This document shows, piece after piece, positions 1 to 64,000 of a stretch of 64,000 nucleotides of DNA (position 1 is the first letter of the stretch; every line of letters starts with the position of its first letter). The notes under the pieces were generated by a model. It made no database searches. It had not been told where the DNA came from and was given only the letters and a program-made list of their open reading frames with translations. Source of the DNA: Olleya sp. Bg11-27 (GTDB lineage: Bacteria; Bacteroidota; Bacteroidia; Flavobacteriales; Flavobacteriaceae); the NCBI RefSeq assembly GCF_002831645.1, contig NZ_CP025117.1:496001-560000 (forward strand), written 5' to 3'. Both the position numbers and the translations under genes were made by a program.

Positions 1-42
1 CATTGTTATCAAACACCCTTTTTATATCCATCAAATTATTAT

Positions 43-1905
43 TTAAAATTGATCTTTTACGTTGTTTTTAATCCATTGTAAACACGAATTAAAATCTTTA
101 AAAATGTGCTCCTTTGGAATTAAATCAGGAATGATATCAATACGCTCCATCATATACCTAGGTTGCTTTAGTAAGTTTACAAATAATACATTAATACCTT
201 GTTTTCTTAAATCTACTAAAACATCTTCCATTGCATACAAACCGGATTGATCCATATACTGCATACGTCCCAATCTAATAACAACGGTTCTTGCTGTGCT
301 TGGAATTTGCTTTGCTAGTTGCTGAAAATCTGACGTAGAGCCAAAAAACAATGGGCCTTTTATATGTTTGATAAATACCTCTTCTTTTAAAATTGAAGGA
401 AAGTCAATCTCATCCGACCATGCTTCTTCTTTTAATGGTTTTACATCTGAACGCTGCGCCGTTAAATCTCCTATTTTTTTCATGAATAACAGCGAGGCTA
501 TCACCAATCCAATACCTACTGCGTATATTAAATCCCATGTACTAGATAAGACCAACACGACTAACATAATAAGCACTTCTGAACTAAGCTTAATTGGTCC
601 AATTTTCATGTCTTTTGGTAATGCAGGAATAGCCTTTAAACCTTTGTAATCCATTACACCAATACCAACCGTTAGTAAAATACCTGCCAAAACAGCAGCC
701 GGGATTTTTGAAGCAACAGGACCAAGAGCTAACAAAACAAACAATAACATAACCCCTGCAATCATACCTGATAATCGTGTTCTTCCTCCTGCATTAATGT
801 TGACAACGGTTCTAATAGTCGCTCCCGCTCCTGGAATACCTCCAAAAAGAGAAGCGATACTATTACCAATCCCTTGTCCTATTAATTCTTTATTTGGGTT
901 GTGTTTTGTTTTAGTCATGTTATCCGCAACAACACTAGTTAATAAGGAATCTATGGCCCCTAAAAGCGCTAAAGTAATAGCCGTAAATATATAGGGCGTA
1001 ATACTTTTTAAGCTAAATCCAGTAATGACTTCAAAATGGAGTTCTGGCAATCCTGATGGAATTTCTTCAATTGCACGATAGTCTAAATCAAAACCATACG
1101 CCACACCAGATACGACAACTAACGCCACTAATGCACTTGGTATTTTAGTGGTTATTCTTTTAAACCCATAAACTATAAAAATGGTAGATAATGCTAAAGC
1201 TAACTCCAGCCAATTAATATTTTGTATTGCTCTTGGTAATATTTTTAATGTTCCTAATACTCCTGAAGTTTCCGTTTTCGCTAATGTTTTAGACTCTTTA
1301 TCAATAGCTTCTGGTTGCAACTCTCCTGCTCTTTTAATGGTTTCTTTAAAATCTTCTAAAACCAAAATGCCCTCACCAGCTTCTTCTTTCAATATGTTTT
1401 GTAAAATCAACTCTTCCGCTTGTGGTTTAAACTGATTAACATATTCTGTATCTTCTTTGGGGTAATACCCAATGGAAGGTAATATCTGAGTGACTAATAT
1501 AATAATACCAATAGCTGTCATAAAACCTGAAACTACAGGGTAGGGTATGTATTTAATGTACTTACCAAAACCTAAGGCGCCCAACCCGATTTGAACTAAT
1601 CCAGCTAATAAAAATACAGAGAGAATATACGGTAATGCTTTAGCAACATCACCATCATTAGTTGCAATAATACCAGCAATAACAACCATACTAACTGCTG
1701 TCATTGGTGCAGTTGGGCCAGAAATTTGCGTTGGCGTACCACCAAAAAAGGCTGCAAAAAAACTAATAAAAATAGCGCCATACAAACCAGCACTAGGCCC
1801 TAAACCTGACGAAACTCCAAACGCTAAAGCTAATGGCAAAGCAACAATACCCGCTGTTATACCTCCAAATGCGTCTCCCTTAAAATTGGCGAAAAACTTC
1901 TTCAT
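43..1905 (-). CDS. SulP family anion/bicarbonate transporter with STAS domain
   Basis: An inner-membrane SulP (SLC26-like) permease of 620 residues that probably moves sulfate or bicarbonate. The N-terminus opens directly into hydrophobic helices with the family motif region around GLGPSAGLYGAI, and the C-terminal part (about residues 510-615) is a cytoplasmic STAS domain. Roughly residues 146-231 form a hydrophilic, Glu/Lys-rich insertion between two membrane segments that the second SulP in the cluster lacks. It is the last gene of a minus-strand cluster with carbonic anhydrase and a second SulP, so bicarbonate is the likelier substrate; this is inferred from neighbours, not from residues. 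The first Met at the upstream edge starts a typical SulP N-terminus. Confidence 0.88.
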   Translation of the reverse strand: MKKFFANFKGDAFGGITAGIVALPLALAFGVSSGLGPSAGLYGAIFISFFAAFFGGTPTQISGPTAPMTAVSMVVIAGIIATNDGDVAKALPYILSVFLLAGLVQIGLGALGFGKYIKYIPYPVVSGFMTAIGIIILVTQILPSIGYYPKEDTEYVNQFKPQAEELILQNILKEEAGEGILVLEDFKETIKRAGELQPEAIDKESKTLAKTETSGVLGTLKILPRAIQNINWLELALALSTIFIVYGFKRITTKIPSALVALVVVSGVAYGFDLDYRAIEEIPSGLPELHFEVITGFSLKSITPYIFTAITLALLGAIDSLLTSVVADNMTKTKHNPNKELIGQGIGNSIASLFGGIPGAGATIRTVVNINAGGRTRLSGMIAGVMLLFVLLALGPVASKIPAAVLAGILLTVGIGVMDYKGLKAIPALPKDMKIGPIKLSSEVLIMLVVLVLSSTWDLIYAVGIGLVIASLLFMKKIGDLTAQRSDVKPLKEEAWSDEIDFPSILKEEVFIKHIKGPLFFGSTSDFQQLAKQIPSTARTVVIRLGRMQYMDQSGLYAMEDVLVDLRKQGINVLFVNLLKQPRYMMERIDIIPDLIPKEHIFKDFNSCLQWIKNNVKDQF

Positions 1906-2010
1906 AGTTCTAAAATTGATTTATACTAAATTAACATTTTTTCTTAACAATAACAGTTTAGATTAGTGTATTGCTTCCTAATTAACAGTAAATTATGAGC
2001 GTAATCTCCT

Positions 2011-2694
2011 CTAAAAATTAACAAATGCTATGATGTTAATTTGGTCCCTGCTAGCCGTTTCAAAAAACTGATTCATATACCCTAATTCTAATCGTAATTG
2101 TTTTGAAAACTGATACCCTAAACCGCCATACACTCTGTTTCTATCAAATATTGACGTTTTAGTGTTTAAAAAAATCTCATTATAAACTGAAAGATACAAT
2201 GGATTATTACCATCTGCATTATTCTGCAGTGGAATTTTCAAACCTAAAAAATACCTAAAACGCATCTTAAAGTCAGCGTCCACAAAACGTTGTTCAAATC
2301 TATAACGATGACTCAAACTTAGTTTACCTAGTTTTTGTTTTGTAGTAAATTGTTGAAAAATTCGATGTTCATTTACCGAAACTTTCTCGTCCGTATTACC
2401 GACATAGTTTTCCGAGAGAATGTAACCATAACCTAATAACAAGTTATTATTGTTTTCGGTTAAATTATAACCTAAACCTGTTCTTAATAATAATTGCTCT
2501 AAATCACCAATAGCATCATAGTTTCTGTATTGGACTTCATTATGAATGTTCCAACCATTTTTAAGTTCTTTACTTCCAATGTATATCAGCCAGTTTCCTA
2601 AACTGCTATCTTGGCTTAGTCCATAAAAAGGCAACACCAGCGATAGTGCTAGTGTTGCGATTATATTTTTCTTTTTTAAAGTCCTTTTTCCCAT
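2011..2694 (-). CDS. DUF2490 outer-membrane beta-barrel protein
   Basis: A 227-residue protein with an N-terminal signal peptide ending near GLSQ and alternating hydrophobic/polar strands through to a C-terminal aromatic residue (VNF), as in outer-membrane barrels. The sequence around LGNWLIYIG and NGWNIHNEVQYRNYD matches the DUF2490 family as I know it. Its biochemical role is unknown. It sits 13 bases after the carbonic anhydrase stop in a cluster with two SulP permeases, so it may be a porin-like outer-membrane component for the same anion. The open frame extends one codon upstream with TTG; I chose the ATG. Confidence 0.8.
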   Translation of the reverse strand: MGKRTLKKKNIIATLALSLVLPFYGLSQDSSLGNWLIYIGSKELKNGWNIHNEVQYRNYDAIGDLEQLLLRTGLGYNLTENNNNLLLGYGYILSENYVGNTDEKVSVNEHRIFQQFTTKQKLGKLSLSHRYRFEQRFVDADFKMRFRYFLGLKIPLQNNADGNNPLYLSVYNEIFLNTKTSIFDRNRVYGGLGYQFSKQLRLELGYMNQFFETASRDQINIIAFVNF

Positions 2695-2707
2695 CAATTT
2701 ATTAAAC

Positions 2708-3334
2708 TTAATAAAACGTTACTGCTCCTGTATTGACATCATACATAGCACCAACAATTTTAATTTCGCCACTCTTTTCCATTTCTGTTAAAATTGGACT
2801 TTCAGCATGAATACGATCTATAGTTAACTCGACATTTTTCTTAGATACCTCATCTACAAAAGCTAAATTTTTAGACGTACGTAAACTTTCATCTTTAGGT
2901 TCTGATACTGCATTTACAGCAGGAGTGATTTTTTGGATTAACTTAGTAAGATTACCCATTTCTACGTGATCACAAGCCCCTTTAATGGCTCCACAACTTG
3001 TGTGACCTAAAACAACAATAACCTTTGTTCCCGCCAATTTACTAGCAAATTCCATACTCCCTAAGATGTCTTCGTTTACAAAATTACCTGCAATACGCAC
3101 ACTAAAAACATCACCTAAGCCTTGATCAAAAACTAATTCTGCAGAGACACGAGAGTCTATACAGCTTAATATTGTTGCAAATGGGAATTGCCCCTCGCTA
3201 GTATCATTGACTTGCTCTAAAAGATTACGATTTGCTTTTAAATTATTTTGAAATCTTCCATTACCTTCTACTAAAAACTGTATTGCCTTATCAGGTGTTA
3301 ATGTCGCCTGAGTTTCTTTTGTATGTGCTTTCAT
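2708..3334 (-). CDS. Beta-class carbonic anhydrase
   Basis: A 208-residue enzyme that interconverts CO2 and bicarbonate. The beta-class zinc site is visible: Cys58 in CIDSR with the Asp60-Arg62 dyad, then His111 and Cys114 in GHTSCGA. There is no signal peptide, so it acts in the cytoplasm. It lies between a UspA-like gene and the DUF2490 gene in the same orientation as two SulP transporters. That context fits supply of bicarbonate to carboxylases, or pH balance, with the SulP proteins handling its transport. The enzyme assignment is firm; the pathway role is inferred. Confidence 0.95.
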   Translation of the reverse strand: MKAHTKETQATLTPDKAIQFLVEGNGRFQNNLKANRNLLEQVNDTSEGQFPFATILSCIDSRVSAELVFDQGLGDVFSVRIAGNFVNEDILGSMEFASKLAGTKVIVVLGHTSCGAIKGACDHVEMGNLTKLIQKITPAVNAVSEPKDESLRTSKNLAFVDEVSKKNVELTIDRIHAESPILTEMEKSGEIKIVGAMYDVNTGAVTFY

Positions 3335-3359
3335 CTGTTTTTTATTTTTTATTTGAAAA

Positions 3360-4163
3360 CTACCTAGGTAGCATCGTTGTGTTTTTTCCTGTTAGTAATA
3401 ACGAAACATTAAGTTTGCTTATCACTTTTTTTATACTTGTATTAGATTTATCATGTTTTGAATTATCAAAACACATTAAATTAATATTACTTTTTAACGC
3501 ATATTTTGAAACATTATCTACTGCCTTAGTCCCTTTTTGAAAAACATATTCTACAGTTTTGTTATTCAAACTATTTTCAGTTTCTGTCAGATTAGTTACA
3601 ATTTTAAATGCTTTTATCGGCTGACTCGTTTTATTGACAAACCCTTCTATAAAATCGGTACTTACACTTTTATCGGTAGTGTTTAAAACACCTAACGTAA
3701 CATCCTCATTTGGTTGTAAAGCATGCTGTTCTGCAGCAATCATTATTGTCCCATTATATTTTTTCAAAACAAAATCGGTGATATTATCACCCATAAAATT
3801 GAGTGTTTTAGATTTTCGTCGTCCTAAAACTATCATATCTGGCTGATAAGCATCAATATACGCTTCAATTTCGTATTTTATATTACCAATTGCAACCTGG
3901 TAGTTAACATTTTGTTTAAAATCTTCCTGAATCGGTTTAATTAAGCCTTCAATCTTCTTGTTAGTCGCAATATGATCTTCATTAATTGCTCGCATTGCAG
4001 ACAGCTGACTTTCTCTTTCGACAATATCAGTAGGTTTTTTAACATGAAATAATGTAATGTCTCCATCCATCATTTTAGCTAAACTTACCGTGCTTTTTAA
4101 TTCTAAGGCTGCGGACTTATTTAAATCTGAAAGCACCAATATTTTATATCTATTGTTTTTCAT
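3360..4163 (-). CDS. UspA-like universal stress family protein
   Basis: A 267-residue cytoplasmic protein with an N-terminal UspA fold (beta strand YKILVLSDLN, then DMIVLGRRKS near residue 110) and a more degenerate second half that looks like a second Usp domain. In the first domain the usual G-x2-G-x9-G-S/T nucleotide motif is poorly preserved, so ATP binding is doubtful. It lies 11 bases downstream of a SulP permease and 25 bases upstream of carbonic anhydrase. Usp proteins beside SulP transporters may regulate them, but nothing in the sequence proves this. Confidence 0.75.
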   Translation of the reverse strand: MKNNRYKILVLSDLNKSAALELKSTVSLAKMMDGDITLFHVKKPTDIVERESQLSAMRAINEDHIATNKKIEGLIKPIQEDFKQNVNYQVAIGNIKYEIEAYIDAYQPDMIVLGRRKSKTLNFMGDNITDFVLKKYNGTIMIAAEQHALQPNEDVTLGVLNTTDKSVSTDFIEGFVNKTSQPIKAFKIVTNLTETENSLNNKTVEYVFQKGTKAVDNVSKYALKSNINLMCFDNSKHDKSNTSIKKVISKLNVSLLLTGKNTTMLPR

Positions 4164-4173
4164 GATTTTAAGT

Positions 4174-5751
4174 TTAGGCGGACACTGGTCTTAGTTTGAA
4201 AAACTCGATAAAACTATCTGGATTCTCTACAATACCACGTTCTGAAGTTAACTGAATATTGATGTTACGTTCTTTAGCTTTAAAAGCGAAATCATCTAAA
4301 ATTTCGATTATATCGTTATCTAAATATCGTGTTTTCCTAACATCTAATTCTAAAGACGTGTCTCTTGGTAAGCTATCAAGTTCTTTTAAAATGGCTCCTT
4401 TATTAAAGAAAGTAACCTCTTCAGCAAAAGTCATTTTTATTTTATGCATACCATTACTTTTATCTTCGATATGTAAAAAGTGAGAGTTTTGGTAACTCTT
4501 AATTAATATAACAACAATACCAACTAATAACCCTAAACCAATTCCCCATAATAAATCAATAAAAACAATACCTAAAACGGTAATCACAAATGGCACAAAT
4601 TGTTTCCATCCCATATCATACATTTTTTTGAACAATCCTGGTTTTGCTAACTTGTACCCTACAATTAAAAGGATTGCTGCTAAAACTGATAATGGAATCA
4701 TGTTTAATAATTTTGGTATTAAAACAACCGAAATCAACAATAAGAACCCATGAAAAATAGCCGATAATTTGCTACGTCCTCCAGATTGAATATTAGCAGA
4801 ACTACGAACAATTACTTGTGTAATTGGTAACCCTCCAATTAAACCAGAAATAATATTCCCTGTTCCTTGTGCTAATAATTCTCTATTAGTAGGTGTTACA
4901 TTTTTCTCTGGATCTATCTTATCCGTTGCCTCAACACATAGTAAAGTTTCTAAACTTGCTACTAAAGCAATTGTAAACGCGACAATCCATACATCTGGAT
5001 TTGTAATTGCACTAAAATCAGGAAATCTAAACTGTCCTAAAAACGAATCTAAACTCTCTGGAATTGGTACGCTTACTAAATGTGTTTGTGCAATACCTAA
5101 ATTAGTTCCTTTTGTCATAGCAAAATAAACGATACCTATAACTACAGCCACTAAAGGCCCCTGTATTATTTGAAAAAATTTACCTTTTTTAGATAATACT
5201 TTATCCCATAATAATAAGATAGCTAAACCAATAAGACCAACAATCAATGATCCCATAGTAATATGATCAGTAATATTTAAAATGGCTGAAAATGTGTTTT
5301 CTCCCGATAACTCAACAAAACTATCAGCCCCTTCTGGCTCTGAATCGTATCCAAAAAAGTGAGGGATTTGTTTTAGAATAATTATAATTCCAATACCGGT
5401 TAACATTCCTTTAATTACTGAAGACGGGAAATAATACCCAATAACACCGGCTTTTAAAATTCCAAATACGATTTGAATCACTCCTCCTAAGACAACTGCA
5501 ACCAAAAAGTTTTCATACCCCCCCAGTGATACAATTGCTGTTAATACTATTGCTGCCAATCCTGCAGCAGGACCACTAACACCTATTTTAGAACCACTTA
5601 AAGCTCCTACTACAACCCCTCCTATAATACCAGAAATTACTCCTGAAAAAAGTGGAGCACCACTGGCTAGAGCAATACCTAAACATAAAGGTAATGCTAC
5701 AAAAAACACGACTATACTCGCTGGTAAGTCATTTTTTAATGTTTTAAACAT
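4174..5751 (-). CDS. SulP family transporter, probable bicarbonate/sulfate permease
   Basis: A 525-residue inner-membrane permease with the SulP N-terminal pattern NDLPASIVVFFVALPLCLGIALASG, multiple hydrophobic helices, and a short C-terminal STAS domain (about residues 430-515). It is compact and lacks the hydrophilic insertion of the other SulP in the cluster. Upstream in-frame starts exist (an ATG 12 bases earlier and a GTG 21 bases earlier), but the GTG lies inside a hairpin, so I chose the ATG that begins MFKTLKND. The adjacent carbonic anhydrase suggests a BicA-like bicarbonate role; sulfate cannot be excluded. Confidence 0.88.
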   Translation of the reverse strand: MFKTLKNDLPASIVVFFVALPLCLGIALASGAPLFSGVISGIIGGVVVGALSGSKIGVSGPAAGLAAIVLTAIVSLGGYENFLVAVVLGGVIQIVFGILKAGVIGYYFPSSVIKGMLTGIGIIIILKQIPHFFGYDSEPEGADSFVELSGENTFSAILNITDHITMGSLIVGLIGLAILLLWDKVLSKKGKFFQIIQGPLVAVVIGIVYFAMTKGTNLGIAQTHLVSVPIPESLDSFLGQFRFPDFSAITNPDVWIVAFTIALVASLETLLCVEATDKIDPEKNVTPTNRELLAQGTGNIISGLIGGLPITQVIVRSSANIQSGGRSKLSAIFHGFLLLISVVLIPKLLNMIPLSVLAAILLIVGYKLAKPGLFKKMYDMGWKQFVPFVITVLGIVFIDLLWGIGLGLLVGIVVILIKSYQNSHFLHIEDKSNGMHKIKMTFAEEVTFFNKGAILKELDSLPRDTSLELDVRKTRYLDNDIIEILDDFAFKAKERNINIQLTSERGIVENPDSFIEFFKLRPVSA

Positions 5752-5768
5752 GTATAAATTCATTTGCA

Positions 5769-5788
5769 CCACTGCGGAAACGCAATGG
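5769..5788. repeat. Short hairpin in front of the SulP gene
   Basis: CCACTGCG, a GAAA loop, then CGCAATGG form an 8-base stem with one mismatch. It lies just upstream of the SulP start and argues against the GTG start codon. It resembles the other short GC-rich palindromes scattered in this window. Confidence 0.5.
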
Positions 5789-5836
5789 TTATTTTAATAA
5801 TTTTTGTGTGGACAGACTTGTCCTATTTTTTAAAAA

Positions 5837-6127
5837 TTATAAAATGAATTCGGGAGGTGGAAATAATAAATTCTGATGTGGTTTTGGGTAATTTTTGAAG
5901 TAATACCCTAAATTATCCGTCTTTTTTGAAGTTTCAACAAAACCATCCTCTAGGTTTTCTAAAACAAAAGATAGATTTAAGTTTGTTTGTTCTTCTTCTT
6001 CCTCTTCAGATAAGCTATAAAATACAGAAACATCTACAGAATCGTCCATAACAACAATTATAGATGGTGCTGTAATTAGCGCCAAAAATAATACTGTAAA
6101 AAGGATAGAGACTACTTTTCTGTGCAT
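5837..6127 (-). CDS. Small secreted or membrane-anchored protein of unknown function
   Basis: I do not recognise this 96-residue protein. It has a basic start (MHRK), one hydrophobic segment (about residues 5-26) serving as signal peptide or anchor, an acidic run of six Glu near residue 41, and a tail with PKPHQNLLFPPPEFIL. It is the first gene of the SulP/carbonic anhydrase cluster, 64-85 bases ahead of the SulP gene depending on the SulP start used. A TATATTTG box sits shortly upstream of its ATG. Its position suggests an accessory or sensor protein for the transporter; this is a guess from context. Confidence 0.65.
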   Translation of the reverse strand: MHRKVVSILFTVLFLALITAPSIIVVMDDSVDVSVFYSLSEEEEEEQTNLNLSFVLENLEDGFVETSKKTDNLGYYFKNYPKPHQNLLFPPPEFIL

Positions 6128-6146
6128 TTTTTTACTTTGAGAAAAG

Positions 6147-6154
6147 CAAATATA
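6147..6154 (-). promoter_or_regulatory. Promoter -7 box of the SulP/carbonic anhydrase cluster
   Basis: TATATTTG on the minus strand matches the Bacteroidota consensus TANNTTTG and lies 20 bases upstream of the start of the 96-residue gene. I see no good TTG -33 element at 17-20 bases. Confidence 0.45.
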
Positions 6155-6187
6155 TAACTTAAGACACAGTTAAGTGTTAAGGAATAA

Positions 6188-6943
6188 CTAAAAATTATTT
6201 AACATTTTAATGTCCTTTGCATTAATCCAGCCGATTTTCCCGTCTAAAAGTTTAATTTTTCGCCAGTCATTTATAGTATCTAAGACCAACACTTTAGTCC
6301 CTTCATGCAAGACAAAAGCGTCCTTACCATCCGAGTTAGGCTCGGTTTTGACTTCACTTTTTTGTGCAAATACAATTGCAGGATTATCTTTATTATCTAA
6401 AGCCTGTTTCTGAAATGCTAAGCCTACACTAGATAACGACAAAAATAAAAACACAAAACTTAAAATAAAAGACACCCGTTTACTTTGCGTCCCATTTGTA
6501 AAGTAATACATTAAAAACAAGACAATAAACAAAACCATCATTACTATAGCTAATCGTGCCCAATTATCAAACGTCAAGGCATTAGTTACCTTGTTAAAAA
6601 ACCGAGACAATCCTAATTGTGGGACTGCTTGAATCGCATCCACGGTCATCTTTTTAGCATATGCCCTATTATTTAAGATGTCTTTATCTTCTGGTTTAAG
6701 CTGTAATGCTTTTTCATAATAATAAATACTTGGCGCAATATTATTTAACTTGTAATGTGCATTTGCAAGATTGTAATACACCTCTGCCGAATGTTGTTTG
6801 GTCTCTAAAATCGATTCATATTTAGCAATGGCTTCATCAAACTTAGCATCGTTATATAATGCGTTAGCTTGCTCAAAAACAGTTTCGTTTTGCGCCGTTA
6901 GGCTTCCAAAGAAAAAAAAGAGTATGTAAATTATGTGCTTCAT
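6188..6943 (-). CDS. batE: BatE-like TPR and SH3-type protein
   Basis: The last gene of the Bat operon. The 251-residue product has a signal peptide ending at LTAQ, TPR repeats (about residues 20-100) with YNLANAHYKLNN and PSIYYYEKALQLKP, a TM segment near residues 125-145, a second hydrophobic stretch, and a C-terminal SH3-like domain ending IGWINAKDIKML. This order fits BatE of the Bacteroides aerotolerance system, thought to work at the cell envelope with the VWA proteins. An in-frame extension of 20 codons would encode a palindromic repeat (VSLKRKP), so I placed the start at the ATG before MKHIIYILFF. Confidence 0.85.
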   Translation of the reverse strand: MKHIIYILFFFFGSLTAQNETVFEQANALYNDAKFDEAIAKYESILETKQHSAEVYYNLANAHYKLNNIAPSIYYYEKALQLKPEDKDILNNRAYAKKMTVDAIQAVPQLGLSRFFNKVTNALTFDNWARLAIVMMVLFIVLFLMYYFTNGTQSKRVSFILSFVFLFLSLSSVGLAFQKQALDNKDNPAIVFAQKSEVKTEPNSDGKDAFVLHEGTKVLVLDTINDWRKIKLLDGKIGWINAKDIKMLNNF

Positions 6944-6952
6944 TATTATAGG

Positions 6953-6969
6953 TTTCCGCTTAAGCGAAA
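6953..6969. repeat. Palindromic repeat TTTCCGCTTAAGCGAAA
   Basis: A 17-base near-perfect palindrome between batD and batE. Its exact reverse complement occurs at 39066-39082 in front of the RNase H gene. It belongs to a family of short TTCCGC/GCGAAA palindromes in this window. Confidence 0.7.
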
Positions 6970-6983
6970 CTAAAAAATACAGG

Positions 6984-8768
6984 TTATGTAATTTGTTTAT
7001 CAATTAGATTAATTGTTGTTGCCGACTTCTCATAATCTTGCTGCATGGTTACAGTCGTAATAGGCGTATAACGGGCTAGGTCACAATTTTCAAGTATAGC
7101 TTCAAAATCTGTAATCACAGCTTCTTCAACACCTCTTTCCGTTAACAGACTGGTTATTTTATCCTTACTTAAATCAGATGTCTCTATACTTAATCGTCCT
7201 TTTAAGTAATTATGTAATGCTTTTTCCAATGCGATATAAAAAGCTTCTTTTTGACCTAATGCTTTTTTAGCTGCACTCAAATACTTTTTAGCTAGTCGGT
7301 CTGCTTTTCTCTTTCTGTTACCAGAAACATCCGCCTCTCTTTCTTCACGTTTTCTTCTATACAATAGCGCTAAAGGAATAGCTAATAAAGGTCCTAATAA
7401 GCTAGACCAAAAAACTGTTGAATTTAAAAATACTTCTTTTTCTACCTGATTAAAACTAGTCTCTGTTTTTATAGATGCAAACTGATTTTCGTTTATAACT
7501 CCACCCTGCTCTCCATTACTTGTTACTGGCAAATTATTATCCGCTTCTGCATAAATTGGCCCTTCTATAACATTAATAACAATGTCCTTAGACGTTATTT
7601 CTTTATACGTTTCTGTTTTTAAATCAAAGTAAGAAAAACTTACTGGTGGTATTGGAAACTTACCTTTATACTGTGGTACAATAGTATAAGTATCCGAAAT
7701 CTGACCTTGCATTCCCACTGCATTTGTTCTAACATTTTCTAAATGTTCAGGATCATAAACTTCCAGTGTACTAGGTGTTGTTAATTTTGGTAATTGAAAT
7801 AGCTTAAGATTTCCTTTACCCGATACTTCTATTTTAGCCTGTAAAGATTCTGTTGCATTCAAGCTATTTTTTGAAGTCGATACATTAAACTGAAAATCTC
7901 CGACAGCTCCCGTAAAATTAGCAGGCTTACCAGCTTCCGGTAATGCTTTTACATTTATAGTTCTAGTATTAGCAGAAATTGTTCTGTGCACTTGATTAGA
8001 CACTTGTCTACCATAAATATCACGCCTATTAGTTGGCACATCCACTGTAATATCTAAACTTAAAGGCTCTATCACTAAAGCACCTGTTTTTTGTGGATAT
8101 AATACTGTTTTTCTTAAAGTTACAAAACGATACTCTTCACCCTTGTAGGTCCCATTTTGTATTCTAACACCTCTATCATCTATGCTTTGACTCCAAAACC
8201 CATTAAACTTAGGACTTTCAAGCTCTCTATAATTACTAATCCCCGTTCTTGGTGCGACATACAATTTATAAACAACCGTAATAGGCTCGTTTAAATAAGG
8301 ACTACTTTTTGAAACTTCTGTAACTAAATGAATATTTTCCTGTACAATATAATCGGGATCATTAGGGTTTTCAGGTTTCTCTTGCGCTTCTGTAACCTTT
8401 ATTGTTATTGCTGTGGTTTGAAAATCAACGCCATCAATCTCTATTTTAGCTGGAGCAATTGTAAACGTCCCCATCTTCTTTGGTGCTAAAAAATAACTGT
8501 AAATTTTTGTGAATTTACGTCGCTTCCCATCCCAAGAATTACTGACAGACTGATTAGGCCCACCAACGACAATAAAATCCGAAAAACTTGGAGGCGCAAA
8601 GTTATCTCCATCCCTATTCATCTGAAAGTCGATGCGTAAGCGTTCGTTTAAAGCCAATCTTTTCTTACTTACTTTTGCTTGAAAAGTAACCGCGTCATCA
8701 TCCTGCGCCATTACTAATGTAGTGGTGCATGTCAAAAAAAGAGCTACTATGTATTTTAATACTTTCAT
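6984..8768 (-). CDS. batD: BatD-family membrane protein
   Basis: A 594-residue envelope protein with a signal peptide ending at VMAQ, extracytoplasmic BatD (oxygen-tolerance) Ig-like domains through about residue 400, a TM segment near residues 450-470 (FWSSLLGPLLAIPLALLYRR), and a cytoplasmic helical C-terminal domain. In the Bat system BatD is held to be a membrane partner of the VWA proteins BatA and BatB. It starts 3 bases after the stop of a shorter gene that copies its N-terminal half. The order batA-batB-batC-batD-batE is complete here. Confidence 0.9.
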   Translation of the reverse strand: MKVLKYIVALFLTCTTTLVMAQDDDAVTFQAKVSKKRLALNERLRIDFQMNRDGDNFAPPSFSDFIVVGGPNQSVSNSWDGKRRKFTKIYSYFLAPKKMGTFTIAPAKIEIDGVDFQTTAITIKVTEAQEKPENPNDPDYIVQENIHLVTEVSKSSPYLNEPITVVYKLYVAPRTGISNYRELESPKFNGFWSQSIDDRGVRIQNGTYKGEEYRFVTLRKTVLYPQKTGALVIEPLSLDITVDVPTNRRDIYGRQVSNQVHRTISANTRTINVKALPEAGKPANFTGAVGDFQFNVSTSKNSLNATESLQAKIEVSGKGNLKLFQLPKLTTPSTLEVYDPEHLENVRTNAVGMQGQISDTYTIVPQYKGKFPIPPVSFSYFDLKTETYKEITSKDIVINVIEGPIYAEADNNLPVTSNGEQGGVINENQFASIKTETSFNQVEKEVFLNSTVFWSSLLGPLLAIPLALLYRRKREEREADVSGNRKRKADRLAKKYLSAAKKALGQKEAFYIALEKALHNYLKGRLSIETSDLSKDKITSLLTERGVEEAVITDFEAILENCDLARYTPITTVTMQQDYEKSATTINLIDKQIT

Positions 8769-8771
8769 TAT

Positions 8772-9602
8772 CTACTTAACAACATTTACAGAAACCTTGT
8801 TTGATTTTATTCTTATTGTTTTAGGAACTCTTAAATAGCTCCCAAAAATATCTTTTTTACCTGTGGGAACATCAACAACGACATCAAGAATTACAGGTTT
8901 AACCGTAATTTCACCTTTCCCTTCTGGCTTTAATATCGCTTGTCTATAGACTATCGAGCGATATACACTCCCTCTAAATTCCGTTTGCTCCACTGTAAAC
9001 TGTTTTTTATGCTCCGATTTAATAATACAGTGTTTATAAACTGGTTTTCTAATCTCATAAAAACTAGACATTTCAAAATTTTCAGGAAAATAAATACGAT
9101 GCATAACAGTCAGTGAATCTAATTCATTCAAACTATTTTTAGACACCTCAGTTACAATAAAAACCTTATTTTTAATTGCGCTTTTCGCTTTTTTATTAGC
9201 CCTATGAAGACTCCGTTTTTTAGTCACGCTAATATGCATAGGTTCAGTCTGCAATTGTGTTCCACTAACCTCTATTGTCGCATTACCTATTAATTGTTCT
9301 TCACCAATCACTTTAGGCTTAAGAGAATACTTATATGTTTTTGAAAAAACCTTTACACCTTTTTCCCAAATAATACTTACAGATTGATTTGGTCCCTGAT
9401 TAATAGTAAAGTTTTTAAATTTTGGAGGAATAAATGTGTCTACTTCTTTATTAAAAACAAACTCTATTTCTAAAACTTCATTTATGGCTATTTTTTTCTT
9501 ATTTACTTTAGCAACAAATCGCAATGAATCTTCATTTTGAGAAAAAACAAAAGGAGTATAAAGTCCAATCAAAAGAACTACTATGTATTTTAATACTTTC
9601 AT
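8772..9602 (-). CDS. Truncated BatD paralogue, N-terminal domains only
   Basis: A 276-residue protein clearly homologous to the first half of the adjacent BatD: both begin MKVLKYIV, share GPNQSVS, and share VTEVSK and VDVPT-(N/G)-(R/K)-(R/K)-DI motifs in the same order. The two genes are also identical over about 27 bases around their start codons, which supports tandem duplication. It has a signal peptide (to VFSQ) but ends before the TM and cytoplasmic domain of BatD, so the product should be soluble in the periplasm. The start codon is 5 bases after the batC stop; an upstream in-frame start would overlap batC. Confidence 0.85.
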   Translation of the reverse strand: MKVLKYIVVLLIGLYTPFVFSQNEDSLRFVAKVNKKKIAINEVLEIEFVFNKEVDTFIPPKFKNFTINQGPNQSVSIIWEKGVKVFSKTYKYSLKPKVIGEEQLIGNATIEVSGTQLQTEPMHISVTKKRSLHRANKKAKSAIKNKVFIVTEVSKNSLNELDSLTVMHRIYFPENFEMSSFYEIRKPVYKHCIIKSEHKKQFTVEQTEFRGSVYRSIVYRQAILKPEGKGEITVKPVILDVVVDVPTGKKDIFGSYLRVPKTIRIKSNKVSVNVVK

Positions 9603-9607
9603 TATAA

Positions 9608-10435
9608 CTACCAATCTTTCTCTGTCTGCTGTTTAGCTCCTTTTACCTTTTCGGCATTTATTTTCTCTTGAACCTTTTGTTCTTGATTATTCATCGCTTC
9701 TAACAAGTTTTTAATTTGCTGAGGAGACATTTGACCTGGTTGTGGTTGCTTCTCTTCATTTTTCTGATCACCTTCCTTTGGATCATTTTCTTTTTCATCC
9801 TTAGGCTCTCCCTCTTCATCCTTATCCTGATCCCCTTCTTTCTTATCCTTATCACCTTGATCTTCCTGATCTTTCTTATCCTCGTCCTCTTTTTTATCCT
9901 CGTCTTTCTTCTCGTCTTTGTCTTTATTGTTATCGCCTTCTTTATCGTCGTCTTGAGGATTATCATCCTCCTGTTGTTTTGCACACTCTTTAGCTATTGC
10001 AAAATTATATCTAGTCTCATTATCCGATGGGTCATTTCTAAGCGCACTTTTATAAGCCTCCACAGCTTCTTTACACTTTTTTTCTTCCATTAAAATATTA
10101 CCTATATTATGAAAGGCTTTATGTTTATCAGACTTATTTATAGCATTTTTTGCAGCTTGTTGATTCCGGTACAATGCTTCTCCAAAATTACCTTTTTTAA
10201 AGTACTGGTGTCCTAAATTATAAGCACCTGTGACTTCTGTCGGCTTTATAGATAATGCTTTACGGTATTCCATTTCTGCTTCAGCAAAAGCATCACTATT
10301 TGCCAAATCATTAGCTTCTGCCACAAAACCTTGTGCTTTCAACTTTTGTTTTAGTGCTGCTTTATCCTCTTCTTGCTCCTGCGCAACAACAGTTATTGAT
10401 AAAAACAGCAATATGTAGGTTAAAATATTTTTCAT
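9608..10435 (-). CDS. batC: BatC-like TPR protein with charged tail
   Basis: A 275-residue secreted or anchored protein: signal peptide to VVAQ, TPR repeats (about residues 35-150), then a very acidic and lysine-rich low-complexity tract of about 75 residues made of Asp, Glu, Lys, Asn and Gln, followed by a short helical end (QMSPQQIKNLLEAMNNQEQKV). The TPR-plus-charged-linker build and place after batB match BatC. The low-complexity tract produces long spurious reading frames on other frames. It probably acts as a protein-interaction module at the envelope. Confidence 0.85.
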   Translation of the reverse strand: MKNILTYILLFLSITVVAQEQEEDKAALKQKLKAQGFVAEANDLANSDAFAEAEMEYRKALSIKPTEVTGAYNLGHQYFKKGNFGEALYRNQQAAKNAINKSDKHKAFHNIGNILMEEKKCKEAVEAYKSALRNDPSDNETRYNFAIAKECAKQQEDDNPQDDDKEGDNNKDKDEKKDEDKKEDEDKKDQEDQGDKDKKEGDQDKDEEGEPKDEKENDPKEGDQKNEEKQPQPGQMSPQQIKNLLEAMNNQEQKVQEKINAEKVKGAKQQTEKDW

Positions 10436-10492
10436 TTAAATTTTATAACTTGTAAATATACTAAAGGCTTTGAATGGTTGATGTTAAGGGTT

Positions 10493-11530
10493 TTATAAAT
10501 TCTCGTTAAATAGATTTAATTTTTTCAACCAAGTTGTTTTTCTTTCTAATAAGAAAATATCGATTAAAAACAATAAAATCGCTAATCCTAAAAACCACTG
10601 AAATCTACTCTCAAAATTCGCAACCTGTTTAGCCTCAAATTCTTTTTTATCCATTTTATTTAAAATGTCAGTCATTTGACTCACCACTTTATCTGTATTT
10701 GCACCATTAATATAAACCCCATTCGCCTGATCAGCAATATTCTTTAAGGTTTCTTCATTAAGCTTTGTGATAACAGTCTCGCCTTGTTTATCCTTTTTAT
10801 AACCAACCAATGCGCCTTTTATCCTTAACGGTATTGGTCCTCCTTTAACCTCTCCAACACCTATTGTAAATATTTTGATACCTTCTTTACTCGCTTCTTC
10901 TGCGACTTGCGTAGCTGCTTCGCTATGATCTTCTCCATCAGATATTATAATTAACACACGATTGGTTTGCTCGTCGTCGTCATAATACGTTTTTGCTAAA
11001 TTAATAGCCTCGTTTATTGCAGTTCCTTGAGAAGACAGCATATCTGTATTCATATTCTGCAAAAACATTTTTGCAGCAGCATAATCTGTTGTGATTGGCA
11101 ACTGCGGAAATGCTTTTCCTGCATAAGCAATAATCCCTACACGATCACTCCCTAAGTCGTCTATAATCCTAGAGACTAACTGTTGTGCTTTTTTAAGTCT
11201 ATTTGGCTTAATATCTTCCGCCAACATACTTTTAGAGACATCCACTGCAAAGACAATATCTACACCTTCACGCTTTACGGTTTCTAAACTAGTCCCTACT
11301 TTTGGATTGACTAACGCTAACGACAAACTAGCAAAAGCTAAACACAATACGACTAATTTTAACACCGATTTAAACACCGATTGGTTTGGGCTTAAACGCT
11401 TTAACAATGCTTTATTAGCAAACTTTTTTTGTGTGCGCTTTTTCCAAAATTGTAACAGCAAAAAGAAGACTACTAACACTGGAATAACCAGTAGTGTCCA
11501 AAACCATATTTTTTCTTCTATTTGAAACAT
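10493..11530 (-). CDS. batB: BatB-like VWA domain membrane protein
   Basis: A 345-residue protein with two N-terminal TM segments (about residues 10-26 and 57-77), a von Willebrand factor A domain holding the MIDAS motif DVSKSM, and a C-terminal TM segment near residues 310-330. The topology places the VWA domain on one face of the inner membrane, as in BatA and BatB. It follows batA by about 95 bases that contain a palindromic repeat. The family assignment is firm; the ligand is unknown. Confidence 0.9.
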   Translation of the reverse strand: MFQIEEKIWFWTLLVIPVLVVFFLLLQFWKKRTQKKFANKALLKRLSPNQSVFKSVLKLVVLCLAFASLSLALVNPKVGTSLETVKREGVDIVFAVDVSKSMLAEDIKPNRLKKAQQLVSRIIDDLGSDRVGIIAYAGKAFPQLPITTDYAAAKMFLQNMNTDMLSSQGTAINEAINLAKTYYDDDEQTNRVLIIISDGEDHSEAATQVAEEASKEGIKIFTIGVGEVKGGPIPLRIKGALVGYKKDKQGETVITKLNEETLKNIADQANGVYINGANTDKVVSQMTDILNKMDKKEFEAKQVANFESRFQWFLGLAILLFLIDIFLLERKTTWLKKLNLFNENL

Positions 11531-11601
11531 TTTTCTTAATATTCTATTTTAATCATAATAAGTAACACTTACTTTGACACGATAATTATTGATTTACATG
11601 T

Positions 11602-11617
11602 CGCTTTCGCGGAAAGC
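11602..11617. repeat. Palindromic repeat CGCTTTCGCGGAAAGC
   Basis: A short GC-rich palindrome in the batA-batB gap. Its CGCTTTCGCGGAA core also occurs inside the aldo/keto reductase gene and the AddA-like gene. Confidence 0.65.
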
Positions 11618-11624
11618 ATGCCTG

Positions 11625-12629
11625 TTACACAAAACTCCTAAACAATGTTATTCTTATCAAAAACTCTAATAACAATAGCAATCCTGCAATCCAAACAAAT
11701 GGTCTAAAAAGCTCTTGATAGGTTGTGTATTTAATTTCTTCAATTTCAGTTTTCTCTAATTTATTAATCTCAGCATAGATCTGTTCTAGCTTTTTATTAT
11801 TATTTGCTCTAAAATATTTACCTCCTGTAACTTTAGCAATATCCTTAAGCAAATCTTCGTCAATCTCTACCTGAACGCGTTCATATTGAAATTTTCCATT
11901 TGGCAAAATTCCAACTGGCGACAAAGCCATACCATTAGTACCTAAACCAATCGTATACACCTTAATTTTAAACTCGACAGCCAACTCACTAGCAATTTTC
12001 GGGTTTAAAACGCCCGAATTATTAACCCCATCCGTTAACAAAATAATGACTTTACTTTCTGCTTTACTCTCCTTTAATCTATTTACAGAGGTTGCTAAAC
12101 CCATACCTATTGCAGTACCACCTTCTATAATGGTATTGTATTTAATATCATCTAACGAGTTTAATACAATAGATTTATCACTAGTTATTGGTGTTTTAGT
12201 ATAACTCTCTCCAGCATATTCTACTAATCCTATACGGTCATTTGGTCTCCCTTTAATAAACTTAGCTGCGACATTTTTTAAAGCTTCTAAACGATTAGGG
12301 CTTAAATCCTTTGCCAACATACTCGCAGACACATCAATAGCCATTACAATATCAATACCTCTTGTGGTTTTTGTTTTTGTATTAGTTTCTGAGGTACGTG
12401 GTCTAGCTAATGCTACTATTAAAACCCCTAAAGCTAACAAACGCAAACCAAACAAAACATGCTTAAATTTTGGTAATACAGAGTTACTAACCTTAAACCC
12501 TTTAAGACTTGATATTTTTAATTCTGCATTTTGCTGTTGGTTTTTAAAAACATACCAAACGACAGCTAATGGCAATGCTAAAAGCAACCAAAAGAATTCT
12601 TTATTTAAAAATGTAATTCCGTCAAACAT
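11625..12629 (-). CDS. batA: BatA-like VWA domain membrane protein
   Basis: A 334-residue inner-membrane protein with an N-terminal TM pair, a VWA domain with the MIDAS motif DVSASM, and a C-terminal TM segment (FVWIAGLLLLLEFLIRI). It starts on the stop codon of the preceding gene (TAATG overlap), which points to translational coupling. BatA and BatB are paralogues; together with MoxR they make up the core of the Bat aerotolerance module. Confidence 0.9.
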   Translation of the reverse strand: MFDGITFLNKEFFWLLLALPLAVVWYVFKNQQQNAELKISSLKGFKVSNSVLPKFKHVLFGLRLLALGVLIVALARPRTSETNTKTKTTRGIDIVMAIDVSASMLAKDLSPNRLEALKNVAAKFIKGRPNDRIGLVEYAGESYTKTPITSDKSIVLNSLDDIKYNTIIEGGTAIGMGLATSVNRLKESKAESKVIILLTDGVNNSGVLNPKIASELAVEFKIKVYTIGLGTNGMALSPVGILPNGKFQYERVQVEIDEDLLKDIAKVTGGKYFRANNNKKLEQIYAEINKLEKTEIEEIKYTTYQELFRPFVWIAGLLLLLEFLIRITLFRSFV

Positions 12630-14302
12630 TAGTTTTCTTTTTCTTTAAGTTCTACAGACGCTATAATACGTTCCACCACTTGATCTAGGTAAATATCATC
12701 TTTTAAATAGGTGATTATTATTTGTTGCATCACCTGCTCATTAGCAAAACTTAGTATTACAAATTGACCTTTAACATAATCCTCTTTAGAGTCATCCGTA
12801 GGATACTCTAAAGTTCCTGAGGTTTTAACACCTTCTGCTCCATTAGGCGTTTTAAATTTATCTTTATTAGCTATTATGTTTCTTCCACCTTCGGCCTCAA
12901 TTGCTTTTAAATTTGCTTCAATTGCCTGTAATAAGTTATCTTCTGCTGACGGCCCTTTTTCGCCTGTAGGCGAATCAGAAAAAGTGGTTGTTACAGTACC
13001 AACTGTAAACTTACTTTCTAGCTCATAACCAAATGCAGACACTTTTATCTGCTCTTTTAACTCATCCGGAACAGGCATTTCCTGTCTTTTTAAAACCTCT
13101 GGAGTAGAGATTGTAATTGGAGGAAAACCATAATCACTATCAACCCAACCGCCTTCTAAAAGTTGCTTAGTATCTTTTTGAAACACCGTATCCACCACAT
13201 ATCCAAAACCATATCTATAACTAAAAGCAGCAAAGGTCAAACCTAGCATAAAAACTATTGCAGCAACAGTGACCCATACTTTTTGCCTAAAATCTTTACG
13301 ATCTTGTGCTTTTTTATATTCTAAATCTAATAGCTTTTCTTCCTCTGTAGCCTCTGGTAACGCTTCTTTAACCTGATCAATCTCCTGATCAATCACCGTT
13401 CTATCAATTTTAGCTAATTCTACATCGGGAGCAGATTTAGCAAATTTCACTAAATCGGCACGTTTTAAAACAGTTTCTAGTTTTCGGATGTCCTCTTTAG
13501 ATAATTCTATCTGACTACCATCACTTAAGACTTCCAATCTTGTTATTAACTCGTCTGTTGTACTTTCTAAGGCTCTATCATACACCTTTTCGTCTAAATA
13601 AGTACGTATCGCTAATGTTAACTCTGAGTAATAATCTTTATAATTATCCTGAGACAAATAATTACTTTCATCCAACTTCTGTAACGCCAATTTGGCTCTA
13701 TCATAAGGTGGCAACAAGGCTATTTGCTCTTCTTCTGTTAATGGTTTTTTACGCCAAACAAACCAATAAATTAAAAAACCAACTAAAGCTAAAACGACTA
13801 AACCTAATACCACATAAATCCACCAACTACTAGCTGGTTTATCAACCTGTAACATGGGTTTAATATCATATAAATTTTGCTTAGTAGTATCTACTGCAAT
13901 ATTACTGATATCGACTAATAACGAATCGGTCAAATATTGCTTTCCTGCAATAATTACTTTTTGTTTTGGAATAACATAACGTCCAGAATCGAACTGTGTT
14001 AATCCATATTTTTTTATTAATTTATATTTAGCGTTTTGCTTGGTTGTATCCGTTTTGTAAGACTCAATCATCTCTAAAGGCATAAAACTTTGCCCAACAG
14101 GAAACACGACACTATTTACAGTATCCGTTTCTACTTCTATCTTATAAGTAATTTGTGCTCCAATTTGTACGGAAGTCGAATCAATTGACGTTTTTACTTG
14201 ACCAAAAGAACTTGAAGGCAGAAGTAAAAGGGCAATCGCCACAAGACAAAATCCTATCGCTTTGATTGTATTTACTTTATTAAAATGTATTTCTTTTTTC
14301 AC
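12629..14302 (-). CDS. Bat-operon membrane protein with two TM segments
   Basis: A 557-residue protein with a signal sequence ending near SSFGQ, an extracytoplasmic BatD-like Ig region (about residues 35-145), a TM segment (about 160-183), a cytoplasmic helical part resembling the C-terminal portion of BatD, a second TM segment (about 345-365), and a C-terminal domain with PTGEKGPSAEDNLLQAIEANLKA near residues 450-475. It lies between the DUF58 gene and batA, where Bacteroidota operons commonly carry a gene of this type. I cannot name the C-terminal domain. Its exact function is unknown. Confidence 0.75.
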   Translation of the reverse strand: MKKEIHFNKVNTIKAIGFCLVAIALLLLPSSSFGQVKTSIDSTSVQIGAQITYKIEVETDTVNSVVFPVGQSFMPLEMIESYKTDTTKQNAKYKLIKKYGLTQFDSGRYVIPKQKVIIAGKQYLTDSLLVDISNIAVDTTKQNLYDIKPMLQVDKPASSWWIYVVLGLVVLALVGFLIYWFVWRKKPLTEEEQIALLPPYDRAKLALQKLDESNYLSQDNYKDYYSELTLAIRTYLDEKVYDRALESTTDELITRLEVLSDGSQIELSKEDIRKLETVLKRADLVKFAKSAPDVELAKIDRTVIDQEIDQVKEALPEATEEEKLLDLEYKKAQDRKDFRQKVWVTVAAIVFMLGLTFAAFSYRYGFGYVVDTVFQKDTKQLLEGGWVDSDYGFPPITISTPEVLKRQEMPVPDELKEQIKVSAFGYELESKFTVGTVTTTFSDSPTGEKGPSAEDNLLQAIEANLKAIEAEGGRNIIANKDKFKTPNGAEGVKTSGTLEYPTDDSKEDYVKGQFVILSFANEQVMQQIIITYLKDDIYLDQVVERIIASVELKEKEN

Positions 14303-14316
14303 TTGTAGCTAATTAA

Positions 14317-15183
14317 TTATCCTCTTGTTTTAAAATAGCCTAATAGCTTCTTTACATAACTCTCATCTGTCCTGCAAGCAATACTTCCTGCTCCAGATTT
14401 GGCAAAACTATCTTTATAATAGCTTACTTTTTCGTTGTAAAATTTAGCATAGTTTGTTCTAACTGTTTTAGAGTTAGTATTAACCAACATCAGCTCTCCC
14501 GTTTCTTCGTCCTGCATCTGTACCATTCCTAAATTCGGGATACTTTCTTCATGCCTATCAAAAACCCGTATTCCGGTAATATCATGTTTTCCTGCTGCTA
14601 TTTTAAGCGTTTGCTGATAGTCATCAGCAATAAAATCACTCATCATAAAAACAATAGCTTTCTTTTTCATGACACTACGTAAAAACTTCAAAGCTTCGAC
14701 AATATTAGTCGCTTTGCTTTTAGGCTCAAACTCGATTAACTCCCTGATAATTCTCAATACATGAGAACGTCCTTTTTTAGGTGGGATAAATAATTCGACT
14801 TGATCGGAAAATAAAATTAAACCAATCTTATCATTATTTTGCGTTGCTGAAAATGCTAAGGTCGCCGCGATCTCTGTTACAATTTCATTTTTAAATTGTT
14901 TTTCGGTTCCAAAAAATTCTGACCCCGAAACATCCACCATAAGCATCATCGTTAATTCGCGTTCTTCTTCAAAAACTTTGATATGCGGTTGATTAGTACG
15001 TGCGGTAACATTCCAATCGATGTTTCTTACATCATCTCCAAATTGATATTGTCTCACTTCAGAAAATGTCATACCACGACCTTTGAAGGTAGAATGGTAT
15101 TCTCCCCCAAAAATATGATCAGACAAGCGACGTGTCTTAATCTCAATTTTACGTACTCTTTTTAGTAGCTCTTTAGTATCCAT
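14317..15183 (-). CDS. DUF58 domain protein of the Bat/MoxR operon
   Basis: A 288-residue cytoplasmic protein with the DUF58 signature around GEYHSTFKGRGMTFSEVR and GDDVRNIDWN, followed by a VWA-like region with DVSGSE. DUF58 proteins are thought to be substrates or partners of MoxR ATPases. The reading frame extends ten codons upstream, but the ATG beginning MDTKELLKRVRK gives the usual N-terminus. It lies about 100 bases after moxR and 14 bases before the next gene, in a single operon. Confidence 0.88.
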   Translation of the reverse strand: MDTKELLKRVRKIEIKTRRLSDHIFGGEYHSTFKGRGMTFSEVRQYQFGDDVRNIDWNVTARTNQPHIKVFEEERELTMMLMVDVSGSEFFGTEKQFKNEIVTEIAATLAFSATQNNDKIGLILFSDQVELFIPPKKGRSHVLRIIRELIEFEPKSKATNIVEALKFLRSVMKKKAIVFMMSDFIADDYQQTLKIAAGKHDITGIRVFDRHEESIPNLGMVQMQDEETGELMLVNTNSKTVRTNYAKFYNEKVSYYKDSFAKSGAGSIACRTDESYVKKLLGYFKTRG

Positions 15184-15282
15184 TTTTTTAAGTATGCCGT
15201 GTGCAGTCTTCAATTAAAAGTCAAAAAATAATTAGTATTCAAATTAGCTAATGCCTAATAACACTAATTACTGCCAACTCAT

Positions 15283-16284
15283 CTATGGTACTTCAATTTC
15301 GTTTACAATCTTATTTATAATATCCTCGGAAGTTACATTTTCCGCTTCTGCTTCATACGTAATTCCAATTCTGTGACGTAATACATCGTGTACTACTGCA
15401 CGTACATCTTCTGGTATTACATAACCACGACGCTTTATAAACGCATAACATTTAGCAGCAGTTGCCAAGTTAATACTACCACGGGGCGACGCTCCAAAAG
15501 AAATTAATGGTTTTAAATCTGCTAGTTTATATTTTTCCGGATAACGTGTTGCAAAAATGATATCTAAGATATATTTTTCAATCTTCTCATCCATGTACAC
15601 TTCCCTAACCGACTCTTGCGCTCTTAATATTTCAGCAACAGAAACAACTGGATTAACTTTTTCCCAGCTCCCTTTTAAGTTAGCACGCATAATTAGTTGC
15701 TCGTCTGCCTGTTTTGGATAATCTATAACTGTTTTCAGCATAAATCTATCGACTTGTGCTTCTGGTAATGTATATGTTCCTTCTTGCTCTACTGGGTTTT
15801 GAGTGGCCATTACTAAAAAAGGCTTATCCAACTTAAAGGTTTCGTCACCAATAGTCACTTGCTTTTCTTGCATCGCTTCTAATAATGCAGATTGCACTTT
15901 TGCCGGCGCTCTGTTAATCTCATCTGCTAAAACAAAATTAGCAAATATTGGTCCTTTTTTAATTGAGAAATCATTCTCTTTCATATTAAAAATCAACGTC
16001 CCTACAACATCAGATGGTAGTAAATCTGGTGTAAATTGTATACGACTAAAACTAGCATCAATGGCTTGAGACAAGGTATTAATGGCTAACGTTTTTGCTA
16101 AACCAGGCACCCCTTCTAACAAAATATGCCCTTGTCCTAAAAGACCTATTAGTAATCGTTCGACCATATGTTTTTGACCAACAATGACTTTATTCATTTC
16201 AAGCATCAGTAAATCTACAAATGCGCTTTCCTTTTCAATTTTCTCGTTAATCGACTTGATATCAATTGTACTTGTTTGTTCCAT
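15283..16284 (-). CDS. MoxR family AAA+ ATPase
   Basis: A 333-residue AAA+ ATPase with Walker A GVPGLAKT, Walker B LADEINRAP, sensor-region TQNPVEQEGTYTLPEAQ and the C-terminal lid domain. It is the first gene of the Bat operon and probably acts as a chaperone that remodels or loads metal into the VWA proteins encoded after it. The upstream region is shared with the divergent aldo/keto reductase operon. A clear TANNTTTG box was not found in front of it. Confidence 0.93.
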   Translation of the reverse strand: MEQTSTIDIKSINEKIEKESAFVDLLMLEMNKVIVGQKHMVERLLIGLLGQGHILLEGVPGLAKTLAINTLSQAIDASFSRIQFTPDLLPSDVVGTLIFNMKENDFSIKKGPIFANFVLADEINRAPAKVQSALLEAMQEKQVTIGDETFKLDKPFLVMATQNPVEQEGTYTLPEAQVDRFMLKTVIDYPKQADEQLIMRANLKGSWEKVNPVVSVAEILRAQESVREVYMDEKIEKYILDIIFATRYPEKYKLADLKPLISFGASPRGSINLATAAKCYAFIKRRGYVIPEDVRAVVHDVLRHRIGITYEAEAENVTSEDIINKIVNEIEVP

Positions 16285-16443
16285 TATGTATTGTTTTTTA
16301 AGAAAATGAACCGTTATTTAAATTCAAGTGGTGCAAATTGTTAAATTTTTAGCTGTAATCGTGTTAATAATTGGTTAAAAATAGGGTGTTTGATGCACTT
16401 TTAAGAGTATTTTATGGTTTACTTTTATTGCACAATTTATTCT

Positions 16444-17319
16444 ATGACAGAAAACAAGTATTCTAAAGTTATTGCTGGAGCTATGACTTGGGGAAAATGG
16501 GGCAAGCAATTGAACCAAAAAGACATGATATCACTAATGAATCATTGTATTGATAATCAAATAACTACATTTGATCACGCGGATATTTATGGTGACTACA
16601 CCACTGAGATTGATTTTGGAAACGCTTTCGCGGAATCCAATATAGACCGACAAAATATTCAGTTAATTTCTAAATGCGGTATTCAATACATTGGACAAAC
16701 ACGTCCAGAAAATAAGGTCAAACATTATAATTATAGTAAGGATTATATTATTTGGTCTACGGAACAATCACTGAAAAAACTAAAAACAGACTATCTAGAT
16801 CTATTATTATTACATAGACCAAGTCCATTAATGCAATCAGAAGAGATTGCAGAGGCGATTTCCATTTTAAAACAACAAGGAAAAATTAAAGACTTTGGTG
16901 TGTCTAATTTTACGGCATCGCAAAGTGCGCTGTTATCCAAATACATTCCTATTTCTGTTAATCAAATAGAGTTTTCTTTAACGCAACATACTGCAATGCA
17001 CGATGGTACTTTGGATCTAATGCAATTAAATAATACACAATCTATGTGTTGGTCTCCTTTAGGAAGCACTTTTAGAGAAGACACTGAACAAACCAGACGT
17101 ATACATAAACAGCTAGGGCGTTTATTACAAAAATACAATGCCACAGAAGACCAATTATTATTAGCATGGATTTTAAAACACCCTGCCAATATATTACCGG
17201 TTGTAGGCACCACAAACACAAAAAGATTAAGTGGCGCTATCGCCGCAACAAATATCACATTAGAATTAGAAGACTGGTTTTCAATATTAGTTGCTAGCCA
17301 AGGACATAAAGTACCATAA
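16444..17319 (+). CDS. Aldo/keto reductase
   Basis: A 291-residue NADPH-dependent oxidoreductase. The catalytic tetrad is readable: Asp and Tyr in FDHADIYGDY, Lys in SKCG, His in LLLLHRPS. The C-terminal cofactor region carries ILPVVGTTNTKRL. The open frame runs ten codons further upstream, but MTENKYSKVIAGAMTWG is the usual family start. A 15-base palindromic-repeat sequence (16623-16637) lies inside the coding region and reads as part of NAFAES. It heads a four-gene operon, 12 bases before the dehydrogenase gene. The substrate is unknown. Confidence 0.9.
   Translation: MTENKYSKVIAGAMTWGKWGKQLNQKDMISLMNHCIDNQITTFDHADIYGDYTTEIDFGNAFAESNIDRQNIQLISKCGIQYIGQTRPENKVKHYNYSKDYIIWSTEQSLKKLKTDYLDLLLLHRPSPLMQSEEIAEAISILKQQGKIKDFGVSNFTASQSALLSKYIPISVNQIEFSLTQHTAMHDGTLDLMQLNNTQSMCWSPLGSTFREDTEQTRRIHKQLGRLLQKYNATEDQLLLAWILKHPANILPVVGTTNTKRLSGAIAATNITLELEDWFSILVASQGHKVP
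16623..16637. repeat. Palindromic repeat inside the aldo/keto reductase gene
   Basis: CGCTTTCGCGGAATC; the same 15 bases occur in reverse complement at 49117-49131 inside an unrelated nuclease gene. It keeps the reading frame in both. Confidence 0.6.
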
Positions 17320-17331
17320 AACAATACAAAC

Positions 17332-18087
17332 ATGAGTAATACTAAAACAGCATTAATTACTGGCGCAACCAGTGGAATAGGTCGTGCAACAGCACATGAG
17401 TTTGCCAAACACGGTATTAACCTTATCCTTTGCGGGCGTCGCCAAGAACGTTTAGACACTATAGAAAAAGCATTATCAAAACAAACCAATGTGCATACTC
17501 TAAATTTTGATGTTCGCGATAAAAAAGCAGTCTTTGCTGCTATTGGTTCGCTTCCTGAAAATTTTAAACAAATAGATATTTTAATAAACAATGCCGGAAA
17601 CGCACATGGATTAGACCCAATACAGGATGGTAATTTAGACGACTGGGATGCCATGTTAGACATAAACGTAAAAGGGCTATTATATGTTAGCAAAGCTATT
17701 ATACCACAAATGACAGCGCGTCAATCAGGACATATTATTAATATTGGATCTTCAGCAGGAAAAGAAGTCTACCCAAAAGGCAACGTGTATTGCGCCAGTA
17801 AACACGCAGTCGTTGCTGTCACCGAGGGCATGCGCATTGACCTCAACCCTTTCGGAATTAAAGTGACTGCCATAAACCCAGGTTTAGTGGAGACTGAATT
17901 CTCTCAAGTCCGTTTTAAAGGAGACGCCAAAGCAGACAACGTTTATAAAGGCTACAAAGCACTACAGCCAGAAGACCTAGCAGACGTTATTTACTTTGCA
18001 GTATCACGTCCAGCACATGTAAATATCGCTGATGTACTACTATTTTGTACCGCACAAGCTAGCTCTACTATCGTAAAAAAGGACTAA
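17332..18087 (+). CDS. Short-chain dehydrogenase/reductase
   Basis: A 251-residue classical SDR with the cofactor motif TGATSGIGRA, the NNAG motif, a catalytic Ser in NIGSSAGKE, and the YxxxK motif as YCASK. The Arg in CGRR after strand 2 suggests NADP(H) preference. It resembles the YdfG/serine-dehydrogenase-like group, but the substrate cannot be decided from sequence. It sits 12 bases after the aldo/keto reductase and 4 bases before the HD protein. Confidence 0.92.
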   Translation: MSNTKTALITGATSGIGRATAHEFAKHGINLILCGRRQERLDTIEKALSKQTNVHTLNFDVRDKKAVFAAIGSLPENFKQIDILINNAGNAHGLDPIQDGNLDDWDAMLDINVKGLLYVSKAIIPQMTARQSGHIINIGSSAGKEVYPKGNVYCASKHAVVAVTEGMRIDLNPFGIKVTAINPGLVETEFSQVRFKGDAKADNVYKGYKALQPEDLADVIYFAVSRPAHVNIADVLLFCTAQASSTIVKKD

Positions 18088-18091
18088 CACA

Positions 18092-18718
18092 ATGATTGAT
18101 TGGCTTAAATCCGAATGGCTTAAACTAACTAAAAACTATTACGATGGCCCTTTAGCTGAATCACTTTGGAAAGACATTGAATTGCACTACACTACAAAAG
18201 ACAGGCACTATCATAATCTTTCTCATATTTTTAATATGCTGAAACAATTGGATCAGATTCAAACAAAAATTGAAGATTTAGATAGTTTACGTTTTGCTAT
18301 TTGGTATCACGACATTATATACAAATCAACAAAAAAAGATAATGAAGAAAAAAGTGCTCTTTTTGCTCTAAAAAGACTCAAAAGGATGAATTTTAAACCA
18401 GAAAGAGCACAATCAGTAGAGCATTTAATATTATCTACTAAAAAACATAATATACTAGTAACACAGAATAATGATAATGCTGTGCTTTTGGATTTAGATT
18501 TATCTATTCTTGGCACCGATTGGAATACTTATAAAAAGTATATTTCAAATATTAGAAAAGAGTATAAAATATACCCTGATTTTATGTACAATCCCGGTCG
18601 TAAAAAAGTGTTAAACCACTTTTTAGAAAGAGAAAACTTATATTTTACAGAGCATTATAAAAAACAATACGAACAACAAGCTAGAGAAAATCTAAGTCGC
18701 GAGATAAAACTACTTTAA
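18092..18718 (+). CDS. HD-superfamily metal-dependent phosphohydrolase (predicted)
   Basis: A 208-residue cytoplasmic protein with an HD-type metal site: HYHNLSH, then the HD doublet in WYHDIIY, a following conserved NEEKSA, and a later Asp in LLDLDLSILG. This pattern fits the COG4339-like predicted metal-dependent HD proteins. The substrate is unknown. It is the third gene of the operon, 4 bases after the SDR stop and 23 bases before the ATP-binding protein. Confidence 0.82.
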   Translation: MIDWLKSEWLKLTKNYYDGPLAESLWKDIELHYTTKDRHYHNLSHIFNMLKQLDQIQTKIEDLDSLRFAIWYHDIIYKSTKKDNEEKSALFALKRLKRMNFKPERAQSVEHLILSTKKHNILVTQNNDNAVLLDLDLSILGTDWNTYKKYISNIRKEYKIYPDFMYNPGRKKVLNHFLERENLYFTEHYKKQYEQQARENLSREIKLL

Positions 18719-18741
18719 AATATAACACCTAGATATAAGTC

Positions 18742-19872
18742 ATGATTAATAAACGCTTACTTATCAAAAACCTACTCGCACATAACGACGAGAATAGTTT
18801 TTACGATAAAAAGCGAAAAATTGACATTAGCCAAAAAGAAGGTAAAGCTAAATTTTTAAAACACGTTTGTGCATTATCAAACTCCAATCCAAAAAACAAC
18901 TCATTTATAGTTATTGGTGTGGAAGATGAAGACAATCAAATTATTGGTGTTGATTTTTTTGACGATTCTAAAATTCAAAACCTCATCAACGCGTATTTTA
19001 CTAACCCACCGATAGTACAATACGAGAATATCCCTTTTCCGCATTTACCAGACCATAAAGTTGTTGGACTTGTTACCATTCGTCCAAAAGAAGGCTTGAC
19101 TTCTCTCAGAAAAAACATCTGGAAATATTATGGAGGCTCAGTCTTTTTTAGAGATGGAAGCATTAGCATGCCTAAGGTTTTTAAAACCGAAATAACAGAC
19201 GTTAATTCTAAGATTGTTGAAGCCATAGAAAATCATGCACAAAATAATATTGAATACACTCTAGATGGTGTTTTTGATTTTATGAAAAAAAGACAAGACT
19301 ACAATCCAAAATACATTGTTTTCAAAGAGTATTTTGTGTTGTGTTGGTCAGGCGAAAAAAAGCAAGTTAGAAATGAAACGTTTTACTCTAGAGTAGATAT
19401 TGAATTAATTAACGAGCAAGTACGTTTGTTTTTTTCAACTTTAGATGAAGTATCCATCACCTTTAATGAAAATTCTTTTACTATAATTGAATATTTACAA
19501 CTCGGACTTCAAAAGTCTTATAAATATTATCCACTAGAAAAAACAATAATTAGTTTTAACGATAACGCTAGTTATAACATAGTCTCAACCTTAATTTTTA
19601 ATGCGCCTCAATTTGATAAAAAGATACTACATCACATTTATAACTCTAATAATTCTATACTAGAAAAATTAAAAAAAGGACAATTATTAAATAATAACGA
19701 ATCAAAAGATCTAAACAACCTCCCTGATACGTATCTTATATGTTATCTGAATTTATTTCATGAAGCGTTAGACAAATTAAACGAGGCTAAACCTTATTTA
19801 AAACCGTTTCCTGAAATATATAGAAAGTACAAAGACGTTTTGCGTATTTTAAGAAAAGTAAAATACAATTAA
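18742..19872 (+). CDS. AlbA_2/Schlafen-type ATP-binding protein
   Basis: A 376-residue protein whose first about 150 residues match the AlbA_2 (Schlafen AAA_4-like) fold: EGKAKFLKHVCALSNSNPKNNSFIVIGVEDEDNQIIGVD is typical of that domain (residues about 31-70). The remaining 220 residues are not recognised. Members have been proposed as nucleic-acid-binding regulators or nucleases; no catalytic claim is made here. It ends the oxidoreductase/HD operon and is followed by a structured intergenic region with a bidirectional terminator. Confidence 0.75.
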   Translation: MINKRLLIKNLLAHNDENSFYDKKRKIDISQKEGKAKFLKHVCALSNSNPKNNSFIVIGVEDEDNQIIGVDFFDDSKIQNLINAYFTNPPIVQYENIPFPHLPDHKVVGLVTIRPKEGLTSLRKNIWKYYGGSVFFRDGSISMPKVFKTEITDVNSKIVEAIENHAQNNIEYTLDGVFDFMKKRQDYNPKYIVFKEYFVLCWSGEKKQVRNETFYSRVDIELINEQVRLFFSTLDEVSITFNENSFTIIEYLQLGLQKSYKYYPLEKTIISFNDNASYNIVSTLIFNAPQFDKKILHHIYNSNNSILEKLKKGQLLNNNESKDLNNLPDTYLICYLNLFHEALDKLNEAKPYLKPFPEIYRKYKDVLRILRKVKYN

Positions 19873-19969
19873 ACTTAAAGTTGTTAGTTAAGATGTAAAA
19901 TTCGACCAACAACTATAAATAGTTAATTAACAAGGTACTTATAATAGGGAAAACTTTTAATTAACTTCA

Positions 19970-20015
19970 AAAACCTTAATTCTCCCGACAAAGATTCGGC
20001 ATTGAATAAGGTTTT
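19970..20015 (+). other. Long imperfect hairpin in the convergent intergenic region
   Basis: AAAACCTT plus ATTC (one bulged A) pairs with GAAT plus AAGGTTTT, enclosing a short CCGA/TCGG stem. It lies between the AlbA_2 gene and the terminator at 20025-20061. It may be the 3' UTR of the plus-strand operon or part of a small RNA. Confidence 0.4.
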
Positions 20016-20024
20016 ATATTACTT

Positions 20025-20061
20025 AAAAAGCCAATAGTTACAATGCAACTATTGGCTTTTT
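20025..20061. terminator. Bidirectional rho-independent terminator
   Basis: A perfect 15-base inverted repeat (AAAAAGCCAATAGTT and its complement) with a 7-base loop, flanked by A and T tracts, serves both the plus-strand operon and the minus-strand gene ending at 20082. Confidence 0.9.
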
Positions 20062-20081
20062 TGTTGTTTTAATAGTAATTA

Positions 20082-20738
20082 TTAGCGACCACCATCTAAA
20101 AGATCCTGCCAGTCATTTAGCTCTTTCCATAAGCCATTAGCTGCTAAATCTGCTTGTTTTGGCCACGTTCCTGGCTTGTGCAATTCAAAACGTTTACCGC
20201 CACTTTTTAAAACTTCTTCACATTTTTCCACACTACAATTTGCAAGCGCTGCCCAAGTCGTAACATCATGATTATGAAACAACTCTTTAATTTTAGGTCC
20301 AATCCCTTCTACTACAGTTAAGTCGTCTTGCTTGATCGCTTTTCCAAATACTGCCTTAGCTGCTGATGCATCAAAAGCAATTACTGGAACAACAGGCTTA
20401 CTCGGCTCCACTGGCTCAATTGATGTAACAGGCGCAACGTTTGAAACTTCATCTGACTTAATAGCCGCACCAGTTACTGCTCCTGCTGTAAATGAAGACG
20501 CTGTATTACCTGCTCCCGAAAAACGCGATACAGACTCCTTACTTGCTTTACAAGCCGCCAAATCTGTTTCCAGCTTGCCTATTCGACTTTTATAGACATC
20601 CAAGTCTACAGTACTATTAGTATTGCTTCCTCCAAATAATCGACCTAAAAGATAGCCTAAAATAGCACATATTACGCCCACCAATAATGGGATTAACCAG
20701 CAAGGGATACTACTAAATATATTTAATGATAAATTCAT
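20082..20738 (-). CDS. Membrane-anchored helix-hairpin-helix protein
   Basis: A 218-residue protein with an N-terminal TM segment (about residues 11-33, IPLLVGVICAILGYLLGRLF), a short coiled coil ending at DLAACKA, a Ser/Ala/Pro/Val-rich linker, and a C-terminal helix-hairpin-helix domain (about residues 140-218) starting VVEGIGPKIKEL. From memory, this domain resembles the C-terminal extension of Bacteroidota ribosomal protein L21. HhH folds usually bind nucleic acid. It lies 14 bases downstream of the OmpA-type gene and is presumably co-transcribed with it. Its function is unknown. Confidence 0.75.
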   Translation of the reverse strand: MNLSLNIFSSIPCWLIPLLVGVICAILGYLLGRLFGGSNTNSTVDLDVYKSRIGKLETDLAACKASKESVSRFSGAGNTASSFTAGAVTGAAIKSDEVSNVAPVTSIEPVEPSKPVVPVIAFDASAAKAVFGKAIKQDDLTVVEGIGPKIKELFHNHDVTTWAALANCSVEKCEEVLKSGGKRFELHKPGTWPKQADLAANGLWKELNDWQDLLDGGR

Positions 20739-20752
20739 GATTTTTATTTTTG

Positions 20753-21700
20753 TTAGTTAATGGTTACGACGACTCTTCTATTTTTTGCACGACCTTCCTC
20801 TGTTGCATTATCTGCAATTGGAGCGTCTGGTCCTTTAGAAGTACTATTGATTTTATTGGCTGCAATACCATTTTCTATTAAATAATTTTTAGCAAAGTCG
20901 GCTCTTTCCTGCCCCAACCTTACATTATTTACCTGATCTCCGGTATTATCAGTATAACCTGTCACATTAAGCATAGCGCCATCAACCTTGTCTGTATATT
21001 TAACCATATCAGCCACTTTTTGACGTTGTACTGCCGTTAAATTAATTGAAGCTTGAGCCGTATTAAAATATAAAATCAATGGATCTGCTTTAATAGCATC
21101 TCCCAACTCCTGTAACGCATCTTCTTCACTATTATCCGCTTCTGCTACTGTGTTAACACCATAGCTTAATGGTCCATGCAAAACACCATTACTATCTGCA
21201 TTAAAATTATCATCTAATATCCCAAAGGTGTTTATCCTTTTAGAAGACATTCCTTTTGAGATTAATTGATTTTTAATAGTATTAGCTCTTGCCAACCCTA
21301 GATTAGGAAAGGCTGAAACATTTGTTTCTTCACTTCTATAATGACCTGTAACATTAATAGACTTACTTGGATCTGCATCTAAATAATCTACAAGTTGTGT
21401 CAATCCATTGTCTACCTCTATTGATAGAGGTTCTATATAGTGATAGTCTGATGTTTTGAAATTAATATTGTCATTAATATCAAAACTTAAATTACCATTA
21501 GCATCACTTACTGCAAATGCATTCATGGTAGCATCTAATTTTGCGGGAACATCATTCTTGCTTTCTATTGTATCTGTTTTAGAATTGGCCTCTGCATCTG
21601 CAGTACCAGCACAACAATTACAACACAAAAACCAGTACAGAATTGTACCTAGAATAATAGTCAGCAAAATACCTAGAAGATAACCGGTTTTTTTACTCAT
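20753..21700 (-). CDS. OmpA-family protein with two OmpA-like domains
   Basis: A 315-residue protein with an N-terminal TM anchor (about residues 5-25, followed by a Cys cluster CCNCCAG) and two peptidoglycan-binding OmpA-like modules. The first is degenerate (SINVTGHYRSEET, LGLARANTIKNQL). The second is canonical (LNVTGYTDNTGD, NVRLGQERADFAKNYL, GRAKNRRVVV). No lipobox is evident, so it is likely anchored in the inner membrane with both modules in the periplasm. It pairs with the downstream HhH protein. Confidence 0.85.
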   Translation of the reverse strand: MSKKTGYLLGILLTIILGTILYWFLCCNCCAGTADAEANSKTDTIESKNDVPAKLDATMNAFAVSDANGNLSFDINDNINFKTSDYHYIEPLSIEVDNGLTQLVDYLDADPSKSINVTGHYRSEETNVSAFPNLGLARANTIKNQLISKGMSSKRINTFGILDDNFNADSNGVLHGPLSYGVNTVAEADNSEEDALQELGDAIKADPLILYFNTAQASINLTAVQRQKVADMVKYTDKVDGAMLNVTGYTDNTGDQVNNVRLGQERADFAKNYLIENGIAANKINSTSKGPDAPIADNATEEGRAKNRRVVVTIN

Positions 21701-21831
21701 TATGGTTTGGTTTTTAAGTTAATGACTATCAAGTTATTAAAAAAATAAAAACCTTTTAACATTTATTAACACTAAATAGAATTTTGAACTAAAAAAATCG
21801 ACGAACTACACAATAAATAAGTTTAAAGCAC

Positions 21832-21862
21832 AAAAAAAAGCCACATCTTTCGATATGGCTTT
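21832..21862 (-). terminator. Rho-independent terminator of the aldehyde dehydrogenase gene
   Basis: On the minus strand AAAGCCATAT pairs with ATGTGGCTTT (one mismatch) across a 6-base loop and runs into eight T. It lies 25 bases after the aldehyde dehydrogenase stop. Confidence 0.85.
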
Positions 21863-21864
21863 AG

Positions 21865-21880
21865 TTCCGCGACAGCGAAA
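21865..21880. repeat. Palindromic repeat TTCCGCGACAGCGAAA
   Basis: A short imperfect palindrome of the TTCCGC/GCGAAA family, between the aldehyde dehydrogenase stop and its terminator. Confidence 0.5.
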
Positions 21881-21886
21881 AATGAT

Positions 21887-23440
21887 TTATAAATCAAACT
21901 TAATACCTTGAGCTAAAGGCAATTCGTCAGAATAATTTACTGTATTTGTTTGTCTTCTCATGTATACTTTCCAAGCATCAGATCCAGACTCACGTCCACC
22001 ACCTGTTTCTTTTTCTCCTCCAAAAGCACCACCAATTTCAGCTCCAGAAGTTCCGATGTTTACATTTGCAATTCCACAATCTGATCCCGCAAATGATAAA
22101 AACTTTTCAGCTTCCTTCAATTCGTTAGTCATAATTGCAGATGATAACCCTTGTGCAACACCGTTTTGAGCAGCAATTGCATTTTCTACATCACCTGAAT
22201 ATTTAATTAAATATAATACTGGCGCAAATGTTTCCGATTGTACGATTTCGAAATCGTTTTTAGCCTCAATAATAGCCGGCTTAACATAACATCCAGACTC
22301 ATAACCTTCACCTTCCAAAACACCACCTTCCACTAGTACTTTACCACCTTCAGCTTTTGCTTTTTCAATAGCAGCTAAATAAGTATTTACAGAATCTTTA
22401 TCTATTAACGGTCCAATATGGTTTTTCTCATCCAATGGATTTCCAATAGTTAATTGTCCGTAAGCACCAACAATTGCATCTCTTACTTTATCGTAAACTG
22501 ATTCGTGAATAATTAGTCTTCTAGTAGATGTACAACGTTGTCCACAAGTACCAACAGCACCAAATACAGCACCAGGAACTACCACTTTTAAATCTGCAGT
22601 TGGCGTGATAATAATAGCATTGTTTCCTCCTAACTCTAATAACGATTTTCCAAAACGCTCCGCTACTGTTGCTCCAACAATACGTCCCATTCTAGTAGAC
22701 CCTGTTGCAGATATTAATGGAATTCTGTGATCAGTTGTCATAAACTCACCCACTTTGTAGTCTCCATTGATAATAGCAGAAATACCTTCTGGCAAGTTAT
22801 TTTCTTTTAAAACTGATGCAATAATATTTTGACAAGCTACCGAGCAAAGCGGTGCTTTTTCTGACCCCTTCCAGATACATACATCACCACAAACCCAAGC
22901 TAAAGCTGTATTCCAAGCCCAAACCGCTACAGGAAAGTTAAATGCTGAGATTATTCCAACAACACCTAAAGAGTGCCACTGCTCACGCATGACATGACCT
23001 GGACGTTCTGAAGGTATTGTTTGCCCATTTAGTTGTCTTGATAACCCGACAGCAAAGTCACAGATATCAATCATTTCTTGAACTTCTCCGTAACCTTCTT
23101 GTAAAGATTTACCCATCTCATAAGAGACTAACTTTCCTAAAGGTTCTTTTAATGCTCTTAATTTATTTCCAAATTGTCTTACAATCTCTCCTCTTTGTGG
23201 GGCAGGCATTGCTCTAAATCCAACAAAAGCTTCCGTTGCTTTATTGATTACTTTTTCGTAATCGGCTTTAGTCGTTGTTGATACTTTACCTATTAATTTA
23301 CCATCTGTTGGCGAGTAAGACTCAATTAACTCTCCACTTCCAAAGTTATTTAAACCTGTAGATGTTCCTTCATTTATATCTTTTAACCCTAATTGTTTTA
23401 AGGCTTCTTTTATTCCGAAATCAGCTGAAACTGCTTGCAT
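21887..23440 (-). CDS. ALDH7-type aldehyde dehydrogenase (probable aminoadipate-semialdehyde dehydrogenase)
   Basis: A 517-residue cytoplasmic NAD(P)-dependent aldehyde dehydrogenase. Catalytic Cys303 lies in GTCGQRCTS, general-base Glu269 in LELGGNN, and Asn168 in SAFNFPVAVW. The QRCTSTRR form and FNFPVAVW are typical of the ALDH7/AmaB/Pcd group that oxidises 2-aminoadipate 6-semialdehyde in lysine catabolism; the exact substrate is inferred. It is a single-gene unit with its own terminator, divergent from the alpha-2-macroglobulin gene. Confidence 0.88.
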   Translation of the reverse strand: MQAVSADFGIKEALKQLGLKDINEGTSTGLNNFGSGELIESYSPTDGKLIGKVSTTTKADYEKVINKATEAFVGFRAMPAPQRGEIVRQFGNKLRALKEPLGKLVSYEMGKSLQEGYGEVQEMIDICDFAVGLSRQLNGQTIPSERPGHVMREQWHSLGVVGIISAFNFPVAVWAWNTALAWVCGDVCIWKGSEKAPLCSVACQNIIASVLKENNLPEGISAIINGDYKVGEFMTTDHRIPLISATGSTRMGRIVGATVAERFGKSLLELGGNNAIIITPTADLKVVVPGAVFGAVGTCGQRCTSTRRLIIHESVYDKVRDAIVGAYGQLTIGNPLDEKNHIGPLIDKDSVNTYLAAIEKAKAEGGKVLVEGGVLEGEGYESGCYVKPAIIEAKNDFEIVQSETFAPVLYLIKYSGDVENAIAAQNGVAQGLSSAIMTNELKEAEKFLSFAGSDCGIANVNIGTSGAEIGGAFGGEKETGGGRESGSDAWKVYMRRQTNTVNYSDELPLAQGIKFDL

Positions 23441-23544
23441 ATTATAATGATTTTTAAGAATTATTTAATTTTTAGCCAATATACTACTATTTCATCGATT
23501 TTTTAGCAGTTTTTAAGGCTTAAAACTCATTAACTATTTAGCTC

Positions 23545-23552
23545 CAAAATTA
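23545..23552 (-). promoter_or_regulatory. Promoter -7 box for the aldehyde dehydrogenase gene
   Basis: TAATTTTG on the minus strand matches TANNTTTG and lies about 105 bases upstream of the start codon. No clear TTG -33 box is present. Confidence 0.35.
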
Positions 23553-23658
23553 GATTGATTTTCTCAATAAATTTCTTAATTTTACTGACTAAAGTTAAAT
23601 TTTACCATAACTTTAACAACCAGTAACATACTAAAAATCACAAACTAAACGTATTTAA

Positions 23659-23682
23659 TTTAACAAGTATCTTCTTGTTAAA
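23659..23682. promoter_or_regulatory. Perfect inverted repeat upstream of the alpha-2-macroglobulin gene
   Basis: TTTAACAAG, a 6-base spacer and CTTGTTAAA form a perfect 9-base dyad that ends 26 bases before the start codon. It could be an operator or a 5' UTR hairpin. Confidence 0.45.
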
Positions 23683-23708
23683 CTTTTCATCTTACAATAT
23701 CTAACCGT

Positions 23709-26700
23709 ATGCAATTAAAATCGCTATTTACCCTTTTGCTTATTTTTTCCCTAGCTGTTTCCTGTAAACAAAAACAAACAGAAACAGATAACCTCTTTAA
23801 ATTCAGGGACTATATAAGCTATACTACTTCTGGTCGTGTGTCTGTTGCAGACAATGTCAGGGTAAATCTATCCGAAGCTGTTAAAGGTTGGGAAGCAGAT
23901 CAAGTATTGGACAAAAGTGTATTTAACATTTCGCCTTACGTGGAAGGGAAAGCTATTGTTATTAATAGCCATTCTATAAATTTTATTCCTGATGAAACGT
24001 TAGAACCAGATACAGAGTATACCGTAACTATTGGTCTAGGCGAAATATATAGCGATATCCCAAAAGAATTTAAAGATTACACGTTTCAGTTTAAAACAAT
24101 CACCCCTAATTTTAATATTGAAACCAACGATTTACAATCCTACTCCAAAGAATGGCAATATTTACTAGGAGTTGCCAAAGCATCTGATGTTATTACATTA
24201 CAACAAGCTAAGCAACTAATAACAGCCTCTCAAAAAGGTAAAAACTTAAATATCGTTTGGAATGAGAAAAGCCAACCTTCAAAATATTTCGAATTTAAAA
24301 TAGACAGCATTAACCGTTTGCTTGAAAATTCTGAAATTTTGATAAAATGGAATGGAAAAGCAATTAAAGCTGATAATTCCGGCGAAAACACGTTTGCTAT
24401 CCCAGGAAAAAATAATTTTAAAATTCTATCTGTAAATGTGGTGCAATCGCCAGAACAGTATTTATCAATCAACTTTTCTGACCCTATTAAAAAGCAACAA
24501 AATTTTGATGGATTAGTCACTATTCAAAATAGTAAAAATCCTAAATTTATTGTTAATGGAAATGTTTTAAAAGCGTATCCTGAATCTAAAATTACTGGTA
24601 ATGTTCAAGTTGATGTTTTTCAAGGTATAAAAAACACAGATGGTTATAAATTAAAAACACGGTTTAGTGAGACTATAGCTTTTGAAGATGTTAAACCACA
24701 AATTAAATTGGTTAACAGTGGTGTGATTTTACCAAATTCAGAACAACTAAATTTTAATTTTGAAGCTGTAAATTTAAGTGCGGTTGATGTTAAAATTATT
24801 AAGATTTTTGAAGACAACATCCTTCAGTTTTTACAAGACAATAGTCTAGAAAGTAATAACTCTAATGAAATAAGACGTGTTGGTAGACGCATTGCTAAAC
24901 ATACCATAACACTTATTGATGACCCAATAGAAAACGATGGGAAATGGAAAACGTATAGTATTGATCTTTCAAAATATATCAATGCTGATCCTGGTTCTAT
25001 TTATCGCGTAGAATTAGATTATAAAAAAGAATATTCTTTATATGATTGTGATGCTAATGCAAGTGTCTCGAGCAACGAAGACGATGACGATTACTACTAT
25101 GACGACGAGTATTATTACAATGATTACTATGGCGATGGTGATTACACATACACTAATACAGAAGATGAAGATTTAAAAGAAGAGGAATATTGGGACAATA
25201 TCACTTATAGTTATCGCAATAATAATTATAATTGGAGAGAACGCAACAACCCGTGTAATGATGCGTATTACAATGCTAACAAAGTTATTTCTCAAAATTT
25301 AATAGCGTCTAACCTAGGTGCTATTGTTAAAAAAGGATCTGGTAACACCTACCATTTTGCTATTTCCAATATTCTAACCACAAACCCAGAATCAGGAACT
25401 AAAATAACCTTGTATAATTTCCAACAACAAGAGTTAGCAACAACCAATTCTGGTACCGATGGATTGGCAAAACTTAAAACAGATAAACTAGCTGCATTTG
25501 CAATTATCACTAAAGAAAAGCATAACACTTTCGTGAAACTACGCGACGGAAACTCACTTTCACTTAGTAAATTTGATGTCTCAGGAGCTACTTTGCAACG
25601 TGGCCTTAAAGGTTACATTTATACTGAAAGAGGGGTTTGGAGACCAGGAGACTCTATCCACTTAACCTTTATGTTAAATGATATTGCTAATGCGCTTCCA
25701 AAAGGGCATCCTGTAAAATTAGAAGTGACAGATGCAAACGGCAAACTAGCTTTTAAAAACATCATTAATAATGGGGTCAATAATTTCTACCAATTTACAA
25801 TACCAACTGCAACCGAAGACAAAACAGGTAATTGGAACGCAAAGATTAGTGTTGGTGGGGCTAATTTTTATAAAGGTCTTAAAATTGAAACGGTAAAACC
25901 AAATCGTTTGAAAATTAAAATAGATTTTGATGATAAAGTCCTTAAATCTAATGCTCCTTTAAATGGAAAACTTTCGGTTAACTGGCTACATGGTGCACCT
26001 GCTAAAAATGTAAAAGCAGAAATTAAAGCAAAATTTAGCACCTCTTATTCTGGCTTCAAAAACTACGAAGATTACCAATTTAGAGATCCTTCCAAGCAAT
26101 TTAGCACTGAAGAAGTTACCATTTTTGAAGGTAATGTTGATGCAGAAGGTTTGGCAGACATCACTAAAAACTTAAGCATTGGACAAGATGCTCCAGGTAT
26201 GTTAAACGCACAATTTTTAGTGCGCGCTTTTGAAAACGGGGGAGACTTTTCTATGGATGCCTTTACTATGCCTTACGCACCATACAATTCTTTTGTAGGA
26301 TTAAAATCTCCTAAAGCAAAAGCATATGGCTCCTTTTTTACTGATGAGAATCACACCTTTGACGCAGTAACGGTAGACGACCAAGGGAAGCCAATAAAAC
26401 GTAAGAATCTTGAAGTAAAAGTATACAAAATAGAATGGCGTTGGTGGTGGAACTCGTCTTACGACAATCTCTCTCAATACACATCTAGCTCGTATCACAA
26501 ACCTTTTTTAGATAGCAAGGTAACCACGAGCACAAAAGGGAAAGCGTCCTTTAATATTAGAGTCCCAGACAACGATGGTGGTCGTTACTATATCACAGTT
26601 AAAGACCCTGTTTCTGGACATATGACCGGTCGTACCGCTTACTTCTACAAAAACTGGTGGCAACGCCAACCCTCTGGAGACAAAGAAGCAGCTAAAATGT

Positions 26701-29288
26701 TAGTCTTTGCGGCAGACAAAGAAAATTATAATGTTGGAGAAACAGCTAAAATCACCTTCCCTTCAGGAACAGAAGGTCGCGCTTTAGTTAGTATAGAAAA
26801 TGGCTCTGAAGTCCTACAAACTAAATGGGTAAAAACATCAAAAGGAGAAACAACCGTTGATATCCCTATTACAAAAAACATGGCTCCAAATGTGTTTGTT
26901 AATATATCTTTATTGCAACCACATGCTTCTACTGCCAATGACTTACCATTACGTTTATTTGGTGTTATCCCGTTATTAGTAGAAGATCCAAACACCAAGT
27001 TAGAACCAGAAATTAGAATGCCAAGTGTTTTAAAACCTGAAGAAGAATTTGAAGTTTTTGTATCAGAAAAAAACAAAAAAGCCATGACGTATACCATTGC
27101 CATGGTAGAAGAAGGCTTATTAGACCTTACTAGATTTAAAACTCCAAATGCATGGCATTCTTTTTATGCAAGAGAAGCATTAGGTGTTAAAACTTGGGAT
27201 GTTTTTGATGATGTTGTTGGTGCCTATAGTGGAAGTATCGAGCAAGTATTTGCTATTGGTGGAGACGGAAGTGCCGAAGATGGTAAAAACAAAAAAGCGA
27301 ATAGATTTAAACCTGTGGTTACCTTTTTAGGTCCTTTTAAACTAGAAGCTGGCGGAAGAAAAACGCACAAAATAAAAATGCCAAATTATGTTGGTTCCGT
27401 AAGAACAATGGTTGTTGCTGGTAACAATAAAACCGAAGCTTATGGTAGTACAGACAAATCCGTACAGGTTAAAAAACCTTTAATGGTATTAGCTACGTTG
27501 CCTCGAAAATTAAGTCCGGGCGAAAAAGTAACACTTCCTGTTACTGTTTTTGCTATGGAACCTAATGTAAAAAATGTTTCCATTAAACTAAAATTAAGCA
27601 AAGGCATCACTGTCGTTGGAGACAAAACCAAATCATTATCTTTTCCTCGTCCAGATGAGCAAATGGCATACTTTGAACTAGATGTCAGCAAAGCAAAAGG
27701 TATTAATACAGTTGAAGTTATAGCTACAGGAAATGGCGAATCTTCAACGTATAAAGTAGAAATAGATGTCGAAAATGTTAATCCGATTTCATCTAAAAGT
27801 TTAGATGCAACATTAGAGGCTAATTCATCTAAAACAATAGATTTCTCAACCTTCGGTGTTACTGGAACCAATAGTGCTAGTGTGGAGTTTTCCACTTTGC
27901 CTCCTATGGACTTTACTAGACGTTTACAATATCTAGTGCAGTATCCTCATGGTTGTGTAGAGCAAACAACATCAAGTGTGTTTCCACAATTATTCTTACA
28001 AGATATATTTGATCTTCCCTTTAACCAAAAGCAAGAAATCCAGTCTAACATAGAAAATGGAATCAAACGTTTAGGGCATTTTCAAAGACCAAATGGAGGG
28101 ATGAGTTATTGGATTGGAGAAAATAGCGCTAACGACTGGGGAACTAGTTATGCGGGACATTTCTTAATAGAAGCAGAGAAAAAAGGCTTTGTTTTACCAT
28201 TGACTTTTAAAAGTAATTGGATAAAATATCAAAAACAAGCAGCTCAAAATTGGAGACCAAGTTACAGAACCTACAATTCTGATTTAGCACAAGCGTATAG
28301 ATTATACACTTTAGCATTAGCTGGAAGCGCAGATTTAGGAGCAATGAACCGCTTACGCGAATTTTCTGAAATTTCTAACGAAGCCAAATGGCGTTTAGCC
28401 GCTGCTTATGCTTTAGCCGGACAATCTGAAGCTAGTAATCAAGTCTCAAGTACTGCAAATATTAATTTCCAACCCCCAAAATATAATTATTACACGTATG
28501 GGTCTGTCGATAGAAACAGAGCAATGGCTTTAGAAACCATGATTTTGACTAAAGACAAACGTATCAAAGACTTATCAGAAACCATTGCTAAAGACCTATC
28601 TAGTCAACGCTGGATGAGTACACAAACAACAGCATACAGTTTATTAGCCATGGCTAAAATGGTAAATGCTAATGGTGGAAAAGCAATGAAATTAAATTAT
28701 ACTGTAAATGGTAAAACCGAAACGTTAGATACTAAAAATGCTATTGCGCAGCGTCCTCTAGTAATTTCTGATGGGAACAATAGTATTACCATAAAAAACA
28801 ACAAACAAAACTTAGTTTACGTGCGTGTTTTAAATTCAGGAAAACTACCATTAGGACAAGAATTAGCAGAGCAAAGAGGTTTAACTGCTAACGTCGTCTA
28901 TAAAGACTTAAAAGGGAATAGCATTGCTATATCTAAGCTACAACAAGGACAAGATTTTGTTGCTAAAGTACAAGTTACGAATACTAAAGATTACAATGTA
29001 AATGATATCGCGTTGACACAAATTTTTCCATCAGGTTGGGAAATTGTAAACACACGATTTACGGCGTTTGGTGCTTCCACAACTAGTCAAGCTAGGTTTA
29101 CTGATATTAGAGATGACCGTGTAAATTTCTATTTTGATTTAGGCCCAAAGAAAACTAACACATTTAATGTCATGCTTAATGCGTCCTATTTAGGGACCTA
29201 TTACTTACCAGGCTTACAAGCAGAAGCGATGTATGACAATAAATTTTTAGTAAGAAACAAAGGACAATGGATAGAAGTTGAAAAATAA
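23709..29288 (+). CDS. Bacterial alpha-2-macroglobulin lipoprotein
   Basis: An 1,859-residue periplasmic protease trap. The N-terminus is a lipoprotein signal with lipobox LAVSC (Cys19). A long series of macroglobulin (MG) domains follows, with MG2-type sequence around YTERGVWRPGDSIHL near residue 640, then the thioester motif GCVEQ (Cys1416) in a helical TED domain. An unusual acidic and tyrosine-rich tract (about residues 455-500) interrupts the N-terminal part. The gene is followed 55 bases later by penicillin-binding protein 1C, the same pairing as yfhM-pbpC in enterobacteria. The product probably inactivates foreign proteases that breach the envelope while PBP1C repairs murein. Confidence 0.93.
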   Translation: MQLKSLFTLLLIFSLAVSCKQKQTETDNLFKFRDYISYTTSGRVSVADNVRVNLSEAVKGWEADQVLDKSVFNISPYVEGKAIVINSHSINFIPDETLEPDTEYTVTIGLGEIYSDIPKEFKDYTFQFKTITPNFNIETNDLQSYSKEWQYLLGVAKASDVITLQQAKQLITASQKGKNLNIVWNEKSQPSKYFEFKIDSINRLLENSEILIKWNGKAIKADNSGENTFAIPGKNNFKILSVNVVQSPEQYLSINFSDPIKKQQNFDGLVTIQNSKNPKFIVNGNVLKAYPESKITGNVQVDVFQGIKNTDGYKLKTRFSETIAFEDVKPQIKLVNSGVILPNSEQLNFNFEAVNLSAVDVKIIKIFEDNILQFLQDNSLESNNSNEIRRVGRRIAKHTITLIDDPIENDGKWKTYSIDLSKYINADPGSIYRVELDYKKEYSLYDCDANASVSSNEDDDDYYYDDEYYYNDYYGDGDYTYTNTEDEDLKEEEYWDNITYSYRNNNYNWRERNNPCNDAYYNANKVISQNLIASNLGAIVKKGSGNTYHFAISNILTTNPESGTKITLYNFQQQELATTNSGTDGLAKLKTDKLAAFAIITKEKHNTFVKLRDGNSLSLSKFDVSGATLQRGLKGYIYTERGVWRPGDSIHLTFMLNDIANALPKGHPVKLEVTDANGKLAFKNIINNGVNNFYQFTIPTATEDKTGNWNAKISVGGANFYKGLKIETVKPNRLKIKIDFDDKVLKSNAPLNGKLSVNWLHGAPAKNVKAEIKAKFSTSYSGFKNYEDYQFRDPSKQFSTEEVTIFEGNVDAEGLADITKNLSIGQDAPGMLNAQFLVRAFENGGDFSMDAFTMPYAPYNSFVGLKSPKAKAYGSFFTDENHTFDAVTVDDQGKPIKRKNLEVKVYKIEWRWWWNSSYDNLSQYTSSSYHKPFLDSKVTTSTKGKASFNIRVPDNDGGRYYITVKDPVSGHMTGRTAYFYKNWWQRQPSGDKEAAKMLVFAADKENYNVGETAKITFPSGTEGRALVSIENGSEVLQTKWVKTSKGETTVDIPITKNMAPNVFVNISLLQPHASTANDLPLRLFGVIPLLVEDPNTKLEPEIRMPSVLKPEEEFEVFVSEKNKKAMTYTIAMVEEGLLDLTRFKTPNAWHSFYAREALGVKTWDVFDDVVGAYSGSIEQVFAIGGDGSAEDGKNKKANRFKPVVTFLGPFKLEAGGRKTHKIKMPNYVGSVRTMVVAGNNKTEAYGSTDKSVQVKKPLMVLATLPRKLSPGEKVTLPVTVFAMEPNVKNVSIKLKLSKGITVVGDKTKSLSFPRPDEQMAYFELDVSKAKGINTVEVIATGNGESSTYKVEIDVENVNPISSKSLDATLEANSSKTIDFSTFGVTGTNSASVEFSTLPPMDFTRRLQYLVQYPHGCVEQTTSSVFPQLFLQDIFDLPFNQKQEIQSNIENGIKRLGHFQRPNGGMSYWIGENSANDWGTSYAGHFLIEAEKKGFVLPLTFKSNWIKYQKQAAQNWRPSYRTYNSDLAQAYRLYTLALAGSADLGAMNRLREFSEISNEAKWRLAAAYALAGQSEASNQVSSTANINFQPPKYNYYTYGSVDRNRAMALETMILTKDKRIKDLSETIAKDLSSQRWMSTQTTAYSLLAMAKMVNANGGKAMKLNYTVNGKTETLDTKNAIAQRPLVISDGNNSITIKNNKQNLVYVRVLNSGKLPLGQELAEQRGLTANVVYKDLKGNSIAISKLQQGQDFVAKVQVTNTKDYNVNDIALTQIFPSGWEIVNTRFTAFGASTTSQARFTDIRDDRVNFYFDLGPKKTNTFNVMLNASYLGTYYLPGLQAEAMYDNKFLVRNKGQWIEVEK

Positions 29289-29292
29289 TGTA

Positions 29293-29310
29293 TTCCCACG
29301 ACAGTGGGAA
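29293..29310 (+). other. Hairpin between alpha-2-macroglobulin and pbpC genes
   Basis: TTCCCAC, GACA loop, GTGGGAA: a perfect 7-base stem just after the stop codon. It is not followed by a T tract, so full termination is doubtful; it may be a processing or partial-termination site within the operon. Confidence 0.5.
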
Positions 29311-29349
29311 AACACTATTTTAAATAACTAATCGACTTCTAAAGTGTTT

Positions 29350-31701
29350 ATGCATAGGATAATTAATTTTATTAAAAAAAATAGGATAAAATCGATAGTT
29401 CTTTTTGTGCTATTAGTTGCCTATATTTTCTGTTTACCTAAGCAACTCTTTAAAGATCCGACAGCCACTGTTATTACAAGTAACACCTCTATTTTACTTG
29501 GTGCTCAAATAGCAAAAGATGGACAGTGGCGCTTTCCGGAAAGTGATAGTATTCCGGAAAAGTTTAAAACTTGCATTATCGCTTTTGAAGATGAGTACTT
29601 TTACAAACACCCTGGTTTCAACCCTATTTCTATTTTTAAAGCTATAAAACAAAACATAAGTTCGGGTAAAGTCAAACGAGGCGGGAGCACCATAACACAG
29701 CAAGTTATTAGACTTTCAAGAAAAGGACAATCTAGAACCTATATTGAAAAGCTAAAAGAAATGATTTTAGCGACCCGGCTAGAATTAAAGTATAGTAAAG
29801 AAAAAATATTAGCACTCTATGCCAGTCATGCCCCTTTCGGTGGAAATGTTATCGGGATTGATGCTGCTTCATGGCGTTATTTTAATAGAAATGCCAATGA
29901 TTTATCTTGGGCTGAAAGCGCAACACTTGCCGTATTACCTAATGCGCCTAGTTTAATTTATCCTGGTAAAAATCAAAAGCGATTGTTTGAAAAACGAAAC
30001 CGCTTATTAAAAAAACTGTTAGACAATCAAACGATAGACCAACTTACTTACAACTTATCAATTGCAGAAGGTTTACCACAAAAACCTTATGCTCTACCTC
30101 AAATTGCTCCTCATTTATTACAAACCATCTCTAAAACAAATAAAGGAGAGCGCATTCAAACGACAATTAACAAACAACTTCAAGAACAAGTAAATACCAT
30201 TGTTTCCAATCATTATAACACCTTAAAGCAAAACGAAATATATAATATCTCTGTCTTAGTTTTAGATGTTAAAACACGACAAGTCTTATCCTATGTCGGC
30301 AATGCACCAACAGATAAAAAACACCAAAATAGTGTTGATATTGTAACCAAACCCCGCAGTACTGGTAGTATTTTGAAGCCTTTTTTATACGCCGCCATGT
30401 TAGATGCAGGAGACATTTTACCAAATACGCTAGTTGCAGATATCCCGACACAATTCGGTAATTATACACCACAAAACTTTAATAAAGAATTTGATGGTGC
30501 TGTCCCTGCAAAACGAGCATTATCTAGATCATTAAATGTCCCAGCAGTTAGAATGCTTCAGGAGTTTGGGCTAGATCGCTTTCATCATTATTTAAAAGCT
30601 TTAAATTTAAAAGACATTACTTATAACGCTAATCATTATGGTCTATCTCTAATTTTAGGTGGTGCCGAAAGTAACCTTTGGGATTTATGCAAAAGTTATG
30701 CTGCTTTCTCGTCTACCATCAATCATTTTAATGATACGTCTAGCGAATATTTTTCAAACGAGTTTTGTGAGCCAACCTATTTTGCCTCAAAAACGATTGA
30801 TTTTGGCACAAAATCTACAGAAAAAACACTGTTTGATGCCGCTTCCATATACCTGACATACCAAAGTTTAAAAGAAGTTAACAGACCCGAAGGCGATGAT
30901 AACTGGGAGTTTTTCGATAATTCTAAACAAATCGCTTGGAAAACAGGCACCAGTTATGGTTTTAGAGACGCTTGGGCTATTGGTAGCACAAAGGATTATG
31001 TTGTTGGTGTTTGGGTTGGTAATGCGGATGGAGAAGGTCGTCCCGGCTTAGTTGGTGTTCAGGCTGCCGCACCTATATTATTTGATGTCTTTCACTTATT
31101 ACCAAACAGTCCATGGTTTAAAAAACCATTGGATGAAATGCAGGACATTGAGGTCTGCTCAATTAGCGGTTACAGAGCCTCTCTTAACTGCCGAGAAACA
31201 GAACTTCAATTTGTTCAGAAAAGTGGCTTAAAAACTAGACCTTGCCCCTATCATAAATTGATTCATTTAGATAACACTAATACGTTTCAAGTTAACACGT
31301 CTTGTGAAGACCTAAATGCTATTTCGACACAATCTTGGTTTATACTGCCACCTTTAGTGGAATACTACTACAAAAAAAAGAATCCTTTTTACAAATCCTT
31401 ACCTCCATTTAGACCTGATTGTTTAGGCGAAAACGCCATTACTATGCAATTTATTTACCCAAAAAATGCGAGCACTATTTTTCTACCTAAAGATTTTAAT
31501 GAAACCGTTAATGAATTAATCTTAAAAGTAGCACACTCCAAAAAAAACAGCACCTTATATTGGTATATAGACAAAACCTACATCGGACAAACCACCGATA
31601 TTCACGACATGGCCATTCTACCAGAAATTGGAGAACATTGGATTGTTGTAGTAGATAACTTTGGGAACGAGTTGAAACGAAAAGTCACAATCTCTAAATA
31701 A
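29350..31701 (+). CDS. pbpC: Penicillin-binding protein 1C
   Basis: A 783-residue bifunctional murein synthase: N-terminal TM anchor, GT51 transglycosylase domain (EDEYFYKHPGF, RGGSTITQQ), then a transpeptidase domain with SxxK at Ser340-Lys343 (GSILKPF), SLN in SRSLNVPAVR, and KTGTS. A C-terminal PBP1C-type domain follows from about residue 600. Linkage to alpha-2-macroglobulin is the conserved PBP1C context. A GTG two codons earlier also opens the frame; I chose the ATG. Confidence 0.94.
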   Translation: MHRIINFIKKNRIKSIVLFVLLVAYIFCLPKQLFKDPTATVITSNTSILLGAQIAKDGQWRFPESDSIPEKFKTCIIAFEDEYFYKHPGFNPISIFKAIKQNISSGKVKRGGSTITQQVIRLSRKGQSRTYIEKLKEMILATRLELKYSKEKILALYASHAPFGGNVIGIDAASWRYFNRNANDLSWAESATLAVLPNAPSLIYPGKNQKRLFEKRNRLLKKLLDNQTIDQLTYNLSIAEGLPQKPYALPQIAPHLLQTISKTNKGERIQTTINKQLQEQVNTIVSNHYNTLKQNEIYNISVLVLDVKTRQVLSYVGNAPTDKKHQNSVDIVTKPRSTGSILKPFLYAAMLDAGDILPNTLVADIPTQFGNYTPQNFNKEFDGAVPAKRALSRSLNVPAVRMLQEFGLDRFHHYLKALNLKDITYNANHYGLSLILGGAESNLWDLCKSYAAFSSTINHFNDTSSEYFSNEFCEPTYFASKTIDFGTKSTEKTLFDAASIYLTYQSLKEVNRPEGDDNWEFFDNSKQIAWKTGTSYGFRDAWAIGSTKDYVVGVWVGNADGEGRPGLVGVQAAAPILFDVFHLLPNSPWFKKPLDEMQDIEVCSISGYRASLNCRETELQFVQKSGLKTRPCPYHKLIHLDNTNTFQVNTSCEDLNAISTQSWFILPPLVEYYYKKKNPFYKSLPPFRPDCLGENAITMQFIYPKNASTIFLPKDFNETVNELILKVAHSKKNSTLYWYIDKTYIGQTTDIHDMAILPEIGEHWIVVVDNFGNELKRKVTISK

Positions 31702-31717
31702 CTTAAAACTCTATTTT

Positions 31718-32191
31718 TTATTCGACCCAAAGCGTATACGGATGTTCACTTAATTGAGAATTATAATACTTAGTAATCCCTGTGACCTCTGTTCCTAACC
31801 AATTGGGTTTTGTATAATCTTCTGTTTCGGAGTTCAATTCGACTTCAGCCACTACCAAACCTTCGTTTTCTCCAAAAAACTCATCTATTTCAAAAGTATG
31901 GTTATCGACTTTGACTTCGTAACGTATTTTATCTATGACTCCTTTTTTACAAAGTTCTAAAAGTTGTTCTGCCTCTTGCTTCGGGATCTTTTTCTCCCAT
32001 TCAAAACGAGACAGACCATTTTTAGAAGATTCTCCTTTTATAGTCAAGTAGCCGTCCTCGCCTTTTATCCGCACTCGTACCGTTCGTTTTTTATCCGTAC
32101 TTAAAAACCCTTGAATAATTCGGGTCTGTTTAAAAGCTTCCGCCTTAAAACCATCTGATTTGACTAAAAATTTACGTTCTATTTCTATCAT
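31718..32191 (-). CDS. CYTH domain protein (triphosphate tunnel metalloenzyme)
   Basis: A 157-residue cytoplasmic protein with the CYTH signature EIERKF at the N-terminus and alternating charged strands (RVRIKGEDGYLTIKGE, GLSRFEWEKKI, DEFFGENEGLVVAEVEL) that form the tunnel. Family members hydrolyse triphosphates such as tripolyphosphate, or act as adenylate cyclases. The single-domain short form is usually a triphosphatase. It is convergent with pbpC. Confidence 0.88.
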   Translation of the reverse strand: MIEIERKFLVKSDGFKAEAFKQTRIIQGFLSTDKKRTVRVRIKGEDGYLTIKGESSKNGLSRFEWEKKIPKQEAEQLLELCKKGVIDKIRYEVKVDNHTFEIDEFFGENEGLVVAEVELNSETEDYTKPNWLGTEVTGITKYYNSQLSEHPYTLWVE

Positions 32192-32274
32192 AATTAATTG
32201 AGGTTCTCGCTATATTTTCAGTTAAAAATGAAAACACCCGAACTGACGTTAGTAATAATGCCTAAATTTACAAG

Positions 32275-33378
32275 ATGCAAAACGATTTACCAATAAGAAA
32301 AATTATTCATGTGGATATGGATGCCTTTTATGCGTCTGTAGCCGAAATGGATAATCCCGAACTTAAAGGTAAAGCTATTGCTGTTGGCGGTGGCGGCCCG
32401 CGTGGTGTTATTAGTGCTGCTAGCTATGAAGCTAGGAAATTTGGAGTAAAAAGCGCCATGTCTGGTCAATTAGCCATAAAGCTATGTCCCCATTTAATTT
32501 TTGTTAAAACTGATTTTGAACGTTATAAAGACATCTCTAATCGTATCAGAAAAATATTTTACGATTATACAGATTTGGTTGAACCGTTATCTTTGGATGA
32601 AGCCTATTTAGACGTTACGGAAAACAAAAAAGGACATCCTAGCGCCTCCATGCTTGCTGAAGAGATTAGAACACGCATTTTTACTGAGGTTGGTTTAACT
32701 GCGTCTGCTGGTATTAGTATAAATAAATTTGTTGCTAAAGTTGCTAGTGATTACAATAAACCTAATGGTCAAAAAGTAGTTAATCCTGAAGAAGTTTTAG
32801 ATTTTTTAGAAGCGTTAGATATAAGAAAATTTTATGGTATAGGTAAAGTCACTGCCGAAAAAATGTATCAGAAAGGCATCTATACTGGAAAAGATCTAAA
32901 ATCAAAATCTATTGAATTTTTGGAAACCAATTTTGGTAAATCAGGTATATCGTATTATTATATTGTTAGAGGCATCCACAACAGTGAAGTCAAACCAAAC
33001 CGTATTAGAAAAAGTTTGGCTGCCGAGCGCACCTTTAATGAAAACTTATCTTCTGAAGTGTTTATGTTAGAAAAACTACAACTTATTGCTGCAGAAGTTG
33101 CCAAACGTTTAAGTAAAAGTAAAGTCGCAGGAAAAACAATAACTTTAAAAATAAAGTATAGCGACTTTACACTACAAACGCGAAGCAAAACACTTCCTTA
33201 TTTTGTATCAAATGCAGAGCTCATATTAGAGACCGCAAAGGATTTATTATATCAAGAAAAGATGAGTAACTCCGTCCGCTTATTAGGGATTTCTTTATCT
33301 AATTTAAATACCATAAAAAAACCAAAAATAATAGAAACGGACAAAGCTATTAGTGTCCAATTACGTTTTGGGTTTTAA
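32275..33378 (+). CDS. dinB: DNA polymerase IV (Y-family)
   Basis: A 367-residue translesion polymerase. Catalytic acids are visible in HVDMDAFYASV and in SLDEAYLD; the thumb/HhH region holds IRKFYGIGKVTAEKM, and the little-finger domain follows. The length fits DinB. The C-terminus stops after VQLRFGF and has no obvious canonical beta-clamp tail beyond a possible QLRFGF-like end, which could serve as the clamp motif (inference). It overlaps the convergent 94-residue gene by 4 bases. Confidence 0.95.
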   Translation: MQNDLPIRKIIHVDMDAFYASVAEMDNPELKGKAIAVGGGGPRGVISAASYEARKFGVKSAMSGQLAIKLCPHLIFVKTDFERYKDISNRIRKIFYDYTDLVEPLSLDEAYLDVTENKKGHPSASMLAEEIRTRIFTEVGLTASAGISINKFVAKVASDYNKPNGQKVVNPEEVLDFLEALDIRKFYGIGKVTAEKMYQKGIYTGKDLKSKSIEFLETNFGKSGISYYYIVRGIHNSEVKPNRIRKSLAAERTFNENLSSEVFMLEKLQLIAAEVAKRLSKSKVAGKTITLKIKYSDFTLQTRSKTLPYFVSNAELILETAKDLLYQEKMSNSVRLLGISLSNLNTIKKPKIIETDKAISVQLRFGF

Positions 33379-33659
33379 GCGACAGACAAAATACGCTCTA
33401 AAGGAATAATAGTAGATGTTTTTAAAATGACATATTTTTCTGTCACGCCCCATATGGTAGTGTTTACTCTTTTTAAGCCTTCATTATCCGCAAATAGAAT
33501 ACGTACTTTTTCATGCTCTATATTACCTAAAACCATAGCTCTAGTTAATGTTAAACAACGCTCTGCTTTTTCTGTCTTGGAGATTAACAATTCTTCTTTT
33601 GGAAACTTTAAAAATTTGATTTGTTCTTTTTCTATTGTTTGTATCGTTAGGTTTTTCAT
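33375..33659 (-). CDS. Conserved-looking hypothetical protein, 94 residues
   Basis: I do not recognise this small cytoplasmic protein. It has no signal peptide or TM segment and alternates charged helices and strands (EKEQIKFLKFPKEELLISK, VRILFADNEGLKRVNTTIWGV). It ends in an overlap of 4 bases with dinB on the opposite strand. The in-frame density of charged residues and a good ATG support a real gene; function is unknown. Confidence 0.6.
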   Translation of the reverse strand: MKNLTIQTIEKEQIKFLKFPKEELLISKTEKAERCLTLTRAMVLGNIEHEKVRILFADNEGLKRVNTTIWGVTEKYVILKTSTIIPLERILSVA

Positions 33660-33773
33660 TAGGTATATTATTTAGGGTTTAGTAGTTTAAATTACACAAT
33701 CATTACTTAACAAACTAAATAATTTATGTTTTTGATACTATTTTAACATTTTTTGTAAGTATTTTAAAACAAA

Positions 33774-33803
33774 AAAACCAGCTATATCTCTATAACTGGT
33801 TTT
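33774..33803 (-). terminator. Rho-independent terminator downstream of pyk
   Basis: On the minus strand AAAACCAG plus TATA pairs with TATA plus CTGGTTTT (one A/C mismatch) over a 4-base loop, followed by T-rich sequence. It lies past a dispersed repeat element that separates it from the pyk stop. Confidence 0.8.
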
Positions 33804-33827
33804 GATAACTGTACCATACTTTTGCTC

Positions 33828-33915
33828 GCGTTAGCGATTGTAATGGCATCCTTTTTTGAGCGCGATTAGGCGCAAAAAAGATATAATGAAAAGCGCGACC
33901 CTTGCGGTAACGCCC
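33828..33915 (+). repeat. Dispersed palindromic element, copy A
   Basis: An 88-base element bounded by GCGTTAGCGATTG and by a 26-base end (33890-33915) that includes GCGCGACCCTTGCGGTAACG. The 26-base end recurs exactly, in reverse complement, at 61637-61662. The GCG-GTAA-CGC core can form a tetraloop hairpin. It sits in the pyk 3' region. Confidence 0.75.
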
Positions 33916-33923
33916 AAATTGTT

Positions 33924-35366
33924 TTAGAAATTACAACTTTCGATTTCTGTGACTCTAAGCGTATTTACCATTCCTTTGTCTTGAATTGGCATAGCCGCTA
34001 AACTAATTAACATATCACCAACTTCTAAGAATCCTTTTTTACAAGCTATTGCATTAACGTCTTCTATGGTTTCGTCTGTGCTAACAAACTTATCGTAATA
34101 AAAAGAAGTTACACCCCACAGTAAACTTAACTGCGTTAAAATACGCTTATTTGAAGTAAATACTAATATATGCGTACTTGGTCTCCAAGCCGAAATTTGG
34201 AAGGCAGTATACCCACTATTTGTTAATGTAGAAATTGCTTTGGCGTTAATATCGTTAGCCATATGCGCTGCATGATAACAAATAGATTTTGTGATGTAAC
34301 GCTTAGTACGAATATGTGGTGGTGATTGTGGAACTTTAATTAAGTCTGAATCTTCCACACTTCTAATAATATTTGCCATTTGACGGATCACTTGTACCGG
34401 ATATTGTCCGACACTAGTTTCTCCAGATAACATTACTGCATCTGCACCATCCATAACACTATTGGCCACATCGTTAACTTCTGCACGCGTTGGCGTTAAA
34501 CTAGTAATCATAGTTTCCATCATTTGGGTTGCTATAATTACCGGAATTCTGGCACGTTTTGCACGAAGTACTAATTGCTTTTGTACTAATGGTACTTCTT
34601 CTGCAGGAATCTCTACTCCTAGATCGCCACGCGCAACCATTAATCCATCACAATAAGCAACAATTTTATCGATGTTCTCTACTGCTTCTGGTTTTTCAAT
34701 TTTTGCGATAATTGGAATTTTGTGATCGCTATGTTTTTTAATTAACTCTTCTAACTGCATTAAGTCTTCTGCATGACGCACAAAAGATAAAGCCATCCAG
34801 TCTACTCCTAATTTACAGGCAAAAATAGCATCTTCGACATCTTTTTCTGTCAGTGCTGGTTGAGAGATATTGGTGTTTGGTAGATTAACTCCTTTTTTAG
34901 ATTTAAGTGGTCCACCTTGTATAACCTTAGCTTTTACTTCAGATTTTTGATCTGTTGAAACTACTTCAAAAATTAATTTTCCGTCGTCTAAAAGGATACG
35001 TTCTCCTGGTTTTGCATCTTGAGGGAAACGATCGTATGTCATATACACACGTTCTTTAGTTCCTTCAAAACGTTCTCCGGTTGCAAAAATAATTTCGTCA
35101 CCTGCATTAACAATAACCTCTCCCTTCATTACTCCAACACGTAATTTAGGACCTTGTAAATCCCCAAGAATTGAAGCATTGTAACCAAACTCGTCGTTTA
35201 GCTCTCTTATCATTTGTACACGTTCTTCAACGTCTTTGTAGTCAGCGTGAGAAAAATTAATTCTAAAAACGTTAGCACCTTCGTCTAACATTGCCTTTAA
35301 AACTTCTTTACTACTAGTTGCAGGCCCTAAGGTTGCAACAATTTTAGTCTTTTTTTTGTTTAGCAT
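33924..35366 (-). CDS. pyk: Pyruvate kinase
   Basis: A 480-residue glycolytic enzyme converting phosphoenolpyruvate and ADP to pyruvate and ATP. The N-terminal KIVATLGPAT, the active-site segment IIAKIEKPEAVENI, MVARGDLGVEIP and the VANSVMDGADAVMLSGETSVG signature are all present, and the length is typical. Its start overlaps the stop of the IPExxxVDY gene by one base, so the two are coupled. A dispersed repeat and a terminator follow. Confidence 0.97.
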   Translation of the reverse strand: MLNKKKTKIVATLGPATSSKEVLKAMLDEGANVFRINFSHADYKDVEERVQMIRELNDEFGYNASILGDLQGPKLRVGVMKGEVIVNAGDEIIFATGERFEGTKERVYMTYDRFPQDAKPGERILLDDGKLIFEVVSTDQKSEVKAKVIQGGPLKSKKGVNLPNTNISQPALTEKDVEDAIFACKLGVDWMALSFVRHAEDLMQLEELIKKHSDHKIPIIAKIEKPEAVENIDKIVAYCDGLMVARGDLGVEIPAEEVPLVQKQLVLRAKRARIPVIIATQMMETMITSLTPTRAEVNDVANSVMDGADAVMLSGETSVGQYPVQVIRQMANIIRSVEDSDLIKVPQSPPHIRTKRYITKSICYHAAHMANDINAKAISTLTNSGYTAFQISAWRPSTHILVFTSNKRILTQLSLLWGVTSFYYDKFVSTDETIEDVNAIACKKGFLEVGDMLISLAAMPIQDKGMVNTLRVTEIESCNF

Positions 35367-35851
35367 TAGTTGAATATTAAGTTCTCTTTAGATTTTAAGC
35401 CCTCTACATCTATACTGTAAGCGGTAGACACTTGAGGAATCTTGAGAATATTATTTAAAATGATTTTTTCTTTATTTAGAAACTCGGTCTCAACTTTAAG
35501 AATATAATTTACCTTCTTAAATTCTGGTAACAAATAAAAATTAGTCACTCCCGATGTGTCTTCTCCAAATAACGAATTTGACTGTTGTTGTACATTATTA
35601 TATTGTACTTTACAGCTATTAGCTACTAAATGGTAAGTCGTTAATTGCTTTTCATCAAACCACTCAAAAATAGCATAACTAGTATTTAAGCTTGGATCGG
35701 TAACATCTTCCTTTGCTCTTTTAAGAGAAATATCCAATGTTTGATTAATTAAAAAAGCTAATCTATAATCTTCTATTACGCAGTGAATTCCTATTAATGC
35801 GTAATACTCTTCTTCTAAAAAGTCATCTAAAGAGAGTTTTCGAACAGCCAT
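35366..35851 (-). CDS. IPExxxVDY family protein
   Basis: A 161-residue cytoplasmic protein of a Bacteroidota family commonly found just upstream of pyk. The family motif near the C-terminus appears here in a variant form, IPQVSTAYSID, following a conserved N-terminus with DDFLEEEYYALIGIHC. No enzymatic motif is visible. It is translationally coupled to pyk, so a regulatory role in glycolysis is possible but unproven. Confidence 0.8.
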   Translation of the reverse strand: MAVRKLSLDDFLEEEYYALIGIHCVIEDYRLAFLINQTLDISLKRAKEDVTDPSLNTSYAIFEWFDEKQLTTYHLVANSCKVQYNNVQQQSNSLFGEDTSGVTNFYLLPEFKKVNYILKVETEFLNKEKIILNNILKIPQVSTAYSIDVEGLKSKENLIFN

Positions 35852-35987
35852 TTTAATTATAAAATTAAATGTAAATATAGTATTTAAACACTTAGTGCCA
35901 TCTTATTTTACGTAATCTTAACAACAAAATATCACGAAAACGTTGTAGTAAACCCTTAAAAAATAAGATTTTAAGACAATGCGCTTT

Positions 35988-36734
35988 TTAAATAAACCCA
36001 GCCTTAGAGATTTGAGATTGTAGTGCAAAAAAAGCACGTTTAGACGCTTTTTCTTCTGCTTTCTTTTTAGAAGTGGCTCTAGCTTTAGCTATGACTTTTT
36101 TATCAATAGATAATTTGACAGAAAAATGTTTGACATCATCATTACCAGTATCCTCATAGACATTGTAATCAAAAATCTTTTTTTCTTTTTGACACCATTC
36201 TATTAATAAACTTTTATAACTAATGACCTTACCTTCTAGAGTTTCGATATCAACGTAAGGACCGATAACGCGTTTTTGTATAAATTTTTCAACATATTTA
36301 TAACCTTTATCTAAATAAATGGCTCCAATAAGCGCTTCAAATAAATTACCATGGATATTATCTCCAAATTGTCCTTTAGGTATTTTGCTTTCTACTAAAT
36401 TAATTAGACCTAAGTCTTTTCCTAATTCGTTTAAATGCTCTCTACTTACAATTTTAGAGCGCATTTTAGTTAAATAGCCTTCATCTCCTCCTGGAACTTC
36501 CAAATAAAGATGATTTGCGATGACTGAACTAAGCATTGCATCGCCTAAAAATTCTAAGCGTTCGTAATTAATGATGTTCCCTTTTTCATCTTTGATGTTC
36601 ATTGAACGATGCGTAAAGGCGGTCTGGTAATACCTTAAAGTTTTAGGCTTAAATTTTAAAATTTTAGAAATAGCCATAAAAAAATTCCCATCTTGATTAG
36701 ATTGGGAATTAAATATGTTACGAATTCTTTTCAT
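35988..36734 (-). CDS. rnc: Ribonuclease III
   Basis: A 248-residue double-strand-specific endoribonuclease for rRNA and mRNA processing. The signature ERLEFLGDAML and the second acidic site in NLFEALIGAIYLDKG mark the catalytic domain (about residues 25-160). A double-stranded RNA binding domain follows, ending KKKAEEKASKRAFFAL. It is the last gene of the acpP-fabF-rnc operon, 8 bases after fabF. Confidence 0.96.
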   Translation of the reverse strand: MKRIRNIFNSQSNQDGNFFMAISKILKFKPKTLRYYQTAFTHRSMNIKDEKGNIINYERLEFLGDAMLSSVIANHLYLEVPGGDEGYLTKMRSKIVSREHLNELGKDLGLINLVESKIPKGQFGDNIHGNLFEALIGAIYLDKGYKYVEKFIQKRVIGPYVDIETLEGKVISYKSLLIEWCQKEKKIFDYNVYEDTGNDDVKHFSVKLSIDKKVIAKARATSKKKAEEKASKRAFFALQSQISKAGFI

Positions 36735-36742
36735 TCAGAAAC

Positions 36743-37993
36743 TTAATCTAGTTTTTTAAACAATACACAAGCATTGTGACCTCCAAATCCAAAAGTATTG
36801 CTCATAGCAACGTTAATCTCTCTTTTTTGTGGTGTATTAAGTGTTAAGTTTAATTCAGAATCTATATTCGGATCTGCTGTCGTATGATTTATTGTTGGTG
36901 GCACGATACTATGTTGCATTGCTAAAATGGCAGCAATAGACTCAATAGCTCCGGCAGCACCTAACAAGTGACCAGTCATTGACTTAGTAGAATTTATATT
37001 GATGTTTTTAGCATGATCGCCAAAAACTTCTTTGATTGCTTTTAACTCGGCAACATCACCTAATGGTGTAGATGTCCCGTGTGTATTGATGTGATCTACA
37101 TCTTCTGGTTTTAAACCAGCATTTTCTAAACAGTTTTTCATAACTGCTATCACCCCAATTCCTTCCGGATGTGGTGCTGTCATATGATAAGCATCAGAAG
37201 ACATTCCGCCTCCTAAAACCTCTGCATATATTTTTGCTCCTCTTGCTTTTGCGTGCTCATATTCTTCTAGAACAATTGCTCCTGCTCCCTCTCCTAAAAC
37301 AAAACCATCACGAGTTACATCAAAAGGTCTTGATGCCGTTTGTGGGCTTTCGTTTCTAGTTGACAAAGCATGCATAGCATTAAATCCTCCCATTCCTGCA
37401 ATAGTAACCGCAGCTTCACTACCTCCTGTTACAATAACATCACACTGTCCTAAACGGATATAGTTTAAGGCATCAATCATTGCATTAGCAGAAGATGCAC
37501 AAGCAGATACTGTTGTGTAATTTGGACCCATAAAACCATTCTTTATAGAAATGTTTCCGGGTGCAATGTCTGCAATCATTTTAGGAATAAAAAAGGGATT
37601 AAATCTCGGTGTACCATCACCCGCAGCGAAGTTTAAAACTTCGTTTTGAAATGTTTCTAGTCCACCAATACCTGCTCCCCAGATAACGCCAACTCTAAGT
37701 TTGTTAACGGTATCTAAATCTAGTTTAGAGTCCGCAATAGCCTCATCAGATGCGACCATTGCGTACTGCGTAAACCTGTCCATTTTTCGGGCCTCTTTTC
37801 TGTCAAGAAAATCAGTAGCCACGAAGTTTTTTAACTCGCAAGCAAAGTTTGTCTTGAACTTTTCAGCATCAAAATATGTAATAGGTGCTGCACCACTTTT
37901 ACCACTAATTAGACCAGTCCAATACTCATCTATAGTGTTTCCAATTGGTGTCAACGCTCCTAATCCTGTAACTACTACTCGCTTAAGTTCCAT
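36743..37993 (-). CDS. fabF: Beta-ketoacyl-ACP synthase II
   Basis: A 416-residue condensing enzyme of fatty acid elongation. The Cys-His-His triad is readable: Cys165 in TVSACASSAN, His305 in NTHGTSTPLGD, His342 in MTGHLLGAAG. Length and N-terminus (KRVVVTGLGALTPIGN) are canonical. It follows acpP by 11 bases and precedes rnc. Confidence 0.97.
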   Translation of the reverse strand: MELKRVVVTGLGALTPIGNTIDEYWTGLISGKSGAAPITYFDAEKFKTNFACELKNFVATDFLDRKEARKMDRFTQYAMVASDEAIADSKLDLDTVNKLRVGVIWGAGIGGLETFQNEVLNFAAGDGTPRFNPFFIPKMIADIAPGNISIKNGFMGPNYTTVSACASSANAMIDALNYIRLGQCDVIVTGGSEAAVTIAGMGGFNAMHALSTRNESPQTASRPFDVTRDGFVLGEGAGAIVLEEYEHAKARGAKIYAEVLGGGMSSDAYHMTAPHPEGIGVIAVMKNCLENAGLKPEDVDHINTHGTSTPLGDVAELKAIKEVFGDHAKNININSTKSMTGHLLGAAGAIESIAAILAMQHSIVPPTINHTTADPNIDSELNLTLNTPQKREINVAMSNTFGFGGHNACVLFKKLD

Positions 37994-38004
37994 AAATATT
38001 GTGC

Positions 38005-38238
38005 TTATTTAGCAGCTTCAATATAAGATACAGCCTGACCTACTGTTGCAATGTTCTCTGCTTGGTCATCTGGAATCTGGATATCGAATTCTTTTTCAAA
38101 TTCCATGATTAATTCTACAGTATCTAATGAATCTGCTCCTAAGTCGTTCGTGAAGCTAGCTTCAGTTACAACTTCGTTTTCATCAACACCTAATTTGTCT
38201 ACGATAATCGCTTTTACTCTTGATGCAATGTCTGACAT
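38005..38238 (-). CDS. acpP: Acyl carrier protein
   Basis: A 77-residue acidic carrier protein with the phosphopantetheine attachment Ser37 in [12 protein letters not shown]. It is the first gene of the acpP-fabF-rnc operon, with a TATTTTTG box 30-40 bases upstream. Confidence 0.97.
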
Positions 38239-38269
38239 AATTTTAATTTTTTTAGTTTTAATTAAGGGG

Positions 38270-38277
38270 CAAAAATA
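38270..38277 (-). promoter_or_regulatory. Promoter -7 box of the acpP-fabF-rnc operon
   Basis: TATTTTTG followed by CCCC on the minus strand fits TANNTTTG, 31 bases upstream of the acpP ATG. The -33 region is weak. Confidence 0.5.
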
Positions 38278-38420
38278 AAAAACTTTATTTTAAAACACAC
38301 GTTTACTTTAAAAATGTGCTACGAATTTAATTATTTAAATTGAAGAATTTCAATTTTAGCCCGTAATTGTTAATAATTATTGCTTTTTTTGTTTGAAGAA
38401 TTTAACATTGAAAATAGAAA

Positions 38421-38984
38421 ATGAAACGTGTAGTAATTTTTGCGTCCGGTAGCGGAAGTAATGCTGAAAATTTAATAAGGTTTTTTCAAAATAGAGACAA
38501 TGCGTCTGTTATTCAGGTATTAACTAACAATCCCCATGCCAAAGTGCTAGAGCGTTGTAAAAAACTAAAAGTTAGTGCCTTATCCTTCAACAAAACAGCA
38601 CTAACTGATACTGATGACGTCCTAAACATTCTTAAATCAAACCAACCAGATCTAATTGTTCTTGCTGGTTTTTTATGGAAATTTCCTGAAAAGATATTAA
38701 AAGCGTTCCCTAACAAAGTTATAAATGTGCATCCTGCTTTATTACCAAAATTTGGAGGAAAGGGCATGTACGGCATGCACGTACACGAGTCTGTTGTCGC
38801 TAATAAAGAAAATGAAACAGGTATAACAATTCATTATGTAAACGAACATTATGATGAAGGCGCCATCATTTTTCAAGCAAAATGTGAGGTTTTAGCTTCA
38901 GATACCGCCTTGGACGTCGCAGAAAAGATTCATGAATTGGAAATGGAGCACTTCCCATTAATAGTCGATAAATTATTAAATTAG
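38421..38984 (+). CDS. purN: Phosphoribosylglycinamide formyltransferase
   Basis: A 187-residue enzyme that formylates GAR in purine synthesis using 10-formyl-tetrahydrofolate. Visible features are the phosphate loop FASGSGSNAENL, the catalytic His in NVHPALLPKFGGKGMYG, and the Asp of NEHYDEGAIIFQ. The length fits PurN. It is divergent from acpP and lies upstream of the RNase H gene, in the same neighbourhood as purF. Confidence 0.95.
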   Translation: MKRVVIFASGSGSNAENLIRFFQNRDNASVIQVLTNNPHAKVLERCKKLKVSALSFNKTALTDTDDVLNILKSNQPDLIVLAGFLWKFPEKILKAFPNKVINVHPALLPKFGGKGMYGMHVHESVVANKENETGITIHYVNEHYDEGAIIFQAKCEVLASDTALDVAEKIHELEMEHFPLIVDKLLN

Positions 38985-39065
38985 CATACCTAATCCTGCT
39001 ATAAGGACTGTACATATATAGCAAAGTGGAGTTTCACCATCTCAGAAAAGATAAAATAATACGAT

Positions 39066-39082
39066 TTTCGCTTAAGCGGAAA
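39066..39082. repeat. Palindromic repeat TTTCGCTTAAGCGGAAA
   Basis: The exact reverse complement of the 17-base palindrome at 6953-6969; it ends 8 bases before the RNase H start codon. Confidence 0.7.
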
Positions 39083-39090
39083 TAAAAGAA

Positions 39091-39732
39091 ATGGGTAAAA
39101 AAAAGAAAAAATACTACACCGTTTGGCAAGGACACCACAAAGGCGTTTTTGAATCTTGGAATGATTGCAAAGCGCAAATCAAAGATTATCAAGGTGCCCA
39201 ATACAAATCATTTGCCACCTTTGATGCTGCCAAAGAAGCTTTAAAAGGCAACTACTTTGACTATATTGGAAAAAAGAAAGGATTTACCAGCGAGTTAAGC
39301 CATGAACAACTTAAAAAAATTGGTCGTCCTAATTACAATTCTATATCCGTGGATGCAGCCTCTTCCGGTAATCCTGGAATAATGGAATATCGTGGTGTAG
39401 AAACAAAATCTAAAAAACAACTATTTAAACAAGGCCCTTTTGCTGAAGGCACCAATAATATTGGCGAATTTTTGGCTTTAGTGCATGGTTTAAGCTTTTT
39501 AAAAAAACACAATAGCGACTTACTTATCTACACAGACTCTAAAACTGCTATGAGTTGGGTCCGCAAAAAAACATGTAATTCTAAACTAGAACGTAACGCA
39601 AAAAACAAACCGGTCTACGATTTGGTTGACCGTGCCGTTAATTGGTTAAAAGAAAACGATTATAAAACCACTATCGTTAAATGGGAAACCAAAGCTTGGG
39701 GAGAAATACCTGCAGATTTTGGTCGTAAATAA
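39091..39732 (+). CDS. Ribonuclease H with N-terminal viroplasmin domain
   Basis: A 213-residue protein. An N-terminal viroplasmin/RNase H1 hybrid-binding domain (about residues 4-50, YYTVWQGHHKGVFESWNDC) is followed by an RNase H fold with catalytic acids in SVDAASSGNPG, NNIGEFLAL and IYTDSKTAMSW. It should degrade RNA in RNA:DNA hybrids. Its last 15 codons including the stop are the left copy of a 45-base direct repeat whose second copy lies 4.4 kb downstream, so this 3' end has served as an integration site that leaves the protein unchanged. Confidence 0.92.
   Translation: MGKKKKKYYTVWQGHHKGVFESWNDCKAQIKDYQGAQYKSFATFDAAKEALKGNYFDYIGKKKGFTSELSHEQLKKIGRPNYNSISVDAASSGNPGIMEYRGVETKSKKQLFKQGPFAEGTNNIGEFLALVHGLSFLKKHNSDLLIYTDSKTAMSWVRKKTCNSKLERNAKNKPVYDLVDRAVNWLKENDYKTTIVKWETKAWGEIPADFGRK
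39688..39732 (+). repeat. Left direct repeat (att-like), 45 bases
   Basis: The last 45 bases of the RNase H gene, running from ACCAAAGCTTGGGG to CGTAAATAA. They are identical to 44137-44181. A short dyad, ACCAAA near one end and TTTGGT near the other, lies within it. Confidence 0.9.
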
Positions 39733-39738
39733 AAGATG

Positions 39739-40104
39739 TTAACTTTCTAATTGTCCAATTTTTGCTTTAAGCTCATTTATTAAAACATTTTGTTCCAGCA
39801 ACCTGATCTCAAACTGTTCAATTAGCTTTTCAGATAGCTGGTTAATTGTACCGCTATTGTATAATGCACCATTATTAGTGTTTATGGTATCTACTTTTAT
39901 ATTGTCTTGCTTTATGATGTCTTCGGGTTTTATTTCAAAATATTGGCCAATAGCCAATAAATGCGTTGCCCAAGAGTTACTATTACCACCTTCAATTCTG
40001 GCATAAGCAGACTGAGATATTTTTAAAACCTCTGCTAAATCCTCTTGCGTCTTACCTTTGTCCAATCTTAGACGTCTAATTCTTTCACCAATAACTGTAT
40101 TCAT
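39739..40104 (-). CDS. XRE-family HTH transcriptional regulator
   Basis: A 121-residue DNA-binding protein: an HTH_3 domain at about residues 4-60 (GERIRRLRLDKGKTQEDLAEVLKIS then QSAYARIEGG) and a C-terminal helix likely to form a coiled coil for dimerisation (SEKLIEQFEIRLLEQ). It is divergent from the secreted-protein operon and probably controls it and itself; an ACCCT-N5-AGGGT dyad lies in the shared 172-base region. Its stop lies 6 bases from the left repeat, so it is the first gene of the island. Confidence 0.88.
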   Translation of the reverse strand: MNTVIGERIRRLRLDKGKTQEDLAEVLKISQSAYARIEGGNSNSWATHLLAIGQYFEIKPEDIIKQDNIKVDTINTNNGALYNSGTINQLSEKLIEQFEIRLLEQNVLINELKAKIGQLES

Positions 40105-40147
40105 TAAAATATTAGATTTTACATAAATGTATTAAAATAATACTTAT

Positions 40148-40162
40148 ACCCTAAAGAAGGGT
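40148..40162. promoter_or_regulatory. Candidate operator ACCCT-N5-AGGGT
   Basis: A perfect 5-base dyad with a 5-base spacer in the intergenic region between the XRE gene and the divergent operon. Spacing fits a small HTH dimer site. Proposed by position only. Confidence 0.4.
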
Positions 40163-40210
40163 TAAATTATTCTATTTTCGGTTTTGAAACATTAAAATTA
40201 CTCAATAAAT

Positions 40211-40238
40211 TTGAAAGAGCTTAATACAAATAACTTTG
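40211..40238 (+). promoter_or_regulatory. Promoter of the secreted-protein operon
   Basis: TTG at 40211-40213, 17 bases, then TAACTTTG at 40231-40238: a full match to the Bacteroidota consensus TTG-N17-20-TANNTTTG, 38 bases before the start codon. Confidence 0.75.
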
Positions 40239-40276
40239 CGCAAGGTTAAAATTTATTAATTTTAAAACTAAACATT

Positions 40277-40570
40277 ATGAAAAAAACGTTAATTATTTTA
40301 GCATTAACTTTATGCGGCACAAATTTTGCCAAAAACTCAGTTGAATTAGAAAACGAATTACCTCTAGATTCTAAATTTAGCATAGAAACTACTTTCAATT
40401 CTAATGATGATTCATGTACTAGATCTTGTTATGCAACTGCAACAAACACCGAAACAGGAGAGACTTATTCAATTTCAGGACTGTCTACTTCAGGAGACTG
40501 CTTTACTGCAGCAGGGAACTGCATCGCCAAACTAAGAATCAGAGTACAAGCTTTTATAGCTGCTAATTAA
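40277..40570 (+). CDS. Small secreted four-cysteine protein
   Basis: I do not recognise this 97-residue protein. The N-terminus is a clear signal peptide (MKKTLIILALTLCGTNFA, cleavage predicted before KNS). The mature part of about 79 residues is rich in Ser and Thr and has four Cys: two in CTRSC, one in GDCF and one in GNCIAK, able to form two disulfides. It has the strongest promoter of the island and is followed by a long hairpin that could keep its expression above that of the next two genes. A secreted effector, toxin or ligand is possible; there is no direct evidence for any. Confidence 0.7.
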   Translation: MKKTLIILALTLCGTNFAKNSVELENELPLDSKFSIETTFNSNDDSCTRSCYATATNTETGETYSISGLSTSGDCFTAAGNCIAKLRIRVQAFIAAN

Positions 40571-40581
40571 CCTCAATACAA

Positions 40582-40615
40582 AACTTTAGGTTTGTTTTTA
40601 AACAGACCTAAAGTT
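40582..40615 (+). other. Intercistronic hairpin after the secreted-protein gene
   Basis: AACTTTAGGT pairs with ACCTAAAGTT, extended by a T-G wobble and TGTTT/AAACA, giving a stem of up to 16 pairs. There is no T tract after it, so it probably acts as an attenuator or an mRNA 3'-end stabiliser between the first and second gene. Confidence 0.6.
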
Positions 40616-40621
40616 AATTAA

Positions 40622-40637
40622 ATTAATTAATTAATTA
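40622..40637 (+). repeat. (ATTA)4 tetranucleotide repeat at the GLPGLI start codon
   Basis: Four tandem ATTA units whose last A is the first base of the ATG. Copy-number change would alter leader length but not the frame. Confidence 0.5.
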
Positions 40638-41464
40638 TGTTAAAAAAAATACTATTTGCATTTTTACTATTCCAATCTTTATTTAGCTATGCTCAAAAAG
40701 ATTCTACACGGATCTTTGAAATAGAATTTATTAGAATGCTGACCCCTCAAAATTCTACAAAAACAATTACTTCAAATTATAAACTAAAAGTTTTCACAGA
40801 GCATAACATTTCAGTTTTCGCAAATAACAATGCAACTAATTTTTCAAACAACTTAATAAACGATGATGATGATGATGCTGTTTTTTACTTCGACCCAAAA
40901 GGTAAAAACATAAGTTTAGTTTATAAAAATTATTCTAAAAACAAGCTTTTATCAAAGGGAAGTATCGCATTTAAAGATTTTACAATAAAAGACTCCCTGA
41001 CAATTTTTAACTGGAATATAACCGAAGAAACTAAAAAAAATCTGGGCTTCAATTGTCAATTAGCAGAAACAACCTTTAGAGGAAGAAACTATAGAGCTTG
41101 GTTTAGCTCAGAATTACCAATTGGAGGACCATGGAAATATGACGGCTTACCAGGAATGATTTTACAGATAGAAACACAAGAGCCTTTTATTAGCTTTAAA
41201 GCATCACAAATCAAAAGCCATAAAATAAAATTACATAACACAAAAAACCCTTTTGAAAACGATAAGTTTGTAACCTGGCAACAATTTAAAGATTTATATA
41301 AAAAAAAGGCCATAGCGCTTAGTAAATACACTACTGAATCTGACTTCACAACTAGCGTCATATCACCGCGTATGGGGATAGAACGTTACATTGAGGAAAA
41401 CGACAAAGATTACACAGCTGATAAAGATTTTGAAAAACTACGCGAGTCTCAAAATGAAAATTAA
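40637..41464 (+). CDS. GLPGLI family protein
   Basis: A 275-residue secreted protein: signal peptide to LFSYAQ, then the hallmark segment GPWKYDGLPGMILQIE (about residues 171-186), a variant of the GLPGLI motif that names this Bacteroidota family. Function of the family is unknown. Members often precede a TonB-receptor-like outer-membrane protein, as here, where the next gene starts inside its last codons (11-base overlap). It is the second gene of the island operon. Confidence 0.85.
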   Translation: MLKKILFAFLLFQSLFSYAQKDSTRIFEIEFIRMLTPQNSTKTITSNYKLKVFTEHNISVFANNNATNFSNNLINDDDDDAVFYFDPKGKNISLVYKNYSKNKLLSKGSIAFKDFTIKDSLTIFNWNITEETKKNLGFNCQLAETTFRGRNYRAWFSSELPIGGPWKYDGLPGMILQIETQEPFISFKASQIKSHKIKLHNTKNPFENDKFVTWQQFKDLYKKKAIALSKYTTESDFTTSVISPRMGIERYIEENDKDYTADKDFEKLRESQNEN

Positions 41465-44130
41465 CTTATATACTAGGTTAATAATAATTTTATTCTTTTG
41501 TATTGTTAATAATACTTATTCCCAGATCTTAAAAGGAACTATTAAAGACAAGAACAACAACCCTTTAAGCGCAAAACTGTTAGTAAAAAAAGCTTCAAAG
41601 CCCGATATAATCTCCGAATTCCACCTTATAAAAAAAAGGTGATTTTTCTTACACCTTAAAAAAAACATACTCTGAGGACCTTATTTTTGAAATACTCGTA
41701 ATTGGCTACGTCACATACTCTGAAAAGATTACTATCAAAGAGTCTAACGATGTTTTTGAACGAAGTATTTATATGATCAAAGAGGAAACTAACAATTTAG
41801 ACGAAGTATTTATAATAGGAAAAAAAGCCCCATTTAAAATAAAAAAGGACACCGTACAATATAACATCAACTCTTACAAGGATGGTACAGAACGAAAACT
41901 TCAAGACATTTTAAAAAAGCTACCAGGTATTGAGGTAAATGAAACTTCTGGTTTAATTAAATATAACGGAAAACTAATTGAAACAGTCACCTTAGAAGGA
42001 GATAATCTTTTTGGTCACAATTACACTTTAGGCACAAAAAACATTAATGTTGATATGGTCGAAGAGGTAGAAGCTATAGAAAATTATTCTAATAACACCC
42101 TGTTAAAAGGCTTAGACCAAGACGGAAAGGTAGCATTAAACTTAAAGCTAAAGAAAAACAGAACAGACATCTCTGGTAATTTAGAATTGGGACTTGGTGA
42201 TTTTAAAGACTCAAGTAAAATCGCAAACAACTCTTCTTTAAATTTATTAGGAATAAATAAATTTTACAAATCGTTTGGTACCGTTTCACTTAATAACGTC
42301 GGTTTAAACAATTCTCCTTTTAATTTTTCTTCCCAAGCTAGCAATATGGAAATCTTACAAGAATTAGACTATTTCTCAGAAAAAATCATACCAGAAGTTT
42401 CTATTTTAAATGTATTAGGAGAAAAAAGAGCAAATATTAACAATCAACTATTTAGTAGCTACAATAGTATTTTCAATTTAAACAAAAAATTAAAAGCAAA
42501 AGTGAATTTATATTATATCCAAGACAAAATAAAAACTATTCAACTTTCTAAAAGTAACTTTACTTTTAATAATGAGGTATTTAATACTTTTGACAATACA
42601 AATACATCAAAAAAACCAATACAATACAGAGGTGATTTAGAACTAAAATATTTTAATTCTAAATCGTCTCTTTTGCGATACACAATAAGTGCTAGAGATG
42701 AAAACATTCAAACTGCATCATCAATTACGTCTAACCAAAACACAAATTTCAACACTAATCTTAACTCAGAAAACACTTTTTTAAAACAACATATAAACTA
42801 CACTAAAAGAATATCAAAACAAAAAGCCTTACAGATCGATTTGCATTTTTCAACAAATGACTTAAATCAGGAATACAACATAAATCCGTCTTTTTTAAAC
42901 ACAAATAGTAATACTTATGACAATCAAAACAACAATCAGAAAAAAAATGTGTTTGAGTTAAAATCAACTTTTTTAGGCATCATAAAAAATAACAAATACC
43001 GTTTTTCTACGGGAGTAAAATCTGATAAACAAACATTTAACTCCGACCTTATTAATCTATCGGAAGACAACTCTACTCTTTTTAATAACGCCGACAATAA
43101 TTTATATTACTCAAAAAAAACAACTTATGCAACAGGGTCTTACAATTGGAATCTAGGTAAATTAAAATTAACCCCAAATGTTTCATTACGACTAATTAAT
43201 CAAAAATTGAATAATCATATTTTAGACGACAATCAAACATATAATATTTTAGTTTTTGAACCCTCTCTGACTCTTTTTTACAAGATTAACTCCGTTTCTT
43301 TTTTATCCAGTAATTTAGGCCTTAATAAAAACACTAACCCAATTCAATATTTATACACAGGAAACATATTAATAAATAACAGAACACTACTTAGCAACAT
43401 ACCTAACCTTACACTGCAAAAAAACCAATCTTACAGTCTTGCTTATAATAAGAATGACCTTTTTAATCAATCACAAATTATGCTTGGAGTAAATTACATA
43501 AAACAAGAAGGTGATTTTTTCTCAAATACAATTATTACTCCCAATTCAAATACAGTTAACTTTTTCTTTCTACCTGAAGCGACAGAAAGCACCAATTTTA
43601 ATTTTAGTTATTCAAAATTTATCTCCGCTTTAAATACCAACCTCAAACTAAGCACATTTCACTCAATTTTTAAATACAAAAATATAGTTAATAATTCTCA
43701 ATTAAGAAATAATACAACTAATCAAACTAAGAGTCAATTATTTTTAAAAACAGCTTTTTCTACACAACTAAATTTTGAAAATGAAACCACTCACGACTAC
43801 AGTAAAACATTAAGCGAACTTACATTCACGAATAGTGCATTTCAAAATAATTTTAAGATAATTTACAAACCATCAAAGCAAATATATGGCACTTTAACTG
43901 CAAACTTTTTTATACCCAATTTAAAGAAAAGATCAGATAGCTTCACTTTTATAGATACAGAAATCTGGTATAAACCAAAAAACAAAAATTGGCAATTAAG
44001 CATTTCTGCTTCCAATCTAACTAATGAGAACAGTTTTTTACAAATTCAAAACAATGATGTTTCTATCAACACATTTAGTAGTGACTTATTAAGTCGTTCT
44101 CTCTTATTAAAATTTAATCACAATTTTTAA
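41454..44130 (+). pseudogene. TonB-receptor-like outer-membrane protein, frameshifted at an A8 tract
   Basis: Two frames join into one protein of about 891 residues. Part one has a signal peptide (to TYSQ) and the start of a carboxypeptidase-regulatory-like domain (GTIKDKNNNPLSAKLLVKK). At 41630-41637 a run of eight A shifts the frame and a TGA follows at once. One A fewer would read on as HLIKKGDFSYTLKKTYSEDL and into a plug domain (LQDILKKLPGIEVNE) and a long beta-barrel. No other lesion is seen over 2.5 kb, so this is either a very recent mutation, a phase-variable switch, transcript slippage or an assembly error. The likely intact role is outer-membrane import, export or surface display, without a recognised substrate. 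Confidence 0.8.
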
Positions 44131-44136
44131 AACCAC

Positions 44137-44181
44137 ACCAAAGCTTGGGGAGAAATACCTGCAGATTTTGGTCGTAAATAA
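44137..44181 (+). repeat. Right direct repeat (att-like), 45 bases
   Basis: An exact second copy of the last 45 bases of the RNase H gene, here without any coding context, 6 bases after the receptor gene's stop codon. It marks the right end of the island. Confidence 0.9.
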
Positions 44182-44230
44182 TTAGCGTTTCTTTCAATAG
44201 ATTCCACTTTTTTACAGAATATATTTTACG

Positions 44231-44238
44231 TAAGTTTG
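44231..44238 (+). promoter_or_regulatory. Promoter -7 box of the PfkB kinase gene
   Basis: TAAGTTTG matches TANNTTTG, 22 bases before the ATG and outside the island, so it is the native promoter. No clear -33 element. Confidence 0.45.
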
Positions 44239-44259
44239 CACTAAATTTTAAAGCCATTT

Positions 44260-45186
44260 ATGAGCAAGTTAGTAATAGTAGGTACAGTAGCTTTTGACGC
44301 TATAGAAACTCCTTTTGGTAAAACCGATAAAATTCTTGGTGGAGCAGCAACTTATATAGGGTTGTCGGCTTCAAACTTTAACGTAGATCAAGCAGCAGTT
44401 TCTGTTGTAGGTGGAGATTTTCCTCAGGAATATTTAGACCTTTTGACAGATAGAAATGTAAATATCGAAGGTGTCGAAATTGTAAAAGACGGTAAAACGT
44501 TTTTTTGGAGTGGAAAATATCATAATGATATGAACTCTCGTGACACGTTAGCTACGGAATTAAATGTATTAGAACATTTTAATCCTGTAGTTCCTGAAAA
44601 TTATCGTGAAGCAGAGATAGTGATGTTAGGTAATTTACACCCTTTAGTACAACAAGGTGTTTTAGACCAAATGACTAAAAAGCCAAAATTAGCTATTTTA
44701 GACACTATGAATTTCTGGATGGACATCGCCTTAGATGATTTAATTTCAGTAATTAAAAATGTAGACGTTATTACTATTAATGATGAAGAGGCAAGACAAT
44801 TAACTGGAGAATACAGTTTAGTCGTTGCTGCTAGAAAGATTCATGAAATGGGACCAAAATATGTAGTTATTAAAAAAGGAGAGCACGGTGCTTTACTTTT
44901 CCATGATGACCATATGTTTTACGCACCTGCTTTACCATTAGAAGAAGTCTTTGATCCAACAGGAGCTGGAGATACTTTTGCTGGTGGATTTGCTGGATAT
45001 TTAGCAAGCAGTGGAGATATTAGTTTCGAAAACATGAAAAATGCAGTAATCTACGGATCTACTTTAGCATCCTTTTGTGTCGAGAAATTTGGAACAGAAC
45101 GCATGGTAACCTTGAAAAAAGAGGAAGTCAACAAACGTTTGCTGGAATTTAAGAAACTGACACAGTTCGATATAGAATTAACATAA
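44260..45186 (+). CDS. PfkB-family sugar/nucleoside kinase
   Basis: A 308-residue ribokinase-fold kinase with the substrate-lid motif GGAATYIGLSAS and the ATP-site/anion-hole motif DPTGAGDTFAGGFAGYL with its catalytic Asp. The substrate could be a sugar or a nucleoside; position next to purF suggests purine-nucleoside salvage but does not prove it. A strong terminator follows directly. Confidence 0.9.
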   Translation: MSKLVIVGTVAFDAIETPFGKTDKILGGAATYIGLSASNFNVDQAAVSVVGGDFPQEYLDLLTDRNVNIEGVEIVKDGKTFFWSGKYHNDMNSRDTLATELNVLEHFNPVVPENYREAEIVMLGNLHPLVQQGVLDQMTKKPKLAILDTMNFWMDIALDDLISVIKNVDVITINDEEARQLTGEYSLVVAARKIHEMGPKYVVIKKGEHGALLFHDDHMFYAPALPLEEVFDPTGAGDTFAGGFAGYLASSGDISFENMKNAVIYGSTLASFCVEKFGTERMVTLKKEEVNKRLLEFKKLTQFDIELT

Positions 45187-45189
45187 ACT

Positions 45190-45220
45190 AACGCGCTCAT
45201 AATTATGAGCGCGTTTTTTA
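45190..45220 (+). terminator. Rho-independent terminator after the PfkB gene
   Basis: A perfect 26-base palindrome (AACGCGCTCATAA and its complement) followed by a T tract. It lies inside an apparent upstream extension of purF and rules out that longer start. Confidence 0.93.
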
Positions 45221-45261
45221 TTTTTATTATTTTAATAAAAACAACTCACAACACAACAACA

Positions 45262-47160
45262 ATGAGTGATGCTTTAAAACACGAGTGCGGAATTGCACTT
45301 ATTAGATTACGTAAACCTTTAGAATTTTACAAAGAGAAATATGGTAGTGCATTTTATGGTGTAAATAAAATGTATTTAATGATGGAAAAGCAACACAATC
45401 GCGGTCAAGATGGTGCTGGTTTTGCAAGTATTAAAATGGACACATTGCCAGGAGAACGTTATATTAGTCGTGTACGCTCAATCGCACAACAACCTATACA
45501 GGATATTTTTGCTCAAATTAATGACCGTATTAATAAAGAATTAGCAGATCATCCAGAATACCAAGATAGCGTTGCCCTTCAAAAAAAGCACATCCCTTAT
45601 ATTGGAGAGCTATTATTAGGTCACGTACGTTATGGAACTTTTGGTAAAAACAGCGTAGAAAGTGTACATCCTTTTTTAAGACAAAATAACTGGATGCACC
45701 GTAACCTGATTTTAGCAGGTAACTTTAACATGACTAATGTTAAGGAGCTTTTTCAAAGTTTAGTTGATCTTGGACAACACCCAAAAGAATATACGGACAC
45801 CATTACTATAATGGAAAAAATAGGTCACTTTTTAGATGATGCTGTAAGCAAAATTTATAAAGAACTTAAAAACGAAGGTTATGGTAAGCATGAATGCTCT
45901 CCTTTAATAGCTGAACGTTTAAAAATTGCTAAAATATTAAGACGCGCTGCAAAAAACTGGGATGGTGGTTATGCTATGGCAGGTTTAATTGGACATGGAG
46001 ATGCTTTTGTACTGCGTGATCCAGCAGGAATACGCCCAGTGTACTATTACACTGATGACGAGATTGTTGTTGTCGCTTCAGAGCGTCCAGTAATACAAAC
46101 CGTATTTAATGTAGAATTTGATGATGTCAAGGAGTTAACGCCAGGCCATGCTTTAATCTCTAAAAAATCTGGTGCAGTTTCAATAAAAAAAATATTAGAA
46201 CCTTTAGAACGCAAATCATGTAGTTTTGAGCGTATTTACTTTTCTAGAGGAAGTGATGCCGAAATATATCAAGAACGTAAAATGTTGGGTCGCTTATTAA
46301 TGCCGAAAGTTTTAAAGGCAATTGATAATGATACAGAAAATTCTGTATTTTCATACATACCCAATACAGCAGAAACGTCGTTTTACGGGATGATTGAAAC
46401 TGTAGAAGAGCATTTAAACGAAAAGAAAACAAAAGCTATTTTAAACGGTAACGGAAAGTTATCCGCAGATCAAGTGACGTCTATTTTAAAAGAAAGACCT
46501 CGTATCGAAAAAATAGCTATAAAGGATGTAAAACTAAGAACCTTTATTACGGAAGACAGTAGTCGTGACGACTTAGTTGCACACGTTTACGATGTCACTT
46601 ACGGTGTTATCAAACCAACGGATAACTTGGTTATTATTGACGATAGTATTGTACGTGGGACAACCTTAAAAAAGAGTATTATTAAAATGATGGACAGATT
46701 ACATCCTAAAAAGATTGTAATTGTATCCTCAGCACCACAAATACGTTTTCCTGATTGCTATGGTATTGATATGGCTAATCTAGAAACTTTAGTTGCTTTT
46801 AATGCTGCTTTAGCCTTACTTAAAGAAAATGGTAAGTACGACTTAGTAGAAGAAGTTTACCACAGATGTAAAGCACAAGAAGGATTATTAGATAAAGATG
46901 TTAAGAATTTTGTAAACGAAATATATGATCAGTTTACGACAGAACAAATTTCGGCTAAAATATCTGAGCTCTTAACAGACGATTCAGTAAAAGCTGAAGT
47001 GGAAATTATTTTTCAACCAGTATCTAACCTGCATAAAGCTATTCCTGATCATTTAGGAGATTGGTATTTTACAGGTAATTACCCGACTGCTGGAGGAAAC
47101 AGAGTGGTTAACAGAGCATTTATTAATTTTTATGAAGGCAACAAAGAACGCGCCTATTAA
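45262..47160 (+). CDS. purF: Amidophosphoribosyltransferase (long Bacteroidota form)
   Basis: A 632-residue enzyme that makes phosphoribosylamine from PRPP and glutamine. The N-terminal class II glutaminase starts MSDALKHECGIALIRL, with the nucleophile Cys9 exposed after removal of a short propeptide; the C-terminal part holds the PRPP loop VIIDDSIVRGTTLKKS. It is longer than the usual 460-510 residues because of extra segments, including one around residues 360-420. An upstream in-frame start lies in the terminator of the previous gene and is rejected. Confidence 0.9.
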   Translation: MSDALKHECGIALIRLRKPLEFYKEKYGSAFYGVNKMYLMMEKQHNRGQDGAGFASIKMDTLPGERYISRVRSIAQQPIQDIFAQINDRINKELADHPEYQDSVALQKKHIPYIGELLLGHVRYGTFGKNSVESVHPFLRQNNWMHRNLILAGNFNMTNVKELFQSLVDLGQHPKEYTDTITIMEKIGHFLDDAVSKIYKELKNEGYGKHECSPLIAERLKIAKILRRAAKNWDGGYAMAGLIGHGDAFVLRDPAGIRPVYYYTDDEIVVVASERPVIQTVFNVEFDDVKELTPGHALISKKSGAVSIKKILEPLERKSCSFERIYFSRGSDAEIYQERKMLGRLLMPKVLKAIDNDTENSVFSYIPNTAETSFYGMIETVEEHLNEKKTKAILNGNGKLSADQVTSILKERPRIEKIAIKDVKLRTFITEDSSRDDLVAHVYDVTYGVIKPTDNLVIIDDSIVRGTTLKKSIIKMMDRLHPKKIVIVSSAPQIRFPDCYGIDMANLETLVAFNAALALLKENGKYDLVEEVYHRCKAQEGLLDKDVKNFVNEIYDQFTTEQISAKISELLTDDSVKAEVEIIFQPVSNLHKAIPDHLGDWYFTGNYPTAGGNRVVNRAFINFYEGNKERAY

Positions 47161-47254
47161 ACCTAATTTATTAGCTTTTTTCTTACACTCAGGCGTTTAA
47201 GCGAATATATTTACATTTTGACCCTGTTTTACAATAATTGAATTTATTTGTCGT

Positions 47255-47338
47255 TATATTTGAGCTTACCATAACATAAGTAGGTTAAGTTCATGGTAGA
47301 TTTGGGGCAAAAAAGGAGAACACTTGTTCTCCTTTTTT
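47255..47338 (+). ncRNA. Candidate structured small RNA between purF and sod
   Basis: A TATATTTG box (47255-47262) is followed within 5 bases by a hairpin, TACCAT-AAC-A-TAA, loop GTAGG, TTA-A-GTT-C-ATGGTA (47267-47298), a short linker ATTTGGGG, and a perfect terminator. The transcript would be about 70 bases with no coding capacity. The -33 box is weak (a TTG at 14 bases). It could also be the purF 3' UTR. Confidence 0.45.
47309..47338 (+). terminator. Rho-independent terminator downstream of purF / small RNA
   Basis: A perfect 13-base stem (AAAAAAGGAGAAC and its complement) with an ACTT loop, ending in six T. Confidence 0.93.
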
Positions 47339-47378
47339 ATTTTACAAAATTTAAAAACAGATCTTTTAGAGCATAAAA

Positions 47379-47410
47379 AAAAGCAGATTCATAAAAATGA
47401 ATCTGCTTTT
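47379..47410 (-). terminator. Rho-independent terminator of the superoxide dismutase gene
   Basis: A perfect 14-base stem (AAAAGCAGATTCAT and its complement) with a 4-base loop; the minus strand continues into a T-rich run. It lies 25 bases after the sod stop. Confidence 0.93.
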
Positions 47411-47434
47411 ATATTTTATAAACGTTTTAAAAGC

Positions 47435-48043
47435 TTATTTAGCTTCTGCATAACGTCTTTCAACTTCATTCCAGTTAATTACATTAAAGAAAGCATCAAT
47501 ATAATCAGGTCTTCTGTTTTGGTAGTTTAAGTAATAAGCATGCTCCCAAACATCTAATCCTAAGATTGGAGTTCCTTCGCAAGTTACACCTGGCATTAAT
47601 GGATTATCTTGGTTTGGAGTAGAACATACTTCAACCTTTCCACCTTTATGCACACATAACCAAGCCCAACCTGAACCAAATTGTGTTGCTGCTGCTTTAC
47701 TAAAAGCATCTTTAAAAGCTTCAAAAGAGCCATAAGCTGCTTCAATAGCATCTTTTAAATCTCCAGACAAACGTCCTTTTCCTTCTGGATTCATAACTTC
47801 CCAAAACAATGAGTGGTTATAAAAACCTCCACCGTTATTTCTAACAGCCATATTTTTCATATCCAAGTTAGCAAGAATATCTTCGATAGATTTCCCTTCT
47901 AAATCAGTTCCTTCTATAGCAGCATTTAATTTAGTTGTATAACCGTTATGGTGCTTAGTGTAGTGTATCTCCATTGTACGTGCATCGATATTTGGTTCTA
48001 ATGCATCATACGCGTATTTTAATTTTGGTAATTCAAATGCCAT
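47435..48043 (-). CDS. sodA: Fe/Mn superoxide dismutase, Mn-type residues
   Basis: A 202-residue cytoplasmic dismutase. Metal ligands are the His in HYTKHHNGY, the His in FYNHSLFW, and Asp and His in [11 protein letters not shown]. The GGGF before YNH and the Gln in TPNQDNPL are the residues usually found in Mn or cambialistic enzymes rather than Fe enzymes, so the symbol sodA is a residue-based guess. It is a single gene with its own promoter box and terminator. Confidence 0.93.
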
Positions 48044-48079
48044 GATTGTATGTTTTTAAATATTAATATTCAATTTTAT

Positions 48080-48087
48080 CAAAAATA
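48080..48087 (-). promoter_or_regulatory. Promoter -7 box of the superoxide dismutase gene
   Basis: TATTTTTG on the minus strand, 36 bases upstream of the ATG; a TTG lies 14 bases further upstream, closer than the usual spacing. Confidence 0.45.
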
Positions 48088-48237
48088 AACATTAAAGCTT
48101 TCAATCGAAAATATTTAGGGACTCTATTAATTCTATTTAATAATATTTTAACACCAGAAACTAATTATTACAGATTGTTTTAAAATTAATTTAACAACCA
48201 TAATATTGTTATTATCTTGTCTAAAATTAAAAAATAA

Positions 48238-51200
48238 ATGTCCAAAACAACTCCTTTTAAAGTTTACGATGCCTCCGCAGGAAGTGGAAAAACCTTTGCA
48301 TTAGTTAAGGAGTATTTAAAATTATTATTTACCGCCACTTACAACGATGGCTTTAAACAAATACTAGCCATAACCTTTACCAATAAAGCAGTTGGCGAGA
48401 TGAAAACTAGAATTTTAGACACCTTAAAACAGTTTTCTGAGCCTGAGATTAGCGCAGACACAAATGGGATGTTTAAAGCTATTACAGAAGAGTTAGCATT
48501 GCAACCAAAAGATGTCCATCAAAAAGCCATTGTTTTGTTAAATACAATCATGCATAATTATGCTGCTTTTGACATCTCTACTATTGATGGTTTTAATCAC
48601 AAATTAATTAGAACGTTTGCACATGATTTAAAAATTCCGATAAATTTTGAAGTCGAGCTAGACACACCTTCTTTACTAAGTCAAGCTGTAGATAGTTTAA
48701 TTGCTAAAGCAGGAACAGATAAAAAGCTAACCAAGGTTTTAATAGATTTTGCTTTAGAAAAAGCAGATGATGATAAGAGTTGGGATGTCTCTAGAGACTT
48801 TAATACCATTGCTAAACTTTTAATTAACGATAACGATTTACCACATTTAGAAAGTATAAAACATAAAACGTTAGAAGATTTTAGTGGCCTGAAGTCGCAA
48901 CTTATTAAACAAATTGCTAATCAAGAAGTACTAATTGCAGAACTAGCTAATAATCTATTATCTGTGTTTGAAGCCAATGGATTAGACCAAAAAAGCTTTT
49001 CTAGAGGAACATTATTTAATCATTTTGTAAAGATTTCTAATTTAGAATTTTATAAAATTTACGACAATCAATTAGCAAATAACATAGCAGAAGGCAAACT
49101 CTACACAAAAACATTAGATTCCGCGAAAGCGCAAGCAATAGATCAACTTTTACCACAAATAGAAACCGTTTATCACAAAATAAAGGCGACCGTATTAGAT
49201 GTCAAATTCTTAAGAGCGGTGTACAAAAATGTAACACCATTATCTGTCCTAAATGCTATTAACAAAGAGTTAACACTAATAAAAGAAGACGAAAACAAAT
49301 TACTAATATCAGAATTTAACACCTTAATTAGTAAAGAAATTAAAAACCAACCGACGCCTTTTATATATGAACGCTTGGGCGAAAAGTTTAGACATTATTT
49401 TATTGACGAGTTTCAGGACACATCGCAAATGCAATGGGAAAACTTGATTCCGTTGATAGAAAACACGCTTACCGGACAGAATCTAAAAGGAGAACAAGGA
49501 ACGGCAATGTTAGTGGGTGATGCTAAACAAGCCATTTATAGATGGCGAGGCGGAAAAGCAGAACAGTTTATTGGTCTAACAAAAGAAGACAATCCTTTTC
49601 CTGTCGAAAAAGAAGTGGTCAGACTAGAATATAATTACAGGAGTTATAAAAATGTTATTGAATTTAATAATCAGTTTTTTGAGTATTTATCAAAAACCAG
49701 CTTTAGCAGCCCCGACTATTCCGACTTATATAATAAAGCCAAACAAAAACCGGTTATTAAACATGAAGGTTATGTCAATCTGAATTTTCTAGACATACAA
49801 AGCACGGATGACATAAACCAATTATACCCTGAAACTGTCTTTGAAACTATAAACCAGTGTTTAGAAAACAACTACAACCTTAAAGACATCTGTATATTAG
49901 TTAGAAAGAAAAAAGAAGGTGTTGCCATAGCCGAGTATTTAAGCGATAAAGGCGTGCGCATTACATCCTCAGAAACTATGCTTATCAACAACTCTGAAGA
50001 TGTTAGACTGGCTGTCAATATTTTTAGATTATTAGTTAACCCTAATAATCTTGAAGTTAAAATTAAAGTCTTAGATTATATTGCTAGTCTTAATGCTATC
50101 GAAGATAAACATCAGTTTTTTAAAACCCATTTAAACTTACCGTTACAAGCGTTTTTTGAAAGCTTTAAGTTATTTGATATTGATTGTGACCCAACACAAT
50201 TAGTTCAGCTGTCTTTATACGATTTAACGGAAAGTATAGTGAGAGGGTTTAACCTGACCAAAAACTCGAATGCCTATATCCAGTATTTTTTAGATATCAT
50301 TTTAGAGTTTTCTCAAAAGAAGATTTCGGACATCCCTGGATTTTTGGACTATTACGATACTAAAAAAGACAGTTTAAATATCGTGTCGCCAAGTAATCAA
50401 AATGCGATTCAGATTATGACGATTCATAAATCAAAAGGGTTGGAATTTCCGGTAGTAATTTTCCCATATGCCCAATTAGAAATTTATAGAGAAATGGAAC
50501 CTAAAGAATGGTTTCCGTTAGACCAAAGCCAATTTAATGGCTTTTCAAAAACATTGATCAACTTTAACAAAGATTTTGAAGACTTCGGAGACACAGGGAA
50601 ATCAATCTATTTAAAACACAGATCGGAACAAGAATTAGATAATATGAATTTGTTATATGTAGCCTTAACACGTCCAATCGAACAACTTTATGTGATTTCT
50701 AAAAAAGAAAACCAAACCAAAGCAGGTGTTAAATTTGACAGTTACTCTGGGCTATTAATGAATTACCTCATGCAACAAGGGGTATGGAATGACAATCAAT
50801 TAGAATATAGCTTTGGACAACAAAAACGCGAAGTAATACCTGAAGAAAAACCGGAAACAACTCAGGAAACCGAACAATTTATTAGTGTTGCCAAACAAGA
50901 TCATGATATTAAAATTATCACTAAATCGGGATACCTGTGGGATACAGAGCAGGAAAATGCAATTGAAAAAGGTAATTTAATCCACGATATTATGGCAGAA
51001 ATCAAAACACAAGAAGAGGTTACCGCCGTAATTGAAGATTATATAAATTCCGGAATTATAAATAAAGAACAATCCTTATTACTTAAAGACACTATTAACA
51101 GTATTATAAATCACCCTGAGCTTAAGGAGTATTATAGTAACGATTACACGATATACAATGAACGTGATATCATCTCTAAATCTGGAGCAATAATAAGACC

Positions 51201-51381
51201 CGACCGGTTTGTGATAAAAGATAACGACGTTATCATACTGGACTACAAAACAGGGTTACCTGATCCTAAATACCAGGAACAATTAGAAAACTATTCGGAT
51301 ATATTAAAAGAAATGAATTACTCCGTCAGTAAAAAAATATTAATTTATATTAACGATGATATTAAAATCAAAACGTATTAA
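48238..51381 (+). CDS. AddA/RecB-like UvrD helicase with PD-(D/E)XK nuclease
   Basis: A 1,047-residue double-strand-break processing enzyme. Helicase motifs in order: Walker A SAGSGKTF (about residues 14-21), TFTNKAVGEMK, DEFQDTSQMQW, GDAKQAIYRWRGG, TIHKSKGLEFPVV, and LLYVALTRPIEQLYV. The C-terminal nuclease has GNLIHDIM, then DRFVI and ILDYKTG, then QLENY. The protein-level partner is the AddB-like gene about 2.9 kb downstream, separated by kbl and an OmpA gene. A 15-base palindromic repeat (49117-49131) lies in its coding sequence. Confidence 0.9.
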   Translation: MSKTTPFKVYDASAGSGKTFALVKEYLKLLFTATYNDGFKQILAITFTNKAVGEMKTRILDTLKQFSEPEISADTNGMFKAITEELALQPKDVHQKAIVLLNTIMHNYAAFDISTIDGFNHKLIRTFAHDLKIPINFEVELDTPSLLSQAVDSLIAKAGTDKKLTKVLIDFALEKADDDKSWDVSRDFNTIAKLLINDNDLPHLESIKHKTLEDFSGLKSQLIKQIANQEVLIAELANNLLSVFEANGLDQKSFSRGTLFNHFVKISNLEFYKIYDNQLANNIAEGKLYTKTLDSAKAQAIDQLLPQIETVYHKIKATVLDVKFLRAVYKNVTPLSVLNAINKELTLIKEDENKLLISEFNTLISKEIKNQPTPFIYERLGEKFRHYFIDEFQDTSQMQWENLIPLIENTLTGQNLKGEQGTAMLVGDAKQAIYRWRGGKAEQFIGLTKEDNPFPVEKEVVRLEYNYRSYKNVIEFNNQFFEYLSKTSFSSPDYSDLYNKAKQKPVIKHEGYVNLNFLDIQSTDDINQLYPETVFETINQCLENNYNLKDICILVRKKKEGVAIAEYLSDKGVRITSSETMLINNSEDVRLAVNIFRLLVNPNNLEVKIKVLDYIASLNAIEDKHQFFKTHLNLPLQAFFESFKLFDIDCDPTQLVQLSLYDLTESIVRGFNLTKNSNAYIQYFLDIILEFSQKKISDIPGFLDYYDTKKDSLNIVSPSNQNAIQIMTIHKSKGLEFPVVIFPYAQLEIYREMEPKEWFPLDQSQFNGFSKTLINFNKDFEDFGDTGKSIYLKHRSEQELDNMNLLYVALTRPIEQLYVISKKENQTKAGVKFDSYSGLLMNYLMQQGVWNDNQLEYSFGQQKREVIPEEKPETTQETEQFISVAKQDHDIKIITKSGYLWDTEQENAIEKGNLIHDIMAEIKTQEEVTAVIEDYINSGIINKEQSLLLKDTINSIINHPELKEYYSNDYTIYNERDIISKSGAIIRPDRFVIKDNDVIILDYKTGLPDPKYQEQLENYSDILKEMNYSVSKKILIYINDDIKIKTY
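49117..49131. repeat. Palindromic repeat inside the AddA-like gene
   Basis: GATTCCGCGAAAGCG, the exact reverse complement of 16623-16637. It encodes part of LDSAKAQA in frame. Confidence 0.6.
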
Positions 51382-51428
51382 TCAAAAAAGAATAATTTTT
51401 CAACCAATCACTTAAGGTAAAACATTAT

Positions 51429-51436
51429 TAAATTTG
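51429..51436 (+). promoter_or_regulatory. Promoter -7 box of kbl
   Basis: TAAATTTG matches TANNTTTG and is 20 bases before the ATG. No TTG is seen at the expected -33 position. Confidence 0.45.
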
Positions 51437-51455
51437 CAAAACTAAAATAGAACGT

Positions 51456-52649
51456 ATGTATAGCAATATAAAACAACATTTACAAAAAGAAATTCAAGAC
51501 ATCAAAGACAATGGTCTCTTTAAAGAAGAACGCATAATCACTTCCGCTCAAGGGGCAGAAATAACATTAGACACCGGAGAACGCGTTTTAAATTTTTGCG
51601 CGAATAACTATCTAGGACTATCCTCTCACCCAGAAGTTATAAAAGCTGCACAAGACACCATGGACACTCATGGTTTTGGGATGTCTTCTGTCCGTTTTAT
51701 TTGTGGAACTCAAGATATACACAAAACATTAGAGCAAAAAATATCTGATTTTTATGGTACTGAAGACACTATACTATATGCTGCAGCTTTTGATGCTAAC
51801 GGTGGTGTATTTGAACCTTTATTAGGAAAAGAAGATGCTATTATATCAGATTCTTTAAACCACGCCTCTATTATAGACGGTGTTAGATTATGTAAAGCAG
51901 CTCGCTATCGTTATAAAAATAATGATATGGCAGATTTAGAGCAACAATTAATTGATGCTAATAAAAATGGAGCTCGTTTTAAAATCGTAGTAACTGACGG
52001 TGTGTTTTCAATGGACGGACTTGTAGCGCCTTTAGACCAAATAACAGTCTTAGCAGAAAAATATGATGCTATGATTATGATTGACGAGTGTCACTCTGCA
52101 GGATTCATAGGAGAAACAGGTCGTGGTACTCTAGAAGAAAAGGGGGTAATGGGTAAAATTGACATCATTACCGGAACTTTAGGAAAAGCACTTGGAGGTG
52201 CAATGGGTGGTTATACAACAGGTAAAAAAGAAATAATAGAAGTACTACGTCAACGTTCTAGACCTTATTTATTTTCAAATTCTTTAGCCCCTGCTATTGT
52301 TGGTGCTTCCATTAAGGTTTTTGATATGTTATCTAATGACAATTCATTACGTGACACATTAGAAGAGAATACCAAATTTTTCAAAAAAGGCATGAAAGAC
52401 GCTGGATTTGACATTATAGACGGAGACTCAGCAATTGTCCCCGTAATGTTATATGATGCTAAATTATCGCAAACCATGGCAAATATGCTTTTAAAAGAAG
52501 GTATTTATGTTATCGGATTCTTTTTCCCTGTAGTTCCGAGAGACAAGGCTAGAATACGTGTACAACTTTCTGCTGCCCATACAAAAGAACACTTAGAAAA
52601 AGCGATTGCAGCCTTTATAAAAGTCGGTAAAGCACTGGAAATTATCTAG
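51456..52649 (+). CDS. kbl: Glycine C-acetyltransferase (2-amino-3-ketobutyrate CoA ligase)
   Basis: A 397-residue PLP enzyme of the alpha-oxoamine synthase family that cleaves 2-amino-3-ketobutyrate with CoA to glycine and acetyl-CoA in threonine breakdown. PLP Lys244 lies in TGTLGKALGGAMGGY; the cofactor Asp and His lie in MIDECHSAGFIG; NYLGLSSHPE marks the N-terminus. Close relatives (KBL versus serine palmitoyltransferase or BioF) differ mainly in substrate; overall similarity and the 397-residue length favour KBL. No threonine dehydrogenase gene is in the window. Confidence 0.9.
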   Translation: MYSNIKQHLQKEIQDIKDNGLFKEERIITSAQGAEITLDTGERVLNFCANNYLGLSSHPEVIKAAQDTMDTHGFGMSSVRFICGTQDIHKTLEQKISDFYGTEDTILYAAAFDANGGVFEPLLGKEDAIISDSLNHASIIDGVRLCKAARYRYKNNDMADLEQQLIDANKNGARFKIVVTDGVFSMDGLVAPLDQITVLAEKYDAMIMIDECHSAGFIGETGRGTLEEKGVMGKIDIITGTLGKALGGAMGGYTTGKKEIIEVLRQRSRPYLFSNSLAPAIVGASIKVFDMLSNDNSLRDTLEENTKFFKKGMKDAGFDIIDGDSAIVPVMLYDAKLSQTMANMLLKEGIYVIGFFFPVVPRDKARIRVQLSAAHTKEHLEKAIAAFIKVGKALEII

Positions 52650-52709
52650 AAACACTTTATTAATATATAACAAAAGCAATAATTATTCAATATTTTTATA
52701 TATTTGTCT

Positions 52710-52739
52710 TTGTTAATAATATATAACAACTTATTTTTG
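52710..52739 (+). promoter_or_regulatory. Promoter of the OmpA/TSP3 gene
   Basis: TTG at 52710-52712, a 19-base spacer and TATTTTTG at 52732-52739 match the Bacteroidota consensus, 35 bases before the ATG. This suggests strong expression, as expected of a major outer-membrane protein. Confidence 0.7.
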
Positions 52740-52774
52740 CTTTTAATTAACACTTAAAAATTAAATTTTTGAAT

Positions 52775-54205
52775 ATGAAAAATCTTAGCAGATTATTGTT
52801 CACAATGTTACTACTTACAAGTATGGGTAACGTTATGGCTCAAAATGAAAACAACCCGTGGGCTATCAACTTCGGAATCAATGCAGTAGATGTGTATCCA
52901 GTAGGAGAAGACATGCCTCAAGGTGATTACTTTGATGAGTTTTTTAATGCTGAAGACCATTGGAGTATCTTACCTTCTTTGTCTACTATTTCTGTATCTA
53001 AGTATGTTGGAAACAACTTTTCTGTACAAGCAGGAGGTTCTATCAACAGACTTAAAAAATGGGGACAAAGTGCAACGAACCCTAGTTTACCAGTTGGCGA
53101 TTTAGCTTATTATGCTATTGATGGTAACGTTAGATATCACTTAGGAGAAATTCTTGGTTCAAAAAAATTAGATCCAGCTATCGGAATTGGTGGGGGTTAC
53201 ACTTGGATTGAAGAAGGAACTTATAATACATTCTCTACAACTGCAGGTTCTAACAACAATGTTGGAGCTGGAACAGTTAATGCTTCATTAGGATTAACTT
53301 ACTGGTTTTCTGATAATATAGGTTTATTTGTTGAGTCAAAATATAAGCACTCTTTCGAAGACTACTTAACTACACATTTCCAACATTCTGCAGGTGTATC
53401 TGTAAGATTTGGAGGAACTGATACTGATGGTGATGGAATATATGATAGAGATGATGCTTGTCCTGATTTACCAGGTTTAGAAGCTTTCAATGGTTGTCCT
53501 GATACTGATGGTGATGGAATCGAAGATTCTAAAGATACTTGTCCTGAAGAAGCTGGTTTAGCTGAATTTAACGGATGTCCTGATTCTGACGGTGATGGTG
53601 TTTCTGACAACAACGATGACTGTCCTCAAGTAAAAGGATTAAAAGCTTTAAAAGGTTGTCCTGATGCTGATGGTGATGGTGTTACTGATTCTAAAGACAA
53701 ATGTCCAAGTGAAGCAGGTCCTGCTGCAAACGGAGGATGTCCTTGGCCAGATACTGACGGTGATGGTGTATTAGACAAAGATGACAACTGTCCTAAAGAA
53801 GTAGGTACTGTTGCAAACAATGGTTGTCCTGAAGCTGTTATCCCAACTCAAGTTGTATTAGACAAATTAAATAGTTATGCTAAAACAATCTTATTTGATA
53901 CAGGTAAATCTAGCTTTAAATCAGAAACTTTTTCTGTATTACAGTCTATTACTGCTATCTTAAAAGAATATCCTGAAGCTAACTTTACAATTGAAGGTCA
54001 TACTGATAGTGTTGGAAGCAAAACTTCTAACCAAAGTTTATCTGACTCTAGAGCAAACGCTGTAATGGCTTACTTAATCGAAAACGGAATTAATTCTGCT
54101 AGATTAAATGCTTACGGATTTGGTGAAGACTACCCAATCGATAGTAACAAAACTAAGGCTGGAAGATATAACAACAGACGTGTTGAAGTTAAACTTAGAA
54201 AATAA
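52775..54205 (+). CDS. OmpA-family outer-membrane protein with thrombospondin type 3 repeats
   Basis: A 476-residue outer-membrane protein: signal peptide to NVMAQ, an N-terminal eight-strand-like barrel (about residues 25-210), five calcium-binding TSP3 repeats of the DTDGDGIxDxxDxCP type (about residues 215-345), and a C-terminal OmpA peptidoglycan-binding domain ([33 protein letters not shown]). It ties the outer membrane to murein. A TTG two codons earlier is also in frame; the ATG of MKNLSR is chosen. Promoter and terminator are both strong, so this is a single highly expressed gene. Confidence 0.94.
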
Positions 54206-54233
54206 GTTTAATCCAAAACATTAAATTTTATAG

Positions 54234-54264
54234 AAAAACGCTTCGGGAAACCGAAGCGTTTTTT
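54234..54264 (+). terminator. Rho-independent terminator of the OmpA gene
   Basis: A perfect 13-base stem (AAAAACGCTTCGG and its complement) with a GAAA loop and a T tract. Confidence 0.95.
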
Positions 54265-54275
54265 ATTTTTATATA

Positions 54276-57023
54276 ATGACAAACTTTATTCAAGACGTAC
54301 TAGTAGACCTGAAAAATAAACAAGCTAACTTCAGCGAACTTATTTTTATTTTACCCAGCAGAAGAGCCGGAGTGTTTTTGAGACGTGAACTAAGTTTAAT
54401 TTTAGACCAAACACTATTTGCTCCTAAAATTGTTAGCATAGAATCTTTTGTAGAAGAACTATCAAAGTTAAAATCAGTATCAAATACAGAACTACTATTT
54501 CAATTTTACAATACCTATATTCAATTAACACCAAAATCTGAAAGAGAGGATTTTGATACCTTTTCAAAATGGGCTCAAATAATTTTACAGGATTTTAATG
54601 AGATTGACCGTTATCTAATTCCCCAATCAAAGATATTCGACTATCTAAAAGCAATACAAGATTTAGAACATTGGTCACTAGAACCAAATAAAACAGAAGT
54701 AGTCACTAACTACCTAAAGTTCTGGAATAAGCTACCTATCTATTATAAAAACTTCACAAAAAATTTAATAGATAACAAACAAGGTTACCAAGGCTTACTT
54801 TATAGAGAAGCCTATAATAACATTAAAAAATACATTGGCAGTACCAATCAACAGCATGTGTTTTTAGGTTTTAATGCCTTAAATGCTGCCGAAGAAAATA
54901 TAATTCAAGATTTACTCCGCGAAGATTTAGCAGTGATCTACTGGGATACAGATCAATCCTTTCTAGATAACAAAATACATGATGCTGGCTTATTTATAAG
55001 ACAACATCAAAATAATTGGCAACATTTTAAAACAAGTCCCTTTAATTGGAAAAACAACCATTACAAGAGTCACAAAAATATTTCTGTCTTTGGAGTACCA
55101 AAAAACATTGGTCAAGCCAAAGCTATTGGCTCTATATTGCAAGATTTATCAAAAAATGATCCCTCACTAAAAAAAACAGCTGTAGTATTAGGCGATGAGA
55201 ACTTACTTATTCCTGTATTAAATTCTATCCCAGAATCAGTACAGACTTTAAACATCACCATGGGGTTTCCTTTAAAATCAATCCCATTAGCCTCTCTGTT
55301 TGAACACCTTTTTAACCTACAAAAAAAAGCCAATACAACTTATTACTACAAAGATGTAATAAGCATACTAACACATCAGTTTATCCAACCACTGTTTAAA
55401 AATGGAAGTGCTATTGACTTGGTGGAGCTAATAAACAAAAACAATTTAGTTTATTTAACTGAAGCTGATTTAAAAGCCATTTGTAAAACAGAAGCTGAGC
55501 TTTTATCCTTACTCTTTAGTAATTGGAATAACGATGCAAATACGGGTTTAAATAACTGCTTTAAGCTTATTTCGACTATAAAAGAATACTTATCAGAGGA
55601 CAAGAAGCAAAATCAACTAGGATTAGAATATCTATATAGATTTAATACGTTATTTAATGAGGTCTTACGTCTAAACGAAGCCTATAAACACATAAAGGAC
55701 ATCAAAGGTCTGTATAGTATATTTAAAGAGCTATTAAGCTCTGAAACCTTAGATTTTCAAGGAGAGCCACTACAAGGGTTACAAATTATGGGAATGTTAG
55801 AGTCTAGAGTACTAGATTTTGAAACTATAATAATTTCTAATGTCAATGAAGGCATATTACCATCAGGAAAATCAAACAACTCATTTATCCCGTTTGATGT
55901 TAAAATAGAAAATAAACTACCTACGTACAAAGAAAAGGATGCGGTATACACCTACCATTTTTATCACTTATTACAACGCGCTAAAAATGTTTATGTACTT
56001 TACAATACAGAAATAGACACACTAGTAGGAGGAGAAAAAAGTAGATTTATAAATCAGTTGGAGTTAGAAAACATCCATAACATAAATCACAAAATACTAA
56101 CGCCAAAAGTGCCTAGTTATAAAAAAGAACTCGCTATAATTACTAAAACAGAAAGTGCTATTTCACAGTTAAAAGAAATAGCTCGCAAGGGATTTTCACC
56201 GTCATCATTAACAAGTTATGTTAGAAATCCAATAGATTTTTACTACCAAAAACTACTAGGCATATCTGATCTAGAAGAAGTAGAAGAAACCATTGCGGCA
56301 AATACTTTAGGAACCGTAGTACATAACACATTAGAAAAATTATACATACCCTACAAGCAGCAACTACTAAGTGTAGATATCGTAAAAAGCTTAATACCTC
56401 AGATAGATAAAAATATTACTCTCTTTTTCAAAGAAGAGTACAAAGAAGGTGATATGACCAAAGGTAAGAACCTTATTGTTTTTGAGATTGCAAAACGCTA
56501 CGTCCTTAACTTTTTAAACCTTGAAATTGCCGACTTAAAAAAAGGGAATTCTATCAAAATAATTGACCTAGAAGCCGAAACAAACAATGTTGCTATCAAA
56601 ATTGATGGCTTAGATTTCCCTATTCAATTAAGAGGAACGGTTGATAGAATTGACGAGTTTAACGGTGTGACTAGAATTATAGATTATAAAACAGGTAAAG
56701 TAGACCAATCTAAAGTTTCCATAGTCGATTGGGAAGACTTAACTTCAGATTACGACAAATACAGTAAATCATTTCAAGTATTAATGTACGCCTACATGCT
56801 TCAACAAAAGAAAATCACAGATCTACCATTAGAAGCCGGTATAATTTCATTTAAAAATTTAAGTGAAGGCTTACTAAAATTCACTAAAAAAGATCAAGTT
56901 AGAGGTGGAAACAAAGACACTTTAATTACGGAAGAAACGCTGGCCGAATTTGAAATTCAGCTTAAAAAACTAATCTTAGAAATATTTGATCCAACTATAG
57001 ATTTTATCGAAAAAGAATTATAA
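54276..57023 (+). CDS. AddB-like PD-(D/E)XK nuclease
   Basis: A 915-residue recombination nuclease. The N-terminal part has FILPSRRAGVFLRREL, typical of AddB's inactive helicase half; the middle contains LESRVLDFETIIISNVNEGILP; and the C-terminal nuclease has GTVVHNTLEKLY, RGTVDRIDEF, IIDYKTGKV and FQVLMYAYML. The four Cys that hold an iron-sulfur cluster in classical AddB are absent: YVRNPIDFYY stands where YxxCPxxFY is usual, and no Cys occurs in the last part. It probably works with the AddA-like protein upstream. It overlaps the next gene by one base. Confidence 0.85.
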   Translation: MTNFIQDVLVDLKNKQANFSELIFILPSRRAGVFLRRELSLILDQTLFAPKIVSIESFVEELSKLKSVSNTELLFQFYNTYIQLTPKSEREDFDTFSKWAQIILQDFNEIDRYLIPQSKIFDYLKAIQDLEHWSLEPNKTEVVTNYLKFWNKLPIYYKNFTKNLIDNKQGYQGLLYREAYNNIKKYIGSTNQQHVFLGFNALNAAEENIIQDLLREDLAVIYWDTDQSFLDNKIHDAGLFIRQHQNNWQHFKTSPFNWKNNHYKSHKNISVFGVPKNIGQAKAIGSILQDLSKNDPSLKKTAVVLGDENLLIPVLNSIPESVQTLNITMGFPLKSIPLASLFEHLFNLQKKANTTYYYKDVISILTHQFIQPLFKNGSAIDLVELINKNNLVYLTEADLKAICKTEAELLSLLFSNWNNDANTGLNNCFKLISTIKEYLSEDKKQNQLGLEYLYRFNTLFNEVLRLNEAYKHIKDIKGLYSIFKELLSSETLDFQGEPLQGLQIMGMLESRVLDFETIIISNVNEGILPSGKSNNSFIPFDVKIENKLPTYKEKDAVYTYHFYHLLQRAKNVYVLYNTEIDTLVGGEKSRFINQLELENIHNINHKILTPKVPSYKKELAIITKTESAISQLKEIARKGFSPSSLTSYVRNPIDFYYQKLLGISDLEEVEETIAANTLGTVVHNTLEKLYIPYKQQLLSVDIVKSLIPQIDKNITLFFKEEYKEGDMTKGKNLIVFEIAKRYVLNFLNLEIADLKKGNSIKIIDLEAETNNVAIKIDGLDFPIQLRGTVDRIDEFNGVTRIIDYKTGKVDQSKVSIVDWEDLTSDYDKYSKSFQVLMYAYMLQQKKITDLPLEAGIISFKNLSEGLLKFTKKDQVRGGNKDTLITEETLAEFEIQLKKLILEIFDPTIDFIEKEL

Positions 57024-57874
57024 TGATTAAAAAAAACCTAGTATTAGACAGAAAAAACCAAAAGCCTATTGTTTTTGATGTGTTTTATAACACAACAAAG
57101 ACACAAAAACCGTTAGTTATTTTCTGTCACGGCTATAAAGGTTTTAAAGATTGGGGCGCCTGGGATCTAGTAGCAGAACAATTTAAAAATGCCGATTTGT
57201 TTTTCGTTAAATTTAACTTCTCTCATAATGGCGGAACAGTTAAACAACCTATAGATTTCCCAGATTTAGAAGCTTTTGCAGAAAACAATTACAGCAAAGA
57301 ACTACAAGACCTTGATGACTTAATTAACTTTTTACTTAGTCAGAATAATGACTATTTACCAGAAATAGACATTAATAATATCACGCTAATTGGACACTCA
57401 AGAGGTGGAGGCATAGCAACGATAAAAGCCTCAGAAGATTCTAGAATAACCAAATTAGTAACTTGGGCTAGTGTTTGCGCCTTTGGAAAACGTACATCAA
57501 CTACAGGCGATTTAGAGCAATGGCAAATTGATGGTGTAAAATATGTTTTAAACGGAAGAACAAAGCAACAAATGCCGCATAACTACCAGTTCTATTTAGA
57601 TTACAAAGCCAACGAAGAGAGATTAAACATACAAAATTGCTGTAAGAAAATAAAAGTTCCGCATTTAATAATTCATGCTGAAGATGATCCATCGGTCAAA
57701 TTTGAAGAAGCTTTAAATCTTCATAAATGGAACCCAAATAGTAATTTATTAAAATTAGAAAATAGTAATCATGTATTTGATGGTAAACATCCATGGATTC
57801 CAAATACATTACCTGAAGCACTTCAGACGGTAACAACTTTCACCACAAATTTTATTAAAAAAAGTGGAGCATAA
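57023..57874 (+). CDS. Alpha/beta hydrolase
   Basis: A 283-residue cytoplasmic hydrolase with the nucleophile elbow GHSRGG (Ser), an oxyanion segment FCHGYKGFKDWGAWD, and late acidic and His residues (AEDDPSVKFEEAL; NSNHVFDGKHPW). It resembles dienelactone-hydrolase-like or peptidase-like esterases; the substrate is unknown. It is translationally coupled to the AddB-like gene (TAATG). Its last ten bases overlap the 3' end of the tRNA-Ala gene on the other strand. Confidence 0.85.
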   Translation: MIKKNLVLDRKNQKPIVFDVFYNTTKTQKPLVIFCHGYKGFKDWGAWDLVAEQFKNADLFFVKFNFSHNGGTVKQPIDFPDLEAFAENNYSKELQDLDDLINFLLSQNNDYLPEIDINNITLIGHSRGGGIATIKASEDSRITKLVTWASVCAFGKRTSTTGDLEQWQIDGVKYVLNGRTKQQMPHNYQFYLDYKANEERLNIQNCCKKIKVPHLIIHAEDDPSVKFEEALNLHKWNPNSNLLKLENSNHVFDGKHPWIPNTLPEALQTVTTFTTNFIKKSGA

Positions 57875-57938
57875 GGGAGTCGAACCCTTGACCTCTTGGC
57901 TGCCAGCCAAACGCTCTAGCCAACTGAGCTAATGCCCC
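57865..57938 (-). tRNA. tRNA-Ala (anticodon GGC)
   Basis: A full 74-base cloverleaf on the minus strand: acceptor GGGGCAT/ATGCTCC, D-arm GCTC/GAGC, anticodon stem TTTGG/CCAAG with loop CTGGCAG (anticodon GGC), five-base variable loop, T-arm AAGGG/CCCTT with TTCGACT. The discriminator is A and CCA is not encoded. Its 3' end overlaps the convergent hydrolase gene by 10 bases. Confidence 0.95.
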
Positions 57939-57939
57939 A

Positions 57940-58737
57940 TTATTTTAATCCACTAAGAACTAATACAGGAAAATTAGAGACATAAAACTCCTTTTTAAGA
58001 ATACTGTTTTTCTCCCACATTTTTGTAAAAAAACCTCTTTTACGTCTTACCACACATAGCATGTCTGGATTAAACTCTTTATAATGTTCTAAAACCCCCT
58101 GAAATGTCGTTGCATTCTCAGTCTCCTTAATAGACGTTAGTTCTGATTTCAAATCGTCTCCAATCTTAAAATCTTTCTGAGCATGAAAAGGCGTTTTAAC
58201 CAACAACAAGTTTAATGTGGCGTTAAAATGGTTTTTTAAATTAATTAATGGTTTTAATGCATCCGCTTTATTAATTATTGCCGACTTAAGAGCAAATAAA
58301 ATAGAATTAATGGGCTTATAAACAAAACCCTCAGGAACAATCACTGCAGGAATATTAGTTTGTTTTATAATTTTACCCGACGTCTTCCCTAGGTAAACAT
58401 CCTTTTTTTTGGAGTTTACTCTTGGTTCCAATAAAATTAAATCAATACCTAAATCGCTAGACACCAAATCTATTGTATCTACCAATTTACCTTTAAAGGT
58501 TTTTACTATAACCTCAACCTTTTTGGTGTTTACTTTAGATACATGATGGTTTAAAAAATCCAAACTTTCACGCTCCAAAATCTCATCTACTTTAATCATT
58601 GTACCAGACATAGTGTATACATTATAAATCTGTATCACATAAACCTTTGCCCCAAAAGCCTCTGCAAAATCTACTGCGTATTGCAAATGACTTTGTGCAT
58701 TTTTGGAAGACCCAACAGGAACTAAAATAGATTTCAT
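57940..58737 (-). CDS. UspA-like universal stress protein (two domains)
   Basis: A 265-residue cytoplasmic protein with an N-terminal Usp domain (MKSILVPVGSSKNAQSHLQYA, DLILLEPRVNSKKKD, LGKTSGKIIKQTNIPAVIVP) and a second, weaker Usp domain. The first domain keeps part of the ATP-binding G-x2-x-G(S) pattern. Its stop lies two bases from the tRNA-Ala 5' end, so the tRNA may be co-transcribed. It is divergent from the MATE gene. Its role is probably stress response. Confidence 0.83.
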   Translation of the reverse strand: MKSILVPVGSSKNAQSHLQYAVDFAEAFGAKVYVIQIYNVYTMSGTMIKVDEILERESLDFLNHHVSKVNTKKVEVIVKTFKGKLVDTIDLVSSDLGIDLILLEPRVNSKKKDVYLGKTSGKIIKQTNIPAVIVPEGFVYKPINSILFALKSAIINKADALKPLINLKNHFNATLNLLLVKTPFHAQKDFKIGDDLKSELTSIKETENATTFQGVLEHYKEFNPDMLCVVRRKRGFFTKMWEKNSILKKEFYVSNFPVLVLSGLK

Positions 58738-58832
58738 ATAAAGTAAATTTAGAAATCAAAAATACAGATTTTTATTCACAAAAACTTCCATTATCTTTTA
58801 CGACCTTTACAAAAACAATACTAAGATCTATT

Positions 58833-60167
58833 TTGAGTACTTCTATTAGTTTAAAACATATAAATAAACTAGCAATCCCAGCCTTAATAGCAGGAATATC
58901 AGAACCCATTCTATCTTTAACAGACGCTGCAGTCGTTGGAAATGTGCAAACTAACCCAACAGAATCTTTAGCCGCAATTGGAATAGTCACGACTTTTTTA
59001 TCGATGCTCATTTGGGTTTTAGGACAAACACGCAGTGCTATCTCGTCAATAATATCTCAACATGTTGGCGCTAATAGTTTAGATAAAGTTAAAGATTTAC
59101 CCGCGCAAGCCATATTTCTAATTACCTCATTAAGTTTAGTTATTATTGCAACCACCTACCCATTTGCTTCTCAAATATTTACACTTTATAACGCCTCTGA
59201 TTTAATTTTAGATTATAGCGTCGATTATTATAAAATCAGAGTCTTTGGATTTCCGTTTACCTTATTTGTAATTGCGGTATTCGGAACCTTCAGAGGACTC
59301 CAAAACACATATTACCCTATGATAATTGCGATTATAGGAGCAGGCCTAAACGTAATTTTAGATTTTGCTTTTGTTTATGGTATCGAAGGAATAATACTCC
59401 CGATGCACATTAAAGGCGCAGCATACGCCAGTGTCATTGCACAAATAATAATGGCTATTATATCCGCTTACTTATTATTAACCAAAACCGCTATCCCACT
59501 TCGTATTACACTCCCTTTAAATAAACAGATTGGTAATTTTACTATCATGATTTTAAACCTTTTTGTTCGCACTTTAGCCTTAAACATCACTTTATATTTT
59601 GCAACCAAATACGCAACAGGTTATGGTAAAAATTACATCGCAGCCTACACTATCGCCATAAATTTATGGTTTTTAGGCGCATTTATAATCGATGGATATG
59701 CCAGTGCTGGAAACATATTATCTGGAAAACTATTAGGCAATAAAAACTACAAAGCACTACTTAAACTCAGTGAAAGACTAATAAAATACGGTGTAGCCTT
59801 AGGGGTATTAATAGCTATCCTTGGCGGTATATTTTACTATCCCATCGGACACATTTTCACGCAAAAACCCGAAGTTCTAAAAGAGTTTTACAAAGTTTTC
59901 TGGATTGTTTTAGCCATGCAACCCCTATGTGCCATAGCTTTTATCTTTGACGGTATGTTTAAAGGTTTAGGAAAAATGAAAGACCTTCGCAACCTATTAC
60001 TACTATCGACTATTTTTGTCTTTTTACCTGTGCTTTTTATCGCAGACCATTTTAATCTTAAACTGTATGGCATCTTTATAGCCTTCACCTTTTGGATTAT
60101 AGCACGTGGTTTTCCGTTAATTATAAAATTTAGAAAACAATTTTCACCTCTTGCACAAAACAATTAA
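58833..60167 (+). CDS. MATE family efflux transporter
   Basis: A 444-residue inner-membrane protein with about 12 TM segments in two homologous halves. The N-terminal LAIPALIAGISEPILSLTDAAVVG motif is typical of the DinF-like MATE branch, which exports drugs or metabolites with Na+ or H+ exchange. The start codon is TTG: no ATG gives the conserved N-terminus ISLKHINKLAIPALI, and the next Met is about 60 residues in. Two micro membrane proteins follow. Confidence 0.92.
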   Translation: MSTSISLKHINKLAIPALIAGISEPILSLTDAAVVGNVQTNPTESLAAIGIVTTFLSMLIWVLGQTRSAISSIISQHVGANSLDKVKDLPAQAIFLITSLSLVIIATTYPFASQIFTLYNASDLILDYSVDYYKIRVFGFPFTLFVIAVFGTFRGLQNTYYPMIIAIIGAGLNVILDFAFVYGIEGIILPMHIKGAAYASVIAQIIMAIISAYLLLTKTAIPLRITLPLNKQIGNFTIMILNLFVRTLALNITLYFATKYATGYGKNYIAAYTIAINLWFLGAFIIDGYASAGNILSGKLLGNKNYKALLKLSERLIKYGVALGVLIAILGGIFYYPIGHIFTQKPEVLKEFYKVFWIVLAMQPLCAIAFIFDGMFKGLGKMKDLRNLLLLSTIFVFLPVLFIADHFNLKLYGIFIAFTFWIIARGFPLIIKFRKQFSPLAQNN

Positions 60168-60189
60168 CTTTACACCCTAATAATATCCT

Positions 60190-60357
60190 ATGTTTTTAAG
60201 CTTACTACAAGTCACAATAGAAGAAAAACTTAAAAGTGCACCAGATGAAAATTACCAAATAGGCGTACTTATAGGGACTTACCTTCCTGTACTTGTATTA
60301 ATAATCTTAGCCACATTACTTTACTTATATAATAAAAACAGAAATAAAGATCAATAA
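60190..60357 (+). CDS. Micro membrane protein, 55 residues
   Basis: A small frame with ATG start after the MATE gene. The product has an amphipathic N-terminal part (SLLQVTIEEKLKSAPDEN), one TM segment (about residues 24-47, GVLIGTYLPVLVLIILATLL) and a basic tail (YNKNRNKDQ). A TAACTTTA box, one base off the consensus, lies 20-25 bases upstream. The clean TM build and tail shared with the next small frame support it as real; function is unknown. Confidence 0.55.
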   Translation: MFLSLLQVTIEEKLKSAPDENYQIGVLIGTYLPVLVLIILATLLYLYNKNRNKDQ

Positions 60358-60361
60358 TATT

Positions 60362-60442
60362 ATGAGCAATTTACTTTTCCCCCTATTAGCATTATTTGTA
60401 ATACTAGCATACTTCTACAACAAGTTTCGTAACCGCAGATAA
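60362..60442 (+). CDS. Micro membrane protein, 26 residues
   Basis: A very short frame, MSNLLFPLLALFVILAYFYN followed by KFRNRR: one TM segment and a basic tail like that of the preceding 55-residue product. It starts 5 bases after that frame's stop, and its stop abuts the convergent oxygenase stop. Real but unproven; no homologue is recognised. Confidence 0.4.
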   Translation: MSNLLFPLLALFVILAYFYNKFRNRR

Positions 60443-61084
60443 TTAGCGCGTTTTTAGCCAACCAGTAATACTTAATCTTTTAGTATTTACTGGTTTGACT
60501 TCGTGTTCTAAAATTTGACTCTCAAAAATCACCACACGACCAGGAAAAGGATACACCACTTTTTCTACCTCTTGTCCATTATCATCTAAATACAATACCA
60601 ATTCGCCACCATTTTCTGGTTGCCAATCTTCGTGATTTAAATAACACACAAAAGACAACTTACGTCTATCGTCGTTTTTAAAAGTATCTAAATGGCGCTT
60701 ATAAAACGTCGCTTTAGGGTAAATGGCATAATGAAACTCCTTATGTAAAATTCCCAAAAAACACGTTTTATTTAAATACCCAACTAGGTCATTAATCTTT
60801 TTAAAAAATAACGATTCGGCGTAGTTAGATTTAGCTTCATCAATCCATAAAATCACGTCACCTCTAATAGTTTTAACGATAAGTTCATCAAATTTATTAC
60901 CAATAGCAGCCTTCTTAAAAGCATCCTCCTCATGTTTATCAAGAATAGAAGTTCTTAACACATCAACCTCTTCAACAGAGAAAAAATCGTCAACAATGGC
61001 GTATTTCTGTTTCCCTATGTCATTTATGATTTGCTCATAAAGCGGATTTTCAACAAAATCTAAAGCTTCAAAAAGCTGACTCAT
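60443..61084 (-). CDS. 2-oxoglutarate/Fe(II)-dependent oxygenase
   Basis: A 213-residue cytoplasmic enzyme of the prolyl 4-hydroxylase-like group. The iron facial triad is visible as His and Asp in YKRHLDTF and the distal His in SQILEHEVKPV, with Arg of TKRLSITGW as the likely 2-oxoglutarate ligand. It hydroxylates a protein or small molecule that cannot be named from sequence. It converges on the micro membrane genes. Confidence 0.88.
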   Translation of the reverse strand: MSQLFEALDFVENPLYEQIINDIGKQKYAIVDDFFSVEEVDVLRTSILDKHEEDAFKKAAIGNKFDELIVKTIRGDVILWIDEAKSNYAESLFFKKINDLVGYLNKTCFLGILHKEFHYAIYPKATFYKRHLDTFKNDDRRKLSFVCYLNHEDWQPENGGELVLYLDDNGQEVEKVVYPFPGRVVIFESQILEHEVKPVNTKRLSITGWLKTR

Positions 61085-61149
61085 AGTCTATTTATATTTA
61101 AAAAAGTGAGCAAATGTAACCTATTAACCATTCGCTTTTACAAATTCAA

Positions 61150-61157
61150 TATCTTTG
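61150..61157 (+). promoter_or_regulatory. Promoter -7 box of queD
   Basis: TATCTTTG matches TANNTTTG, 20 bases before the queD ATG; no good -33 box. Confidence 0.45.
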
Positions 61158-61176
61158 CACCCTAAATACTTGGTTA

Positions 61177-61629
61177 ATGAGCAATATTCGTATTACAAAA
61201 CAATTCACTTTTGAGACAGGACACGCACTTTATGGTTATGACGGCAAGTGTAAAAATGTACACGGACACAGTTATAAATTAGATGTTACCGTAATCGGAA
61301 CACCAATCTCTGACTCCGATAACGCAAAATTCGGGATGGTTATAGATTTTACTGATCTTAAAAAAATAGTAAAAGAAGAAATTGTAGACGTCTTTGATCA
61401 CGCCACAGTATTTAATAAAAATACACCACATGTCCACCTAGCCAAAGAACTAAAAGACAGAGATCACAATGTGTTATTGGTAGATTACCAACCCACCAGC
61501 GAAATGATGGTTATCGATTTTGCACAAAAAATAAAAAACCGTTTACCAAACGGCATCAAATTACACTCCTTAAAACTATCCGAAACCGCAACCAGTTATG
61601 CCCAATGGTATGCTAGCGATAATGGATAA
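61177..61629 (+). CDS. queD: 6-carboxytetrahydropterin synthase
   Basis: A 150-residue enzyme of queuosine and deazapurine synthesis, from dihydroneopterin triphosphate to 6-carboxytetrahydropterin. Zinc His residues are in FETGHALYG and VHGHSYKL, the catalytic Cys in YDGKCKNVHG, and the catalytic His in DHATVFNKN. No other queuosine genes are in the window. It is followed by a dispersed repeat. Confidence 0.93.
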   Translation: MSNIRITKQFTFETGHALYGYDGKCKNVHGHSYKLDVTVIGTPISDSDNAKFGMVIDFTDLKKIVKEEIVDVFDHATVFNKNTPHVHLAKELKDRDHNVLLVDYQPTSEMMVIDFAQKIKNRLPNGIKLHSLKLSETATSYAQWYASDNG

Positions 61630-61636
61630 ATAATTA

Positions 61637-61713
61637 GGGCGTTACCGCAAGGGTCGCGCTTTCACTACTCGCTCTCTGCGAGGAGCTCAGACAGACCGTT
61701 CTATCACTAACGC
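61637..61713 (-). repeat. Dispersed palindromic element, copy B
   Basis: A 77-base element in inverted orientation relative to copy A: its 26-base end (61637-61662) is the exact complement of 33890-33915, and the far end carries GCGTTAGTGATAG on the minus strand against GCGTTAGCGATTG in copy A. The middle differs. It fills the queD-lpxH gap. Confidence 0.75.
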
Positions 61714-61762
61714 ACACACTTGCAAACGATAGGCATTATCAAGAAATAGTTATCTTTACAGT

Positions 61763-62521
61763 ATGCAAATTCCAAAAGGAAAAAAAATATATTTCGCCTC
61801 AGACAATCATTTAGGCGCACCAACAAAAGCACTGTCTTTACCACGCGAAAAAAAGTTTGTCGCCTGGTTAGACATGGTCAAAGAAGATGCTGCTGCTATT
61901 TTCTTACTAGGAGATATGTTTGATTTTTGGATGGAATACAAACGTGTGATACCAAAAGGCTTTACAAGAACATTAGGTAAACTAGCAGAAATTAGTGACT
62001 CCGGAATCCCAATCTATTACTTTGTAGGTAACCATGATTTATGGATGGATGGTTATTTTGAAGAAGAATTAAACATCCCAGTTTACCACAAACCAAAAGA
62101 ATTCACCTTTAACAACAAAACCTTCTTTATAGGACATGGAGATGGTTTAGGACCAGAAGACAAAGGATATAAACGGATGAAAAAAGTGTTTACCAATCCT
62201 GTTGCTAAATGGTTATTCCAACGTTTATTGCACCCAGACTTCGCCTTGCGTTTAGGACAATACATGTCCGTTAAAAACAAAATGATTTCTGGAGACGATG
62301 ATGCCAAATTTTTAGGAAACGATAAAGAGTGGTTAGTACAATACTGCAAACGCAAATTAGAAACCAAACACCGCGATTACTTTGTCTTTGGACACAGACA
62401 CCTACCATTAAACATAGACTTAAGTAATAACTCTAAATACGTTAATCTAGGCGACTGGATTCACTACTTTACTTATAGCGTTTTTGATGGCGAAAATATG
62501 GAATTAAAAGAATACAATTAA
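61763..62521 (+). CDS. lpxH: LpxH-like UDP-2,3-diacylglucosamine diphosphatase
   Basis: A 252-residue metallophosphoesterase with the full motif set: ASDNHLG, LLGDMFDFW, VGNHDLWM, GHGDGLGP and FGHRHLP. These belong to LpxH-type enzymes that cleave UDP-2,3-diacylglucosamine in lipid A synthesis. Asn replaces the second Asp/His residue of the usual D-x-H start (DNH), a variant common in Bacteroidota as far as I recall. LpxH function is likely but other phosphatases share the fold. Confidence 0.85.
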   Translation: MQIPKGKKIYFASDNHLGAPTKALSLPREKKFVAWLDMVKEDAAAIFLLGDMFDFWMEYKRVIPKGFTRTLGKLAEISDSGIPIYYFVGNHDLWMDGYFEEELNIPVYHKPKEFTFNNKTFFIGHGDGLGPEDKGYKRMKKVFTNPVAKWLFQRLLHPDFALRLGQYMSVKNKMISGDDDAKFLGNDKEWLVQYCKRKLETKHRDYFVFGHRHLPLNIDLSNNSKYVNLGDWIHYFTYSVFDGENMELKEYN

Positions 62522-62561
62522 ATAGATACAAAATCAGCACTTTCAATTAAAAATAGCTGAT

Positions 62562-63221
62562 TTAATCTAGTAAAGCCTCTAAAGTTAATTGATCAATATT
62601 GCCATCCGCAAATAAGTTAGCTTTAGTTTCAAAATCTAAAATTGCTTTTTCTGTTATAGATTTATACACACCATCCAAAGGTATATCGTAACCTTTTTTT
62701 ACCAACAATTTTTGAACCTCATAAATAAAAGCACTTTTCTCCCCAGACCGTAAGTATGACTTAGGTAATTCTGACAATAATCTGTTTCTAAATTTATCTG
62801 CTTCTATTTTTTTATTATAGACTTCTTCTGTTAAGCCTGTATTTTCGAAAAGCTGAACGCCTTTATTAGAGAACCCTTTATCTTTAAGTCGTTTTGACTG
62901 TTCTAATTTAACTTCATAGAATTTAACCTTAGCCATTTTATTAGCATAACGATCAACAGCTAGCACTGTTTCTGCTTCCTCATTTTCGGGACTAATAACA
63001 TCAATACCATTAGCACTCCATTGCATAGTAATATAAGCATTCAAACTTTGAACAGCATCATGGTAACCAAACACAACCTCTTGATCATAATAATCAATAT
63101 CAATCATTTGACTGACGTTATAATTTGTGTTTTCAGGATTAAAACGTTGATACGTTTTGTATTGATTGTATGCAAAAATTGCAATGATAATTACAATTAT
63201 AGAGATAAGTAATTTTTTCAT
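62562..63221 (-). CDS. Peptidoglycan-binding-domain protein
   Basis: A 219-residue protein with an N-terminal TM or signal anchor (about residues 2-18, KLLISIIVIIIAIFAY), an unrecognised charged middle part, and a C-terminal PG_binding_1-type module (about residues 165-219, VQKLLVKKGYDIPLDGVYKSITEKAILDF). It is likely exposed to the periplasm and touches murein. Function is otherwise unknown. Confidence 0.75.
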   Translation of the reverse strand: MKKLLISIIVIIIAIFAYNQYKTYQRFNPENTNYNVSQMIDIDYYDQEVVFGYHDAVQSLNAYITMQWSANGIDVISPENEEAETVLAVDRYANKMAKVKFYEVKLEQSKRLKDKGFSNKGVQLFENTGLTEEVYNKKIEADKFRNRLLSELPKSYLRSGEKSAFIYEVQKLLVKKGYDIPLDGVYKSITEKAILDFETKANLFADGNIDQLTLEALLD

Positions 63222-63272
63222 TTAGAGATGTTGTTTAAAGGAACAACAAAGATAATCTAAAAACAAATAGGT

Positions 63273-63995
63273 CTACTCCTCTTCTTTTTCATGATCCTCA
63301 ATATCCTTAGTTAAATCTAAGTTTCTTAAGGTTTTATTTTTTGCTCCAATAGCAGCGACAGTCAACAATGTCATGACACCACCAAAAATTACAGCTCTAG
63401 CAGCACCACCTAAATATTTAGCAGCAATACCGCTTTCAAAAGCACCAAGCTCATTAGACGACCCAACAAACATACTGTTTACTGATGCTACACGACCACG
63501 CATGTGATCAGGCGTTTTTAATTGTAATATGGTTTGACGTATGACCATGGATACACCATCTGTTACACCAGAAAAAAACAAGGCTGCAACACTGACCCAA
63601 AACAGTTTGGACATTCCGAAAATGATAATACAAATTCCAAAACCAAAAATGGAAATTAATAACTTTTTACCTGCATTTTTACTAACCGGCAAGTAGGTTG
63701 TAATAAACATAGTTAATATACTACCAATAGATATTGACGCATTTAAAACACCAAAGCCCTTTGGCCCAACATGTAAAATATCTTGAGCAAAAACAGATAA
63801 TAAAGCAACTGCACCACCAAATAATACAGCAATCATATCTAAAGACAAAGCCCCTAAAATAGCTTTATTATTAAACACAAACTTAAGTCCAACCTTTAAA
63901 CTCTCCTTTACAGACTCACCAATATTAGGGTTTAAAATAGGCTTCTTTTCTATCTGAAATGTAATAACAAAAGCCAAAGCCACTAATACAAACAC
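63273..63995 (-). CDS. MFS transporter, truncated by the window edge
   Basis: The C-terminal 240 residues of a major-facilitator-type permease; the N-terminus lies beyond the right edge. Several TM segments are clear, with RQTILQLKTPDHMRGRVASVNSMFVGSSNELG typical of the EntS/DHA-like MFS branch. It ends in a cytoplasmic acidic tail (DHEKEEE). The substrate is unknown. Confidence 0.85.
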   Translation of the reverse strand: MFVLVALAFVITFQIEKKPILNPNIGESVKESLKVGLKFVFNNKAILGALSLDMIAVLFGGAVALLSVFAQDILHVGPKGFGVLNASISIGSILTMFITTYLPVSKNAGKKLLISIFGFGICIIIFGMSKLFWVSVAALFFSGVTDGVSMVIRQTILQLKTPDHMRGRVASVNSMFVGSSNELGAFESGIAAKYLGGAARAVIFGGVMTLLTVAAIGAKNKTLRNLDLTKDIEDHEKEEE

Positions 63996-64000
63996 AATAC

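Follow-up and report, generated by a model that had tools for sequence, protein, structure and literature searches.

A recombinase-free gene island between copies of an RNase H gene end in Olleya sp. Bg11-27: a possible insertion with long target duplication

In the genome of Olleya sp. Bg11-27, four accessory genes lie between two exact copies of the end of an RNase H gene, upstream of a pfkB gene. On balance, this island probably corresponds to an insertion with long target duplication that arose via homologous recombination, and not via a site-specific recombinase. Among the ideas raised by a first-pass annotation of this DNA, the capture of a circle through shared sequence fits best and is the route favoured here; a trans-acting recombinase is not favoured. 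In the window (i.e., the whole stretch of 64,000 nucleotides that was analysed), the following features can be distinguished:

39091-39732, plus strand: intact RNase H1-like gene, the target (PF01693 and PF00075; orthologues in 10/10 genomes of the genus)
39688-39732, plus strand: left repeat copy, the last 45 bases of the RNase H gene with its stop codon
39733-39738, no strand: left spacer, 6 bases
39739-40104, minus strand: XRE-type helix-turn-helix regulator, 121 aa (HTH_19/HTH_3)
40277-40570, plus strand: small secreted-looking peptide, 97 aa (without family match; homologue in G329)
40637-41464, plus strand: GLPGLI family protein, 275 aa (TIGR01200, E 9e-42; Porph_ging)
41454-44130, plus strand: TonB-dependent-receptor-like outer-membrane protein, frameshifted near the 5' end
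44131-44136, no strand: right spacer, 6 bases
44137-44181, plus strand: right repeat copy, an RNase H end truncated at its 5' side and followed directly by the native pfkB upstream region
44260-45186, plus strand: PfkB-family kinase gene, the native right neighbour (PF00294; orthologues downstream of RNase H in relatives)

The layout described by the first-pass annotation stands: a perfect 45-base direct repeat of the RNase H 3' end (39688-39732 = 44137-44181), 6 bases between each outer gene and its repeat, and four accessory genes in between, but the fourth one is frameshifted. The RNase H gene, whose end and stop codon constitute the left copy, is intact, and the right copy adjoins the native pfkB upstream region. 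No other exact repeat of 45 bases occurs in the window, where the longest exact repeat expected by chance measures 15-20 bases (20 order-1 simulations of the window). A comparison of bases 39600-39780 with the 4.31-Mb genome, along the lines proposed in the annotation, gave two matches, the two repeat places. The G+C content of the insert is 28.4% vs. 33.3% for the window.

The same island, with the same joints and both repeat copies, is present in Olleya namhaensis (G003; 1/9 congeners), and a single RNase H end occupies the locus in 8/9 congeners. Empty sites, which the annotation had proposed to look for, are found in a near relative (G006) and in five other congeners (G001, G002, G004, G008 and G009). 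In G006, the RNase H stop codon stands right before the pfkB upstream region, precisely the arrangement that removal of the island had been predicted to leave. Because the island of O. namhaensis shares 93% identity with that of the window, a divergence similar to that of the flanks, the insertion is old within the genus Olleya, and the recent mobility suggested at first is unsupported. The sameness of the two repeat copies is young, and exchange between them accounts for it best; being identical, the copies in the window are uninformative on their origin.

In general terms, the favoured process would comprise the following steps: (i) the incoming DNA would consist of cargo joined to a piece of a recipient gene, here the RNase H 3' end; (ii) this DNA, presumably circularised, would undergo a single crossover within the gene piece; (iii) the outcome would be a complete gene followed by the cargo and then, beside the native downstream sequence, by a truncated copy of the gene end; and (iv) later on, the two copies could exchange sequence by gene conversion, or by pop-out and re-entry. 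The copies would also permit a clean deletion of the island and act as homology arms in a new host. In this scheme, the circular intermediate, the RecA dependence and the route of DNA entry are inferred. Against the process, 45 bases of homology are few for an integration that depends on RecA, and RNase H recurs as target, though the pattern scan was aimed at RNase H.

That scan gave at least one match in 249/397 genomes and two matches in 5/397 (G000, G003, G185, G295 and G329), G185, G295 and G329 being chosen for having two. In Jejuia (G329), a truncated RNase H end follows a diverged version of this operon, and in Aquimarina-like and further genomes (G295, G437, G469, G358 and G185) RNase H end copies come after other cargo; different cargo does occur between RNase H end copies in other genomes, a point that the annotation had proposed to check. 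At five other RNase H loci the repeats measure 44-252 bases, and they share roughly the last 31-45 bases. Two RNase H end copies were seen in 1/9, 3/51, 0/10 and 0/11 of the other members of each genus, and in 0/16 other genomes of the family. None of the genomes was found in the donor state, with cargo immediately downstream of RNase H and the second copy missing, and nearest-relative counts were too few to tell the native RNase H copy apart in G329, G437 and G295.

A gene 3' end is also where a tyrosine recombinase might act. A CIME or trans-mobilised cassette, in which the flanking sites stem from a tyrosine recombinase with the RNase H 3' end as its target, the integrase having been lost from the island or acting from elsewhere, seems unlikely, even if it would account for repeats that lie at a gene 3' end and restore the gene, for the 8/10 RNase H cases (two of which represent one event) that end at most 3 bases from the stop codon, and for the apparently stacked insertions at the same place (G358, with decayed copies in G458 and G451), which resemble CIME accretion as outlined in the passages cited (PMC5704250). 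Against it, the repeat edges vary, with ranges of -31 to -84 and of ~0 to at least +120. Furthermore, no integrase or transposase family appears among the matches listed (25/40 Pfam families, 43/53 RNase H-pfkB interval proteins, in a set that left out ten near-duplicates, an astacin-like cluster, proteins <90 aa and intervals without pfkB), nor was an integrase-bearing relative of the site found in the listed families of the intervals at 67/75 loci. In agreement with the initial description of the island as recombinase-free, neither a recombinase nor a transposase was found in it, as judged from the family matches of its four cargo genes. The genome-wide search for a recombinase that had been called for covered PF00589 and retrieved three proteins, all far from the island. 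A site-specific integrase was rejected, given its absence from the island and from the listed interval families, and the distance of the PF00589 proteins. The G185 contig, for its part, ends in a transposase-like ORF.

The same reading is further weakened by related GLPGLI/receptor operons elsewhere, which are bracketed by duplicated ends of quite different genes: (i) 3' ends of an endonuclease gene, a lipoprotein gene, a TIGR02757-like gene and an aldehyde dehydrogenase gene; and (ii) 5' ends of comM-like and DUF423-like genes (several of these names were assigned by reading). Because the brackets are ends of unrelated genes, both 3' and 5', with variable repeats (from ~31-45 bases up to remnants of an entire gene in decay), the suggested movement in trans by a recombinase is not supported. 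Among 10 Olleya genomes, the endonuclease site is empty in 5, filled in 3 and not callable in the remaining 2; the aldehyde dehydrogenase site is empty in a related genome. The survey of such operons covered 45 of the at least 47 loci listed (minus L181 and L182, short matches) plus L117. Straddling repeats were found in 11/46 surveyed loci and, among those with enough flank, in 10/37 vs. 3/96 control ORFs, so that 27/37 operons had none. Minus four query-building loci and one control that was itself such an operon, the values were 6/33 vs. 2/95 (p = 0.004), and 4/33 for clean gene-end cases alone (p = 0.04). Two loci fall outside the clean gene-end group: at L162 the operon's own upstream region is repeated in tandem, and L175 adjoins a recombinase-like gene.

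Differences between paired copies bear on a true target-site duplication, i.e., a copying of the recipient's own gene end at insertion, either through a staggered break or through an unknown transposase that leaves long duplications of variable length. Such an origin is improbable in our opinion. The passages cited (PMC1643837, PMC3031569) report long duplications of variable length at restriction-modification insertions, and some copies would suit such an origin, since they are nearly identical at L117 and L145, and 94% alike with one coding difference at L120. Overall, nevertheless, the differences were mostly synonymous (39 vs. 11, n = 50, 23.5% expected, p = 7e-16), a count that depends on the placement of the repeat edges and includes differences that are not independent inside one locus. 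Wider edges (66-base G329 and 54-base G469 alignments) add one synonymous and five non-synonymous differences (40 vs. 16, p = 5e-14). L146 and L163 provide 19 of the 39 synonymous differences, and without both the counts are 20 vs. 10 (p = 6e-7); the RNase H loci alone give 15 synonymous vs. 5, and there is little or no synonymous excess at L145, L120, G358, G185 and G469. Because most of the differences (39/50) are synonymous, the paired copies resemble, at several loci, two distinct functional alleles.

In Aquimarina G436, the two 243-base copies match the relative G428 at 234/243 and 235/243 positions, vs. 82-95% outside the copies (120-base windows); at this single locus, both copies look imported over approximately the repeat length. 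The synonymous differences and the G436 tract speak against a recipient-only origin at some loci. Neither do the insert termini point to transposition: no anchored terminal inverted repeats were detected at p<0.05 in 14 inserts, one of which, L146, showed an unanchored inverted match (p = 0.04). In 178 comparisons of termini, the lowest p-values corresponded to pairs with common cargo (G469/G185 and G437/G358), followed by G000 and G003 with L156 (0.02 and 0.03), as by chance. A transposon or insertion sequence was rejected on the grounds of the missing anchored inverted repeats and the lack of a transposase in the island.

The interval between RNase H and pfkB ranges from 68 to 8528 bases and houses many different genes, often without a repeat (67/75 loci with pfkB found). 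This variety, along with the natural competence of Riemerella species of the same family, as stated in the abstracts cited (PMC8383284, PMC7965970), would fit allelic cassette exchange of the minimal mobile element kind, in which double crossovers swap cargo between conserved flanking genes and the RNase H fragment is a once-formed passenger. As an account of the whole pattern it is quite doubtful, since it leaves both the formation of the copies and the like arrangement at other genes unexplained. In any case, allelic cassette exchange may well be the cause of spread after formation by homologous recombination.

Regarding the cargo, the XRE regulator belongs to a cluster (C7) common to the G003 and G437 RNase H islands, and G185 has an HTH_3 protein on the minus strand shortly 3' of RNase H. 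The 97-aa peptide contains four cysteines past its leader (the leader being assigned by reading). The frameshift of the receptor-like gene sits in a homopolymer run, and relatives have intact copies; an apparent abundance of broken receptor genes across loci was dropped as an ORF-picking artefact. For the O. namhaensis receptor homologue, a structure model (pLDDT 87) compared with the PDB gave TonB-dependent transporters in the 50 rows listed, with modest TM-scores of 0.29-0.41 by query length. Carriage by phages or plasmids was rejected, as searches of viral contigs, phage records and plasmids gave no carrier: (i) the RNase H end pattern matched one viral contig, which is phage-like and itself encodes an RNase H; (ii) the receptor protein had no match in phage records; and (iii) the GLPGLI protein had partial weak matches in 13 plasmid records, none covering 80%.

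Accessory genes are frequently found where no mobility gene is present, and the way in which they arrived is seldom explained; in the present case, the scars can still be read. These scars suggest that donor homology, and not necessarily target-site duplication, can lie behind a duplicated gene end. Duplicated ends recur at the same gene across several genera, with a cargo of peptide-linked surface genes (GLPGLI/TonB-like operons, grasp-with-spasm maturation). A more tentative possibility is that these are self-perpetuating homology cassettes, whose copies of host gene ends would serve as attachment sites for general recombination: after excision, such a cassette might be acquired by a different species and insert again at the corresponding conserved gene end. 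The RNase H 3' end would then have become a common docking site, with unrelated cargo of the surface-protein and peptide-maturation kinds stacked there in series, across genera. As for the scars themselves, they make the formation of insertions with long target duplication testable in natural cases and in the laboratory. A brief literature search found no account of this pattern, which carries little weight.

Minimal mobile elements, known from Neisseria, are variable cassettes between conserved genes, without mobility genes, and they are not known to be defined by repeats of a neighbouring gene. The island shares with them the variable cassette, the conserved neighbours and the lack of mobility genes, but differs in its repeats of the neighbouring gene. 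As to CIMEs, in the passages cited (PMC5704250), they likewise retain flanking sites at a gene end without an integrase and show accretion at the target gene end; unlike them, no integrase-bearing parent appears in the loci examined here, and the targets are several unrelated genes, at both ends. The gene, foreign DNA and partial gene duplicate resemble the products of a laboratory conjugation system in E. coli, seen while seeking homology-facilitated illegitimate recombination, in which, according to the passages cited, circles minus part of the homologous fragment integrated by a single recA-dependent crossover and left duplications of 109-950 bp (PMC3240628); here, in contrast, the island is a natural cassette.

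A close likeness in the pattern of repeats and empty alleles is with restriction-modification genes of Helicobacter pylori, whose insertion with long target duplication (Nobusato et al., 2000, via PMC1643837, PMC3031569 and PMC4978471) is presented in the passages cited as an insert between long variable target repeats, with a related genome carrying the empty allele, and suggested as a mode of gene mobility. The same traits are found here: long direct repeats, an empty site in relatives and an insert without a recombinase. Compared with what those passages describe, the cargo is not of the restriction-modification type, the two copies frequently have the appearance of distinct alleles, and a single gene end has repeatedly received different cargo in several genera.

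The first-pass annotation had described a four-gene cassette framed by a repeated 3' end of the RNase H gene, and this island is a real and informative structure. The 45-base repeat stands at 39688-39732 and 44137-44181 in the window, and a search of the whole 4.31-Mb genome with the 181 bases around it matched these two sites only. The longest exact repeat in 20 order-1 simulations of the window measured 15-20 bases, which places 45 bases outside chance. At a threshold of 30 bases and 80% identity, two dispersed direct repeats were found in the window: (i) the RNase H pair; and (ii) a 35-base repeat at 8737-8771 and 9571-9605 (97% identity, 800 bases apart). Between the RNase H copies lie the following genes:

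XRE regulator, minus strand
Secreted-looking peptide of 97 residues
GLPGLI protein (TIGR01200)
41454-44130, receptor-like gene, frameshifted in the window

The frameshift lies near the 5' end of the receptor-like gene, inside a homopolymer run, and may reflect gene decay, phase variation or an error in sequencing; the homologue in Olleya namhaensis (G003) is intact. Neither Pfam nor NCBIfam gave this homologue a match at E 0.001, and for its structure model (pLDDT 87) the 50 PDB matches listed are TonB-dependent transporters, with modest TM-scores.

The RNase H gene was found in 10 of 10 genomes of the genus, and O. namhaensis also carries the island with both repeat copies. The empty sites proposed for relatives do occur, both in G006, the genome closest to the window by flank identity, and in G001, G002, G004, G008 and G009; G005 and G007 have a single RNase H end and longer spacers with other content. 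Between the window and O. namhaensis, the island is 93% identical, similar to its flanks in 250-base bins (left, 82-92% except for a first partial bin of 100%; right, 92-99% except for one bin of 84%). Since the island is about as diverged as its flanks, the insertion is an old event within the genus, and the suggested recency is unsupported; the empty site of G006 reflects either loss or separate histories. The joints, common to both genomes on both sides, indicate that the two islands derive from one insertion event. Despite this, three sites differ between the genomes in both copies (all synonymous by codon reading), while within each genome the copies are identical (window) or show one synonymous difference (O. 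namhaensis). This pattern needs either exchange of sequence between the copies after the two genomes split, or excision and re-entry of the island.

A pattern for the conserved RNase H C-terminus, scanned over 397 genomes of the family, matched at least once in 249 and twice in five. Two matches also occur in three further genus-mates of G185; among genus-mates of the other two starting genomes, G295 and Jejuia pallidilutea (G329), no two-match genome was found beyond the starting ones. In J. pallidilutea, the cargo consists of peptide, GLPGLI and receptor genes with 32-54% protein identity to those of the window. The cargo changes, as had been anticipated, in five other genomes: (i) a secretion-sorting-domain protein together with a small lipoprotein-like gene in G295; (ii) several ORFs in G437, including those for an XRE regulator, an SdpI-family protein and an alpha/beta hydrolase; (iii) a grasp-with-spasm maturation pair (TIGR04192, TIGR04193) in G469; (iv) hydrolase remnants, with lipoprotein remnants after the repeat, in G358; and (v) an XRE gene (left contig) together with genes read as grasp-with-spasm-like (right contig) in G185, whose locus is broken by a contig end within an ORF read as IS21-like. 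At the G358 locus (L056, 4317-8294), a decayed RNase H end separates the hydrolase cargo remnants from lipoprotein remnants resembling the ones in the G469 grasp-with-spasm island, apparently through serial insertions. Decayed, weak copies ahead of pfkB, the native right neighbour, in G458 (50 bases, 82%) and G451 (31 bases, 84%) suggest an older insertion layer. The RNase H-pfkB interval ranges from 68 to 8528 bases (pfkB was found at 67 of 75 loci), many of the intervals that contain inserted genes lack a repeat, and none of 16 further family genomes has a repeat at the RNase H site. A 176-base direct repeat in G432 (L077, 1618-1793 and 8842-9017, 94%) joins this interval to a place about 7 kb downstream.

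Related GLPGLI/receptor operons occur at other genes. One stands beside an endonuclease gene in the window genome, G004 and G006; the 3' end of this gene is repeated across the operon over 85 bases in the window genome and 144 in G006, and in G004 three pieces of a decayed gene copy, one of them originating upstream of the start codon, lie across it. The endonuclease site is empty in G001, G002, G005, G008 and G009, and the stretch examined there in G003 and G007 lacks both the operon and the neighbouring gene expected beside it. G005 has a different operon, bracketed by a 116-base lipoprotein gene end. A six-sequence alignment, used to search contigs of public genomes, gave at least 47 loci of such operons. 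Flanking sequence was sufficient at 37 loci, and direct repeats straddle the operon at 10 of them; among 96 control ORFs the count is 3, including one that is itself a second such operon. Without the query-building loci the counts are 6/33 and 2/95 (p 0.004), and clean gene-end cases alone give 4/33 (p 0.04). The targets, named from their translations, include a TIGR02757-like gene in Cellulophaga (72-base repeat ending inside the stop codon), and the Aquimarina aldehyde dehydrogenase gene (243 bases). Two others are hit at their 5' ends: a Polaribacter gene read as comM-like (repeat of about 220 bases) and, in a Lutibacter assembly, one read as DUF423-like.

Some of these loci have further features. 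At L150 (3795-8311), a second operon adjoins the first and has its own bracketing 113-base repeat (97% identity); at L162 (Aquimarina, 4547-8864), the upstream regions of tandem GLPGLI operons form a 317-base direct repeat. In Flavobacterium azizsancarii (L175, 4804-11012), the operon lies between 353-base repeats (81%) and adjoins two genes read as serine-recombinase-like and possibly mobilization-related. L164 begins with a transposase-like ORF between 143-base direct repeats (1-143 and 5952-6094, 98%), which may be an assembly overlap.

Cis-mobilizable elements (CIMEs), moved by a gene-end integrase, would account for why the RNase H end is used repeatedly and why insertions stack there (PMC5704250), but no integrase-bearing relative appeared among the loci examined and the related operons sit at unrelated genes; this reading is unlikely. 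Movement in trans, as first proposed, is likewise unsupported, the related operons being bracketed by ends of unrelated genes. Capture through sequence identity, from the same annotation, is upheld and fits the best explanation, which is somewhat favoured: single-crossover homologous insertion with a long duplicated target. A DNA fragment bearing cargo at one end and part of gene X at the other would close on itself, and the circle would enter by one crossover within gene X, possibly, by analogy, after natural transformation. Such entry would account for 3' ends, 5' ends, the decayed whole-gene copy and repeats ending at the stop codon: where donor and recipient share the coding part alone, homology would end there, and where they also share the downstream region, the repeat would extend past it (G437, G469). 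Once formed, the copies could delete, convert and re-form the cassette. Escherichia coli circles lacking part of the homologous fragment are reported to have given, by single crossovers termed recA-dependent, duplications of this form of 109-950 bp in sequenced clones (PMC3240628). Riemerella, of the same family as Olleya, is reported to be competent, while Flavobacterium johnsoniae was not under the same conditions (PMC8383284, PMC7965970).

If insertion simply duplicated the recipient's own gene end, the added copy would be identical at first and would then accumulate changes at every codon position. Instead, 14 copy pairs together show 50 coding differences, of which 39 are synonymous, against 23.5% expected (p 7e-16), differences within one locus not being independent; a fifteenth pair, from O. 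namhaensis, was computed but excluded because it represents the window's own insertion event. The excess holds with wider edges (40/56), without the two largest loci (20/30) and for RNase H alone (15/20). Decay is also seen: G437 has a nonsense codon, and G358 and G004 carry changes. Copy origin is best tested at the Aquimarina locus L163 (G436), where the operon sits between two convergent host genes; these abut or overlap in G450, G428, G440 and G455, so the site has no free space. The 243-base copies of G436 match G428 at 234/243 and 235/243, against 82-95% in outside 120-base windows; the close match of the right copy ends about at the repeat end, and the mismatches of the left copy cluster in its last 45 bases. 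Compared with the rest of its gene, the intact copy gives a Fisher p of 9e-5 (G428) and 0.5 (G450). With copies matching G428 over about the repeat length, the homology piece seems to have arrived together with the cargo. True target duplication is rather improbable; on rechecking, its standing rose, and confidence in the single crossover fell slightly, because several loci lack the synonymous excess and the clean gene-end cases are four of the new operon loci only.

Among known systems, insertion with long target duplication resembles the island in its architecture, in having empty alleles and in lacking a recombinase, and differs from it in cargo and in the evidence for donor-derived copies.
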